Positions 1 through 39,499 of a stretch of 39,499 nt of DNA are shown one piece after another. The notes beneath the pieces are model-generated. The model was not told the DNA's origin. It was given only the letters and a program-made list of their open reading frames with translations, and did not search any database. Every line of letters starts with the position of its first letter. Within the stretch, counting starts at the first letter, position 1. Where the stretch lies: positions 1-39,499 of IMG/VR virus record IMGVR_UViG_3300040801_001841; one strand, written 5' to 3'. Both the position numbers and the translations under genes were made by a program. Source of the DNA: a virus.

Positions 1-1
1 A

Positions 2-832
2 ATGACAACACTTTCACAGTACCGCAAATACTACAACACCAGTGATGCCAATATTGTTGAGGCTGACTTACCCTTTGACACAGTGGCTTATGGTGCAAAT
101 GGCCGAATAGGGCAGCGTGCATCCTGGAATCCTACGGTTCTTGAGACTCTGGAGCGTTGGTATGAAGCATCAACAGAGAATTTGTTTCAGGATTCTACAC
201 GTACTACACCAGTAACCAGTGATGCCGACCCAGTTGGGTCTTGGACTGACTTGACAGGGAATGGTAATCATTTTTCCCAGAGTACGGAGGCTAATCGAGG
301 AATCTTCAAAGCAGCAGTTCCAGAAGTATCTGGTGATAGGAGTGGAATATATGGAGATGGGAGTAATGATCATTTGATTGCTCCTAATTACACACCTGAC
401 TCCCCTTATATGATTGGAGTATACTTTAATCATGCGGTTAGTGAAATCAAAGGATTATTTAGTTTACAAAACACTCTTAGCAGTGGTAGCCCGCACATGT
501 TCATACGCACTAACTCAACGGGTGCGCAGCTTTATATTAGTGGTGCTTACGCTATATCGTGGGCCGATACTTTCGGACAGAACAATAGTGTTGTTGTTCG
601 GGTTACACAGCCCTCTTCTAATTGGCTTGTAGATGCTTGGTTAAACGGGGTGAAGGCTACCCAATATAATGCTGGCACAGTTCTCGCGAATCAAACTGCC
701 CAAGGCCTGTACGCATTGAATAGTTTTGGTGGGTATTCCACCAATAAACTTATGACAGTGATAGTTGCTACAGGTGTTTTCACTGATGAAGAGGCAATGC
801 TCCTTCATCAATATATGGCAGGTGAAGTATGA
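2..832 (+). CDS. LamG/concanavalin-like tail appendage protein
   Basis: Probable receptor-binding or tail-appendage subunit of 276 residues. After a short N-terminal segment (MTTLSQYRKYY) the protein has a region typical of phage jelly-roll lectin-like proteins: WYEAS...LFQDSTRTTPVT followed by DLTGNGNHFSQ and a DGSNDHL strand, about residues 50-125. The rest is beta-rich and ends at a short helix (FTDEEAMLLHQYM). The N-terminus resembles that of the next gene (MTQLSDYFRS), which supports the ATG at the very edge of the window. It overlaps the next gene by ATGA. Codon use is more balanced than in the AT-rich genes after 1585, suggesting a swapped receptor-recognition module. Fold assignment is by pattern; the ligand is unknown. 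Confidence 0.65.
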   Translation: MTTLSQYRKYYNTSDANIVEADLPFDTVAYGANGRIGQRASWNPTVLETLERWYEASTENLFQDSTRTTPVTSDADPVGSWTDLTGNGNHFSQSTEANRGIFKAAVPEVSGDRSGIYGDGSNDHLIAPNYTPDSPYMIGVYFNHAVSEIKGLFSLQNTLSSGSPHMFIRTNSTGAQLYISGAYAISWADTFGQNNSVVVRVTQPSSNWLVDAWLNGVKATQYNAGTVLANQTAQGLYALNSFGGYSTNKLMTVIVATGVFTDEEAMLLHQYMAGEV

Positions 833-1557
833 CTCAGCTCTCAGACTATTTTCGTTCAGTTCCATTTTGGGATGATTCAGTTACAGGCAATGAAACACTA
901 TTGCTTAACTTCAATGGCACCGATGGAAGCACAATACTAACTGATGATACTGGGCTGAATACGTTGACAGCGTATGGTAACGCACAGCTCGACACCGCAC
1001 TGAAGAAGTTTGGCACAGCATCACTTCTTTTAGATGGAACCGGAGACTATATAGACTGCCCATATGACACCAGTCGCTTCGATTGGTGGACAGGTGATTA
1101 CACGATAGACTGTTGGGTATATGCAACATCTTGGACTGATTGGAGTATAGTTTATAGTGGTTATCCAGTTTCGCTTATGGTTGGAAATCATGACCACAAT
1201 GCTCTCAGCAATTATTGGTCATTTGGGCCTATCACTGGTGGTGCGCTGTCATTTTATTACTGGAACGGAAGTGCGCCGATCCATATACGCTCGTCTAATT
1301 CAGTTTTAGCGACAGGCCAGTGGATTCATATTGCTATGGTGCATAAAGACAATACGATATATTTATTCGCTGACGGAAAATGTGTTGATAGTATGGTTAT
1401 TGTGGACACTCCAACCTCAAGCGCATCATATAAGTTAACTATTGGTGGTTGGTATAACGACTATCTTACTGGGCAGATTGACGCATTAAGAATAACAAAA
1501 GGAACCGCGAGATATGTTCCTAATTTTACTGCGCCTACATTAGAACCAAGTGCATAA
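829..1557 (+). CDS. LamG-domain (Laminin_G_3-like) tail appendage protein
   Basis: A 242-residue protein with a clear concanavalin A-like/LamG signature: LLLNFNG near residue 25, FGTASLLLDGTGDYIDCP around 60-80, DYTIDCWVY near 90, a WIHIAMVHKDNTIYLFADGK block near 165-185, and a closing IDALRITKGTARY near 215-228. Such domains bind carbohydrates or proteins and are common in phage tail spikes and adhesins. The start overlaps the preceding gene by ATGA, so the two are co-translated. The first ten residues resemble the preceding protein's N-terminus, which may be a shared virion-docking segment. Function as receptor-binding protein is inferred from fold and position. Confidence 0.75.
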   Translation: MTQLSDYFRSVPFWDDSVTGNETLLLNFNGTDGSTILTDDTGLNTLTAYGNAQLDTALKKFGTASLLLDGTGDYIDCPYDTSRFDWWTGDYTIDCWVYATSWTDWSIVYSGYPVSLMVGNHDHNALSNYWSFGPITGGALSFYYWNGSAPIHIRSSNSVLATGQWIHIAMVHKDNTIYLFADGKCVDSMVIVDTPTSSASYKLTIGGWYNDYLTGQIDALRITKGTARYVPNFTAPTLEPSA

Positions 1558-1584
1558 CAATAGTTTTATAAAGGTATAGTTTAA

Positions 1585-2205
1585 ATGGAAGAAACAATAA
1601 CACAATGGGATGTCATAGCTGCTGGCGTTGTAGCTATAATGACAATTATTGGATGGATTAGTTCTAAATTAAAGACTGTCCAAGAATGGCTAAATCGTAA
1701 AGGAGTAGTGACGACTAGACATCGCATAAACGAAATTTATCATCAATTAACTGCTGATAATTCAGGGTCTCTACGTGAAGCTGTAAATAAAACACGTTAT
1801 GATATAGAACGTTTAGGTGCAGCACGTAAAGCTGATTTAAATAGTGATGATTGCCCTTTAGTTGAAACAGATGTAAATGGACAATTAGTCTGGGCTAATG
1901 AAGCTTTTATATGCTTAGTGGGTAGATCACTTCATAGTCTTCGTGGTTCTGGTTGGGTGAATGTAATTGCGGAAGATGAACGAGATTTTGCTGAACATCA
2001 ATGGGCACATATTCTTGAAGCACATCGTACATTAGATGCAATTCATACTTATGTTACACCAGTAGGAAGACAATTTAAAGTAAGGGTATTAGCTACGCCA
2101 ATGCTTTCAGAAGAAAATAAATTTTTTGGGTATCAAGCTAAAATTAAACCGTTGGATCCTAGCTTAATAAGGGGTTGTCGTGAGGAACAGACTAGTGACG
2201 CTTAG
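1585..2205 (+). CDS. Membrane-anchored PAS-domain protein in lysis cassette (possible holin-like role)
   Basis: A 206-residue protein with one N-terminal transmembrane segment (about residues 8-26, VIAAGVVAIMTIIGWISS), a basic amphipathic stretch, a helical linker (35-85), and a PAS-like domain (about 88-195: PLVETDVNGQLVWANEAF, then a GxGW...E motif and the beta-strand block FKVRVLATPML). PAS domains sense ligands, redox state or light, or mediate dimerisation. It lies directly upstream of the M15 endolysin and overlaps it by 26 nt, where a holin would be expected; no other holin candidate is visible nearby. The N-terminus resembles one-TM holins in layout. The PAS call is fairly strong; a lysis-timing role is inference. 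Confidence 0.65.
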   Translation: MEETITQWDVIAAGVVAIMTIIGWISSKLKTVQEWLNRKGVVTTRHRINEIYHQLTADNSGSLREAVNKTRYDIERLGAARKADLNSDDCPLVETDVNGQLVWANEAFICLVGRSLHSLRGSGWVNVIAEDERDFAEHQWAHILEAHRTLDAIHTYVTPVGRQFKVRVLATPMLSEENKFFGYQAKIKPLDPSLIRGCREEQTSDA

Positions 2206-2512
2206 TGCTAAAAGACAGCAATTTGCAAAGATGAAATGTTTGTTAGAGCATTATATTGAATTTCTTGGTCTTCATTACGCAGAAGATCAAGGAAAGCGCT
2301 GCAATGATTGTCCTGTTGGTCACCCACGCAGTACACATAAAGTAGGGTTAGCAATGGATATTTTAATTTATTCTCCTACTAATCATTATCCGCATCCTAA
2401 TGCTAAAACTATATATTCATTATTGCATGATTTTTGGGATTTTATTGGTGGTGCAGAGCGTATTGAAGATGATCTAAATCATTTTAGTTTAGAATGGGAA
2501 GGTGTACGATGA
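2180..2512 (+). CDS. Endolysin, peptidase M15 (D-Ala-D-Ala carboxypeptidase/VanY-like)
   Basis: A 110-residue protein predicted to cleave peptidoglycan stem peptides. The zinc-binding signature of M15 peptidases is visible: STHKVGLAMD at residues 51-60 provides His53 and Asp60, and LNHFSLEW near the C-terminus provides His101. The length fits small single-domain phage M15 endolysins. No signal peptide is present, so export would need a holin-type lesion. The start is GTG inside the upstream PAS gene (26-nt overlap), consistent with translational coupling. It precedes a DUF1353 gene with an ATGA overlap. Confidence 0.8.
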   Translation: MRNRLVTLSAKRQQFAKMKCLLEHYIEFLGLHYAEDQGKRCNDCPVGHPRSTHKVGLAMDILIYSPTNHYPHPNAKTIYSLLHDFWDFIGGAERIEDDLNHFSLEWEGVR

Positions 2513-2919
2513 ATGAGTTTAAATCAGATCCTACATTTAAAATAGGCGGCAGTAGACAATTTCTAATGCAAGAAGATTTGTGGTATCACTCAGATCGTTA
2601 TGGTCTTATGTGTGTGCCAGCAAATCCAGCTAATCCTTTTAGTACTGATTTTGCTAGTATACCACTAACTATTCCTAAATGGTTGCTAAATCCTATAGGA
2701 GGCGGTTGGTTAGATACACATGGTCACAGTAGATTTCCAGCAGTGCTACACGATTATCTTTGCAGAACTGCTAAAAGTTATAAAGAGCGTGTTATAGCTG
2801 ATAAGATATTTCTCGAAGCAATGAAAGCTACTGGTGTAAATGGTATTTCACGTAGACTTATGTATAGTGCTGTACGATTGAATACTGAACGCATGAAGCT
2901 AATGAGGAAATGGAAATGA
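2509..2919 (+). CDS. DUF1353 domain protein
   Basis: A 136-residue DUF1353 family member. The family hallmarks are present: FSTDFASIP followed by a Pro-rich turn, and an RFPAVLHDYLC segment around residue 80-90. DUF1353 proteins occur in many tailed phages near lysis or tail genes and their molecular role is not established. The ATG at 2509 is preferred over an in-frame ATG at 2494 because it gives an ATGA overlap with the endolysin stop and has the purine-rich GGGAAGG upstream. The gene is followed by another overlapping ATGA junction. Confidence 0.75.
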   Translation: MNEFKSDPTFKIGGSRQFLMQEDLWYHSDRYGLMCVPANPANPFSTDFASIPLTIPKWLLNPIGGGWLDTHGHSRFPAVLHDYLCRTAKSYKERVIADKIFLEAMKATGVNGISRRLMYSAVRLNTERMKLMRKWK

Positions 2920-3218
2920 ATGAAGAGCTCAGAAAACAGTATATGGATCAGATTGAAAGAGTTGAAGAACAGCTCATTCGACTAAAAAATATGTTATCTG
3001 GTGGTGATACAGAAAAAGAACGTATCTCAATGTTGGTTGTTGGTTATCCAGATTTATATATCACTAATCCTGAACAGTATGAGCGACTTAAAGAGTACGC
3101 TGATGTAAATAAGCCGCCTTTTACTCCAAGTGAAATCATGCGTGTTATGTTTGGACTTGGCGATACACGGCTTACTTACGAGCAACGTGAAGAATGGCGT
3201 AAAAAACATGGAGACTAA
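2916..3218 (+). CDS. Small coiled-coil phage protein, unknown function
   Basis: A 100-residue protein of unknown family. Residues 1-30 form a likely amphipathic helix or coiled coil (MNEELRKQYMDQIERVEEQL...). The middle is mixed, and the C-terminus is charged and helical (YEQREEWRKKHGD). No membrane segment or known motif. The ATG at 2916 is chosen over the in-frame ATG at 2910 because GAGGAAA lies at the proper distance and it gives an ATGA overlap with DUF1353. It sits between DUF1353 and a lipoprotein in the lysis-like cassette, so an accessory lysis or tail-assembly role is possible but unsupported. Confidence 0.6.
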   Translation: MNEELRKQYMDQIERVEEQLIRLKNMLSGGDTEKERISMLVVGYPDLYITNPEQYERLKEYADVNKPPFTPSEIMRVMFGLGDTRLTYEQREEWRKKHGD

Positions 3219-3219
3219 C

Positions 3220-3507
3220 ATGAGAGATTACGAAAATTCAGGTAGAGTAATTTTATTTACCATTGTCTTTGTTACTTGGATTACTCTAATGTTTTTATTG
3301 TCAGGATGCGCTACTGTTGAAGTACAAACACCTGATGGCACTAAGATTAAAACTACGACACTTTGGAAAGATGTCAGTAATGCTAGTGCTCAAACTGAAG
3401 ACATGATATTAGAATTGGGCAGTTCAATTAGCGAACAAGAAGCAGGAGCACTCACATTAGTTTGTATTATTAATCCTGCATTGCCTATTTGTCAAATGGA
3501 TGAATAA
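3220..3507 (+). CDS. Small phage lipoprotein (possible outer spanin)
   Basis: A 95-residue predicted lipoprotein. A hydrophobic signal segment (VILFTIVFVTWITLMF) ends in the lipobox LLSGC, after which the mature part is short and polar, starting CATVEVQTPDG. The ATG at 3220 is preceded by GGAG at a 6-nt distance; the longer in-frame extension upstream overlaps the previous gene and lacks support. A lipoprotein after an endolysin recalls Rz1-type outer spanins, but the mature chain is not Pro-rich and no partner inner spanin is obvious, so the spanin idea is weak. The lipoprotein call itself is solid and indicates a diderm host. Confidence 0.65.
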   Translation: MRDYENSGRVILFTIVFVTWITLMFLLSGCATVEVQTPDGTKIKTTTLWKDVSNASAQTEDMILELGSSISEQEAGALTLVCIINPALPICQMDE

Positions 3508-5354
3508 TGCCTAAGATTAATGTATTCAATGGTGGTATGAGGACGGCGCAAGAGCCGCACTTAATTCGTGAAGATGAAAGCGTTGCTTTTGTCAACATGA
3601 AACATGTTAGTGGTATTTTGCGGCCGGCAGTAGAAAAAGCTGCGGCTGTTAGTGGTGCACAGAAATGGGGACATTTCTTCACCATTAACAGTACGTGGTA
3701 TTGGTCTGCTACACCTAAAGATTATGTAGAATTTCAAGAACGTTTGTACATTGGCAATAGAAGTGGCGTTAGTACTAAAATTGTTAATGGCACAGAATAC
3801 AATATGGGTATTGAAGCTCCTACAACTAAACCTACAGTTGTTATGAGTAATGAAACGCCATCGCAAGATCAAATTACTAGGCTTGATCTTGTAGCAGCGT
3901 CTAGTGGTGGAGATATTCCTGGTAATCAAACGCTTAGATATAGAGTAGCTAATGTTAGTTCTGATCCTAAGTATTATCCGTCAGAAGAAGAATTTACAAT
4001 AGCATTAAGTGGCGGTACAACTAATCAAGTTACAATTACTTGTACTGATACTAACTTAGATACAAATATAGCAATCTTCCGCTTCTTTGATAATTATTGG
4101 CGTAAGATCTATGAAGGTCCAGGACCTTCTTATGTTGATAGCACATTTGATATAAGTGCCAATGCTGAATTAGACTCTAGTTACGAAGAGACTGGACTTA
4201 ATGGCGTATATCAATATGCATTGACATTCTTTAATACAGTTGATGGCACTGAATCACCGCCTGTATTATCTGATGAATTTGAAGCCAACTGGGGTACTGC
4301 TAATATAAGTAATCTAGAAGTAGGAACAGATCCTCAAGTTGATGCACGCAGATTATATAGAATTGGTGGAAGCTCTACTGCATTTACATTAGTTGAGCAG
4401 ATAGACAATATAGTTACAACTTATGTAGATGATAATAAAGACGATGAATTAGAAGGTTCATTAATGTCTGCTGAGCAAAACTATCCGCCAGTTGCTAATC
4501 TTAAGTATATGATGGAATCATATGCTATGTTATTTGCGGCTGATGGTGATAAACTCAGGTTTACTCCTATTGGCGAACCTGACTATTGGCCGCAAACTTA
4601 TTTCCTTGACTTCCCTCGCCCGATTATGGGGTTAGCAAAAACACCTATAGGGATATTGGTGTTTAGCGAGTTTGAAACGTGGCTCGTTACTGGGACTGGC
4701 CCTCTCTCCCTAGCCCAACAGTTGCTAACTGGAAGTCAAGGATGTATTAATGGTGATACTGTTGTAAATATTGAAGGTGCATCTCTTTGGGTTAGTACAG
4801 ATGGTGTTTGTATGTCTAATGGTGGTGAAGTAGCTGTCATCACTAGAGATAAATTAGATAAACTTGATTTAAGCCATTCAGTTAATGCTATTATGTATGA
4901 TGAGCGTTATTATTTATTGATGCTTGAATTAGGTACTATACTAATGCTCGACTTAAGTAGAGCTTGCATTATGTATATCAATCATGATGGTATTCGCTCT
5001 CTTAATAAAGCTAATGACATTCTTTACGGATATGTGGATGATGGTGTATTGTATGATCTAGAGGGTGGTACTGATCCACTATTAATGCAATACGGTTCGC
5101 CAGTATATATTGGAAGAGGTTATACAGTACCAAAAACGTATAAAAACTTTTATGTATATAGTGAAGGTGTAGTACAAGTGCTTATTCTGATTGACGGTGA
5201 TGTAATTCAAGATGTTTCATTGCCAATTCAAAAAGGTAACCATCAAGTTAAAATACCTTCTGTAAATACAAGAGGTTATTCACTGCAATTTTTCATATAT
5301 GGTACTGGCACTGTATATGAAGTACAATGGGAGGACGGTAATGCCAACCAGTAA
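3507..5354 (+). CDS. Tail hub/nozzle-like structural protein
   Basis: A 615-residue beta-rich virion protein. The N-terminus (INVFNGGMRTAQEPHLIREDES...) followed by GILRPA is the pattern seen in podoviral tail hub proteins that list a beta-propeller of repeated strands. The central block at about residues 330-450 (MLFAADGDKLRFTPIGEP, GILVFSEFETWLVTGT, GSQGCINGDTVVNIEG and a following STDGV) matches the propeller blades of these proteins. It would form the tail tube end or hub below the portal and adaptor. Genes for the coiled-coil protein, cupin and ejection proteins follow in order. A short stretch around 4600-4740 has noticeably different base and codon use. Specific homology to P22 gp10 or T7 gp12 is not proven. 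Confidence 0.6.
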   Translation: MPKINVFNGGMRTAQEPHLIREDESVAFVNMKHVSGILRPAVEKAAAVSGAQKWGHFFTINSTWYWSATPKDYVEFQERLYIGNRSGVSTKIVNGTEYNMGIEAPTTKPTVVMSNETPSQDQITRLDLVAASSGGDIPGNQTLRYRVANVSSDPKYYPSEEEFTIALSGGTTNQVTITCTDTNLDTNIAIFRFFDNYWRKIYEGPGPSYVDSTFDISANAELDSSYEETGLNGVYQYALTFFNTVDGTESPPVLSDEFEANWGTANISNLEVGTDPQVDARRLYRIGGSSTAFTLVEQIDNIVTTYVDDNKDDELEGSLMSAEQNYPPVANLKYMMESYAMLFAADGDKLRFTPIGEPDYWPQTYFLDFPRPIMGLAKTPIGILVFSEFETWLVTGTGPLSLAQQLLTGSQGCINGDTVVNIEGASLWVSTDGVCMSNGGEVAVITRDKLDKLDLSHSVNAIMYDERYYLLMLELGTILMLDLSRACIMYINHDGIRSLNKANDILYGYVDDGVLYDLEGGTDPLLMQYGSPVYIGRGYTVPKTYKNFYVYSEGVVQVLILIDGDVIQDVSLPIQKGNHQVKIPSVNTRGYSLQFFIYGTGTVYEVQWEDGNANQ

Positions 5355-5799
5355 AAATCAAACAATTATTGGTATTCCTCTTAATGTAGAAAGAGCTGGA
5401 GAGACCAGAAAATTTTTAATTCGCTTAGTTGAAAAACTAGACGTAGTATTTGGTTATCGTGGTAATAGTCCTTATGCGACTATTTCACAATTACAAAATG
5501 TATCAAGTACAGCTGGTCAAAATTTAACTCAGCTTGAACAGATTATTCTGAATACTATTACTGAAAATATTAGCACTGTAAATCAAGCATTACAGCAAGC
5601 TAATGAAGACGCAAGTGATGCTGTTAGTGCATTGAAATCTAGTAGCACAGTAGCAAATGCAAGTAATGCTACACAAACAATAACTTCACCGCCAACACAA
5701 GCTGAAGTACAAAATATACAAGATCAAGTAAAGAATGTAGCAGACCAATTAAATGCTTTACTTGCGGCATTGAGAGGAACGGAGATTATAGCAACATGA
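5341..5799 (+). CDS. Coiled-coil virion protein (needle/fibre-like)
   Basis: A 152-residue protein whose N-terminal third (MPTSKNQTIIGIPLNVERAG) precedes a long helical region with regular hydrophobic spacing (about residues 55-100, many Gln, Asn and Ala) and a second helix near the C-terminus (VQNIQDQVKNVADQLNALL). Such proteins often trimerise as tail needles, plugs or fibre shafts. The ATG at 5341 lies 14 nt inside the previous gene and has GGGAGG upstream; the longer reading frame from 5299 has no such site. It overlaps the cupin gene by ATGA. A needle role, as for P22 gp26, is only a structural analogy. Confidence 0.55.
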   Translation: MPTSKNQTIIGIPLNVERAGETRKFLIRLVEKLDVVFGYRGNSPYATISQLQNVSSTAGQNLTQLEQIILNTITENISTVNQALQQANEDASDAVSALKSSSTVANASNATQTITSPPTQAEVQNIQDQVKNVADQLNALLAALRGTEIIAT

Positions 5800-6209
5800 G
5801 TAAACAAATGGCAGCATTAGCTATTCAAGGTCTTCAAGCAATACTAGAAAACCATGAAATTACTAGTACTAAATTAACTGAGTATACAGATCATTTCTTT
5901 GCTCCTGGAATTTATGTGCGTACAATCTTTATTCCTGCTGAACATCTATTAGTAGGTAGGCGACATAGACATGAAGCTATTAATATTTTGTTAAAAGGTA
6001 CTGTAGCTATAATTAATGAGCATGGAGAGAAAATATTAGCTGATGCACCGTTAATTTTTAAGTCTAAACCAGGTCAAAAAGCTGGTTATTCTGTTACTGA
6101 TGTGTGGTATGCGTCAGTTCACCCTAATCCTTATGATATTAAGGATATTGAAGAGTTAGAAAGAGAAATTTTGTATCCTGAAGAGCATATCCTGGAGGTA
6201 GTATCATGA
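5796..6209 (+). CDS. Cupin-like phage protein
   Basis: A 137-residue protein with a single cupin-like beta-barrel. The first cupin motif is visible as VGRRHRHEAINILLKGTVAI around residues 49-69 (HxHxxxxxxLxG pattern), followed by APLIFKSKPGQKAGYSV for the second strand set with a weakened metal site. An acidic C-terminal helix follows. Cupins bind metals or small ligands, or serve as structural folds in virions. Its place between tail and ejection genes suggests a virion component rather than an enzyme, but either is possible. The start overlaps the preceding gene by ATGA. Confidence 0.6.
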   Translation: MSKQMAALAIQGLQAILENHEITSTKLTEYTDHFFAPGIYVRTIFIPAEHLLVGRRHRHEAINILLKGTVAIINEHGEKILADAPLIFKSKPGQKAGYSVTDVWYASVHPNPYDIKDIEELEREILYPEEHILEVVS

Positions 6210-6829
6210 CTGCAATGATTACAGCCGCCGCAATTGGAGTAGCAGGTACTGTCTACAGCCAGAAGAAAGCTAGTAAAGCGGCGAAAAAAGCTAATAAGCA
6301 AGCTATGGAAGCAGAAGATGCTAAGCTTGACTTTGAGAAACAAATTTGGCAAGAGTGGCAAGACACTTATGGTCCTATCGAAGATCAACTTGCTAATTAT
6401 TATGAGACTCTAACACCTACATTTAGAATTACTCAAGGACTTGAAGCTCATGAAAAAGAGATGGACATTGCTAGAAAACAGATTAAAGAAACTCTAGCAC
6501 AACGAGGTATAGCAACTAGTGGTATTGCTGCTCAAACTACAACTGAGCTTGAAGTAGCATCAGCTGAAGAACGAGCTAGAATTAGAGCAGCAGCTCCAAT
6601 GGAGGTTGCTAAAGAAAAGCTTGGTTTCTTGCAAGTAGGTCTTGGCATGAATCCAAATGAAGGCATGAGAGATTCTCTAGATTTTGTAGCACGTAATAGA
6701 CGACAAGATCAAATGATTACAGCTAGAAATGCTGGTGAAGCCTCAGGTGCAATGATTGGCTCAATTACAGATTTTGCTCAAACTGCATTTACAACTTGGG
6801 CTAATAGAAAGAAAGGAGACGGAGAATGA
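6206..6829 (+). CDS. Internal virion/DNA ejection protein (small)
   Basis: A 207-residue protein with a short hydrophobic N-terminus (MITAAAIGVAGTVYSQ) followed by a Lys/Ala-rich helix (KKASKAAKKANKQA) and further long helices. This layout matches small ejection proteins such as T7 gp14-like internal virion protein B, which enter the outer membrane during DNA ejection. TSGIAAQTT near residue 110 and the ARIRAAAPMEVAK helix are also typical of the group. GGAGG stands 8 nt before the ATG, which overlaps the cupin stop. The order small ejection, middle ejection, portal, giant ejection supports the call. Confidence 0.7.
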   Translation: MTAMITAAAIGVAGTVYSQKKASKAAKKANKQAMEAEDAKLDFEKQIWQEWQDTYGPIEDQLANYYETLTPTFRITQGLEAHEKEMDIARKQIKETLAQRGIATSGIAAQTTTELEVASAEERARIRAAAPMEVAKEKLGFLQVGLGMNPNEGMRDSLDFVARNRRQDQMITARNAGEASGAMIGSITDFAQTAFTTWANRKKGDGE

Positions 6830-8490
6830 GCTTAGCTAATAGTTTTATTGCAACGGGTTCTGCTAAAGCTTTTGAATCTGGTATGTCGCCTGAGCGTTGG
6901 GCAGAACGTTCTGCTGCTTATGCTAATAAAGAAGCGTCAGATCAAAAACTAAAAGCTCTACAAGAAACTCGCCCAACTGATCAAGATTTTGAAACAATGC
7001 GTAAGACGCAAACTGCTGAGCTTCAGAATGCTCTTGAAACTCAAAAGCAGATGATGCGCGATAATAATAAACGTACTGTATTCAATGCTTATGAGCGATT
7101 TGATGGTGATGGCGACATCAAGCATATTAATACTATGATTGATGACCTTCGTGCGTCTGGTAGTAATATGTACGGTAAAATTGCTCGTGTAGACAAGATT
7201 ACTGAAAATGATAGACAAGCTTTGATTTCTCAAGGTATTCCAGATAATTTAGTAGATCTAATAATTAATGATTCTGGAATTAATAAATCATTTGTTATGT
7301 ATACACAAACAGACGGATCAAAAGAGTTTGGCAGTATCGATGATCTTAAAGCACTGCAAGGCTATAATAGCTATGCAACTGAAGCTGAGATCAAACGCCA
7401 AGAACGAACTATTCTATTAGGTCAGTTGTCTACATTAGGTTATAAGCCTGATGATAACACACTTGAAGCAGTGCGTAGAGCTAAAGCTGAGATGCCTAAT
7501 GCTGATCTTAGTAGTCCTGAATTTCAGCAGTTAGTTACTACTAAGATGCAAGAGATTGCTAAAGAAAAACGCGCCGCTCGTGGTAGTGCTGTTTATAATG
7601 AAGTAGGCACTACTGGTAAATTGTCTGAAGCACAAAATGAAGCTGTACGTAGAGCGCGTCTTGAACTGGATATGGAGGCGAATCCAGGTGATCCTGTTTG
7701 GGATGAGGCTGTATCAAGACATCTTTCTAATATTAAACGTGAATGGAAGATTACTTCTGCAGATAAGAATCTCGAACAAGTAGAAGCAGTTGAAGACGAA
7801 CTATTAGATATGGGTTTGCTTGATATGGAGCCCTCAGATATGCAGGAACTTTCTGCTACTGATCGAATGCAGATTGAGCGTCGTGTGCGTCGCATTGAAG
7901 AGCAAGGTGGAGCAAAACTTGGTGCAGCAGAATCTAAAATGCTTAGAGATATTCGTAAACTAACTGCAATGGGTGATCTTGCTGGTGATCTTACGGATGC
8001 TCAAACTGGTATTATTGATAGTGTACTTAGAACTGCTAAAAAGTATATCTCTGATAATGTAGAAGGTGTAGAAGCAACTTCAGCTTATTCAGCATTTAGA
8101 AACCTTGTTAAGCATGCTTTGTATGGTGCATCTTTGCAACCTGGTGAATCAGCAAACTTTACTAAACAGTTTGGTTCACTCGCTCAACAACGCGGGCCTA
8201 TTCTCGTGCAACTTCGCACGACAATGGAAGAGCTGCGTACTGCTTATGAAGCTATTGCAGAGCAGAACAATGATATGGTCATTAAGTGGCGTACTGGTAT
8301 GACAGGTGAAGATCTGTATGATGTACTAGAAGCAATTGATGAGCGTATCGAATTTATCGATAATGTACAGAAAGGCTTGCCAGTAAGCACAGTTAATCCG
8401 CCAGTACAGACAGAACAAAAGACAGAATTAACTGATGATAAAAGAGCAAAGCTTAGAGCTATCTATAATCCTGATGGAGCCAATCAATGA
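6826..8490 (+). CDS. Internal virion/DNA ejection protein (middle)
   Basis: A 554-residue, highly charged, predominantly helical protein with no membrane segment and no enzymatic motif seen. It starts MSLANSFIATGSAKAF, a pattern of ejection proteins, and is rich in Glu, Ala, Lys and Arg throughout. Located between the small ejection protein (ATGA overlap, GGAG ahead of the ATG) and the portal (ATGA overlap at 8487), it most likely forms part of the DNA-ejection conduit in the periplasm. The assignment rests on context and composition rather than on a recognised domain. Confidence 0.6.
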   Translation: MSLANSFIATGSAKAFESGMSPERWAERSAAYANKEASDQKLKALQETRPTDQDFETMRKTQTAELQNALETQKQMMRDNNKRTVFNAYERFDGDGDIKHINTMIDDLRASGSNMYGKIARVDKITENDRQALISQGIPDNLVDLIINDSGINKSFVMYTQTDGSKEFGSIDDLKALQGYNSYATEAEIKRQERTILLGQLSTLGYKPDDNTLEAVRRAKAEMPNADLSSPEFQQLVTTKMQEIAKEKRAARGSAVYNEVGTTGKLSEAQNEAVRRARLELDMEANPGDPVWDEAVSRHLSNIKREWKITSADKNLEQVEAVEDELLDMGLLDMEPSDMQELSATDRMQIERRVRRIEEQGGAKLGAAESKMLRDIRKLTAMGDLAGDLTDAQTGIIDSVLRTAKKYISDNVEGVEATSAYSAFRNLVKHALYGASLQPGESANFTKQFGSLAQQRGPILVQLRTTMEELRTAYEAIAEQNNDMVIKWRTGMTGEDLYDVLEAIDERIEFIDNVQKGLPVSTVNPPVQTEQKTELTDDKRAKLRAIYNPDGANQ

Positions 8491-10337
8491 AAACAGATAT
8501 TGAAACTCTAAAAGACAGTTTTTGGCTCGGCTATGACGAATTCGCTAAGTCTAGAGCTGAAGCTGAATTGGCTTGGAATTATTATCATAATCGCCAATGG
8601 ACTGCTGAAGCTATTAATAAGCTAATGGAACGCGGACAGCCTATTGAGACTTTTAATATTGTAAAGCTGTTCAGTCGTATGTTAGTCGGTTACTATTCAA
8701 CCACTATTAATACTGCGGTTGCAGATCCAGTACAGTATAGTGATATGACAACTGCGTCATTACTTACTGATGCCATTAGCCATGTGTTTGAATCTAATCA
8801 TATGGATGTACAGGGTGATGAAATTAAACTTGGAGGTATTATTTCAGGTTTAATGTGTACTATGAATCAGCCGTATAAAACTGGAGCACGTGATAGATTT
8901 GGTAGACCTGTCTATTCAATTAGAATTGGTTATGTACCTGATTATGAGTTAGTTCTTGATCCACTGAGTACAGCCATTGATTATTCAGATGCTCGTTTTC
9001 TACATAGATTTAAGTGGCTACCAGAAGAATCTGTTATTAAGCTGTTTGGCAAAAATAAAATCAATGAGATTGAGGCTAATCATAATCATTTAGCTATTCA
9101 AGAGGCTGATTACGATTATACAGGCCAAGGCAGTTTCTATGGCCGATATAAAGTTTTCAATAACTATCTTATTGTCCATACAGTTATTGAGGATAATAAT
9201 GGTAAGCGATGGTCTATTTATTGGTGTGGAGACACTGAGTTAGATCGTAAAGAAATTACTTATAAACATGTCAAATGGGACTATCGTGTTTGTAAGATTC
9301 AGTCTTCTAGTTATAAAGAATATTATGGTGTATTCCATGAAGTGCTAGAGACTCAGAAAGCTATTAATCAAGCTCTTATTAAGCTACAGCTAATGGCTAA
9401 TACACAAAAAGTATTTGCTGAAAAAACTGCTGTTGAAGATATGGCTAGATTTACTGATGCTGTTAATAGAGTTAATGGCGTTATTCCAGTTAAGACTCTT
9501 AAAGGTATTAGAGTAGAGAATCTATCTGCTGATGCAATAGAACAATATCAAATTATTGATCAAGCATTCAATAGAATTCAGCGCGTGCTTAATATTAACG
9601 ATTCATTTCTTGGTATGGCATTTGCTTCTGATTCTGGTCGTAAAGTTAAACTTCAGCAGAATGCTACAATTATGGCATTGCGTTATTTGACTGTGCGTAT
9701 TGAATCATTCTATAAGCTGTTAGGTCAAGATGTAGCAGGTCTTATTAAACAGTATTATACAGCTGAACAGGTATTGCGTGTAGCTGATGATGTTGTAGGA
9801 CAGCGGTTTATTGCTTTGAATAAGCCTATGGAAAAATGGTCAGGTCAACTTGATCCTAAAGGCCAACCAGTTATGGAGCCTATGTTTGAACAAGTATATG
9901 ATCCTGAAAACGGTAAACCAGAAGTAGATGATGAAGGTCGTTTAGTTTTTGCACCTATTCCAGAACCAGCTACTGAGTTACAATTTAGTGGCCACGATAT
10001 TCGTATTGAAGCCGTAAATTATAATGATGAAGATGAACGGTCTCAGATTATGCTTGAAACTGTAATGTCTGGTCAGATGGGTACGATGATGGCACAAGTT
10101 AATCCAGCTGGATTCTTCCAAATTTCTGCTTTGACATTGAAATCTATGAAAACTAAGTACTCTCCTGAGATTAGTCAAGTCTTTGAACAGACTGCGCAAA
10201 TGTTACAAGGGTCGCCACAAGATGAAGAGGCTGCAGCATATCTGGCAGGACAAAGTGCAAGACCATCAGGTGGTGATGATAGTGCTGGTATTGCTAAAGA
10301 TACTAAACTTCCAACTAATACTAATGAGGCAGCATAA
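8487..10337 (+). CDS. Portal protein, P22-like
   Basis: A 616-residue portal, the dodecameric ring through which DNA enters and leaves the capsid. The N-terminus carries the P22-like portal signature (residues about 10-45: LGYDEFAKSRAEAELAWNYY, HNRQWT), followed by FNIVKLFSRMLVGYYS and the DYELVLDPLS block (about 152-162). The stem-helix region around 280-310 (VLETQKAINQALIKLQLMAN) and the C-terminal helices fit. Length is in the usual range. It lies between ejection genes rather than beside the terminase, so the packaging genes are split into two clusters. Confidence 0.9.
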   Translation: MKTDIETLKDSFWLGYDEFAKSRAEAELAWNYYHNRQWTAEAINKLMERGQPIETFNIVKLFSRMLVGYYSTTINTAVADPVQYSDMTTASLLTDAISHVFESNHMDVQGDEIKLGGIISGLMCTMNQPYKTGARDRFGRPVYSIRIGYVPDYELVLDPLSTAIDYSDARFLHRFKWLPEESVIKLFGKNKINEIEANHNHLAIQEADYDYTGQGSFYGRYKVFNNYLIVHTVIEDNNGKRWSIYWCGDTELDRKEITYKHVKWDYRVCKIQSSSYKEYYGVFHEVLETQKAINQALIKLQLMANTQKVFAEKTAVEDMARFTDAVNRVNGVIPVKTLKGIRVENLSADAIEQYQIIDQAFNRIQRVLNINDSFLGMAFASDSGRKVKLQQNATIMALRYLTVRIESFYKLLGQDVAGLIKQYYTAEQVLRVADDVVGQRFIALNKPMEKWSGQLDPKGQPVMEPMFEQVYDPENGKPEVDDEGRLVFAPIPEPATELQFSGHDIRIEAVNYNDEDERSQIMLETVMSGQMGTMMAQVNPAGFFQISALTLKSMKTKYSPEISQVFEQTAQMLQGSPQDEEAAAYLAGQSARPSGGDDSAGIAKDTKLPTNTNEAA

Positions 10338-13300
10338 TGAGCTTCGGAAGAGTAATTAAAACAGCTTTTGATTGGGTAATAGAGAATCGTTCGCGTCTTG
10401 AAGATGCACTTGAAGCTATGCCAGATCAACAAATGTCTATTGATGACATTAAAAATGGATTAAGGAATCGTGGTGTACAACAGCTTGAAGTGGACCAATC
10501 TGGTGTAGGGCCGTTTCTTGATAAATTGTCTGACCCTAATCAAACTCTTACTCCTAAAGTATTAAAAGAAGAACTACCTAATTTGCGTAATGATGAATAT
10601 AAAGTATCTGAAATTCGTGGTATTGATAATAAAGAATTACTAACTGAACGTAATGCACTTGAGGATGCTTGGTTTAGTTTAGATTTGGGTAATCAAGGTG
10701 ATCTATCTTTAACTAATATAGAGAATTTCATTGATGAACGTAAAGCTCGTATTGATTTAGTACGTAGTGACTATCCAATGAATGAAGCAGAAGGACTCGC
10801 TGAAATATTCGAGACAGAAATTAATCAGGCAGAAGATATAAAACAAAGACTAATTCAAGTTATGCAAGGAGATGATGCTGAAATTTTAACGCATAATTAT
10901 GCTTTTGATCATGATGCGTATAGAGAATATGCTCTTCCAAATACTGATGATGCTTCTTATTTTGTTCGTATATATGAGAATCCTACTGTAGATCGTAAAG
11001 GCATTCCATATGGTGATGCAATGAATCATTGGCCTGGTCAATATGAGAATGGGGTATTCCATGTACGTGGCGATGATGTAGGTGAGAATGTACGTAGACT
11101 ACAAGAAGTACAATCAGATACTCAAAATATTTTAACTCATAATAAAATGCAGACTATTGAGGACTGGCGTATAGGTGGTGATATAGGTAGAAATATACCT
11201 GATGCTGCAGATATAATAGAACAAGCAGCTAGTGGAGGTCCAATTAATGATGCTAGTGCTGAAATAATAAAAGAAACTAATAAAAGCTGGATAGATACTT
11301 TCCATAACTGGGTTGGCATAGAAAACCAATGGGATGATGTTATGGATCCAATAGGCGAATTTCCTAATAGTCTTGAAACAGCTGATATTAATGAAATTCG
11401 TAGGTACATGTTAAACGTAGCTACTAATGGTCAATGGGAATTAGATGCTCCAGTTAGAGTTAAAACTTTACTTAATAGAATATATCACGGATTTACAGTT
11501 AGAGGTGAAGGTATTGATATAGTCAAAAAGTACATTCAAGAAGTAAATCCAGATTTAAATACAGATCAAGTTGATAATTTATACTTAGCTATTAATAATA
11601 CTGTAGATGATTATAGAGAAGCAATAGCTGAAACTCGTGATATGTTTATAACTAAACGAAGAGATAGAGTCAGACTTCGTGTTACGCCTAAAGAACGTCT
11701 TAACCGTATTATGAATGCTGATTTTAGCAGTGTAAAGACAAAGCCAGAATGGCATGGTGAATTTACTAAACAAGAAGCTGCACTGCAAGAAAAAGCTTAT
11801 ACCAATGCGTTTGAAGGCATTAGTGAAAAATATAACATTAATGTAGAAGGTGTAATGGATGGCCTATTAAATTCATCACAGAAAGAGTTAAGAAGAAATT
11901 TACTTGATAGAGTATTAGATAGTGATTACAATAAGCTAGATGCATATGCAGATAGAGTAGATGAGTTATTGCCTAATTCTTTTCAGGCTGGCCAAAGAAT
12001 GAAGCGTGAAATTTATCATGGAACAAGAGAAGGTATTGAATATATTAGAACTATAGATAAAGATTTTCCAGATATTAATGGTGCTGTAGATGAGATAACT
12101 GAAAAATTTAAAGCTAATGTTGAACAAGGCATGAAAGATCTAGAGCCTCTTAAGCAATTTCCTAATGCTAAAGACTATGAGATGCCAGTACCTTATATTA
12201 AACAAGCCTATCAAGAAGAAGTTTTGAGAGCTCTTGAAGAAGGTAAAACAGAAGTATGGCTTACTGTAGACCCTCCTGGTTTTGACAAATTAATTCGCGG
12301 TGACGGTCCACATAGTAGCTATGTCAATGGTAAACATCATAAGCAATTCAAATCTATTGCTAAGAGATTCAATGCAACTGTAGTTGATGAAGACGGTTAT
12401 CTTAAAATGAAATTTCCAGCTAAACTTGCAGCCGGTGGCGGTGGTACATTAGCTATTTCAGCTTATGCAGATACTAATACTGCTGAAGCAGATGCTAAGG
12501 CACTTGAAGCAGGTTTTACACCGGCAGAAATTGCTGCGTTTAAAGAAGAAGAGGGTATTCATGAGTACGAAAATCCTCTTAAAGCTGAACAAGCTATACG
12601 TGAGGGATTTACACCAGAAGAAATTAAAAAGTTTGAGCAAGAAGAATTCATTAGGTCATTGACTGAAGAAGACTTTGCAGAACATCCAGGTGTGGCTACA
12701 GATGTTCCAAATGTAGAAGGAGGTGTTGACTACAAGAAATTGCCACCTGATGTTATTAAGCAAGTCGCAATCGATCTTGAGGTTGATCCTACCACACCTA
12801 AGGGTATTGATGCTGTTTATGAAGAAATCATGTACCGTGATAATCCTGAGCTGCGTAAGATTAATCAAGCAAAGGCAGATAAATGGCGAGTTGACCAAGC
12901 ACGTAATGATCTTGCAGACTTTATTGAATTGAATGATTATTATCAGCCATTTAATTGGACAGCTAGTAGTGTTGGTTTTGCTGTTGCGCATGAATTGTAT
13001 ATAAGTAATAAACAAAGAATTCAGAAAGATATTATTGAAATGGGGCGTGAGCATGGTTATGACTTTATTCTAGGTGAAGGCGATGAAGTCAACGGTTTGC
13101 CAGAAGATCAGTGGTTTGTAAATATTGATGGTAATATTTACGAAGCTAATCCAGGATTCTTTGCTGGTATAGCTCGTGAAGGTGGTGAGATTGGTGGAGC
13201 CGTACAAGGTGGTATTGCTGCAGGTTTATGGATTGATCGCTATACTCGTGGTTGGGAAGCTACTCCATATACACGCCTTATGAAATTTGGCGCAATTACT

Positions 13301-15232
13301 GCTGGTATAACAGCTGGTTCTATGCTTGGCGATCAGATTGATTATGTAACAGCTGCTATGCGCCAACATGAAGAGTACAATTGGGGTGTAGCTCGTGATA
13401 AAGCTATGGGTTCTGCAGAACTTGCTGTGCTTGGTGAAATCGGTGGTTACGCTGTATTAAGAGCTGGTGCTGCTGGTTGGTCAGGTATTCGTAGAGCTTG
13501 GAATCATGTCATGAATGGTAATATTGATGGTGCCTTTGATATGTTAATTAGGTCTCTTGATATTACTGAAGAACAAGCACATGAGATTGTAGGTCATTGG
13601 GAAGATCTTAATCAAAAACAAGCTCCAACTTTATCTGACAAAAAAGCATGGTGGAATATAACTAAGTATACTTCAGATAAAGATAAAGAAAAGGCTATTG
13701 CTGTAATTCCTGGCAGTCAAGCAGGTGGCCACAATATTGCAGAAACTCTAGCTGAAAAGAATCCTAGGGCTTCTGCAGCTATTCGTGCTGAAACTAATCA
13801 ACGTGCTAAATCACTTGTGCGTGCAACAGGTGATGTAATAACCGATGAAGAGTTAGGTAAACTATCAGATCTTGATCAAGTTAGGGCGATTAAAAGAGCA
13901 CGTAGAGCTACTGCTACTGATATTGTAGAAAGTATCAATACTTATCGTAAAGACGTTGGTAATTTCTATGAAGTAATAAAACAGCAAGGTGGTGATTTAG
14001 TTCCTACAGGCTATACTTGGGATATGGATACTGTAGCAATTGAGCCATTAACTAAAGATCTTATTAGCCGTATCTATAAAGATGGTAAGCGTAAGACTGC
14101 TCGTAATATGCTTAAGCGTATTGATAAGCTTACAGTTACTCGTACCTTCCCAGATCTTATTGAATTGCGTCAATTAATCAATGAAGTACGTAGTGTAGGT
14201 AAGCCTAGTCGTGCTGAAATAGAAGCGTTTCAAAACATCATAGATACTATTGATGAAGAAATAGCTGATGCGTCTACTAAAATGGGTAAAGACGGTGCTC
14301 AATGGCATAGAGACTGGCTTAATGCTAAAGCTGATTACAGTGAGATGAAACGGCTTACAACTAATGCGCTAGGTAAGATTCTTGAACGTCCTGGTGTTAG
14401 TGAAACTGTTGTAGCTAAAGCTCTTGTTAAATATGGTACTGCACTAGATGGCACATACTCTGATCTAGTTAAGAAATTACCGTTAGATGTTCAGCCTAAA
14501 GTTGAGAACCTTGTTATTGATGAATTAGTTGAGCAGTTTACTGACGGTTCTATCACTCAGTTCCAAGCGACTAATTTCCCTGAACTGTCAATAGCATTAG
14601 ACGCTTATGATTTCAGATGGCCGCAAGCTAAAGCACTTAAAGGTGTTGTAGATAAGTTTGCAAAAGTGTACCAAAATGACATAGCTTTGTCTTATGTTAC
14701 TGGCGGTATTACTACTACTAAATTTGCGCACTATCTTACTACTGATCCTGTTGTTCGTGCACAATTTGAAATAGCTAGTGGTGTCTTTAATCAAATTAAG
14801 GTTTTGATGGGCGGTTCTAAAGGTGATGCCGCTGCACTTATTAATGCTAGTGCTAAACTACTTGAGGATCCTCTTAATCCTAAAAATGTTCAGCAAGCTA
14901 TTGATGCAATTGAAGGCAACGCTCAGTTAGAAGCGGCAATTAAGAAACTGCAAACTGAAACAGCTGCAGCGCGACATAATCCTGGACCTGGCGGTACAAT
15001 TAAAGTTCGTCTTTATGAGGATGGTAAAGGCAACCTTTATACACAGGCAGGTGACGGTCGTCAAGCTGTAGATACAACACCTATGCATCGCATTACAAGT
15101 GAAGACGTAGCAAAGAAAGTTGCTAGGACTGACGATCTAAGCAATCTCGATAACGTGCAAACTGCTAGGCTCATTGAAGCAGGTTATATAATGATTGGCT
15201 TAAATGACGGTACTGTTATTAAATTGCTTTAA
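10337..15232 (+). CDS. Giant ejection/internal virion protein with split LPD-like domain
   Basis: A 1631-residue protein, the largest in the window, starting TAATG-coupled to the portal stop. Around residues 195-262 it resembles large-polyvalent-protein associated domains (YREYALPNTDD, YFVRIYENPTVDRKGIPYGD, VRRLQEVQSDTQN), and a matching C-terminal half seems to recur near 620-700 (YQEEVLRALEEGKTEVWLTV; KHHKQFKSIAKRFNATVV). Next come two tandem helical repeats (EAGFTPAEIAAFKEEE and REGFTPEEIKKFEQEE, about 718-775), a glycine-rich hydrophobic section (about 945-1050) and long helices. It would form the trans-periplasmic DNA conduit. No lytic transglycosylase motif was recognised. The 3' end runs 33 nt into the convergent nuclease gene. 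Confidence 0.75.
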   Translation: MSFGRVIKTAFDWVIENRSRLEDALEAMPDQQMSIDDIKNGLRNRGVQQLEVDQSGVGPFLDKLSDPNQTLTPKVLKEELPNLRNDEYKVSEIRGIDNKELLTERNALEDAWFSLDLGNQGDLSLTNIENFIDERKARIDLVRSDYPMNEAEGLAEIFETEINQAEDIKQRLIQVMQGDDAEILTHNYAFDHDAYREYALPNTDDASYFVRIYENPTVDRKGIPYGDAMNHWPGQYENGVFHVRGDDVGENVRRLQEVQSDTQNILTHNKMQTIEDWRIGGDIGRNIPDAADIIEQAASGGPINDASAEIIKETNKSWIDTFHNWVGIENQWDDVMDPIGEFPNSLETADINEIRRYMLNVATNGQWELDAPVRVKTLLNRIYHGFTVRGEGIDIVKKYIQEVNPDLNTDQVDNLYLAINNTVDDYREAIAETRDMFITKRRDRVRLRVTPKERLNRIMNADFSSVKTKPEWHGEFTKQEAALQEKAYTNAFEGISEKYNINVEGVMDGLLNSSQKELRRNLLDRVLDSDYNKLDAYADRVDELLPNSFQAGQRMKREIYHGTREGIEYIRTIDKDFPDINGAVDEITEKFKANVEQGMKDLEPLKQFPNAKDYEMPVPYIKQAYQEEVLRALEEGKTEVWLTVDPPGFDKLIRGDGPHSSYVNGKHHKQFKSIAKRFNATVVDEDGYLKMKFPAKLAAGGGGTLAISAYADTNTAEADAKALEAGFTPAEIAAFKEEEGIHEYENPLKAEQAIREGFTPEEIKKFEQEEFIRSLTEEDFAEHPGVATDVPNVEGGVDYKKLPPDVIKQVAIDLEVDPTTPKGIDAVYEEIMYRDNPELRKINQAKADKWRVDQARNDLADFIELNDYYQPFNWTASSVGFAVAHELYISNKQRIQKDIIEMGREHGYDFILGEGDEVNGLPEDQWFVNIDGNIYEANPGFFAGIAREGGEIGGAVQGGIAAGLWIDRYTRGWEATPYTRLMKFGAITAGITAGSMLGDQIDYVTAAMRQHEEYNWGVARDKAMGSAELAVLGEIGGYAVLRAGAAGWSGIRRAWNHVMNGNIDGAFDMLIRSLDITEEQAHEIVGHWEDLNQKQAPTLSDKKAWWNITKYTSDKDKEKAIAVIPGSQAGGHNIAETLAEKNPRASAAIRAETNQRAKSLVRATGDVITDEELGKLSDLDQVRAIKRARRATATDIVESINTYRKDVGNFYEVIKQQGGDLVPTGYTWDMDTVAIEPLTKDLISRIYKDGKRKTARNMLKRIDKLTVTRTFPDLIELRQLINEVRSVGKPSRAEIEAFQNIIDTIDEEIADASTKMGKDGAQWHRDWLNAKADYSEMKRLTTNALGKILERPGVSETVVAKALVKYGTALDGTYSDLVKKLPLDVQPKVENLVIDELVEQFTDGSITQFQATNFPELSIALDAYDFRWPQAKALKGVVDKFAKVYQNDIALSYVTGGITTTKFAHYLTTDPVVRAQFEIASGVFNQIKVLMGGSKGDAAALINASAKLLEDPLNPKNVQQAIDAIEGNAQLEAAIKKLQTETAAARHNPGPGGTIKVRLYEDGKGNLYTQAGDGRQAVDTTPMHRITSEDVAKKVARTDDLSNLDNVQTARLIEAGYIMIGLNDGTVIKLL

Positions 15233-15481
15233 ATAGTCATCGTAGCCGTAAGCAATAAAAGCAATACCATTATTCTTACGCACTTGTTTAACTCTAACCT
15301 CTTGAAGTTTAGACGCTCGACCTTTGAGCGTCTTTACTTCTATTTCCCAATAGCGTCCCTCAGGACTGCATGCAATAATGTCTAGAATCCCAGCACGATT
15401 CATTGTAATACTCTTGCATGCTACAAAACCATTAGCTTTTAGGTGTTGGAGTATCTTTGCTTGTATTCTCTGTTCGGACAC
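15200..15481 (-). CDS. VRR-NUC domain nuclease
   Basis: A roughly 93-residue PD-(D/E)XK nuclease of the VRR-NUC type, related to Holliday-junction resolvase-like phage nucleases. Key features are the RAGILDIIACSPEGRYWEIEVK block, supplying the Asp and the E-V-K catalytic elements, and a following KLQEVRVKQVRKNNG helix. GTG at 15481 is chosen because GGAG lies 7 nt ahead; an in-frame TTG at 15499 lacks a ribosome site. The 5' part overlaps the upstream gene by about 50 nt, and the 3' end overlaps the convergent giant ejection gene by 33 nt. It is the last gene of the leftward replication operon and probably processes recombination or replication junctions. Confidence 0.8.
   Translation of the reverse strand: MSEQRIQAKILQHLKANGFVACKSITMNRAGILDIIACSPEGRYWEIEVKTLKGRASKLQEVRVKQVRKNNGIAFIAYGYDDYLKQFNNSTVI
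15311..15336 (+). terminator. Possible terminator of the rightward late operon
   Basis: On the + strand an 8-bp stem, AGACGCTC with GAGCGTCT, encloses the 7-nt loop GACCTTT and is followed by a short TTT run. It lies about 80 nt past the stop of the giant ejection gene, inside the convergent nuclease gene on the opposite strand. This would stop rightward late transcription before it runs antisense through the replication operon. The T-run is short, so strength is uncertain. Confidence 0.45.
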
Positions 15482-15716
15482 GCCTATTCTCCGCTTCAAT
15501 TACTTGATGATCTACTCTCTTCCAACGGCCTTGAATTCGTTCTAAACCTTTAGGCACTTCCATAAAGAATTGCCCATCAATCATATGAAAGAATTCGCCA
15601 TTAACTATTAGTGGTTTATCTAGCTTAAAGAAAGCACCTTCGCATAGTTCAGGACTAGCTATAATTTCTGTTACTGTCATATCAGTAGGGAATTGAAATC
15701 TCATACTATTTTCCAA
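15432..15716 (-). CDS. Hypothetical protein of the replication operon
   Basis: A 94-residue protein not matched to a known family. The N-terminal two thirds (MRFQFPTDMTVTEIIASPEL, GAFFKLDKPLIVNGEFFHMIDGQF) look like a compact beta-rich fold; the C-terminus is polar with many Thr, Pro and Lys. It lies between the ligase and the nuclease, downstream of the large stem-loop at 15739-15838. An internal ATG at residue 5 is an alternative start. The last 50 nt overlap the nuclease gene in another frame. It is probably real because no other frame fills the space and the operon is otherwise gap-free. Confidence 0.5.
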   Translation of the reverse strand: MENSMRFQFPTDMTVTEIIASPELCEGAFFKLDKPLIVNGEFFHMIDGQFFMEVPKGLERIQGRWKRVDHQVIEAENRRVRTENTSKDTPTPKS

Positions 15717-15738
15717 TTGGTCAAAAATTGATCAATTC

Positions 15739-15838
15739 TGAGGCCCTGAGATCGTCCATATCGTGATAAAATAATTTAGCCTAGGGTTCATATCCATATT
15801 TATTTTTATCACGATCTGGATGATCTCATAAGACCTCA
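15739..15838 (-). other. Long imperfect inverted repeat (stem-loop)
   Basis: A left arm at 15739-15774 is nearly the reverse complement of a right arm at 15800-15838, separated by a 25-nt AT-rich spacer. Shared blocks, read on the + strand, include TGAGATC/GATCTCA and ATCGTGATAAAA against its complement, TTTTATCACGAT; the outer pair is TGAGG/CCTCA. The arms are interrupted by small bulges. It fills almost the entire gap between the ligase stop (15846) and the next gene start (15716), and would be transcribed in the leftward operon. There is no U-run after either arm, so it is not an ordinary terminator. A processing site, attenuator or DNA-level cruciform such as an origin element are options. 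Confidence 0.7.
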
Positions 15839-15845
15839 GGATGTC

Positions 15846-16718
15846 TTATTTATCAAATCGTACGGCTACAAATCTAGGTAAGAAAAGAGACCACTCACCA
15901 GTTCTAGAGTCTTGAATAACACTATTATACTTAACTTCAATAATCTTATCAATATAGATTGAAGGTGCTTGGTCTCGCTGTGCGTCATTAAAACCTGAGC
16001 CAACTTTAACTGTGACTATTTTATTTTCTACAAGGCCTCTACAAACTAAAGCACCAATCATACCTTCATATTTACCGGTACCAGGAGTTGTATCAATGCA
16101 AAGTAAATCTGCACTTTTAGTTTCTTTAATTTTAACCCAATTTTTATTCCTAGAAAAGTAATACTTGTGATCAAAAGGCTTAAGGATAAGACCCTCAAAT
16201 CCATCTGCATATAACTGTGCGCTTAGTTCTTCTACATGATCTGGCGAATGAACAGTCATATTACGCGCAATAACAAGATGAGCTTGATTAGCTGCAGTAA
16301 TAGTCCAAGAGTATCGCTCTTTATAACCCGCATCACATTTGCGTGCTTTAAACATTTCAAGCGGCATGCCATCAAAAATAGTATAGCTAAGCGATCGCTC
16401 ATTAATTCTATTACCATGTATAGCAGAATTAATCATACCAGAAACAGTTGTGCGAGTATTGACACTACCAGCACGAAATACTATTTCACCATCAAGCATC
16501 ATATTACCAAGTTGAGCTTGAAGAATCTGTTCTCGCAAGGCTGGAAGCTCTACTGTACTACCATTATATGTATAGAATGTAGGCATATCATCTTCAATAC
16601 AAGTAATAAGACGGACGCCATCAAACTTTAACTGAGCAAGCATAGGAAATACTAGCTTTTCAAATGGTACTTCTTTAGCTTTCATAGCTTTCAATTCTAT
16701 CTTAGGATGCTTTATCAT
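15846..16718 (-). CDS. ATP-dependent DNA ligase
   Basis: A 290-residue ligase that seals nicks during replication and recombination. Motif I is LKFDGVR with the adenylated lysine at residue 31. MLDGE at 74-78 corresponds to motif III/IIIa region, EGLILK at 175-180 is motif IV and WVKIK at 194-198 is motif V. The remainder (about 200-290) would be the OB-fold that closes on DNA. Length is close to small phage ligases of the T7 type. Its start overlaps the helicase stop by ATGA. A long stem-loop follows directly after its stop. Confidence 0.9.
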   Translation of the reverse strand: MIKHPKIELKAMKAKEVPFEKLVFPMLAQLKFDGVRLITCIEDDMPTFYTYNGSTVELPALREQILQAQLGNMMLDGEIVFRAGSVNTRTTVSGMINSAIHGNRINERSLSYTIFDGMPLEMFKARKCDAGYKERYSWTITAANQAHLVIARNMTVHSPDHVEELSAQLYADGFEGLILKPFDHKYYFSRNKNWVKIKETKSADLLCIDTTPGTGKYEGMIGALVCRGLVENKIVTVKVGSGFNDAQRDQAPSIYIDKIIEVKYNSVIQDSRTGEWSLFLPRFVAVRFDK

Positions 16719-17902
16719 AAATAGTTTCTCTCAAATACTGAATCAACAAAATTCTGTTTGTTAACAGATACGGTAAAATACACTTGCTCACTTACTGCTT
16801 TCTTAACTAATAAGAAATGTACTACAATAGGTTTATCACGGTGTTTAGCAGCTTGCCTTGCACGTCGCTGAGTATGCTTAGCAGTAGAAAAATCCTGTGA
16901 GTATACAACAATTGTTTCTACGTGTGCTAAGTCAATACCTTCAGCATATGATGTTGCTTGTAATATCTGTGCGTGTTTAAAGTGCTGTCGCAACTTTTGA
17001 CCTTCTGCAATATAGTGATAGAAGATAACTAAGTCTTTAGTGTCACCCCACACCTTTTTAATGTAATCAATTTTTTCTGTATTAGGTAGTATTAAATACT
17101 CGCCATCTATTTTAGCAGCTCCACCTTCTAGCATATGCAGTGAAGTGCGCAGCTTCATTGGTGTGTCACAAATTAACTCGTGCCTACCTAGGTTTAAGTA
17201 CTTGTCTTTCATTAGATAGTTGTAAGCTTTACGTGTAGTAGGTTTAAGCTCAAAGTAATGTAACTTATCTTCAGGCTCATGTTCAAACCCTAACTCTTTA
17301 CGTGTTTTAGTAATAAAAAGATGCTCTACCTCTGGTTTAATTAACTCGCCTTTAGTTTTAGTATATACGGGTACTTGACGACCATTAAACCAAGCATTAT
17401 CAGGAATGCCGTAAGTTCTAAACCAGGAGTAGAAATCCTTGTACTTACGCCAAGGAGACCAAGAACTCAAAGCAAACTGATGGTAGAGCATCTGAAAACC
17501 TTGTGCATACGGTGTAGCAGATAAATATATAATCGGCGTTTGTTTTGCAATCTCTTGTATTTGTTTATGCATATTAGATTGCTTAGGGTAGCCGGCTATA
17601 TAGTTATGTGCTTCATCCAGTATAAGTAAATCATGCTTACCAAATTTATGTACTTGATGATAATTAGTTACGTTATACTTTTTAGAATGTGGATACTGTG
17701 AAAGGGTAGTCTTCCACCCTTTCACGGCATTTTTCTTTGTCAATACAAGAACTGATTTTATGTTATCGCACTTTTCAGCTATCATAATTGCAGGCAGTGT
17801 TTTACCTGTACGTTCTTCAGCTGCTAAGTAAACCATCATAAAGCGACGAAGGATATTATATCCTTCGTCTGCCATTTCTTGCTGATACTTACGTGGTTTC
17901 AT
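16715..17902 (-). CDS. Superfamily II DNA helicase
   Basis: A 395-residue SF2 helicase. Walker A is EERTGKT at residues 29-35, motif II is DEAH at 96-99, motif III is SAT at 128-130, and motif VI is QRRARQ at about 345-350. The N-terminus MKPRKYQQEMADEGY is the Q-motif-like entry of SNF2/UvsW-type helicases. A branch-migrating or fork-remodelling helicase beside a ligase and nucleases is consistent with a phage recombination-dependent replication set. It overlaps the ligase by ATGA and the 31-codon membrane gene upstream by four bases. Confidence 0.85.
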   Translation of the reverse strand: MKPRKYQQEMADEGYNILRRFMMVYLAAEERTGKTLPAIMIAEKCDNIKSVLVLTKKNAVKGWKTTLSQYPHSKKYNVTNYHQVHKFGKHDLLILDEAHNYIAGYPKQSNMHKQIQEIAKQTPIIYLSATPYAQGFQMLYHQFALSSWSPWRKYKDFYSWFRTYGIPDNAWFNGRQVPVYTKTKGELIKPEVEHLFITKTRKELGFEHEPEDKLHYFELKPTTRKAYNYLMKDKYLNLGRHELICDTPMKLRTSLHMLEGGAAKIDGEYLILPNTEKIDYIKKVWGDTKDLVIFYHYIAEGQKLRQHFKHAQILQATSYAEGIDLAHVETIVVYSQDFSTAKHTQRRARQAAKHRDKPIVVHFLLVKKAVSEQVYFTVSVNKQNFVDSVFERNYL

Positions 17903-17994
17903 GTGCTAAAAGCTAATACTATTAGAAGTAACGCAAGTGGCGGAAACATTATACATAATAGTATTAGAGCTGTCCAAGCAATAAAAGTTTTCAT
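17899..17994 (-). CDS. 31-residue single-span membrane peptide
   Basis: A very short gene squeezed between the Cas4-like nuclease and the helicase. It starts with ATG overlapping the nuclease stop (ATGA) and its own TGA overlaps the helicase ATG in the same way, exactly filling the gap. The product is almost entirely hydrophobic: MKTFIAWTALILLCIMF, then PPLALLLIVLAFST, with Pro-Pro in the middle, so one kinked or two short membrane passages. Double coupling in an operon where all junctions look like this argues for a real gene. Function unknown; a membrane anchor, an early superinfection factor or a small pore are possibilities. Confidence 0.6.
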   Translation of the reverse strand: MKTFIAWTALILLCIMFPPLALLLIVLAFST

Positions 17995-18770
17995 GAGAAC
18001 TTGCACTCCTCAAAGAACTTACAGTATTTAGGACTGCAAAGATAGTACTTAGGATTACCGCGGAACAGCATATCAGGATCCACTTTATCCTCATTATATA
18101 CTTCAAGTACATCAAGCAAAGTATTTACAATATTCTTTGCTTTATCTTTATTAATCTGTGCGTCCATAATGTGTCCTTCAGGTTTAGCCTTAAGAACAAC
18201 ATTTTGAATAGTACTTACGTTAACTTTAACTCCATTTTCTTCAGCTAAATAATTGTATATAGATTGCTGAGTAGATGAGTTAGCCACATTATGTTTACGT
18301 TTACCAGTTTTAAGATCAGATATAACACCAACTTCTTCATCTACATAATCGAGTTGACCAGAAATGCCTTCAACAATAGGATGATCTGTAATATTAACAG
18401 TAAAGCGTTGTTCAACACCTGTCGGAACAGGAACATAGGGTGTAATATCTTCAACATAAGTATCTAAGCCGACAAGAATCTCTTTATGACAAGTATTCCT
18501 ATCTTCATTAGCATCAAACTGAAGATCTTTCTGTTCCTCTTCTTCGAATGCTTCAACAGCAGCATCAGCCATAGAACCCATAGAAATAACCTTAGTTTTA
18601 GCTTGCATACTATCAAGCCACATTTGCTCTACGCCTGCGTGAATAGCAGTGCCAATAGCTGCACGACTATTAGGTATAGATGTTTCACCTAGAATAAATA
18701 CACGGTACCATTGTTGAGGGCACTGTAAGAATGTATCTATACTTGAAGGCCTTAAAATAATCTTATCCAT
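17991..18770 (-). CDS. PD-(D/E)XK exonuclease, Cas4/RecB-like with Fe-S cysteines
   Basis: A 259-residue PDDEXK_1 nuclease. The N-terminal LRPSSIDTFLQCPQQWY contains Cys17, followed by GTAIHAGVE with His44. The catalytic core is GQLDYVDEEVGVISDLKTGK with Asp141, Asp152 and Lys154, and QQSIYNY supplies the Q-x-x-x-Y motif. Three cysteines at 245, 250 and 256 near the C-terminus plus Cys17 form the likely 4Fe-4S site found in Cas4 and AddB-type nucleases. Such phage nucleases resect DNA for recombination or degrade host DNA. Its start overlaps the dCMP deaminase stop by 8 nt. Confidence 0.85.
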   Translation of the reverse strand: MDKIILRPSSIDTFLQCPQQWYRVFILGETSIPNSRAAIGTAIHAGVEQMWLDSMQAKTKVISMGSMADAAVEAFEEEEQKDLQFDANEDRNTCHKEILVGLDTYVEDITPYVPVPTGVEQRFTVNITDHPIVEGISGQLDYVDEEVGVISDLKTGKRKHNVANSSTQQSIYNYLAEENGVKVNVSTIQNVVLKAKPEGHIMDAQINKDKAKNIVNTLLDVLEVYNEDKVDPDMLFRGNPKYYLCSPKYCKFFEECKFS

Positions 18771-19185
18771 AAAATTCTACTCCTACTCCAGCTTGTTTAA
18801 ATAAACTCATTGCTAGTGCTTGATCCGTTTTCCATGATCCACCAGGATGTGGACAAACAACTCTAGCAATTCGCGCATTAATAATTAGTTTAGCACAATT
18901 AGTACATGGCGCTTTAGTTACATGCATAGTCCAACCACGTAATGATGTTTCACCATTTACAATACAGTTAGCTTCTGCGTGCACCATTAATCTGTTCTTA
19001 AGTTCCTTGTCTTCAAGTAACTTAGGATCATCATGTATTCCAGTAGGAAATCCATTATAACCAATTATAAGATTTCTTTTATCTGGTGATACACAAACAG
19101 CGCCTACTTGTTTCCTAGGATCTTTAGACCATGTAGCAACTTCAAGTGCTAATGCAAAATACCTAAGATTCCACTTGTTCATCAT
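18763..19185 (-). CDS. Deoxycytidylate (dCMP) deaminase
   Basis: A 140-residue zinc deaminase converting dCMP to dUMP. The motif HAE at residues 69-71 and PCTNC with Cys94 and Cys97 give the zinc site and catalytic Glu71; KQVGAVCVSPDKRNLIIGYNGFP upstream is the usual first strand block. The product dUMP would feed thymidylate synthesis by the host or phage. Start is ATG 19185, with ATG 19182 equally possible. It overlaps DUF6378 by 23 nt. It belongs to a nucleotide set with the thymidylate-synthase-fold gene and the dUTPase/dCTPase-like gene. Confidence 0.9.
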   Translation of the reverse strand: MMNKWNLRYFALALEVATWSKDPRKQVGAVCVSPDKRNLIIGYNGFPTGIHDDPKLLEDKELKNRLMVHAEANCIVNGETSLRGWTMHVTKAPCTNCAKLIINARIARVVCPHPGGSWKTDQALAMSLFKQAGVGVEFYG

Positions 19186-19429
19186 TCAGCCACTTTTCAA
19201 CAAGAGTAGCATAACCAGCAATGTCATGCCATGAATCAACATGATTATGACCGTTATTAAGAATGCGAGCAAGCTTATGTAATATCATGCTTAACCCAAC
19301 CATTTGCACATGATCTAGCTTAACTGCATGCGGTGCAATAAGCTTATTTAATTGTACTTCAATAAGACAATGTGCAGGAAATGAGCCATGTTGTTGCTCA
19401 CGTTGTTTCAAAGTATCTTCAATATTCAT
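19163..19429 (-). CDS. DUF6378-like small protein
   Basis: An 88-residue helical protein resembling DUF6378 phage proteins: it starts MNIEDTLKQREQQHGSF, has an LSMILHKLARILNNG helix around residues 45-60, and ends with DSWHDIAGYATLVEKWL. The family is frequent in phage nucleotide or replication regions and has an all-alpha look reminiscent of MazG-like pyrophosphatases, but no activity is established. The ATG overlaps the thymidylate-synthase-fold gene by ATGA and the deaminase starts within its 3' end. Confidence 0.7.
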   Translation of the reverse strand: MNIEDTLKQREQQHGSFPAHCLIEVQLNKLIAPHAVKLDHVQMVGLSMILHKLARILNNGHNHVDSWHDIAGYATLVEKWLNDEQVES

Positions 19430-20220
19430 GGATGCACCTCAAAGTTAATTGGATTCAACGGTTCATAATCTATAAGACTAATTGAGTCTTTATTAAAATT
19501 GCTTAGTGAGCCTTCATTCAAATAAGTTACAGGGCCACCAGCATTTGGTACTGCATTTAAATACTCATACGTTTGATCAAGATGTGATTCATAAATATGA
19601 GTATCACCTAACATAAAGATTAGTTTACCTGGATGTAAGCCTAGTTCTTCAGCCATAAGTATATTCCAAGCAGCTGCAAGAATTATATCTGAAGGCAAAC
19701 CAATCATAGTATCAACTGAACGCTGATACCAAATCATTTCCAGGAATTCTTCATTTACATACCACTGGTATAATAAATGACAACAGGGTAAGCTGAGATT
19801 ATCAAGATTATCAGGACGCCAGCCAGAAATAATATGCCTTCGTCCGTTAGGATCAGTTGCCAATGACTGTAATACTTGATCCAACTGATTAACGCCATTG
19901 AAATCAAGCCAAGCATTACCATAATCAACATTAAGAGATCCATCTTCATCAGCCCACTCTTTCCAATAGTTACAACCTTCATTTTCAAAATCTTTAATAT
20001 GCTTAGGGCCTTTAAGGAAAGCAGCTAGTTCGCCAAACACTCCTTTATAATACATTTTACGACCTTGAAGAATAGGAAATTGACCCCACATAAGATCATA
20101 AACAGTTAGTACTTTACCAAATGTAGCTATAGTAGGAGCATTACGAGTATTACGCTTAATGCCAGTGTGTAAGATACTTCTAATTAATCTACAATAATCT
20201 TGTTCAAATGGTGCTGGCAT
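19426..20220 (-). CDS. Thymidylate-synthase-fold enzyme, possibly dCMP methyl- or hydroxymethyltransferase
   Basis: A 264-residue ThyA-fold enzyme. Catalytic PCCH supplies Cys147 and His148; RR at 127-128, Glu64 (GELAAFLKG), YQRSVD at 165-170 and GDTHIY with His208 and Tyr210 are all in place. At GLPSDI (174-179), however, Asp178 replaces the Asn found in thymidylate synthases (E. coli GLPFNI, Asn177). That Asn selects dUMP. Asp at this position is the hallmark of dCMP hydroxymethylases such as T4 gp42, and N-to-D mutants of thymidylate synthase methylate dCMP. The C-terminus (INFEVHP) also lacks the usual AV/AI ending. The fold is certain; a dCMP substrate is a strong inference. GGGAGG lies before the ATG. 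Confidence 0.8.
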   Translation of the reverse strand: MPAPFEQDYCRLIRSILHTGIKRNTRNAPTIATFGKVLTVYDLMWGQFPILQGRKMYYKGVFGELAAFLKGPKHIKDFENEGCNYWKEWADEDGSLNVDYGNAWLDFNGVNQLDQVLQSLATDPNGRRHIISGWRPDNLDNLSLPCCHLLYQWYVNEEFLEMIWYQRSVDTMIGLPSDIILAAAWNILMAEELGLHPGKLIFMLGDTHIYESHLDQTYEYLNAVPNAGGPVTYLNEGSLSNFNKDSISLIDYEPLNPINFEVHP

Positions 20221-20495
20221 TACAACCTCCCAGATACAGAAGGTTCACCCTCATGCATCTCTTTAATCAACTTATCATATTCAGTTCGGTCTACAATCTG
20301 AACTAAATAAGTATAGTTATGGTTATCTTTCAATCGTGGTTCATCATGAACTTCTACAATTGTCACGACATTCCAATTACCGTTTGTAAATACTACTGCT
20401 TTATCACCGACTTTGCAATCAAATTCAGTCATAAAAGTATAAACAAAATTAGTTCTTGCATATTTAACGCCAACAGTTTTAAATTGTGTATTCAT
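20220..20495 (-). CDS. Small beta-rich phage protein, unknown
   Basis: A 91-residue protein beginning MNTQFKTVGVKYARTNFVYTF, followed by DCKVGDKAVVFTNGNW and VVTIVEVHDEP. The pattern of a basic entry strand, a GD turn and a hydrophobic beta-hairpin suggests an SH3-like or OB-like small barrel, somewhat like the 3'-end-binding domain of PriA, but that is only a resemblance. The ATG at 20495 is used because the longer frame reads back through DNA polymerase coding sequence. It overlaps the polymerase 3' end by 17 nt and is TAATG-coupled to the thymidylate-synthase-fold gene. Confidence 0.6.
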   Translation of the reverse strand: MNTQFKTVGVKYARTNFVYTFMTEFDCKVGDKAVVFTNGNWNVVTIVEVHDEPRLKDNHNYTYLVQIVDRTEYDKLIKEMHEGEPSVSGRL

Positions 20496-22125
20496 AAGTA
20501 TATGATCCTTCTTCAATGTCACCCCAGTTATAACCACCATAGACTGAAACAGGCATTGGCAAATCTTTAACTGGGAGTAGTTGTGTAACTTCACGCCACG
20601 CTTCTTGCATTGCTTCAGCTATACGCTTAGCTACTTTAATATAGATAGTTTTATCATTAGGTGCATCAATAATATAACTATCATGAATAAAATTCATCAA
20701 ACGACAGTCATTCGCAATCAAATCAGGATACATATAATGCATTGCAAGTTTCGCAACTTCAGCACCTGTACCTTGATTTTCAATATTTAATTGATCTGTC
20801 ATCAAGCGACCACGATACTTGCGACCACAAGCAGTTGAACCAAGGCGCCCGCCATTAAAATCACGAATGCCTTTTTGCTGCCATGCAGTTACACCAGAAA
20901 AAAGATTTTTCCACTTACGTAGTTCACGAGTAACTACATCATGGTCAAGCAATAGCTCAGCATCTTTAATAAGAATGCTACGCATCATATTTACACCACC
21001 ACCATACAAAGCATTAAAATTAATAGTCTTAGCAATTTGTCTACTAATACCAAGAGTTTCAGCTACAAATGTATGGATGTCACCGCCACTGTAATAAACT
21101 TCAAGTAAGCGATAATCAGATGTAATACACGCAATACCTCTAAGCTCCAACTGTGAGAAATCTGAGTACAACATGAACCTGTCTGGTTCAATACCAAATA
21201 ATGGTTTAGTTTTACGTGGTAGTTGCTCAAGGTTTTGATCTGAACAAGTGTAACGGCCTGATCTAGCATATGGCCCAAATACACCATATATCTTACCATC
21301 TAATGTATCAAACTTATTAAGAAATGAGTTAAGCTTTAACAGTTTACGCACACGCAAAACAGCTTCAGCTCGTTTATTACCTTGAAGCATAAGTGTTGTA
21401 AGACCTAAGCCATCAGACATGTCACTACCAATGTAAGGTCTTACCTGTTTCCAAGAATTTACATTAATAGGTACATTATATTCTTCAATCTTTTGTTGAT
21501 TACTAACGTACATATCTTCAAGACGTGACTTATCAACAACCATACCATTGTTTTGAAAATCAAGCGCTTCACGAAGAGATATAATATCTAACTGATAACT
21601 GAAATCATTTAATGAATCTGCCATTGTTTCATACATATCAAGAAGATGATATACATCAATAGCAGCATACATTAGTTGTGCTTGTGGAATAGTAATGACA
21701 TCCCACTTAGCTTTTTGCATAGCTTTTTTGTCAATACCTAATGCATCATAAGGATCATAACCAAGATGTTTAGTTAACAATTCGTCAAGAGTATATGACA
21801 TCAATTGTGGCCAATGAATACGCGCCATCAAAAGAGTGTCATCAAACTTATGAGGAATAAACCTGCTTCCAGTCTGACGCTGAAGCGTAGTTATATCATA
21901 ACTCGCCAGCTGCATTACAAGAGTATTGTCTTCTAACTGCATAAGATAAGCAGTCAATAGAAGAGGTTCTGGATTTTTAACCATCAGGACTTTATCCCAA
22001 TGGGATTGATAAAATTGCGCTAAACAGATCTTACCGTATTTACCTGCGGTTTCTGTATCAAACGCTAGTGGTTGTCCTGGTTTTATACTGGCTTGGACTT
22101 CTTCCAGTGTCGCATATTTAAACAT
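20479..22125 (-). CDS. DNA polymerase I, family A, with 3'-5' exonuclease
   Basis: A 548-residue replicative polymerase. The N-terminal DnaQ-like exonuclease has FDTE (Asp23, Glu25), ASYD (Asp77) and YAAIDVY (Asp157), so proofreading looks intact. The polymerase domain has motif A LYSDFSQLELRG (Asp322), motif B RQIAKTINFNALYG (Arg362, Lys366, Phe370, Tyr374) and motif C FIHDSY (His481, Asp482). The residue equivalent to E. coli Phe762 is Phe, a state associated with virulent phages in surveys of viral polymerases. ATG at 22125 follows an ACGAGG site and lies just after a terminator-like hairpin; an upstream in-frame extension would read through that hairpin. Confidence 0.95.
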   Translation of the reverse strand: MFKYATLEEVQASIKPGQPLAFDTETAGKYGKICLAQFYQSHWDKVLMVKNPEPLLLTAYLMQLEDNTLVMQLASYDITTLQRQTGSRFIPHKFDDTLLMARIHWPQLMSYTLDELLTKHLGYDPYDALGIDKKAMQKAKWDVITIPQAQLMYAAIDVYHLLDMYETMADSLNDFSYQLDIISLREALDFQNNGMVVDKSRLEDMYVSNQQKIEEYNVPINVNSWKQVRPYIGSDMSDGLGLTTLMLQGNKRAEAVLRVRKLLKLNSFLNKFDTLDGKIYGVFGPYARSGRYTCSDQNLEQLPRKTKPLFGIEPDRFMLYSDFSQLELRGIACITSDYRLLEVYYSGGDIHTFVAETLGISRQIAKTINFNALYGGGVNMMRSILIKDAELLLDHDVVTRELRKWKNLFSGVTAWQQKGIRDFNGGRLGSTACGRKYRGRLMTDQLNIENQGTGAEVAKLAMHYMYPDLIANDCRLMNFIHDSYIIDAPNDKTIYIKVAKRIAEAMQEAWREVTQLLPVKDLPMPVSVYGGYNWGDIEEGSYTYEYTI

Positions 22126-22135
22126 ATGACCTCGT

Positions 22136-22168
22136 AAAAAGGTCCGCCGCCAATAAATGACGGCGGAC
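22136..22168 (-). terminator. Hairpin terminator/attenuator between SSB and DNA polymerase
   Basis: Read on the minus strand, GTCCGCCG and CGGCGGAC pair perfectly (8 bp, GC-rich) around an 11-nt loop and are followed by CTTTTT. This is a canonical Rho-independent terminator shape lying in the 59-nt gap between SSB and DNA polymerase. It would let SSB be made in excess while reducing read-through into the polymerase. Confidence 0.75.
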
Positions 22169-22184
22169 AATGGGGAGAACCTAT

Positions 22185-22805
22185 TTACAAGCGTGGTTTG
22201 GTAGGTGCATCTGACTGTTCATCAGCAATACCGCCCATCTCACCTTCAACGCCTTCAAAATCGCCATCTTCAATTTCATCAAAGTTAGCGCCGCCAGTAA
22301 ACTCAACGAACTTACTGAGCTGAATTGCATTCAAGTAGAATGAAACACCGCAAGTAGCTTTATTGATGTTATAAATTGCCATAACACCATTGACTCGACC
22401 ACGTGAACCGTTACCAATCTTTTTACCGTGCAATGAAATCTCATTACCTTTAGAGTTAAAAATCTTGATAACTTTAGGGTCACCAGAAGCGTAAGTGATA
22501 TTAGTTTTAAAACGGACAACTGTATTACCAGTTTCCTTATAAACATTTTCACCAGCTTCTTTGCTTGCTTCTTCGTCTTTTACCATGTGTGGATAAATGC
22601 CAAGAGACTTAGCATCTTTTGCACCCTTAGGTTTATTGTCTTCCCAGAATTTTTCAACCAGCTTAACAAAAGACTTAGCAGTTTCTGGTGTAAGGACAAC
22701 ATCTACTTGATACTTAGGTACATCTTGGAGATCTTTCTTGCCTTCTCCATCAATAAATACCCATTCTAAATCACCAACAGGTGAGTCAATAACTTGTGTA
22801 GTCAT
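22185..22805 (-). CDS. Single-stranded DNA-binding protein, T7 gp2.5-like
   Basis: A 206-residue OB-fold ssDNA-binding protein. The N-terminal GDLEWVFIDGEG, YQVDVVLTPETAKSF and KFWEDNK segments, then VRFKTNITY and GRVNGVMAIYNINKATCGVSFYL, follow the order of phage gp2.5-like SSBs. The C-terminus is strongly acidic (DEIEDGDFEGVEGE), the usual tail for binding polymerase and helicase, then ends with a short basic TKPRL. ATG at 22805 is preferred to an in-frame TTG at 22823. It has its own promoter at 22886-22915 and a terminator behind it, consistent with high expression. Confidence 0.85.
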   Translation of the reverse strand: MTTQVIDSPVGDLEWVFIDGEGKKDLQDVPKYQVDVVLTPETAKSFVKLVEKFWEDNKPKGAKDAKSLGIYPHMVKDEEASKEAGENVYKETGNTVVRFKTNITYASGDPKVIKIFNSKGNEISLHGKKIGNGSRGRVNGVMAIYNINKATCGVSFYLNAIQLSKFVEFTGGANFDEIEDGDFEGVEGEMGGIADEQSDAPTKPRL

Positions 22806-22885
22806 ATTTGATACTCTTTTCAAGGTTAATGTTTGAGACTAATTTGGCCTCGCTGACAGCAGTTTAACTACAACTGCATAATCTT

Positions 22886-22915
22886 ATTATACGAAGATAA
22901 CTGCTCAAAGTACAA
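22886..22915 (-). promoter_or_regulatory. Sigma70-like promoter for SSB
   Basis: On the minus strand TTGTAC (22910-22915) and TATAAT (22886-22891) are separated by exactly 18 bp; an A/T-rich stretch lies upstream of the -35. It faces SSB, about 80 nt from its ATG. Same elements and spacing as at 29921, 30496 and 31473. Confidence 0.75.
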
Positions 22916-22964
22916 TAATATTTTTTTATAGAAATTGCATTAGCCATTTGTTTTTTGAATGGCA

Positions 22965-23168
22965 CTATTCATGTATAAAATCAAGAGACTGTTTTAGTAT
23001 ACTACGGACTTCTGAAGATAAAGTATTACCAGGATAATGAGGATAACCATAAACTCTTTCATCAGCTACATTTGTTATTCTTGCACAACACTTACATTTA
23101 CCTTCTTGCAGCTTTATCTCTTTAAGTAATACTTTACCATATTTAGTACCGCAATAATGACATAGCAT
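22965..23168 (-). CDS. Small zinc-ribbon protein
   Basis: A 67-residue protein with two Cys pairs, CHYC at residues 3-6 and CKCC at 25-28, spaced as a zinc ribbon or treble-clef. The rest (ERVYGYPHYPGNTLSSE, SLDFIHE) is polar. It overlaps the upstream gene stop as TAATG. Proteins of this size with a ribbon often bind DNA or partner proteins in phage early operons; no specific role can be assigned. A 6-bp hairpin follows its stop and then the SSB promoter. Confidence 0.65.
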   Translation of the reverse strand: MLCHYCGTKYGKVLLKEIKLQEGKCKCCARITNVADERVYGYPHYPGNTLSSEVRSILKQSLDFIHE

Positions 23169-23377
23169 TAACCAGTTCCTCCACTTTGTACATGTGATTC
23201 TTTATTAGTTATCTTTGCTTTATCCCATTCAATTTTAGCAATAAAATCACCTTCAGCAAATCGTATTTCTGCAATTGATAAGAACCTGTCATTTGAAGAA
23301 TATTGTTCATGTACAGTGTATACTTTTTTGCCGTTTGAATCTGTGAATCTATACTTCAATACTAAATGGTCATTCAT
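23168..23377 (-). CDS. Hypothetical small protein
   Basis: A 69-residue beta-rich protein (LVLKYRFTDSNGKKVYTVHE, FLSIAEIRFAEGDFIAKIEW) that may be a small barrel, ending in a polar tail. ATG at 23377 is used because GGAG lies 6 nt before it; the in-frame TTG at 23389 lacks support. It overlaps the upstream gene by 8 nt and the downstream zinc-ribbon gene by one base. No family recognised. Confidence 0.55.
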   Translation of the reverse strand: MNDHLVLKYRFTDSNGKKVYTVHEQYSSNDRFLSIAEIRFAEGDFIAKIEWDKAKITNKESHVQSGGTG

Positions 23378-23579
23378 CTTCGTCTCCAATCAGGGCGTCA
23401 ACTAACTTTGTTACAGACTCATACGATCCGGTGTACTTAACGGCTTTCCTACAATCTCGTAACCCTGATTCCAGTTCAGCGATGCGACACCACGGACAAT
23501 GTTTGATCTCTTCTTCGCCGCACTTCTGCCGGTTCGCTTGATGGTTATGCCAGTTGTCGTGTTTCCATTTGTCACTCAT
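23370..23579 (-). CDS. Small Cys/His-rich protein, base composition unlike neighbours
   Basis: A 69-residue protein with QKCGEEEIKHCPWCR near residues 18-32, which may form a zinc knuckle together with nearby His residues (HDNWHNHQANRQ). The C-terminus is helical and acidic. The coding stretch is clearly richer in G+C than the genes on both sides, and its codons look closer to enterobacterial than to the rest of this operon, suggesting recent acquisition. The ATG overlaps the primase-helicase stop by 8 nt. Function unknown. Confidence 0.55.
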   Translation of the reverse strand: MSDKWKHDNWHNHQANRQKCGEEEIKHCPWCRIAELESGLRDCRKAVKYTGSYESVTKLVDALIGDEDE

Positions 23580-25830
23580 CTTCAATCTCCGATACATAGT
23601 TAACAATGTCTTTCAATCCAGGAATATAATAAGCATAACCATGTCTATTACCTGGAAGTGTAGTACGTGTTGGCTCAAGTCCAAGATCTTTCATCGCATG
23701 TCTTACAGTTGCATTAGCTCTTGGATCAAGCTCTGTACCTTTAAGTTCTTCATACAATTCAACAAGATCCTGTTCAAGAATCTTATTCTTATCAACTGTA
23801 TCATACAAAGAACGTGGCCCATACCTATCACCAATATTCTTAAACTCTTTCCAATTCTTAGTCTTAAGATAGAAAGCCAAGCGCTTAGCAATAGGCATAG
23901 ATTCAGCAATCAGTTTAGCTTTGTTATCAGAAACTAATGGTGTAGTATATGACTTAGCTTCTATATTCTGAATACTAGTAGCAAGATAGTAACAAAAGTC
24001 ATTAGTCTCTGCAATTAACTGTTGATGTACAATATCAATGCCGCCTAAATCATGCACCCAATTTTCATCTAACATTCTATTAGGTGTACTGAATAGAGCA
24101 ATACGTCTATCATCAGCATCAAGCATCAAAGGATTTTTATTCGCAGTCATAATGAATGTAACTTTATGATCGTACGAATACACATCCTCTCGCATTACAC
24201 GAATAGACAAGCGAGGCTTACCTGTATACTGCTTCAATAAACCTAGTGCCTCTTGCTTATCATTAAATGATGTTAGCTGATCACCGTATTCATCTAACTG
24301 TACAAATAAAGAATCCAACATCCAAGAGTTATTCTTTTCCAAGAATATCTTAGTAGATGGTCTTGCGATGGCAGCTTCACCAAGAATACGCTCAATTAGA
24401 TTTACAAAAGTATCCTTACCAGAACCTGGAACACCTAAGAAGTACAGGATAACAGGTGAATAATCAAAAGTGTCAAGTTTCCTGCGAATAAAGCTGAGCA
24501 GATAATTCCGCATCTTTTCATCTGGTATAAGCGATTCCAAAAACTTAAGTGTAATAGTCGGACGCTTATAATGATGCTCATATTCCTCAGGATTCTTGAA
24601 CACTTTATATGGAGTTGTGCTAACAAATGTATTAAACCGTTCTTTCTGTCCATCAGTAAAGAATCCAAATAAACGTTCTGGTTCTGATGAAGCTAACACA
24701 TTAGGTACAACACGAGTTATTTCACCAGGTTTGAAAGATTCATATGTAATAGAATTTAAGTGATGTGAAATCTGTTGAGGTTGATTAAAAGTTTGTACGC
24801 GTTCTTCTGCTATGTCAACAACATAGTATAGTCTGCGTTGATAGTCATAGAAAACGCTAATAACAGTACCATGGCGTGTTAAGAATGACATTACATTCTT
24901 TTGCCAATTCGGATCTTCCTGCCATATAGGTTCTCCGTCCTCACCAGTAGCTCTGCCTTCACACATAGGTTCAATGATAGTGCGATTAAGGCGAGACATA
25001 GCCATAGGTTCTTCGAACTGTTCATTAATTTCTCTAATAGCTTTAACGTACAAATCAACATCAATAGATGTATCTGCACCTAGTATAGCTGATACTTTAG
25101 AGAGATACTCAGAACCACGACCTTCTTCAATATCTTTAGGATGTACAAAGCCATGCTGTCTATACTCATCACAGTCACGAAAATCATATGGTGTTAATAT
25201 CTTAAATAGCGCACGCGTAACTTCGCCTGACTTAATAAACATCTCAAGCTGTGGCGCTAGATTAAATTTATGCTGACTGACTTTAGATACAATATTAACA
25301 GGTGCTTTCTTTGCATCCTGTATAGACAAAAGCAATGCCACTACCTCAGGCGGCGGCTCTTTAATTTCAGGTATAGCAGTTAGAGTTTCTTTAGTTGTGT
25401 TCTCTTCTGTAGGCAAATAAGTCATGCGCCCATTAGAAAGAAAATCTAACTTCAATGAGTTTGATGTAGTCTTAAAGCTGTCTACTAATTGATCTACATA
25501 ACGGTATATGATTGTCCCGCTTTCTTGATCGTTACCATTCTGATCTTTTTTACCAGTAGAAACAAAATGAAAATCATACTCAGGATCAAGAGCTTTAAAC
25601 ATATTATAAGTAATAGTATTATCACAATCAATAGCGATAATACCAGACTCTTTACCTGTTATAACACCACCTATAGGTGTCGCTGTATGGTTACGATCTT
25701 GTAAAGCACGTTCAAGCCAGTTCTTACCAAAAATAGGTACAGTCTTCTGTCCATTTGGCAATCGTTTAAGCTCGCCTTGAAGAGGAATCGTATACCAACC
25801 TAAGTCGATAAACGGTTGAATTGTTTTCAT
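23572..25830 (-). CDS. Primase-polymerase (AEP)/SF3 helicase
   Basis: A 752-residue replication initiator-type enzyme. The N-terminal AEP-like primase-polymerase has PIGGVITGKESGIIAIDCDN with Asp68 and Asp70. A linker follows, and the C-terminal half is a D5/DUF5906-type SF3 helicase with Walker A GVPGSGKDT (about 465-473), Walker B FVQLDEYGD (about 508-516) and sensor FIMTANKNP (about 558-566). A C-terminal winged-helix-like part follows. It would melt DNA and prime for the family A polymerase. ATG 25830 overlaps the preceding stop by ATGA. No separate DnaB- or T7 gp4-like helicase is present. Confidence 0.85.
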   Translation of the reverse strand: MKTIQPFIDLGWYTIPLQGELKRLPNGQKTVPIFGKNWLERALQDRNHTATPIGGVITGKESGIIAIDCDNTITYNMFKALDPEYDFHFVSTGKKDQNGNDQESGTIIYRYVDQLVDSFKTTSNSLKLDFLSNGRMTYLPTEENTTKETLTAIPEIKEPPPEVVALLLSIQDAKKAPVNIVSKVSQHKFNLAPQLEMFIKSGEVTRALFKILTPYDFRDCDEYRQHGFVHPKDIEEGRGSEYLSKVSAILGADTSIDVDLYVKAIREINEQFEEPMAMSRLNRTIIEPMCEGRATGEDGEPIWQEDPNWQKNVMSFLTRHGTVISVFYDYQRRLYYVVDIAEERVQTFNQPQQISHHLNSITYESFKPGEITRVVPNVLASSEPERLFGFFTDGQKERFNTFVSTTPYKVFKNPEEYEHHYKRPTITLKFLESLIPDEKMRNYLLSFIRRKLDTFDYSPVILYFLGVPGSGKDTFVNLIERILGEAAIARPSTKIFLEKNNSWMLDSLFVQLDEYGDQLTSFNDKQEALGLLKQYTGKPRLSIRVMREDVYSYDHKVTFIMTANKNPLMLDADDRRIALFSTPNRMLDENWVHDLGGIDIVHQQLIAETNDFCYYLATSIQNIEAKSYTTPLVSDNKAKLIAESMPIAKRLAFYLKTKNWKEFKNIGDRYGPRSLYDTVDKNKILEQDLVELYEELKGTELDPRANATVRHAMKDLGLEPTRTTLPGNRHGYAYYIPGLKDIVNYVSEIEDE

Positions 25831-26165
25831 TCTTCTGTAAGTTCCCAATATCCATATGGAAATTGTCCAATGTATCTTACATTGTCGGGTTGTTCTTCAT
25901 GATTCTTAACCCACTCAGGAAATAAAGAATCATTAATAGTATTGTATAAAAGAAAATCCTCTTCAGCTAGTGCTTTCTCCATTTCATCGTGGTATTTAAC
26001 TAATTTAATAGCTGCAACATTTGACATCTCAGGACACAGCATACGTACTGCAGTGTTAAGCGGAACTCCTAACTCAACTCTGTACTTGATTTGTAAAATG
26101 TCAGCCTCTGCGATTAGCTTGCGCTTAGCGCTTGTTCTAATCTCACGTGGCACTATAGGTTTCAT
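25827..26165 (-). CDS. First gene of leftward operon, helical, possibly DNA-binding
   Basis: A 112-residue protein. Residues 10-55 (SAKRKLIAEADILQIKYRVE, LGVPLNTAVRMLCPEM) look helical with a possible helix-turn-helix, and the C-terminus is acidic (EEQPDNVRYIGQFPYGYWELTEE region). ATG at 26165 has a strong AAGGAG site 6 nt upstream. It is the promoter-proximal gene of the leftward replication operon and ATGA-coupled to the primase-helicase, so it may help origin recognition or regulate the operon. Family not recognised. Confidence 0.55.
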   Translation of the reverse strand: MKPIVPREIRTSAKRKLIAEADILQIKYRVELGVPLNTAVRMLCPEMSNVAAIKLVKYHDEMEKALAEEDFLLYNTINDSLFPEWVKNHEEQPDNVRYIGQFPYGYWELTEE

Positions 26166-26212
26166 TGTTCTCCTTGCTAGTTTGTTGAGTTGAAAAACTT
26201 TTCGCATCCTTA

Positions 26213-26242
26213 ATTATATAACGAAATTAAAGCTTTTAACAA
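26213..26242 (-). promoter_or_regulatory. Leftward promoter of the replication operon
   Basis: On the minus strand TTGTTA (26237-26242) and TATAAT (26213-26218) are 18 bp apart. The transcript would start near 26206 and give a leader of about 40 nt before the AAGGAG site. One base pair-set away from the TTGTAC consensus at the other leftward promoters. Confidence 0.75.
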
Positions 26243-26267
26243 TTAAAAATGTTAATACTAAGTATTA
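26236..26267. promoter_or_regulatory. Possible operator repeats between divergent promoters
   Basis: Two inverted repeats occupy the space between leftward and rightward promoters: TTAACA (26236-26241) with TGTTAA (26250-26255), and TAATACT, A, AGTATTA at 26253-26267, a perfect 7-bp dyad. The first overlaps the leftward -35 box. Their placement suits a regulator binding both directions. AT-richness makes chance palindromes common, so this is tentative. Confidence 0.35.
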
Positions 26268-26277
26268 GCATAATTAA

Positions 26278-26307
26278 TTATACGATGGTCTACTTTTGTG
26301 GTATGAT
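26278..26307 (+). promoter_or_regulatory. Rightward promoter of the divergent early operon
   Basis: TTATAC (26278-26283) and TATGAT (26302-26307) are separated by 18 bp, a close variant of the leftward promoters. The start site would lie near 26314, ten bases before GGAGG of the first rightward gene. Confidence 0.55.
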
Positions 26308-26334
26308 GGTATAAGATTGAAGTGGAGGACGTTA

Positions 26335-26502
26335 GTGATTACTTTGAAAATTGAACAAGCTAATGTAATTCGTAAGGCCTTGCGGAAACACCTTGAATAT
26401 TTACACAAGCGCGAGGCTAAACTGAATCCTGGTGATAAACAAGCTCACCATGATAACCAGAAAGAGTATGATCTTGTTACACAAGCTCTTTCTTTTCTTT
26501 AA
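26335..26502 (+). CDS. Small early protein
   Basis: A 55-residue, mostly helical, basic protein (KIEQANVIRKALRKHLEYL, HKREAKLNPGD, then YDLVTQALSFL). GTG at 26335 is chosen because GGAGG stands 6 nt upstream; a longer in-frame start at 26296 lies within the promoter region. It opens the short rightward early operon and precedes the abundant-looking protein at 26527. No family recognised; first genes of early operons often act on the host. Confidence 0.55.
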   Translation: MITLKIEQANVIRKALRKHLEYLHKREAKLNPGDKQAHHDNQKEYDLVTQALSFL

Positions 26503-26526
26503 ACTAGCCAATAGGAACTATTAACT

Positions 26527-27066
26527 ATGCCTATCAAGAAAGCTTTCCAGGAAGTTCACAACTTCCTCGTAGCAAACGAAGACAAGAAAGTCAAGACTGT
26601 CATGGACCAGCTCGTTGATATGATGTCAACTAAAGCTGGCGGTGGCGCAGCAACTGCAGTTCATCGTGATGATGCTGGCAATGTCGTGGCTATTCTTGAT
26701 TACTACTACAAGAAGTGGCTGCCTGTTGAATTTGTTGAATTCGGTGCCAAGAAGAATTCAGCCACTGGTCTTAACACCATGTGCAAATGGGGTGTTAGCA
26801 ACTGGACCAAGCAGCAGCGCGAATTCAAGAAAGGTAAAGAAGATCTGCTGGCTCTTGTAGCTTCTGGTGAAGTTCAGCCCACTGAGATTCAAGAACGTCT
26901 TGATGAACTCGAGAATGACAAGAATCGCATTGAGCCTTTCCCGATTCCTGAACTTGCCTTTGACTCTATCGAAGAGTTTGAAGCAGCTGACTGGTCTGCT
27001 ATGGAAGCAGCAGCAGCTGCTTACGAAGAAGAAATGGCCACTCAGCAGGAAGCTGATGACGAATAA
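26527..27066 (+). CDS. Early protein, paralogue of the gene at 30914
   Basis: A 179-residue protein with a conserved core: VEFGAKKNSATGLNTMCKWG, then NWTKQQREFKKGKEDLL and a short SGEV turn (about residues 70-117). The same core occurs in the minus-strand protein at 30914-31321. The C-terminus adds an acidic, Ala-rich tail (about residues 140-179). Base composition and codons are markedly richer in G+C than neighbours and resemble the capsid gene, which suggests high expression. A strong terminator follows. Function unknown; an abundant early DNA- or host-factor-binding protein is a guess. Confidence 0.7.
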   Translation: MPIKKAFQEVHNFLVANEDKKVKTVMDQLVDMMSTKAGGGAATAVHRDDAGNVVAILDYYYKKWLPVEFVEFGAKKNSATGLNTMCKWGVSNWTKQQREFKKGKEDLLALVASGEVQPTEIQERLDELENDKNRIEPFPIPELAFDSIEEFEAADWSAMEAAAAAYEEEMATQQEADDE

Positions 27067-27094
27067 GGCCGTCGTGTAGACATCGCCACCTGGG

Positions 27095-27125
27095 AAAAGC
27101 CCTGCTTCGGTAGGGCTTTTCTTTT
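27095..27125 (+). terminator. Rho-independent terminator
   Basis: AAAAGCCCT (27095-27103) and AGGGCTTTT (27112-27120) form a 9-bp stem with loop GCTTCGGT, followed by CTTTT. It ends transcription after the gene at 26527, with possible read-through into the next gene. Confidence 0.85.
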
Positions 27126-27135
27126 CGGAGAATAC

Positions 27136-27585
27136 ATGAATATATTCGTACTAGATAGAGATCCTGTACTAGCTGCGCAGTATCATTGCGACAAACATGT
27201 CGTTAAAATGGTGCTTGAAACTGCTCAAATACTCAGTACTGTCAGTAACTTAGGCGGGTACAAACCAACACACCAACGCCATCCTTGTGTACTATGGGCT
27301 GGCACTAGCCAACAGAACTTTGATTGGTTAGTTATGTTAGGTCGTGAACTAAGTAAAGAGTATACTTTTAGATACGATAAAGTACATAAAAGTAGTGCTG
27401 TTATAGAGCAGTGCGCTGCATTTGATGAGTTACCTGCTACTGGGCTAACTCAATTTAAACAATGCATGCCAATTCGTTGTATTGTGTATAAAGATCCAGT
27501 CGCCGGCTATCGTCGTTATTATATGACTGATAAGCGACACTTTTGCACGTGGAAAAGGCGTGACAAACCGGAGTGGTTTATATGA
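27136..27585 (+). CDS. Conserved phage protein with CDKHVVKM motif, function unknown
   Basis: A 149-residue soluble protein whose layout I recognise from other phages but cannot name. It begins MNIFVLDRDPVLAAQYHCDK, then HVVKMVLETAQILST, a YKPTHQRHPC block with conserved His and Cys, a Trp-containing helix (NFDWLVMLGRELSKEY), and ends AGYRRYYMTDK...FCTWKRRDKPEWF. The Cys, His, Lys and Arg-rich conserved positions suggest an enzyme or nucleic-acid-binding protein. It is ATGA-coupled to a dUTPase/dCTPase-family gene, pointing toward nucleotide or base metabolism. GGAG precedes the ATG. Confidence 0.6.
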   Translation: MNIFVLDRDPVLAAQYHCDKHVVKMVLETAQILSTVSNLGGYKPTHQRHPCVLWAGTSQQNFDWLVMLGRELSKEYTFRYDKVHKSSAVIEQCAAFDELPATGLTQFKQCMPIRCIVYKDPVAGYRRYYMTDKRHFCTWKRRDKPEWFI

Positions 27586-28268
27586 TTACTCAAGATCAAG
27601 TAAAAGAAATGCTAATGCTCCAGGAAGCGCTTGAGATTCGCATCGATGGTGAAGACTGGCGTAAGAAAGGTCATAACTATGGACTCTGTATATTTATGGA
27701 GTGCGCTGAAGTTATTGACTATATCGGTTGGAAACATTGGAAGAAATACGATAAAGAACCTAAATATAATGAGATAGTCGGCGAGATTGTAGACATCTGG
27801 CATTTTGCTTTAGCTAATACACTTATGGCTGAAGATATGAGTGGAATAGATGAACGTCTGTATCAAAACCTAATGGAATCGATGGAAGCTGTTAATGAGT
27901 TTGAGACAGACTTTCCTGACCGTATTATCATGATAGATACTACAGTAGGTATGGCAGCAAGTATGATAGGTCAAGGTGTATTCCCGTTACCTAACTTCCT
28001 ATTACTGTGTCGATATTGTGATCTAAGCCTGGACCAGCTGTATCGTCTCTATATTTCTAAAAATGTGCTCAACTGGTTTCGTCAAAACAATGGCTATAAG
28101 ACTGGTGAGTACGCTAGAGAATGGGATGGTAAAGATGACAACGAGCATCTCTATGAAATAGCTGAATCACTTATTGAAGATGACTCGTTTAACAGTGAGA
28201 CGCTGTACAAAGCTTTAGCTGTGCGTTATAAATTATTGACAGGTGCGCAAGCAGTATTTAATGCGTAA
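27582..28268 (+). CDS. All-alpha dUTPase/dCTPase-family pyrophosphatase
   Basis: A 228-residue protein of the dimeric dUTPase_2 family, which includes T4 gp56 dCTPase/dUTPase. The metal-binding motifs are visible: FMECAEVIDYIGWKHWKK around residues 35-50 and EIVDIWHF around 66-73, with a further acidic helix later. It hydrolyses dUTP and perhaps dCTP to monophosphates plus pyrophosphate, supplying dUMP or dCMP. The ATG at 27582 overlaps the upstream stop by ATGA; the frame can be extended to a GTG at 27573. With the dCMP-type ThyA-fold enzyme, dCTP removal is an attractive but unproven role. Confidence 0.8.
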   Translation: MITQDQVKEMLMLQEALEIRIDGEDWRKKGHNYGLCIFMECAEVIDYIGWKHWKKYDKEPKYNEIVGEIVDIWHFALANTLMAEDMSGIDERLYQNLMESMEAVNEFETDFPDRIIMIDTTVGMAASMIGQGVFPLPNFLLLCRYCDLSLDQLYRLYISKNVLNWFRQNNGYKTGEYAREWDGKDDNEHLYEIAESLIEDDSFNSETLYKALAVRYKLLTGAQAVFNA

Positions 28269-28270
28269 AA

Positions 28271-28302
28271 GAAAGCCCGCGTAATTGCGGGCTTTCTCTT
28301 TT
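28271..28302. terminator. Bidirectional Rho-independent terminator
   Basis: GAAAGCCCGC (28271-28280) and GCGGGCTTTC (28287-28296) form a perfect 10-bp stem with loop GTAATT. TCTTTTCTT follows on the + strand, and a less regular T-rich run (TTTTAC) follows on the minus strand. It separates convergent genes ending at 28268 and 28307. Confidence 0.9.
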
Positions 28303-28306
28303 CTTC

Positions 28307-28672
28307 TTATTCCGGTATATAGAAACCGAGCTCTCTCAATCTACACTCAATCCCATAAGGATTGCGACTAGTTATTGCTGCGATATCTGCAATACCTTCA
28401 CGCTGATCTCGCCAGAGATGAACAACAATATCTTCCTCTTCAGGAGTCCACCTGTGTCCTACTCTACTTGAATGACAATTAAGAAGGGCATTAAACAACA
28501 GTGTATGTTCTATCTTCAACTCACCAAGCTTTCTAGCTTGCTCTACTGCTTTAACCTCAACAACATACATATCATTATCTAACTTTCGTGCCAATCTTCT
28601 AGCTTCTTTCAGTGCTTCTCTGTTATCTTCATGCTCAACTAATTGTCCTTTCTTTACTACCATGTAAGTCAT
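28307..28672 (-). CDS. Myb/SANT-like DNA-binding protein
   Basis: A 121-residue protein. The C-terminal half (about residues 73-118) has HRWTPEEEDIVVHLWRDQRE, then GIADIAAITSRNPYGIECRL, the Trp-spaced three-helix pattern of Myb/SANT-like domains used by phages for DNA binding. The N-terminal half is charged and helical (EALKEARRLARKLDN). It may regulate early transcription or accompany another early protein. GGAG precedes the ATG, which overlaps the upstream lipoprotein stop by ATGA. Last gene of a leftward early operon. Confidence 0.65.
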   Translation of the reverse strand: MTYMVVKKGQLVEHEDNREALKEARRLARKLDNDMYVVEVKAVEQARKLGELKIEHTLLFNALLNCHSSRVGHRWTPEEEDIVVHLWRDQREGIADIAAITSRNPYGIECRLRELGFYIPE

Positions 28673-28899
28673 TTGATTTCTCCTTTTCGATCTTCAATAA
28701 CATAACAACTACCTAACCAGTAATCGTCATGACTTTTACGCAGTTTATAGTAAGATTGCGCAATCGGTGATGTGTCCAAAGCCTTGCATTCACGGGTGAA
28801 CTCTCTTAGTTCATCCATATCATTTGTATGCAAGACCAGGACAGGATCATTGCAACCTGCTAGCAGCAGAGATGCAGTCATCAATAGTTGCTTCTTCAT
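28669..28899 (-). CDS. Small early lipoprotein
   Basis: A 76-residue predicted lipoprotein. The signal MKKQLLMTASLLLAGC has a clear lipobox with the lipidated Cys at residue 16. The mature part is short and polar (NDPVLVLHTNDMDELREF...). An early lipoprotein exported to the host envelope is typical of superinfection-exclusion or receptor-blocking proteins (as T5 Llp), but no receptor is known here. It begins 53 nt inside the upstream gene and is ATGA-coupled to the DNA-binding protein downstream. Confidence 0.65.
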   Translation of the reverse strand: MKKQLLMTASLLLAGCNDPVLVLHTNDMDELREFTRECKALDTSPIAQSYYKLRKSHDDYWLGSCYVIEDRKGEIK

Positions 28900-29329
28900 T
28901 TGGGTATTCTCCCATTACGAGCAGATGCAGCTCTTTAAAATAGTGCCACCAGGTTTCTTCTGCTAAGCGACGTGTAGTCAATGCATTGACGTAAAAATCA
29001 ATATGGCGCATTCTATTTTCTTGCTCTTTTGGTGTTAGCCAAACTAACCTAAGCCGTAATTTACCAGATTTATCGACCTTAACAAAGTGCGCTCTAGTGC
29101 TTATAAATGGCTCATACTTGTAGCCACCCCATCTGTCTTTGCCTAATACTTTTGCACCGTATAGTGTAAAGTACATGGCTTCTTTGAGAGGTATAGATTG
29201 GTGCCAATGCTGTTTGCCCATTCTACAACCTCTACCGCGTTTCTTTTGATGGTAGTTTTCTGGTCGTAAATTGTCTACAATAGCTCTGAACCGTTCAGTA
29301 TTAGGAAAGCCTGTTATTGCATATCTCAT
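28847..29329 (-). CDS. Hypothetical early protein
   Basis: A 160-residue protein rich in aromatic and basic residues: PENYHQKKRGRGCRMGKQHW, KEAMYFTLYGAK, RWGGYKYEPFISTR, then KLRLRLVWLTPKEQENRMR and a C-terminal helix. No catalytic motif is recognised, but the basic patches suggest nucleic-acid contact. It overlaps both neighbours (ATGA upstream, 53 nt with the lipoprotein downstream) in a leftward early operon. Function unknown. Confidence 0.55.
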   Translation of the reverse strand: MRYAITGFPNTERFRAIVDNLRPENYHQKKRGRGCRMGKQHWHQSIPLKEAMYFTLYGAKVLGKDRWGGYKYEPFISTRAHFVKVDKSGKLRLRLVWLTPKEQENRMRHIDFYVNALTTRRLAEETWWHYFKELHLLVMGEYPNEEATIDDCISAASRLQ

Positions 29330-29469
29330 GATGGCAACCTCGTTAGTGAACGAATCTTGTAGTGCTTCGCTACAAGAATAGCAATTGCTTGCTGAATGGA
29401 TTTAGCACGAAAGTGAACAATTTTCGGCCGGCGAGGAGTAACAACTTTAGCTTTGAATCGGTATGACAT
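29326..29469 (-). CDS. Small basic early protein
   Basis: A 47-residue basic protein (MSYRFKAKVVTPRRPKIVHF, then RAKSIQQAIAILVAKHYKIR). It fits a one-strand, one-helix beta-alpha unit often seen in very small phage proteins. ATG at 29469 is picked as the last Met before the conserved-looking core; ATG 29478 and the longer frame from 29562 run through the upstream gene. It is ATGA-coupled to the next gene. Function unknown. Confidence 0.45.
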   Translation of the reverse strand: MSYRFKAKVVTPRRPKIVHFRAKSIQQAIAILVAKHYKIRSLTRLPS

Positions 29470-29470
29470 G

Positions 29471-29866
29471 TTATACATCCAGTTGAAGGTGTTTAATTGC
29501 ATACGTGAAAGCTTCTTCACTTGTGCATGCATAAAGATCATGATGTTCATAAATGAACTCATATTGCACTAGCAGATATGCCCAAATTGCACTTTCTAGA
29601 CCTGTAGGATCTTCTTCATTATTATGAGCGCGAAGAACTGTATCGATTGCAGCATTAAGAATTAAATCATTTGAGGTGGGAACTTTTTCTCTTTCTTCCA
29701 GGACAATATCTACTCTTGCAGGTACATCTTTAAGAATTGAGAGTGCTGTAGTGAGACTGCTGTGTCGATAGAAATCTTTAGGATCTTCTGGATTGAGATC
29801 ACCAGTATCTAAATAGTGTTCTACTATTGAGCGGAAATCTCTAATTAGCTCTTTGGTCAATTTCAT
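29471..29866 (-). CDS. Hypothetical early protein, first gene of operon
   Basis: A 131-residue, predominantly helical, acidic protein (MKLTKELIRDFRSIVEHYLD, HSSLTTALSILKDVP, ESAIWAYLLVQYEFIYEHHD). No family recognised. CCAGGAGT lies before the ATG. It heads the leftward early operon driven from 29921-29950 and probably acts in host takeover by position only. Confidence 0.6.
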   Translation of the reverse strand: MKLTKELIRDFRSIVEHYLDTGDLNPEDPKDFYRHSSLTTALSILKDVPARVDIVLEEREKVPTSNDLILNAAIDTVLRAHNNEEDPTGLESAIWAYLLVQYEFIYEHHDLYACTSEEAFTYAIKHLQLDV

Positions 29867-29920
29867 GTTTTACTCCTGGTTTAGTGGTTACTGGTGTCAG
29901 GTATACTTACACCATATTAA

Positions 29921-29950
29921 ATTATATAACAAATGTTATATAAAGTACAA
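29921..29950 (-). promoter_or_regulatory. Leftward early promoter with overlapping palindrome
   Basis: On the minus strand TTGTAC (29945-29950), 18 bp and TATAAT (29921-29926). A perfect 9-bp inverted repeat, TTATATAAC/AAAT/GTTATATAA (29922-29943), overlaps the -10 and spacer and could be an operator. Confidence 0.8.
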
Positions 29951-29995
29951 TTGTTTTTTATAATACTAATGACAATAGCTATTTGTTTTATAAAT

Positions 29996-30028
29996 AAAAA
30001 GTCGGCTATCAAACTAATGATAGCCGAC
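29996..30028 (-). terminator. Rho-independent terminator
   Basis: On the minus strand the arms GTCGGCTATCA and TGATAGCCGAC pair over 11 bp with the 6-nt loop TTAGTT, then TTTTT. It stops the operon carrying the gene at 30036-30404 just before the promoter of the next leftward operon. Confidence 0.9.
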
Positions 30029-30035
30029 CTGGTTA

Positions 30036-30404
30036 CTACTTGTTGGACATTACACATTTATACCTGTTTAGTGCCTCTGTCCATTCGTCAATCATCTCCT
30101 GATCTCTTTCATCCAGACAGGAGATCTCTTTCTCCATTATTTCAGTGATAATATCAGAGTGTTCACTTGCCGGTACTGTACCAGTTGGTGATGACACTCT
30201 AAATTTATCCAGTGTTTCCTCTAACTTACGTGTCTGGCTGTATACAGGTTCAATCACTGCCAGGAGATCAGTAAAATCGTACATATCCTGGACATCTTTT
30301 AATCCTGTCATATCAGTCATTAAATCAACGTGCATACTTGTAAATATTTCGTTAATTTCACAGACATTCATTAATACACGTTCTACCCAGTCAGAGTATG
30401 TCAT
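30036..30404 (-). CDS. Hypothetical early protein, single-gene operon
   Basis: A 122-residue acidic, helical protein (MTYSDWVERVLMNVCEINEI, LKDVQDMYDFTDLLAVIEP, then EKEISCLDERDQEMIDEWTE). No domain recognised. ATG at 30404 has GGAG 6 nt upstream. It is flanked by its own promoter (30496-30525) and terminator (29996-30028), so it is a stand-alone early gene, as expected of host-takeover functions. Confidence 0.6.
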   Translation of the reverse strand: MTYSDWVERVLMNVCEINEIFTSMHVDLMTDMTGLKDVQDMYDFTDLLAVIEPVYSQTRKLEETLDKFRVSSPTGTVPASEHSDIITEIMEKEISCLDERDQEMIDEWTEALNRYKCVMSNK

Positions 30405-30495
30405 AATATTCTCCAGTTTGTTAAACAACGTTTATTACCAGTCGGTATATATTTTATATACTGACAACAGTCATATATTTATAACTGTTATTATA

Positions 30496-30525
30496 ATTAT
30501 ATAATAATTTTAAATGCTTGTACAA
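30496..30525 (-). promoter_or_regulatory. Leftward early promoter
   Basis: On the minus strand TTGTAC (30520-30525), 18 bp, TATAAT (30496-30501), with A-rich sequence upstream of the -35. Start near 30489 gives a leader of about 85 nt containing a small hairpin (AACAGT with ACTGTT). Confidence 0.8.
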
Positions 30526-30880
30526 TTAATTTTTTATATTAATATTTAAATTTTAATATAAAATATTAATACCTGTATGTAGTTACATGGTTACCATGTT
30601 ATAGTGTTATTTAGTACATTTTTAACATTACTGTGTTCGTCATGTAAAAATGTATATGCTATGTCCATGTAAGCCATGTAGGATGTTTTTATCTATATAT
30701 TTAATATTAATTTATTTATTACATATATATACATATATACATTATATACAGAAGATACATTTTTACATGACAAATACAGAAACCAAGCGGACTCATGCAT
30801 TAGTTTCCAGCCAAACTGGACTCAAGCCAGTAAAGCAGTACAGGTCACTAGTCAGCACATGCTTTTTTAAGAATAAAAAA
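30526..30880. other. AT-rich non-coding gap with inverted repeats
   Basis: No gene with a ribosome site is seen here. It contains a 7-bp dyad, ACATGGT/T/ACCATGT (30585-30599), repeated CATGTA words between 30640 and 30680, and a perfect 17-bp inverted repeat with arms at 30639-30655 and 30755-30771, 99 bp apart. From about 30775 to 30870 it is less AT-rich and contains overlapping short hairpins (CCAG with CTGG; ACTGG with CCAGT). Possible origin, structured RNA or remnant gene; no choice can be made. Confidence 0.55.
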
Positions 30881-30909
30881 AAGGCCCTCCGAAGAGGGCC
30901 TTCTTTTTT
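30881..30909. terminator. Bidirectional Rho-independent terminator
   Basis: AAGGCCCTC (30881-30889) and GAGGGCCTT (30894-30902) form a 9-bp stem with tetraloop CGAA. CTTTTTTT follows on the + strand and TTTTTT on the minus strand. It ends the gene at 30914-31321, and would also end any rightward RNA from the gap. Confidence 0.9.
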
Positions 30910-30913
30910 TACT

Positions 30914-31321
30914 TCATGTCAAAGGAACAATTTCGTCCTTTTTCTCTTCAAGAGCTGCAATTTCGTCATTCAAGTCAGCAGCATCAACTTCGCCTGCCAT
31001 AACTTTATCAAGCAATTCAGCTTTTGCTTTCTTGAATTCGCGTTGTTGCTTGGTCCATTGATTAACACCAACTTTGCACATTGTATTGTAGCCAGTTGCA
31101 GTGTTCTTCTTAGAACCATATTCAATTTCACCAACTTGTTCCCACTCCTTGTGATAATAGCAGAATATCCACAAGTTGCCATCATCGTCATACTTGTGAG
31201 CTTTATCTCTCACTTGAGCTTCCATAAGTGGTTCTAACAAGGGCAGAACTTCAGAAATGTTCTTGTCAGAATTTTCAAGAAGGATCTTATGAATTTCAAC
31301 AAAAGGTTTCTTAATAGACAT
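30914..31321 (-). CDS. Early protein, paralogue of the gene at 26527
   Basis: A 135-residue protein. The core IEYGSKKNTATGYNTMCKVG, followed by VNQWTKQQREFKKAKAELL and AGEV (about residues 68-115), is the same as in the + strand protein at 26527. The N-termini also match in pattern (MSIKKPFVEIHKILLENSDK against MPIKKAFQEVHNFLVANEDK). This copy lacks the acidic Ala-rich tail and is AT-richer. It has its own promoter, a leader with a 14-bp hairpin, and a terminator. Function unknown. Confidence 0.75.
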   Translation of the reverse strand: MSIKKPFVEIHKILLENSDKNISEVLPLLEPLMEAQVRDKAHKYDDDGNLWIFCYYHKEWEQVGEIEYGSKKNTATGYNTMCKVGVNQWTKQQREFKKAKAELLDKVMAGEVDAADLNDEIAALEEKKDEIVPLT

Positions 31322-31353
31322 AATTTATACTCACTATATTAGAGTTAAGTTAA

Positions 31354-31388
31354 GTCTATCAACTTGTCTATCAAACAAGTTGATAGAC
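31354..31388 (-). promoter_or_regulatory. Perfect 14-bp leader hairpin
   Basis: GTCTATCAACTTGT (31354-31367) and ACAAGTTGATAGAC (31375-31388) are perfect inverted repeats with a 7-nt loop. They lie within the leader of the gene at 30914-31321, without a T-run, so the structure may stabilise the mRNA or serve as a protein or RNase III site rather than terminate. Confidence 0.65.
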
Positions 31389-31472
31389 ATGAAGTTTATT
31401 CACCATATTGTTAAAGAACTTTATTAAAATATTAGTATTTCACTAATAAGTATTTTCTTATTTATTAAATAT

Positions 31473-31502
31473 ATTATATAAGAATTATTATTAAAAGTAC
31501 AA
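31473..31502 (-). promoter_or_regulatory. Leftward early promoter
   Basis: On the minus strand TTGTAC (31497-31502), 18 bp, TATAAT (31473-31478), with an A-run upstream of the -35. It gives a leader of about 145 nt before the paralogue gene at 30914-31321. Confidence 0.8.
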
Positions 31503-32018
31503 TACTTTTTTTATATCACTTTTTAAATTTTAATATATTTCTTATATATTAAAATTTATTAATATACTCATGAGTATATTAATATTTATTAATTAATATA
31601 GTTCTAATATTCGAATTATTTAATTTATAAGTAACTAAATTAAATAATTTATATATAAGTACTTTATAATTTATTATATTACTAATATATTAATTTAAGT
31701 TTTCATAATATAATAAGTGTTAATATTTAATATTAAATACTGTTATATTAAATATTTTTAATATACTGATATATTAATATTAATTTATATACTTGCGAGT
31801 ACTTGCGAAATCTTACGCCCCCTGGGGCCAGTTTGCCCGCCGTTGTTCTTGTAAGTTTTGGTCTGTAAGTGCTGAGCTGTTTGTATATCAATAATTTTAT
31901 TGACTCAGCTAAACATGTAGAAATGTAGCCACCGCTCACTATGTAACAATGTAATTAATTATAACAATATATTAAATAATAAATATACAGTATAACGCAT
32001 GTCACATAGTGCACATGA
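31503..32018. other. AT-rich non-coding region with GC-rich island
   Basis: No supported gene. From 31503 to 31790 the sequence is almost only A and T with short TTAATATA-type repeats. An island at about 31791-31870 is GC-rich: ACTTGCGA occurs twice ten bases apart (31791 and 31801), then a GCCCC/CT/GGGGC dyad (31817-31828), and GTAAG words (31851, 31865) mirror CTTAC (31812). A hairpin TCAATA/ATTT/TATTGA follows near 31888. The region lies just past the large terminase stop. It could hold the replication origin, the packaging site or physical genome end. Confidence 0.5.
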
Positions 32019-33611
32019 CTATATAGCGATACCGCTGTAAACGGTAATGTGATCTTCATCTGATTCTGATTCGAATAGATGAATATGGCAGGCTTGGAAC
32101 ATGTACCTAATAGCATCAGCGCCGTGCGCCCACTGATTTCTCTTAGGCTCATCTCTCCATACTTCTAGTAAATGGTTCCAATCTTTAGTGTAATTAAGAC
32201 AGCACTGTTCTAAGTATTCGCAGTCTTTTGATATGTACATGTACTGGAATGACTGGCGCACTTCCTCAATACCATGATGTTTACCAAGTTTCTCCAGGAG
32301 CACAGTGTCATGAACACCTAATTCATTTAGTATGTCTTCGCGCGTTTTATCATTCTGTGTTAGGTCTGTGACGCCCATATCCCATGGCAGAAACCATGTA
32401 CTGACATTCCAATTATTTGCTTCAGCTATTTCGCGCACATACTCAACATAATGACCGAGCCATTCACCTGTATTATAATACTCCGCTATTACACGAACTT
32501 GTTTCTTCCATACTTGAAAGAATACTAGTACCATATAATCGCTTCGACCTGCATCAATAGCTATGTACACAGGTAGGTTACGGTCATACAGTTCTTTATA
32601 AGTACGTTTCTGATCGCGACGCACGACCATTTCTATATAGCGCTTCGCCCAATATGTACCGTCCTGCGCGGCAGTGAAGGCTTCTTCTGGCGTTGCTGGG
32701 TATTCTTGGTGAATATCACCTTCAAGCTCGCGATGCTGCGAGACCCAGAAATTGCGCTGTGGCTTAGTTATCTTGATTTTGAGCTGTTCTTCTAGTTTTT
32801 CAAAATATGCAAGCTCTTCATCTGTAGGATACTGGTCTTCAAATTCAACACAATCAGGATCATCTAGCCATGAAAGAAAGACGGGTAGAAAATCTTTGCC
32901 AGAAAGAGTGCTCGCTGCATATTGTTTGACAGCTTGGTCCCACATGTACTTGAACATGTTGACTCCTTCAGCTGTACTTTCGATAGCGCATGTATTTCCT
33001 GGTGCAATAGCCTGGAGTGTACCTGTTTTAGTCTCTTTAGCTCGCTCTGGATACTTATTTGCAATTTTTCCAAGCTCAGATATGTGGAGTCGCTGCAATG
33101 TAGCTGAACGGAAGCTTGTTCTGATGAACATTGTTGAATTATTGGAAAGTGTGAATTCTTGTGAGTTGTTTTTAATGACTTTGACATCTAAAAACTCCTT
33201 AACCCATGGCTCTAGAGTATTCCATGTATATTTCAAGCGCTCTAAAAGTGTTCCAGCTTCGTCCTTACCTTGAGCCATAAGGCCACAATTGTAATTTGCG
33301 CGTGTTATTAGGTCATCAAAGTAAGATATTAGCCAAAATGTGCTAATTCCTTGCTGTCGTGATTTGAGAATAATCAGTCTTGCGTGCTCTAAACTTTTTG
33401 CATATACCTTAAATTGAGCTCTATTCATGCGAAATGGAATAGGATCGCCCAATTTATCAATAATACTATAGAGATTATTTAGTCTCCATAGCTTAGATGG
33501 CAAATATCTTGTAACTAACTCTTCAAAAGTACGAGGTTTAGTAGTTAAAAGTTCATACAGATCTTTATCTTCAGGAAATAAAGAATTGAATTCGTCTCTA
33601 GTAAGAATCAT
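32019..33611 (-). CDS. terL: Terminase large subunit
   Basis: A 530-residue packaging motor. The ATPase has Walker A KSRQQGIS (83-90), a Walker B-like RLHISELGK (174-182) and the coupling motif ESTAEG (211-216). The RNase H-like nuclease has YIAIDAGRSD with Asp353, LPWDMG near 411, and HGADAIRYM near the C-terminus. The length is usual for phage TerL. ATG overlaps the small subunit stop by ATGA. Transcription is opposite to the capsid genes, which is less common for TerS/TerL beside a scaffold-capsid module. Confidence 0.93.
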   Translation of the reverse strand: MILTRDEFNSLFPEDKDLYELLTTKPRTFEELVTRYLPSKLWRLNNLYSIIDKLGDPIPFRMNRAQFKVYAKSLEHARLIILKSRQQGISTFWLISYFDDLITRANYNCGLMAQGKDEAGTLLERLKYTWNTLEPWVKEFLDVKVIKNNSQEFTLSNNSTMFIRTSFRSATLQRLHISELGKIANKYPERAKETKTGTLQAIAPGNTCAIESTAEGVNMFKYMWDQAVKQYAASTLSGKDFLPVFLSWLDDPDCVEFEDQYPTDEELAYFEKLEEQLKIKITKPQRNFWVSQHRELEGDIHQEYPATPEEAFTAAQDGTYWAKRYIEMVVRRDQKRTYKELYDRNLPVYIAIDAGRSDYMVLVFFQVWKKQVRVIAEYYNTGEWLGHYVEYVREIAEANNWNVSTWFLPWDMGVTDLTQNDKTREDILNELGVHDTVLLEKLGKHHGIEEVRQSFQYMYISKDCEYLEQCCLNYTKDWNHLLEVWRDEPKRNQWAHGADAIRYMFQACHIHLFESESDEDHITVYSGIAI

Positions 33612-34114
33612 TTGCGCAAATGTTGTTCAAAAGATGACAATGGAATGCCTGCTGGGTTGTTTATACTATTAGTTTCATTAGCAAAGAATGCTCTTTGTAA
33701 TTCACAAAGTGCTTTAGCTAATGAAAGTATAGTATCGGCATTATTTGAAGCTGCTGCAACTGATGTAATCTTCTTTGCAATAGCAGAAGCTGAAGTTTGG
33801 AACTCTTTATTAAGTAAACTACCTCCAGAAATGCTTTCTGCTAGTTCATGTGATTCAGTTTCTACTAATTCTCCTATTCCAAATGCTTCAATAGCTGGTT
33901 CTAATTGTTTTTCTACACTATCGAGAAGAATTTCTAGCGCGGCTTTGTCTAGTTTAAACAATTCACGCACTTTATCTCTTTGTTCTGCCTCGTAGAGCTG
34001 TTTTTTAAGTTTTAGCGCTGTTCCATAAGATACACCAACACGTTCTGCTGCTTCAGCTGGCTTTATTCCGTTTTTTAAGTGCGCTAAGCATAAAAGTCTG
34101 GTTTGTTCATCCAT
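33608..34114 (-). CDS. terS: Terminase small subunit
   Basis: A 168-residue DNA-recognition subunit. Residues 4-40 form a helix-turn-helix (LCLAHLKNGIKPAEAAERVG, then VSYGTALKLKKQL) for binding the packaging site. A long helical central part for oligomerisation follows and the C-terminus (NNPAGIPLSSFEQHL) may contact TerL. ATG 34114 lies just inside the preceding gene and has GGAG upstream; the extension to 34168 would overlap that gene heavily. Called from the fold and the coupling to TerL. Confidence 0.8.
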   Translation of the reverse strand: MDEQTRLLCLAHLKNGIKPAEAAERVGVSYGTALKLKKQLYEAEQRDKVRELFKLDKAALEILLDSVEKQLEPAIEAFGIGELVETESHELAESISGGSLLNKEFQTSASAIAKKITSVAAASNNADTILSLAKALCELQRAFFANETNSINNPAGIPLSSFEQHLRK

Positions 34115-34280
34115 TAGTTTCTTTCTCCTTAGCTCTTTTTTCTGCGTATTCTTTAAGAGCTTGAACAACTACCCAACTAAAGTTAGCGCGACCCTCTTTT
34201 CGTTCATTAATTTTCAAGCTTTCAACAAATAATGTATCAGCTTCAGTTTTGGTAGAAAATGAATGTGATTTAGCTGGCAT
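34107..34280 (-). CDS. Small ribbon-helix-helix-like protein
   Basis: A 57-residue protein resembling a ribbon-helix-helix DNA-binding fold: the strand SHSFSTKTEADTLF, a short charged turn (KINERKEG), then the helix ANFSWVVVQALKEYAEKRAK. ATG at 34280 fits a transcript starting near 34314; an ATG at 34322 would precede that start. It lies before TerS in the same short operon and may autoregulate the divergent promoters at 34321-34350, though that is inference. Confidence 0.55.
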   Translation of the reverse strand: MPAKSHSFSTKTEADTLFVESLKINERKEGRANFSWVVVQALKEYAEKRAKEKETNG

Positions 34281-34320
34281 AAACAAATCCGTTTCATTAA
34301 AAATAACATTTTTATTAATC

Positions 34321-34350
34321 ATTATATCATGCTATAATATGCATGTAAAA
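34321..34350 (-). promoter_or_regulatory. Leftward promoter for the terminase operon, divergent with capsid operon
   Basis: On the minus strand TTTTAC (34345-34350), 18 bp, TATAAT (34321-34326). A second TATAAT on the + strand at 34333-34338 faces the scaffold gene but has no good -35 box, so late rightward transcription may need an activator or a different promoter class. Confidence 0.55.
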
Positions 34351-34397
34351 TCTTATTTTACGTTAAACATTTTCATATTCCCATGGAGTAAATGGAC

Positions 34398-35102
34398 ATG
34401 AACGAAGAACTGCAGAAGAAAGTAAATGAAGTTGTAGAAAAGATGGAAAAAGGTGATGATGGTAAGTGGTCTATTCCGGATGAAGTTGCTAAAGATTTAA
34501 GCCCTGAACTTGTTATAGCTGTAACTGCTGAACGTAGATTTAGGGATACTCAGGGTTCATATACTCGTACGCGTCAAGAATTGAAACAGCAACAGGCTAT
34601 TGCTGATGGTCTACAAGAACGTTTGCTTAAATCTGAAGTAGCCCTTACTAAAGAACAGAAATATGAGCTTAATGAGCTCAAGAAGACTGATCCTGAAAAA
34701 TGGCGTGCTAAACTTAACGAGTATGAGCAGGCTAGTAAAAATGCTCTTGAGAATGAATTAGAGGAAATTCGTACTAAGAGTGCTAGTAAAGGTGAACTTG
34801 AAGTTCGTAAAGAACAAATGGCTGCTTGGTCTGAAAGTACTGGGCTTGAATTAAACGATACTATTATTGAAAATGAACTTCCGCCTAAATACTTGAAAGA
34901 TCTTGAAGCTGGTAATATTACATTTGAAGACTTTCTTGAGCAGGCTGGAAAATTCCTTACTAGTCAAAAAGTTATCAAAGGTTCAAATGAATCTGCAGAT
35001 GATGACACTAAAAATCTTAGTAAGGTTGCTGGTGGTCCTGAGCCATCAAATGATGCACAGGAAGGTGACTTTAATGAAACTTATGAGGAAACTCTGTTCT
35101 GA
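34398..35102 (+). CDS. Capsid scaffolding protein
   Basis: A 234-residue acidic, helical protein directly before the major capsid protein. The middle (about residues 55-145: RQELKQQQAIADGLQERLLK, ALTKEQKYELNELKKTD, ASKNALENELEEIRTK) is a coiled coil, the C-terminus is acidic and disordered with an aromatic end (NETYEETLF). Such proteins direct procapsid assembly and are removed before DNA packaging. ATG 34398 is chosen because GGAG lies about 9 nt upstream, whereas ATG 34392 is too near. Confidence 0.75.
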   Translation: MNEELQKKVNEVVEKMEKGDDGKWSIPDEVAKDLSPELVIAVTAERRFRDTQGSYTRTRQELKQQQAIADGLQERLLKSEVALTKEQKYELNELKKTDPEKWRAKLNEYEQASKNALENELEEIRTKSASKGELEVRKEQMAAWSESTGLELNDTIIENELPPKYLKDLEAGNITFEDFLEQAGKFLTSQKVIKGSNESADDDTKNLSKVAGGPEPSNDAQEGDFNETYEETLF

Positions 35103-35132
35103 ACAAAATTAATATTATTGACGAAAACGTGA

Positions 35133-35138
35133 TATAAT
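35133..35138 (+). promoter_or_regulatory. Possible -10 box upstream of the capsid gene
   Basis: A perfect TATAAT lies 160 nt ahead of the capsid gene start. TTGACG (35118-35123) is only 9 bp upstream, too close to act as a -35 box. Either an activator-dependent late promoter or a chance match; the leader that would follow is highly structured. Confidence 0.35.
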
Positions 35139-35172
35139 ATAACTGTAGTTAAAGGTATTCCTCTCCGAGACA

Positions 35173-35262
35173 CCTGCGCTATAGTGGCGAGCAGATCACT
35201 ACACCGCAGGGTACTCTAGTGATCAGCGTAGCACAGATTAACATTAGAACATAAGTTCTAAT
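35173..35262 (+). promoter_or_regulatory. Structured leader RNA of the capsid gene with alternative hairpins
   Basis: CCTGCG (35173-35178) pairs with CGCAGG (35205-35210), and within it TAGTG (35182-35186) pairs with CACTA (35197-35201). CACTA is also part of GATCACTA (35194-35201), which is the perfect partner of TAGTGATC (35217-35224). The two hairpins share a strand and exclude each other. A third, ATTAGAAC/ATAA/GTTCTAAT (35243-35262), follows with a T-rich stretch. This layout resembles a switch or stability element. No known riboswitch class was recognised. Confidence 0.55.
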
Positions 35263-35292
35263 TGTCTTTTTAACTGCTATGAGGGTCTAATA

Positions 35293-36444
35293 ATGACTAC
35301 AGCTGTTCTCAGCTTGACGTCGGATCTCAAACGCAAACGTTGGATGCGTGAAGGCATGGTTCAGGCTGCCTCCAAGTCTTTCTGGTCACCGTTGACTGGA
35401 AGCACTAAGGATGGTATCGTCTACCAGGTCAATAACACCAACGCCTCCTCTGGCCACACGGTGGTTTTCGATTACTCTGGCAACATCTCTGGTAAAGCTA
35501 AGAAGGGTAAGGAAACTGCTTATGGCGAGGGCGAGTCTAAGCGTAAGTTCTCCGATAAGATCACAGTTGAACGCTACCGTCTGGTAGTAGACAATGGTGA
35601 TGACTTCGATGGCGTTGATATTGGTGATCTTAACATCACTCAGCACGCTGATTCCCGTAATAAACTGGCAGATCTCTTTATTCGATTTAAAGATCAGGCT
35701 CTGTTTGATGCTGCGCAAGGTCTCTTGACTACTAATCAAGGTGCACAGGCTCCGACGCATGTTATCGATTTGGGCACTACCTTTACTTTCGATGAATTGA
35801 CTGACATTGAAACCACCCTTAAGACTTCTAACGGTTTCTCAACTGGTACCGTTCGTCGTCCGCTTGATCCCTATATGACTGCTGATGGCCAGCCTGTTTG
35901 GCTATTCGTCATTGATGCAGCTATGGCGGCTCTGCTCCGTAAGGATACTACTGGCTATCAGACTCTGATGGCTCAGGGCGATGTTCGTGGTTCTCAGAAC
36001 CGTAATATTAAGGGCGTAATTGGTAAGATTGGTTCCATGATGATTGTCGTCGCAGATCAGTTCTTCGGCGAAACTGCTGGATCCGCTCTCGGTTGGGGTC
36101 TTAATGACTCTGAAATCGAAATCAGCGGTCTCCGTCAGTATGATGGTGCTGATCCTTCTACGGCCGTTTGGACTGGTCAGACTGGATTTGACTATGCTTC
36201 CTCGGATCTCCATTCTCGTGGTCTGATTCTTGGTGCTGGTGGTCTTCAGTTGGCCTTTGGCAAGCATCCTGATTACAAGTGGCAGCCTTCTGAAGACTTT
36301 GCTATTACTTCAGAATCCGCCGTTGAATTTTGGATGGAAACCCAGAAATGCAAGTTGACTGCAGAAAACGAAGACTATAAACAGGCGAAAATCGCTGATA
36401 TTGATTATGGTGTCGTTGCAGTTGATGTGCAGATTGGCTCATAA
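35293..36444 (+). CDS. Major capsid protein, N4 gp56-like
   Basis: A 383-residue HK97-fold-type coat protein. The N-terminal KRKRWMREGMVQAASKSFWS, the HTVVFDYSGNISGKAKKG segment, the RLVVDNGDDFDGVDIGDL spine region, and the QNRNIKGVIGKIGSMMIVVA strand resemble N4 gp56-family capsid proteins. The gene uses more G+C-rich, probably faster codons than the flanking scaffold gene, as expected for the most abundant protein. The leader is structured; GAGGG precedes the ATG. The family match is by pattern, the capsid role also by position after the scaffold. Confidence 0.85.
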   Translation: MTTAVLSLTSDLKRKRWMREGMVQAASKSFWSPLTGSTKDGIVYQVNNTNASSGHTVVFDYSGNISGKAKKGKETAYGEGESKRKFSDKITVERYRLVVDNGDDFDGVDIGDLNITQHADSRNKLADLFIRFKDQALFDAAQGLLTTNQGAQAPTHVIDLGTTFTFDELTDIETTLKTSNGFSTGTVRRPLDPYMTADGQPVWLFVIDAAMAALLRKDTTGYQTLMAQGDVRGSQNRNIKGVIGKIGSMMIVVADQFFGETAGSALGWGLNDSEIEISGLRQYDGADPSTAVWTGQTGFDYASSDLHSRGLILGAGGLQLAFGKHPDYKWQPSEDFAITSESAVEFWMETQKCKLTAENEDYKQAKIADIDYGVVAVDVQIGS

Positions 36445-36456
36445 GGAGACTGAATC

Positions 36457-36885
36457 ATGACTACGAATATCAGCCGCCTTGATGGTCGCCATAAGAAACG
36501 GGACATCAATGTCTTTTTCGCTGAAATTGACTATGATGAAATTGCAACTAGTGCTGAGGTTTATCAGCTCGCTCAACTGCCGCCGGAATGTATTGTTCTG
36601 AGCGCAGTCGTACTGCCTGTTGTCACTAACAATGCTGGCACTTCTGCAGCATTTGATCTTGGCTTTGCTGGTGGTGATGAGCTCATCGATGGTGGTGATC
36701 TCAAGACTGCTGCTGGAACGGATGTTCCTAGCACGGCTGTACCTATCCATCTTCCGACGGGTGGAGTTCTTACTCTGCTTCCGACGTATGGTGGTACTGC
36801 AGCTACGGCAGGTAAGCTCTTCTTGTATGTTGAGTATCTCGAATACAAGCAGTGCACTGGTGAACTGACTAACTTCGTTTCTTAA
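36457..36885 (+). CDS. Head decoration/minor capsid protein
   Basis: A 142-residue beta-rich protein immediately after the capsid gene with the same G+C-rich codon style. AEIDYDEIATSAEVYQLAQL, LSAVVLPVVTNN, AAFDLGFAGGDEL and LFLYVEYLEY suggest a beta-sandwich that would sit on the outside of the head. It is followed by a terminator, so capsid and this protein form the most abundant transcript segment. TAAGGAG lies upstream of the ATG. The decoration role is inferred from position and composition. Confidence 0.65.
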   Translation: MTTNISRLDGRHKKRDINVFFAEIDYDEIATSAEVYQLAQLPPECIVLSAVVLPVVTNNAGTSAAFDLGFAGGDELIDGGDLKTAAGTDVPSTAVPIHLPTGGVLTLLPTYGGTAATAGKLFLYVEYLEYKQCTGELTNFVS

Positions 36886-36898
36886 GTTAGTACCACAT

Positions 36899-36934
36899 AG
36901 CCTGCCTCTCACACTTGTGGGAGGCGGGCTTTTG
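36899..36934 (+). terminator. Rho-independent terminator after the capsid genes
   Basis: AGCC-GCCTC-CACA arms (36899-36913) pair with TGTG-GAGGC-GGCT (36916-36930) with small mismatches, followed by TTTT. Partial read-through would supply the downstream adaptor and tail genes at lower level. Confidence 0.8.
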
Positions 36935-36945
36935 AGGATCTAAAT

Positions 36946-37035
36946 ATGGCTACCAAAAAGACTCCGGTAAAAAAGAAAGTTGTTAAGAAAAAAGTGACAC
37001 CTAAAAAACCTGTTCTTTATCGCAGAGGTCGTTGA
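36946..37035 (+). CDS. 29-residue Lys-rich peptide
   Basis: A very small basic protein: MATKKTPVKKKVVKKKVTPK, ending KPVLYRRGR, with about half Lys or Arg. GAGG lies 8 nt before the ATG. It looks like the tails of histone H1 or HU-like proteins. Position between capsid and adaptor genes suggests a virion or DNA-binding peptide. One base separates its stop from the next gene. Confidence 0.65.
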   Translation: MATKKTPVKKKVVKKKVTPKKPVLYRRGR

Positions 37036-37036
37036 C

Positions 37037-37201
37037 ATGGCCGATAAGAAAAAAGGCAAGATTGAAAGTGCCATTGAAAAGCGTCGGCGAATGATGGATG
37101 AAGCTTCAGGGTTTGGTACGACTCCACCTAAGAAGAAAAAGAAGACTAAAAAGAAGAATTCAGATTATAAGCCTCCTAATCATGGTAAGAGGAAGCCCTA
37201 A
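37037..37201 (+). CDS. 54-residue Lys-rich protein
   Basis: A second basic protein: MADKKKGKIESAIEKRRRMM with a possible helix, then DEASGFGTTP and a stretch of ten residues nearly all Lys (PKKKKKTKKK), ending KPPNHGKRKP. AGAGG precedes the ATG and its TAA overlaps the adaptor ATG (TAATG). Small Lys-rich proteins near the head-tail genes occur in several podoviruses; DNA binding in the capsid is plausible but unproven. Confidence 0.65.
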   Translation: MADKKKGKIESAIEKRRRMMDEASGFGTTPPKKKKKTKKKNSDYKPPNHGKRKP

Positions 37202-38037
37202 TGTCTCGTATTCAAGACATTTTTCTCCTGTGCCGTGACACCCTTGGTGATCACAGCCAGGAGCGTTATACTGATGATATGCTTATGAGAAATTTGAAGC
37301 TGGCTATTAAAGACATAGCTAAGCAAACAAATCTCTTTAAGCATATCATAACTATTCCATTGAAAAATGGTAAATCGGTATTTAAGATGCCTGATGGTAT
37401 TCTTAATTTATCACATGTAACATATAACAGTGAGTTGTTACCACTTGTAAGCTCAGGTTATATGACAGCTAATAAAGAAGTAGACTGGCGAACAAAAGCA
37501 GTAGTGATACCGCCAGGCAGATTAGAATTAGCTATATATGATGAAGTAAAAAGAAGAGAAATTGCAACTTATCCCCGCCCGTTCGGGGAATTTTCACAAT
37601 CATACGTCTCAGAACCTAATGAATATGGTCTTGTAGGCGCATTGCTTTATGATGGTGAGTATTACTCTCAGCCGTCATATTACGGTGTCGTAGATGAATT
37701 TATCGATTCAGAAATGGCACGAGATATTCAAGAATCTTATTATGGTGTAGTGACAGCAGTAGAAGAAGCTGAGATTCTCACCATTTATTACTCTCGTTGT
37801 CCTCCTCTTCCAACTACTGTAGATGATGACTTTGAACTTGATGAAGTGTTTGATATGGCTATCAAGTTCTATATTTGTGGTATATGTCTACGTAATGATG
37901 TAGATCAACAAAATAGACAAATGGCTGCTGAAGAATTTAATATGTATCAGCGTGAAGTTGATGCTATTATTGAGCTATCTCATACTGATTCTGTGGCTGT
38001 TAATTGGTTTGAATCACACTATAACTCGATGGGTTAA
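37201..38037 (+). CDS. Head-tail adaptor (DUF6682-like)
   Basis: A 278-residue protein likely to sit below the portal. MSRIQDIFLLCRDTLGDHSQ and the RYTDDMLMRNLKLAIKDIAK helix, then KHIITIPLKNGKSVFKMPDGIL, and later LTIYYSRCPPLPTTVDDDFEL with a helical end (VFDMAIKFYICGICLRND) follow the pattern of podoviral adaptor proteins similar to DUF6682 or P22 gp4. Placed before the tail proteins that run off the right edge. Confidence is moderate because the match is by layout. Confidence 0.65.
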   Translation: MSRIQDIFLLCRDTLGDHSQERYTDDMLMRNLKLAIKDIAKQTNLFKHIITIPLKNGKSVFKMPDGILNLSHVTYNSELLPLVSSGYMTANKEVDWRTKAVVIPPGRLELAIYDEVKRREIATYPRPFGEFSQSYVSEPNEYGLVGALLYDGEYYSQPSYYGVVDEFIDSEMARDIQESYYGVVTAVEEAEILTIYYSRCPPLPTTVDDDFELDEVFDMAIKFYICGICLRNDVDQQNRQMAAEEFNMYQREVDAIIELSHTDSVAVNWFESHYNSMG

Positions 38038-38039
38038 TT

Positions 38040-38540
38040 ATGACTACACAACGCACACTTAATCGTAATTTGATTGTCCATAATGACCTAGAAATAGGTT
38101 ATGGAACAGTCGTGCAAGAACGCGGAGATGTCGCAGCAGCTGAGCAGAAAATTGAGCTTATGTTCATTTTTAGGCAGCTTGATGAGATTCGCAACCTTGA
38201 TTACAATAAATATACTCGTGTTGGTTTGCATCAGGATAATGCACCAGTTGTAGAATACTGGTTTGATTTTACTAGTGCTGCTTCTGATGATGGTGATGAC
38301 GTTCTTGCTCCAGTTCCGGCTATTAGTCTTGGACGCTGGATTAAAATTGCTAATACAGCTCCAGTTTACACTACTGCTGAACTTGCTGATATTTCAGCAA
38401 CTCCTAATACTTCAGTAGCTAAGCAAGCTGGTTATATGGTTTGGAATTCCAATCTTGAAAAGCCGCTATGGTCAGTTGGATCTGGCAATGGTGATGTTTG
38501 GGTTGACGCAACAGGTAGCACAGTACATACGCCGTCATGA
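38040..38540 (+). CDS. Tail/virion protein, paralogous N-terminal domain (copy 1)
   Basis: A 166-residue protein with an N-terminal domain (about residues 1-80: TLNRNLIVHNDLEIGYGTVV, IELMFIFRQLDEIRNLDYNK, YWFDFTS) that recurs in the next gene. The C-terminal third (YTTAELADISATPNTSVAKQ, GYMVWNSNLEKPLWSVG) resembles the beta-rich ends of tail fibre or collar proteins. The shared domain may attach each protein to the same virion site. Overlaps the next gene by ATGA. Confidence 0.6.
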   Translation: MTTQRTLNRNLIVHNDLEIGYGTVVQERGDVAAAEQKIELMFIFRQLDEIRNLDYNKYTRVGLHQDNAPVVEYWFDFTSAASDDGDDVLAPVPAISLGRWIKIANTAPVYTTAELADISATPNTSVAKQAGYMVWNSNLEKPLWSVGSGNGDVWVDATGSTVHTPS

Positions 38541-39226
38541 GTAGAATACTCAAAAGACAATTAATTGGTCAAGAGGACTTTGCTTTAGGTTTTGGTAAGG
38601 TCTCACAAACACGTGGAGATCAAACACTAGACTTTAAGCAAATTCAGCTTGAGTTTATTTTTGCTACTACAGATGAAATTCGCGAGCTTGACTATAATCG
38701 CTATCTACACGTAGCGCTACATTCTGATTCTCCGCATGGTGCTGTAACTCAGTATTACTGGGATCCGTATAACATGGCGGTAGATGATGATTGGAATGTT
38801 TTAAGACCCAATCGTGTAGTGCCAACTCAACAAGGTCGTTACATTAGAGTTATTCCTAATTATTACGGCTTATTGGATACTATTATTTCATCTGCGTCAG
38901 ATGAAACATCTCCATTAGATGTAGGTGAAAAATTAACAACGTTTAGAGCACCATATCCTTTAACACTTCAATATGTTAGATGTAGTCTTTCAATTGAACC
39001 AGCAGCTAATGAACTGATTGTAGATTTGAGAGCAACTGGTACTTCAATATTTGCTGAGCCTATGCATATTGATGTAGGTGAGAGAACTTCTGTAACTGCT
39101 GTTACTCAACCAGTTCTTTCAATTGTTAATATAGTTGATGACACTGAATTTTTTGTAGACGTACTACAAGGAGATACTCAAGCAGCAGGACTTAAAGTAG
39201 CTGTAACTGGTACTAAGGTGGTTTAA
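38537..39226 (+). CDS. Tail/virion protein, paralogous N-terminal domain (copy 2)
   Basis: A 229-residue protein. Its first 75 residues (ILKRQLIGQEDFALGFGKVS, IQLEFIFATTDEIRELDYNR, YYWDPYN) match the previous gene, showing tandem duplication. The C-terminal part (TTFRAPYPLTLQYVRCSLSI, EPAANELIVDLRATGTSIF, LSIVNIVDDTEFFVDVLQGD) is beta-rich and differs from copy 1, as expected when a docking domain is combined with different distal domains. Confidence 0.6.
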   Translation: MSRILKRQLIGQEDFALGFGKVSQTRGDQTLDFKQIQLEFIFATTDEIRELDYNRYLHVALHSDSPHGAVTQYYWDPYNMAVDDDWNVLRPNRVVPTQQGRYIRVIPNYYGLLDTIISSASDETSPLDVGEKLTTFRAPYPLTLQYVRCSLSIEPAANELIVDLRATGTSIFAEPMHIDVGERTSVTAVTQPVLSIVNIVDDTEFFVDVLQGDTQAAGLKVAVTGTKVV

Positions 39227-39499
39227 ATGGCTGCTATCTACCAGTGGTTTGAAGGTGTAGTAATTTACCAAACATGGACTACTACTTTATATCCACTTGA
39301 GGCAACTGAGGCTTTAAATTTTACTGTTGATATAGATACAGCAGAGCTTGGTGAAATTGAAAGCGAATATTTAACTTTGGGCATGACATTTCAAGATATG
39401 AATGTAAGTCCCATCTTGATAACATTAGGCCCAGAAGAGGATGAATTAAAACTTGGTATGGTATTCAGTGATATGAATGTTACTGAAATACTTGTAAGG
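39227..39499 (+). CDS. Tail protein, open at right edge
   Basis: A frame begins ATG 39227 one base after the previous stop and stays open for 91 codons to the window edge. MAAIYQWFEGVVIYQTWTTT, LYPLEATEALNFTV and then two tandem units 25 residues apart, LTLGMTFQDMNVSPILI and LKLGMVFSDMNVTEILV. If the genome is circular here it continues 14 more codons into the left edge and stops at base 43-45, overlapping the LamG-like gene at 2; otherwise it is truncated. Role unknown; probably another tail appendage. Confidence 0.5.
   Translation, partial: MAAIYQWFEGVVIYQTWTTTLYPLEATEALNFTVDIDTAELGEIESEYLTLGMTFQDMNVSPILITLGPEEDELKLGMVFSDMNVTEILVR

Follow-up and report, generated by a model that had tools for sequence, protein, structure and literature searches.

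Holin timing is usually viewed as an internal clock that depends on holin accumulation and the energy state of the membrane. Few other inputs to this timing are described, e.g., superinfection in the lysis inhibition of phage T4. A phage-encoded sensor of a different kind is VqmA of phage VP882, which is reportedly a PAS-domain quorum-sensing receptor for a small molecule. VqmA is a transcription factor governing the choice between lysis and lysogeny, whereas the protein considered here is a putative membrane protein of a lysis cassette.

LysF1b of F1 mycobacteriophages has one transmembrane (TM) helix in N-out/C-in orientation and is required for normal lysis; without its partner LysF1a it still allows early triggering of lysis by energy poisons (PMC13056207). 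The Mu releasin gp25, the product of a late gene, also has one TM helix in N-out/C-in orientation, followed by a cytoplasmic C-terminal domain, and releases a SAR endolysin with lysines in its cytoplasmic tail (PMC9239132). The class III holin T of phage T4 consists of one TM helix and a globular domain, which is periplasmic (PMC11413866).

We analyzed a stretch of viral DNA of 39,499 nucleotides (the window) that encodes a protein, P0001, with one N-terminal TM helix, a linker and a PAS domain (TM-PAS). This protein resembles LysF1b (DUF2746, PF10874) in the single N-terminal TM helix, the predicted N-out/C-in topology, the position in a lysis cassette and the cytoplasmic C-terminal domain. 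However, LysF1b is only about 124 aa long and has a charged helical tail instead of a globular PAS domain. With Mu gp25 (DUF2730) it shares one TM helix, the N-out/C-in orientation and the character of a membrane-tethered cytoplasmic protein encoded near an endolysin gene, but gp25 has 99 aa and serves a SAR endolysin, whereas the endolysin of the window has no SAR segment. T4 holin T has the same combination of one TM helix and a globular domain, on the periplasmic rather than the predicted cytoplasmic side; a T4-holin-like topology was dropped on the positive-inside rule. None of 22 records, the window included, matched PF10874 at E ≤ 1 (the control also had no match over the family cut-off), and PF10805 (DUF2730) was absent among the families matched at E ≤ 0.01 by 21 members of our alignment. 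In the open-licence papers that we searched, no PAS domain was linked with a holin or a lysis cassette. TM-PAS-like sequences are deposited in BFVD, yet as far as we found they have not been interpreted.

We lean slightly towards the view that TM-PAS is a one-TM, N-out/C-in membrane protein of the lysis cassette with an added cytoplasmic PAS regulator.

The TM-PAS gene and its surroundings in the window

The window is a 39.5-kb virus contig encoding a portal, an internal virion protein, a DNA polymerase, a primase, a ligase and a thymidylate synthase; the phage is a podovirus. Its distant relatives, found through phrog_511, are Kafunavirus, PH1 and VPMS1 (32–38% identity). The features of the TM-PAS region are listed in Table 1.

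Table 1. Features of the TM-PAS region (positions in the window)
Feature	Position	Strand	Basis or remark
TM-linker-PAS protein P0001	1585..2205	+	206 aa from ATG
Single TM helix, residues 10-26	1612..1662	+	Hydropathy; predicted N-out/C-in
Degenerate linker motif ADNSGSLREAVN, residues 57-68	1753..1788	+	Family consensus PNGGSSLRDAVN
PAS domain, residues 85-182	1837..2130	+	Pfam, AF2 model, Foldseek
M15 endolysin, 105 aa	2195..2512	+	Probable start GTG 2195 after GAGGA 2183-2187; listed ORF starts at GTG 2180
DUF1353 protein	2512..2919	+	In the sibling L007 likewise between M15 and phrog_511 (shared DLASIP-type motif)
Lipoprotein; hydrophobic N-terminal segment, LSGC lipobox	3220..3507	+	PHROG Rz-like at E=0.21 only
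phrog_511 internal virion protein	3507..5354	+	Anchor for comparing the slot across relatives

An earlier note on this DNA had described P0001 as a one-TM N-terminus joined to a PAS-like domain at the holin position, overlapping the endolysin gene, and the two-part architecture holds. The hydropathy peak coincides with the TM helix (17-residue mean 2.31); no K or R precedes it and four follow within 15 residues. Two Pfam models exceed their gathering scores at residues 85–180, namely PAS_4 (E=1.3e-6, 29.1 bits vs the cut-off of 23.1) and PAS (E=7.9e-6, 26.3 bits vs 22.6). Structure prediction gave the expected fold: in the AF2 model of P0001, built with 20 family members, the PAS core has pLDDT 97–98, and Foldseek aligns it with heme, LOV and Aer (FAD-binding) PAS structures. 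P0001 belongs in the PAS domain superfamily by both the Pfam scores and the predicted fold. Another family member, from record L042, reached pLDDT 51 when modeled on its own.

Near full-length structural neighbors of P0001 in BFVD are named “PAS domain, uncultured Caudovirales phage”. Two Proteus-phage holins, one of them named class III, appear there at low rank and without significance (E=0.05–0.09). Another structural neighbor, R9ZZL0, was tied to gp108 of Cellulophaga phage phi19:1 (L169:5703-6425) via its length only (240 aa); the gp108 gene lies in the late region, five genes ahead of a lysozyme.

The M15 protein downstream of TM-PAS had no match in Pfam or PHROGs. Its relatives found by tblastn are annotated as endolysins in Vibrio phages and Pseudomonas phage 119X, and the zinc-binding and catalytic motifs STHKVGLAMD and DLNH are kept in two relatives, L007 and L002. 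The window M15 has neither a TM nor a SAR segment (maximum hydropathy 0.38). The overlap between the two genes is real; judging from the start codons, it probably covers 11 nt instead of the 26 nt implied by the listed ORF, and the probable ribosome-binding site of M15 would lie inside the TM-PAS gene.

The observation that no other holin is visible is also retained for this IMG/VR contig, which need not be complete. The only other convincing TM segment of the late region belongs to the lipoprotein at 3220–3507, and the other TM ORFs compared with PHROGs gave no holin match. A separate holin was not found in this possibly incomplete record. The lipoprotein itself is a possible outer-membrane spanin subunit. 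A second small lipoprotein-like ORF of 76 aa with an LLAGC lipobox (28672-28899, minus strand) lies among small minus-strand genes; its top PHROG match is Rz-like, at E=0.18 only. Directly upstream of TM-PAS, positions 829-1557 encode a Laminin-G/ConA-like lectin protein (Pfam Laminin_G_3, 4.9e-19), likely a tail appendage. Adjoining the portal gene, positions 10337-15232 encode a protein of 1,631 aa that matches phrog_21759 (function unknown) in its C-terminal part at E=4.9e-116.

Relatives of P0001 among viral proteins

Searches with single proteins did not reveal relatives. A tblastn search with P0001 in 50,697 phage records returned nothing at E ≤ 0.01 and only unrelated genes at E ≤ 10; three further family members likewise had no match in tblastn, and a scan of IMG/VR with P0001 found no relatives. 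We therefore described the PAS core by a pattern at the DNA level, N-x7-G-x7-GxGW-x6-D[DE]-x7-W. The pattern occurs at 36 viral loci. About 30 of these have a compact layout, i.e., one N-terminal TM helix, a linker, one C-terminal PAS domain and no other part. With the additions from a more relaxed scan and from one based on the alignment, the tree comprised 38 rows. Thus about 38 distinct proteins of viral contigs have the TM-PAS architecture; this is a pattern-found sample, skewed by the patterns towards this PAS subtype. Their identity to P0001 is merely 12–25%, and P0001 lies on a long, unplaced branch of the tree.

As a control, bacterial and archaeal genomes were scanned with the pattern in a slightly stricter form. 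Among the matches listed, 119 of 120 were not short TM-PAS proteins, and the one short protein (L124) has no TM helix. Plasmid matches were rejected as family members; there the PAS regions lie inside proteins of about 760 and 1,000 aa. The residues that follow the TM helix are more basic than those that precede it in all 24 members tested, which predicts the N-out/C-in orientation by the positive-inside rule, and the PAS domains of TM-PAS proteins are accordingly predicted to be cytoplasmic.

Among the 44 phrog_511 loci, no TM-PAS gene was found other than that of the window. The family is scattered and apparently undescribed.

Gene position and the N-terminal module

In the clade of the window the genes are arranged as tail protein – X – M15 – ... 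– phrog_511. In L178 and L179, X is a 111-aa coiled-coil-like protein with one TM helix that overlaps M15. In L007, X is a one-TM protein of 140 aa, and a RebB-like gene stands between it and M15; the RebB-type-like protein (L007:2277-2789, 170 aa) was recognized by eye only. Since the scanned relatives have no PAS domain and the slot proteins of L178/L179 and L007 do not match the profile of the N-terminal module, TM-PAS looks like an unrelated replacement in the same slot.

TM-PAS genes adjoin lysis genes in other records as well. A GH24 lysozyme with an N-terminal SAR-like segment follows TM-PAS in L041/L045, L042, L171, L172 and L289, with overlaps of 4 nt in L041, L042 and L289, and Rz-like genes are present in several of these records. 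A phrog_7 lysozyme adjoins TM-PAS in all four records where it was found. In L275 an M15-type endolysin gene precedes TM-PAS by 340 nt, and a 161-aa TM protein is encoded on the other side of the endolysin. In the T7-like L286 and L259, TM-PAS lies between tail proteins and terS/terL, which we take to be the position of T7 gene 17.5. The assignment of TM-PAS to the holin position is well supported, both by the one-TM proteins in the slot of the nearest relatives and by the lysozyme and Rz genes elsewhere. Lysis slots are perhaps occupied by TM-PAS in four lineages: beside M15, in the SAR-lysozyme/Rz clade, beside another endolysin and at the gene-17.5 position.

The lysis-slot label, given to nine tree rows, requires 4 changes on the tree vs a shuffled mean of 8.2, and none of 500 shuffles was that low, where the label set was chosen after the contexts had been viewed and near relatives inflate the test. 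Only two of the four changes are forced by well-supported branches. The gene following TM-PAS in L175 is lysozyme-like by eye, has no Pfam or PHROG match and was counted only as probable. NlpC/P60 neighbors in L016 and L031 were not counted as signs of a lysis context, as PHROGs names them minor tail proteins. GH108 genes are far from TM-PAS (3.2 kb in L026 and 47 kb in L029). In total, 29 of the 38 rows are not beside any recognized lysis gene, and one clade follows ribonucleotide reductase genes, as judged by eye (L241, L245, L252, L253, L257, L258 and L263). The family is thus not uniformly linked to lysis.

A second line of evidence comes from the N-terminal half. Most aligned members carry a linker motif P-N-G-G-x-S-L-[RK]-D, which is degenerate in P0001. 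Residues 1–90 of P0001 scored 26.4 bits against a held-out profile of the N-terminal halves of the other members (the best of 300 shuffles scored 8.7). The half with the TM helix and the PNGGSSLRD motif also occurs without PAS in cultured actinophages. A family of unknown function, phrog_9869, includes these stand-alone proteins and, at E ≤ 0.01, 12 of 15 TM-PAS records other than that of the window; P0001 is below its threshold, and its only match is with the profile derived from its own relatives. The proteins of the phrog_9869 and actinophage group (mu1/6 gp52, P1312 gp040, Sonali gp22, TurkishDelight gp37) are like TM-PAS in the TM helix, the PN.G.SLRDAVNRIE-type linker and the N-out/C-in orientation, but have no PAS domain.

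In four actinophages the stand-alone module is one or two genes away from an annotated endolysin. Gp040 of Thermobifida phage P1312 is directly ahead of an amidase gene, Sonali gp22 is directly ahead of endolysin gp23 and holin gp24, and TurkishDelight gp37 and mu1/6 gp52 are downstream of endolysin and holin. Three of the four phages also carry an annotated holin. RefSeq gives the name holin to the homologues of the module in LiSara and Wheelbite. In Glutamicibacter BV-113 and Dulem virus 32 its neighbors have no lysis annotation. Judging from these sequence matches and gene neighborhoods, the N-terminal half of TM-PAS probably corresponds to a lysis-cassette module of actinophages.

Possible action of TM-PAS in lysis

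The lysis-cassette reading draws on the computed architecture, PAS fold, predicted topology and gene position, on the shared module and on recurrence in lysis slots. From these we infer hole formation or triggering of lysis, as well as the sensing of a signal and what that signal might be. The N-out/C-in helix with its PNGGSSLRD-type linker would be the lysis module, building up in the inner membrane. At a set time it would open the inner membrane, or aid its opening, for the cytoplasmic M15 endolysin. As M15 has no membrane anchor, the TM-PAS protein of the window would have to act either as the holin or together with one that we do not see. The PAS domain, fused at the cytoplasmic end and probably replacing the tail of the stand-alone relatives, would most likely bind a small molecule or dimerize, and either event could shift the triggering threshold. 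Most simply, PAS would thus regulate triggering, whether by binding a ligand or by dimerizing, and may link lysis timing to the state of the cell, as the earlier note had suggested.

PAS domains commonly dimerize, and the domain might therefore be only an oligomerization scaffold that replaces a coiled coil and senses nothing. A scaffold is compatible with a role in lysis, so our estimate for it is not exclusive of the reading above; we think it rather unlikely. The residues of the PAS domain are in its favor. When the alignment was read by eye, no conserved cofactor ligand residue was identified, a shared heme-type histidine was not apparent and the invariant residues resembled those of the general PAS fold. 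The position of the LOV reactive cysteine appears to be taken by the tryptophan of GxGW, a residue required by the search pattern, and light sensing via a LOV cysteine was dropped for this reason. On the other hand, the fold is kept across very divergent members (12–25% identity to P0001).

TM-PAS could also be a membrane-tethered regulator of lysis, i.e., an antiholin or a releasin-like accessory, with the hole made by another protein or the endolysin released otherwise. In the SAR lysozymes beside TM-PAS in the GH24 clade, the cytoplasmic N-tails are rich in K/R; in Mu, this feature renders gp22 dependent on gp25. Releasin-like action is therefore plausible in those phages. Mu gp25 has the same layout as TM-PAS (PMC9239132), and an annotated holin accompanies the stand-alone module in three actinophages. 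However, M15 of the window has no SAR or TM segment, so freeing a tethered endolysin cannot be the task of TM-PAS there. Moreover, a second holin is not visible in the window, and for LysF1b, which has a similar topology, there is genetic evidence of holin function (PMC13056207). As a general account of TM-PAS we find such a regulator doubtful.

It is still more improbable that TM-PAS is a phage sensor or a host-takeover protein unrelated to lysis that stands beside lysis genes by chance in some phages: the many members away from identified lysis genes and the clade behind ribonucleotide reductase would agree with this, but the one-TM proteins in the sibling slot, the N-terminal module common to lysis-cassette proteins and the 4-nt overlaps with SAR lysozymes speak against it.

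Taking the lysis-cassette reading further, we tentatively propose, as a possibility short of an even chance, a family of sensor-gated lysis proteins. In such proteins a one-TM holin- or releasin-like module would be joined to a cytoplasmic PAS domain that responds to a ligand or to a metabolic or redox signal and so determines when lysis occurs, and several phage groups that are unrelated would have gained or kept the combination. If a sensory domain does sit on a lysis-cassette membrane protein, the timing of lysis would be connected directly, and in a way open to test, with a signal in the cytoplasm.

A likely place in lysis also emerges for the actinophage membrane proteins that carry the PNGGSSLRD module alone, several of which are labeled hypothetical. 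One of them, P1312 gp040 (L290:2710-3153), is annotated as “sensory protein kinase CreC”. It has 147 aa and consists merely of the TM helix and the linker, and the name CreC looks wrong.
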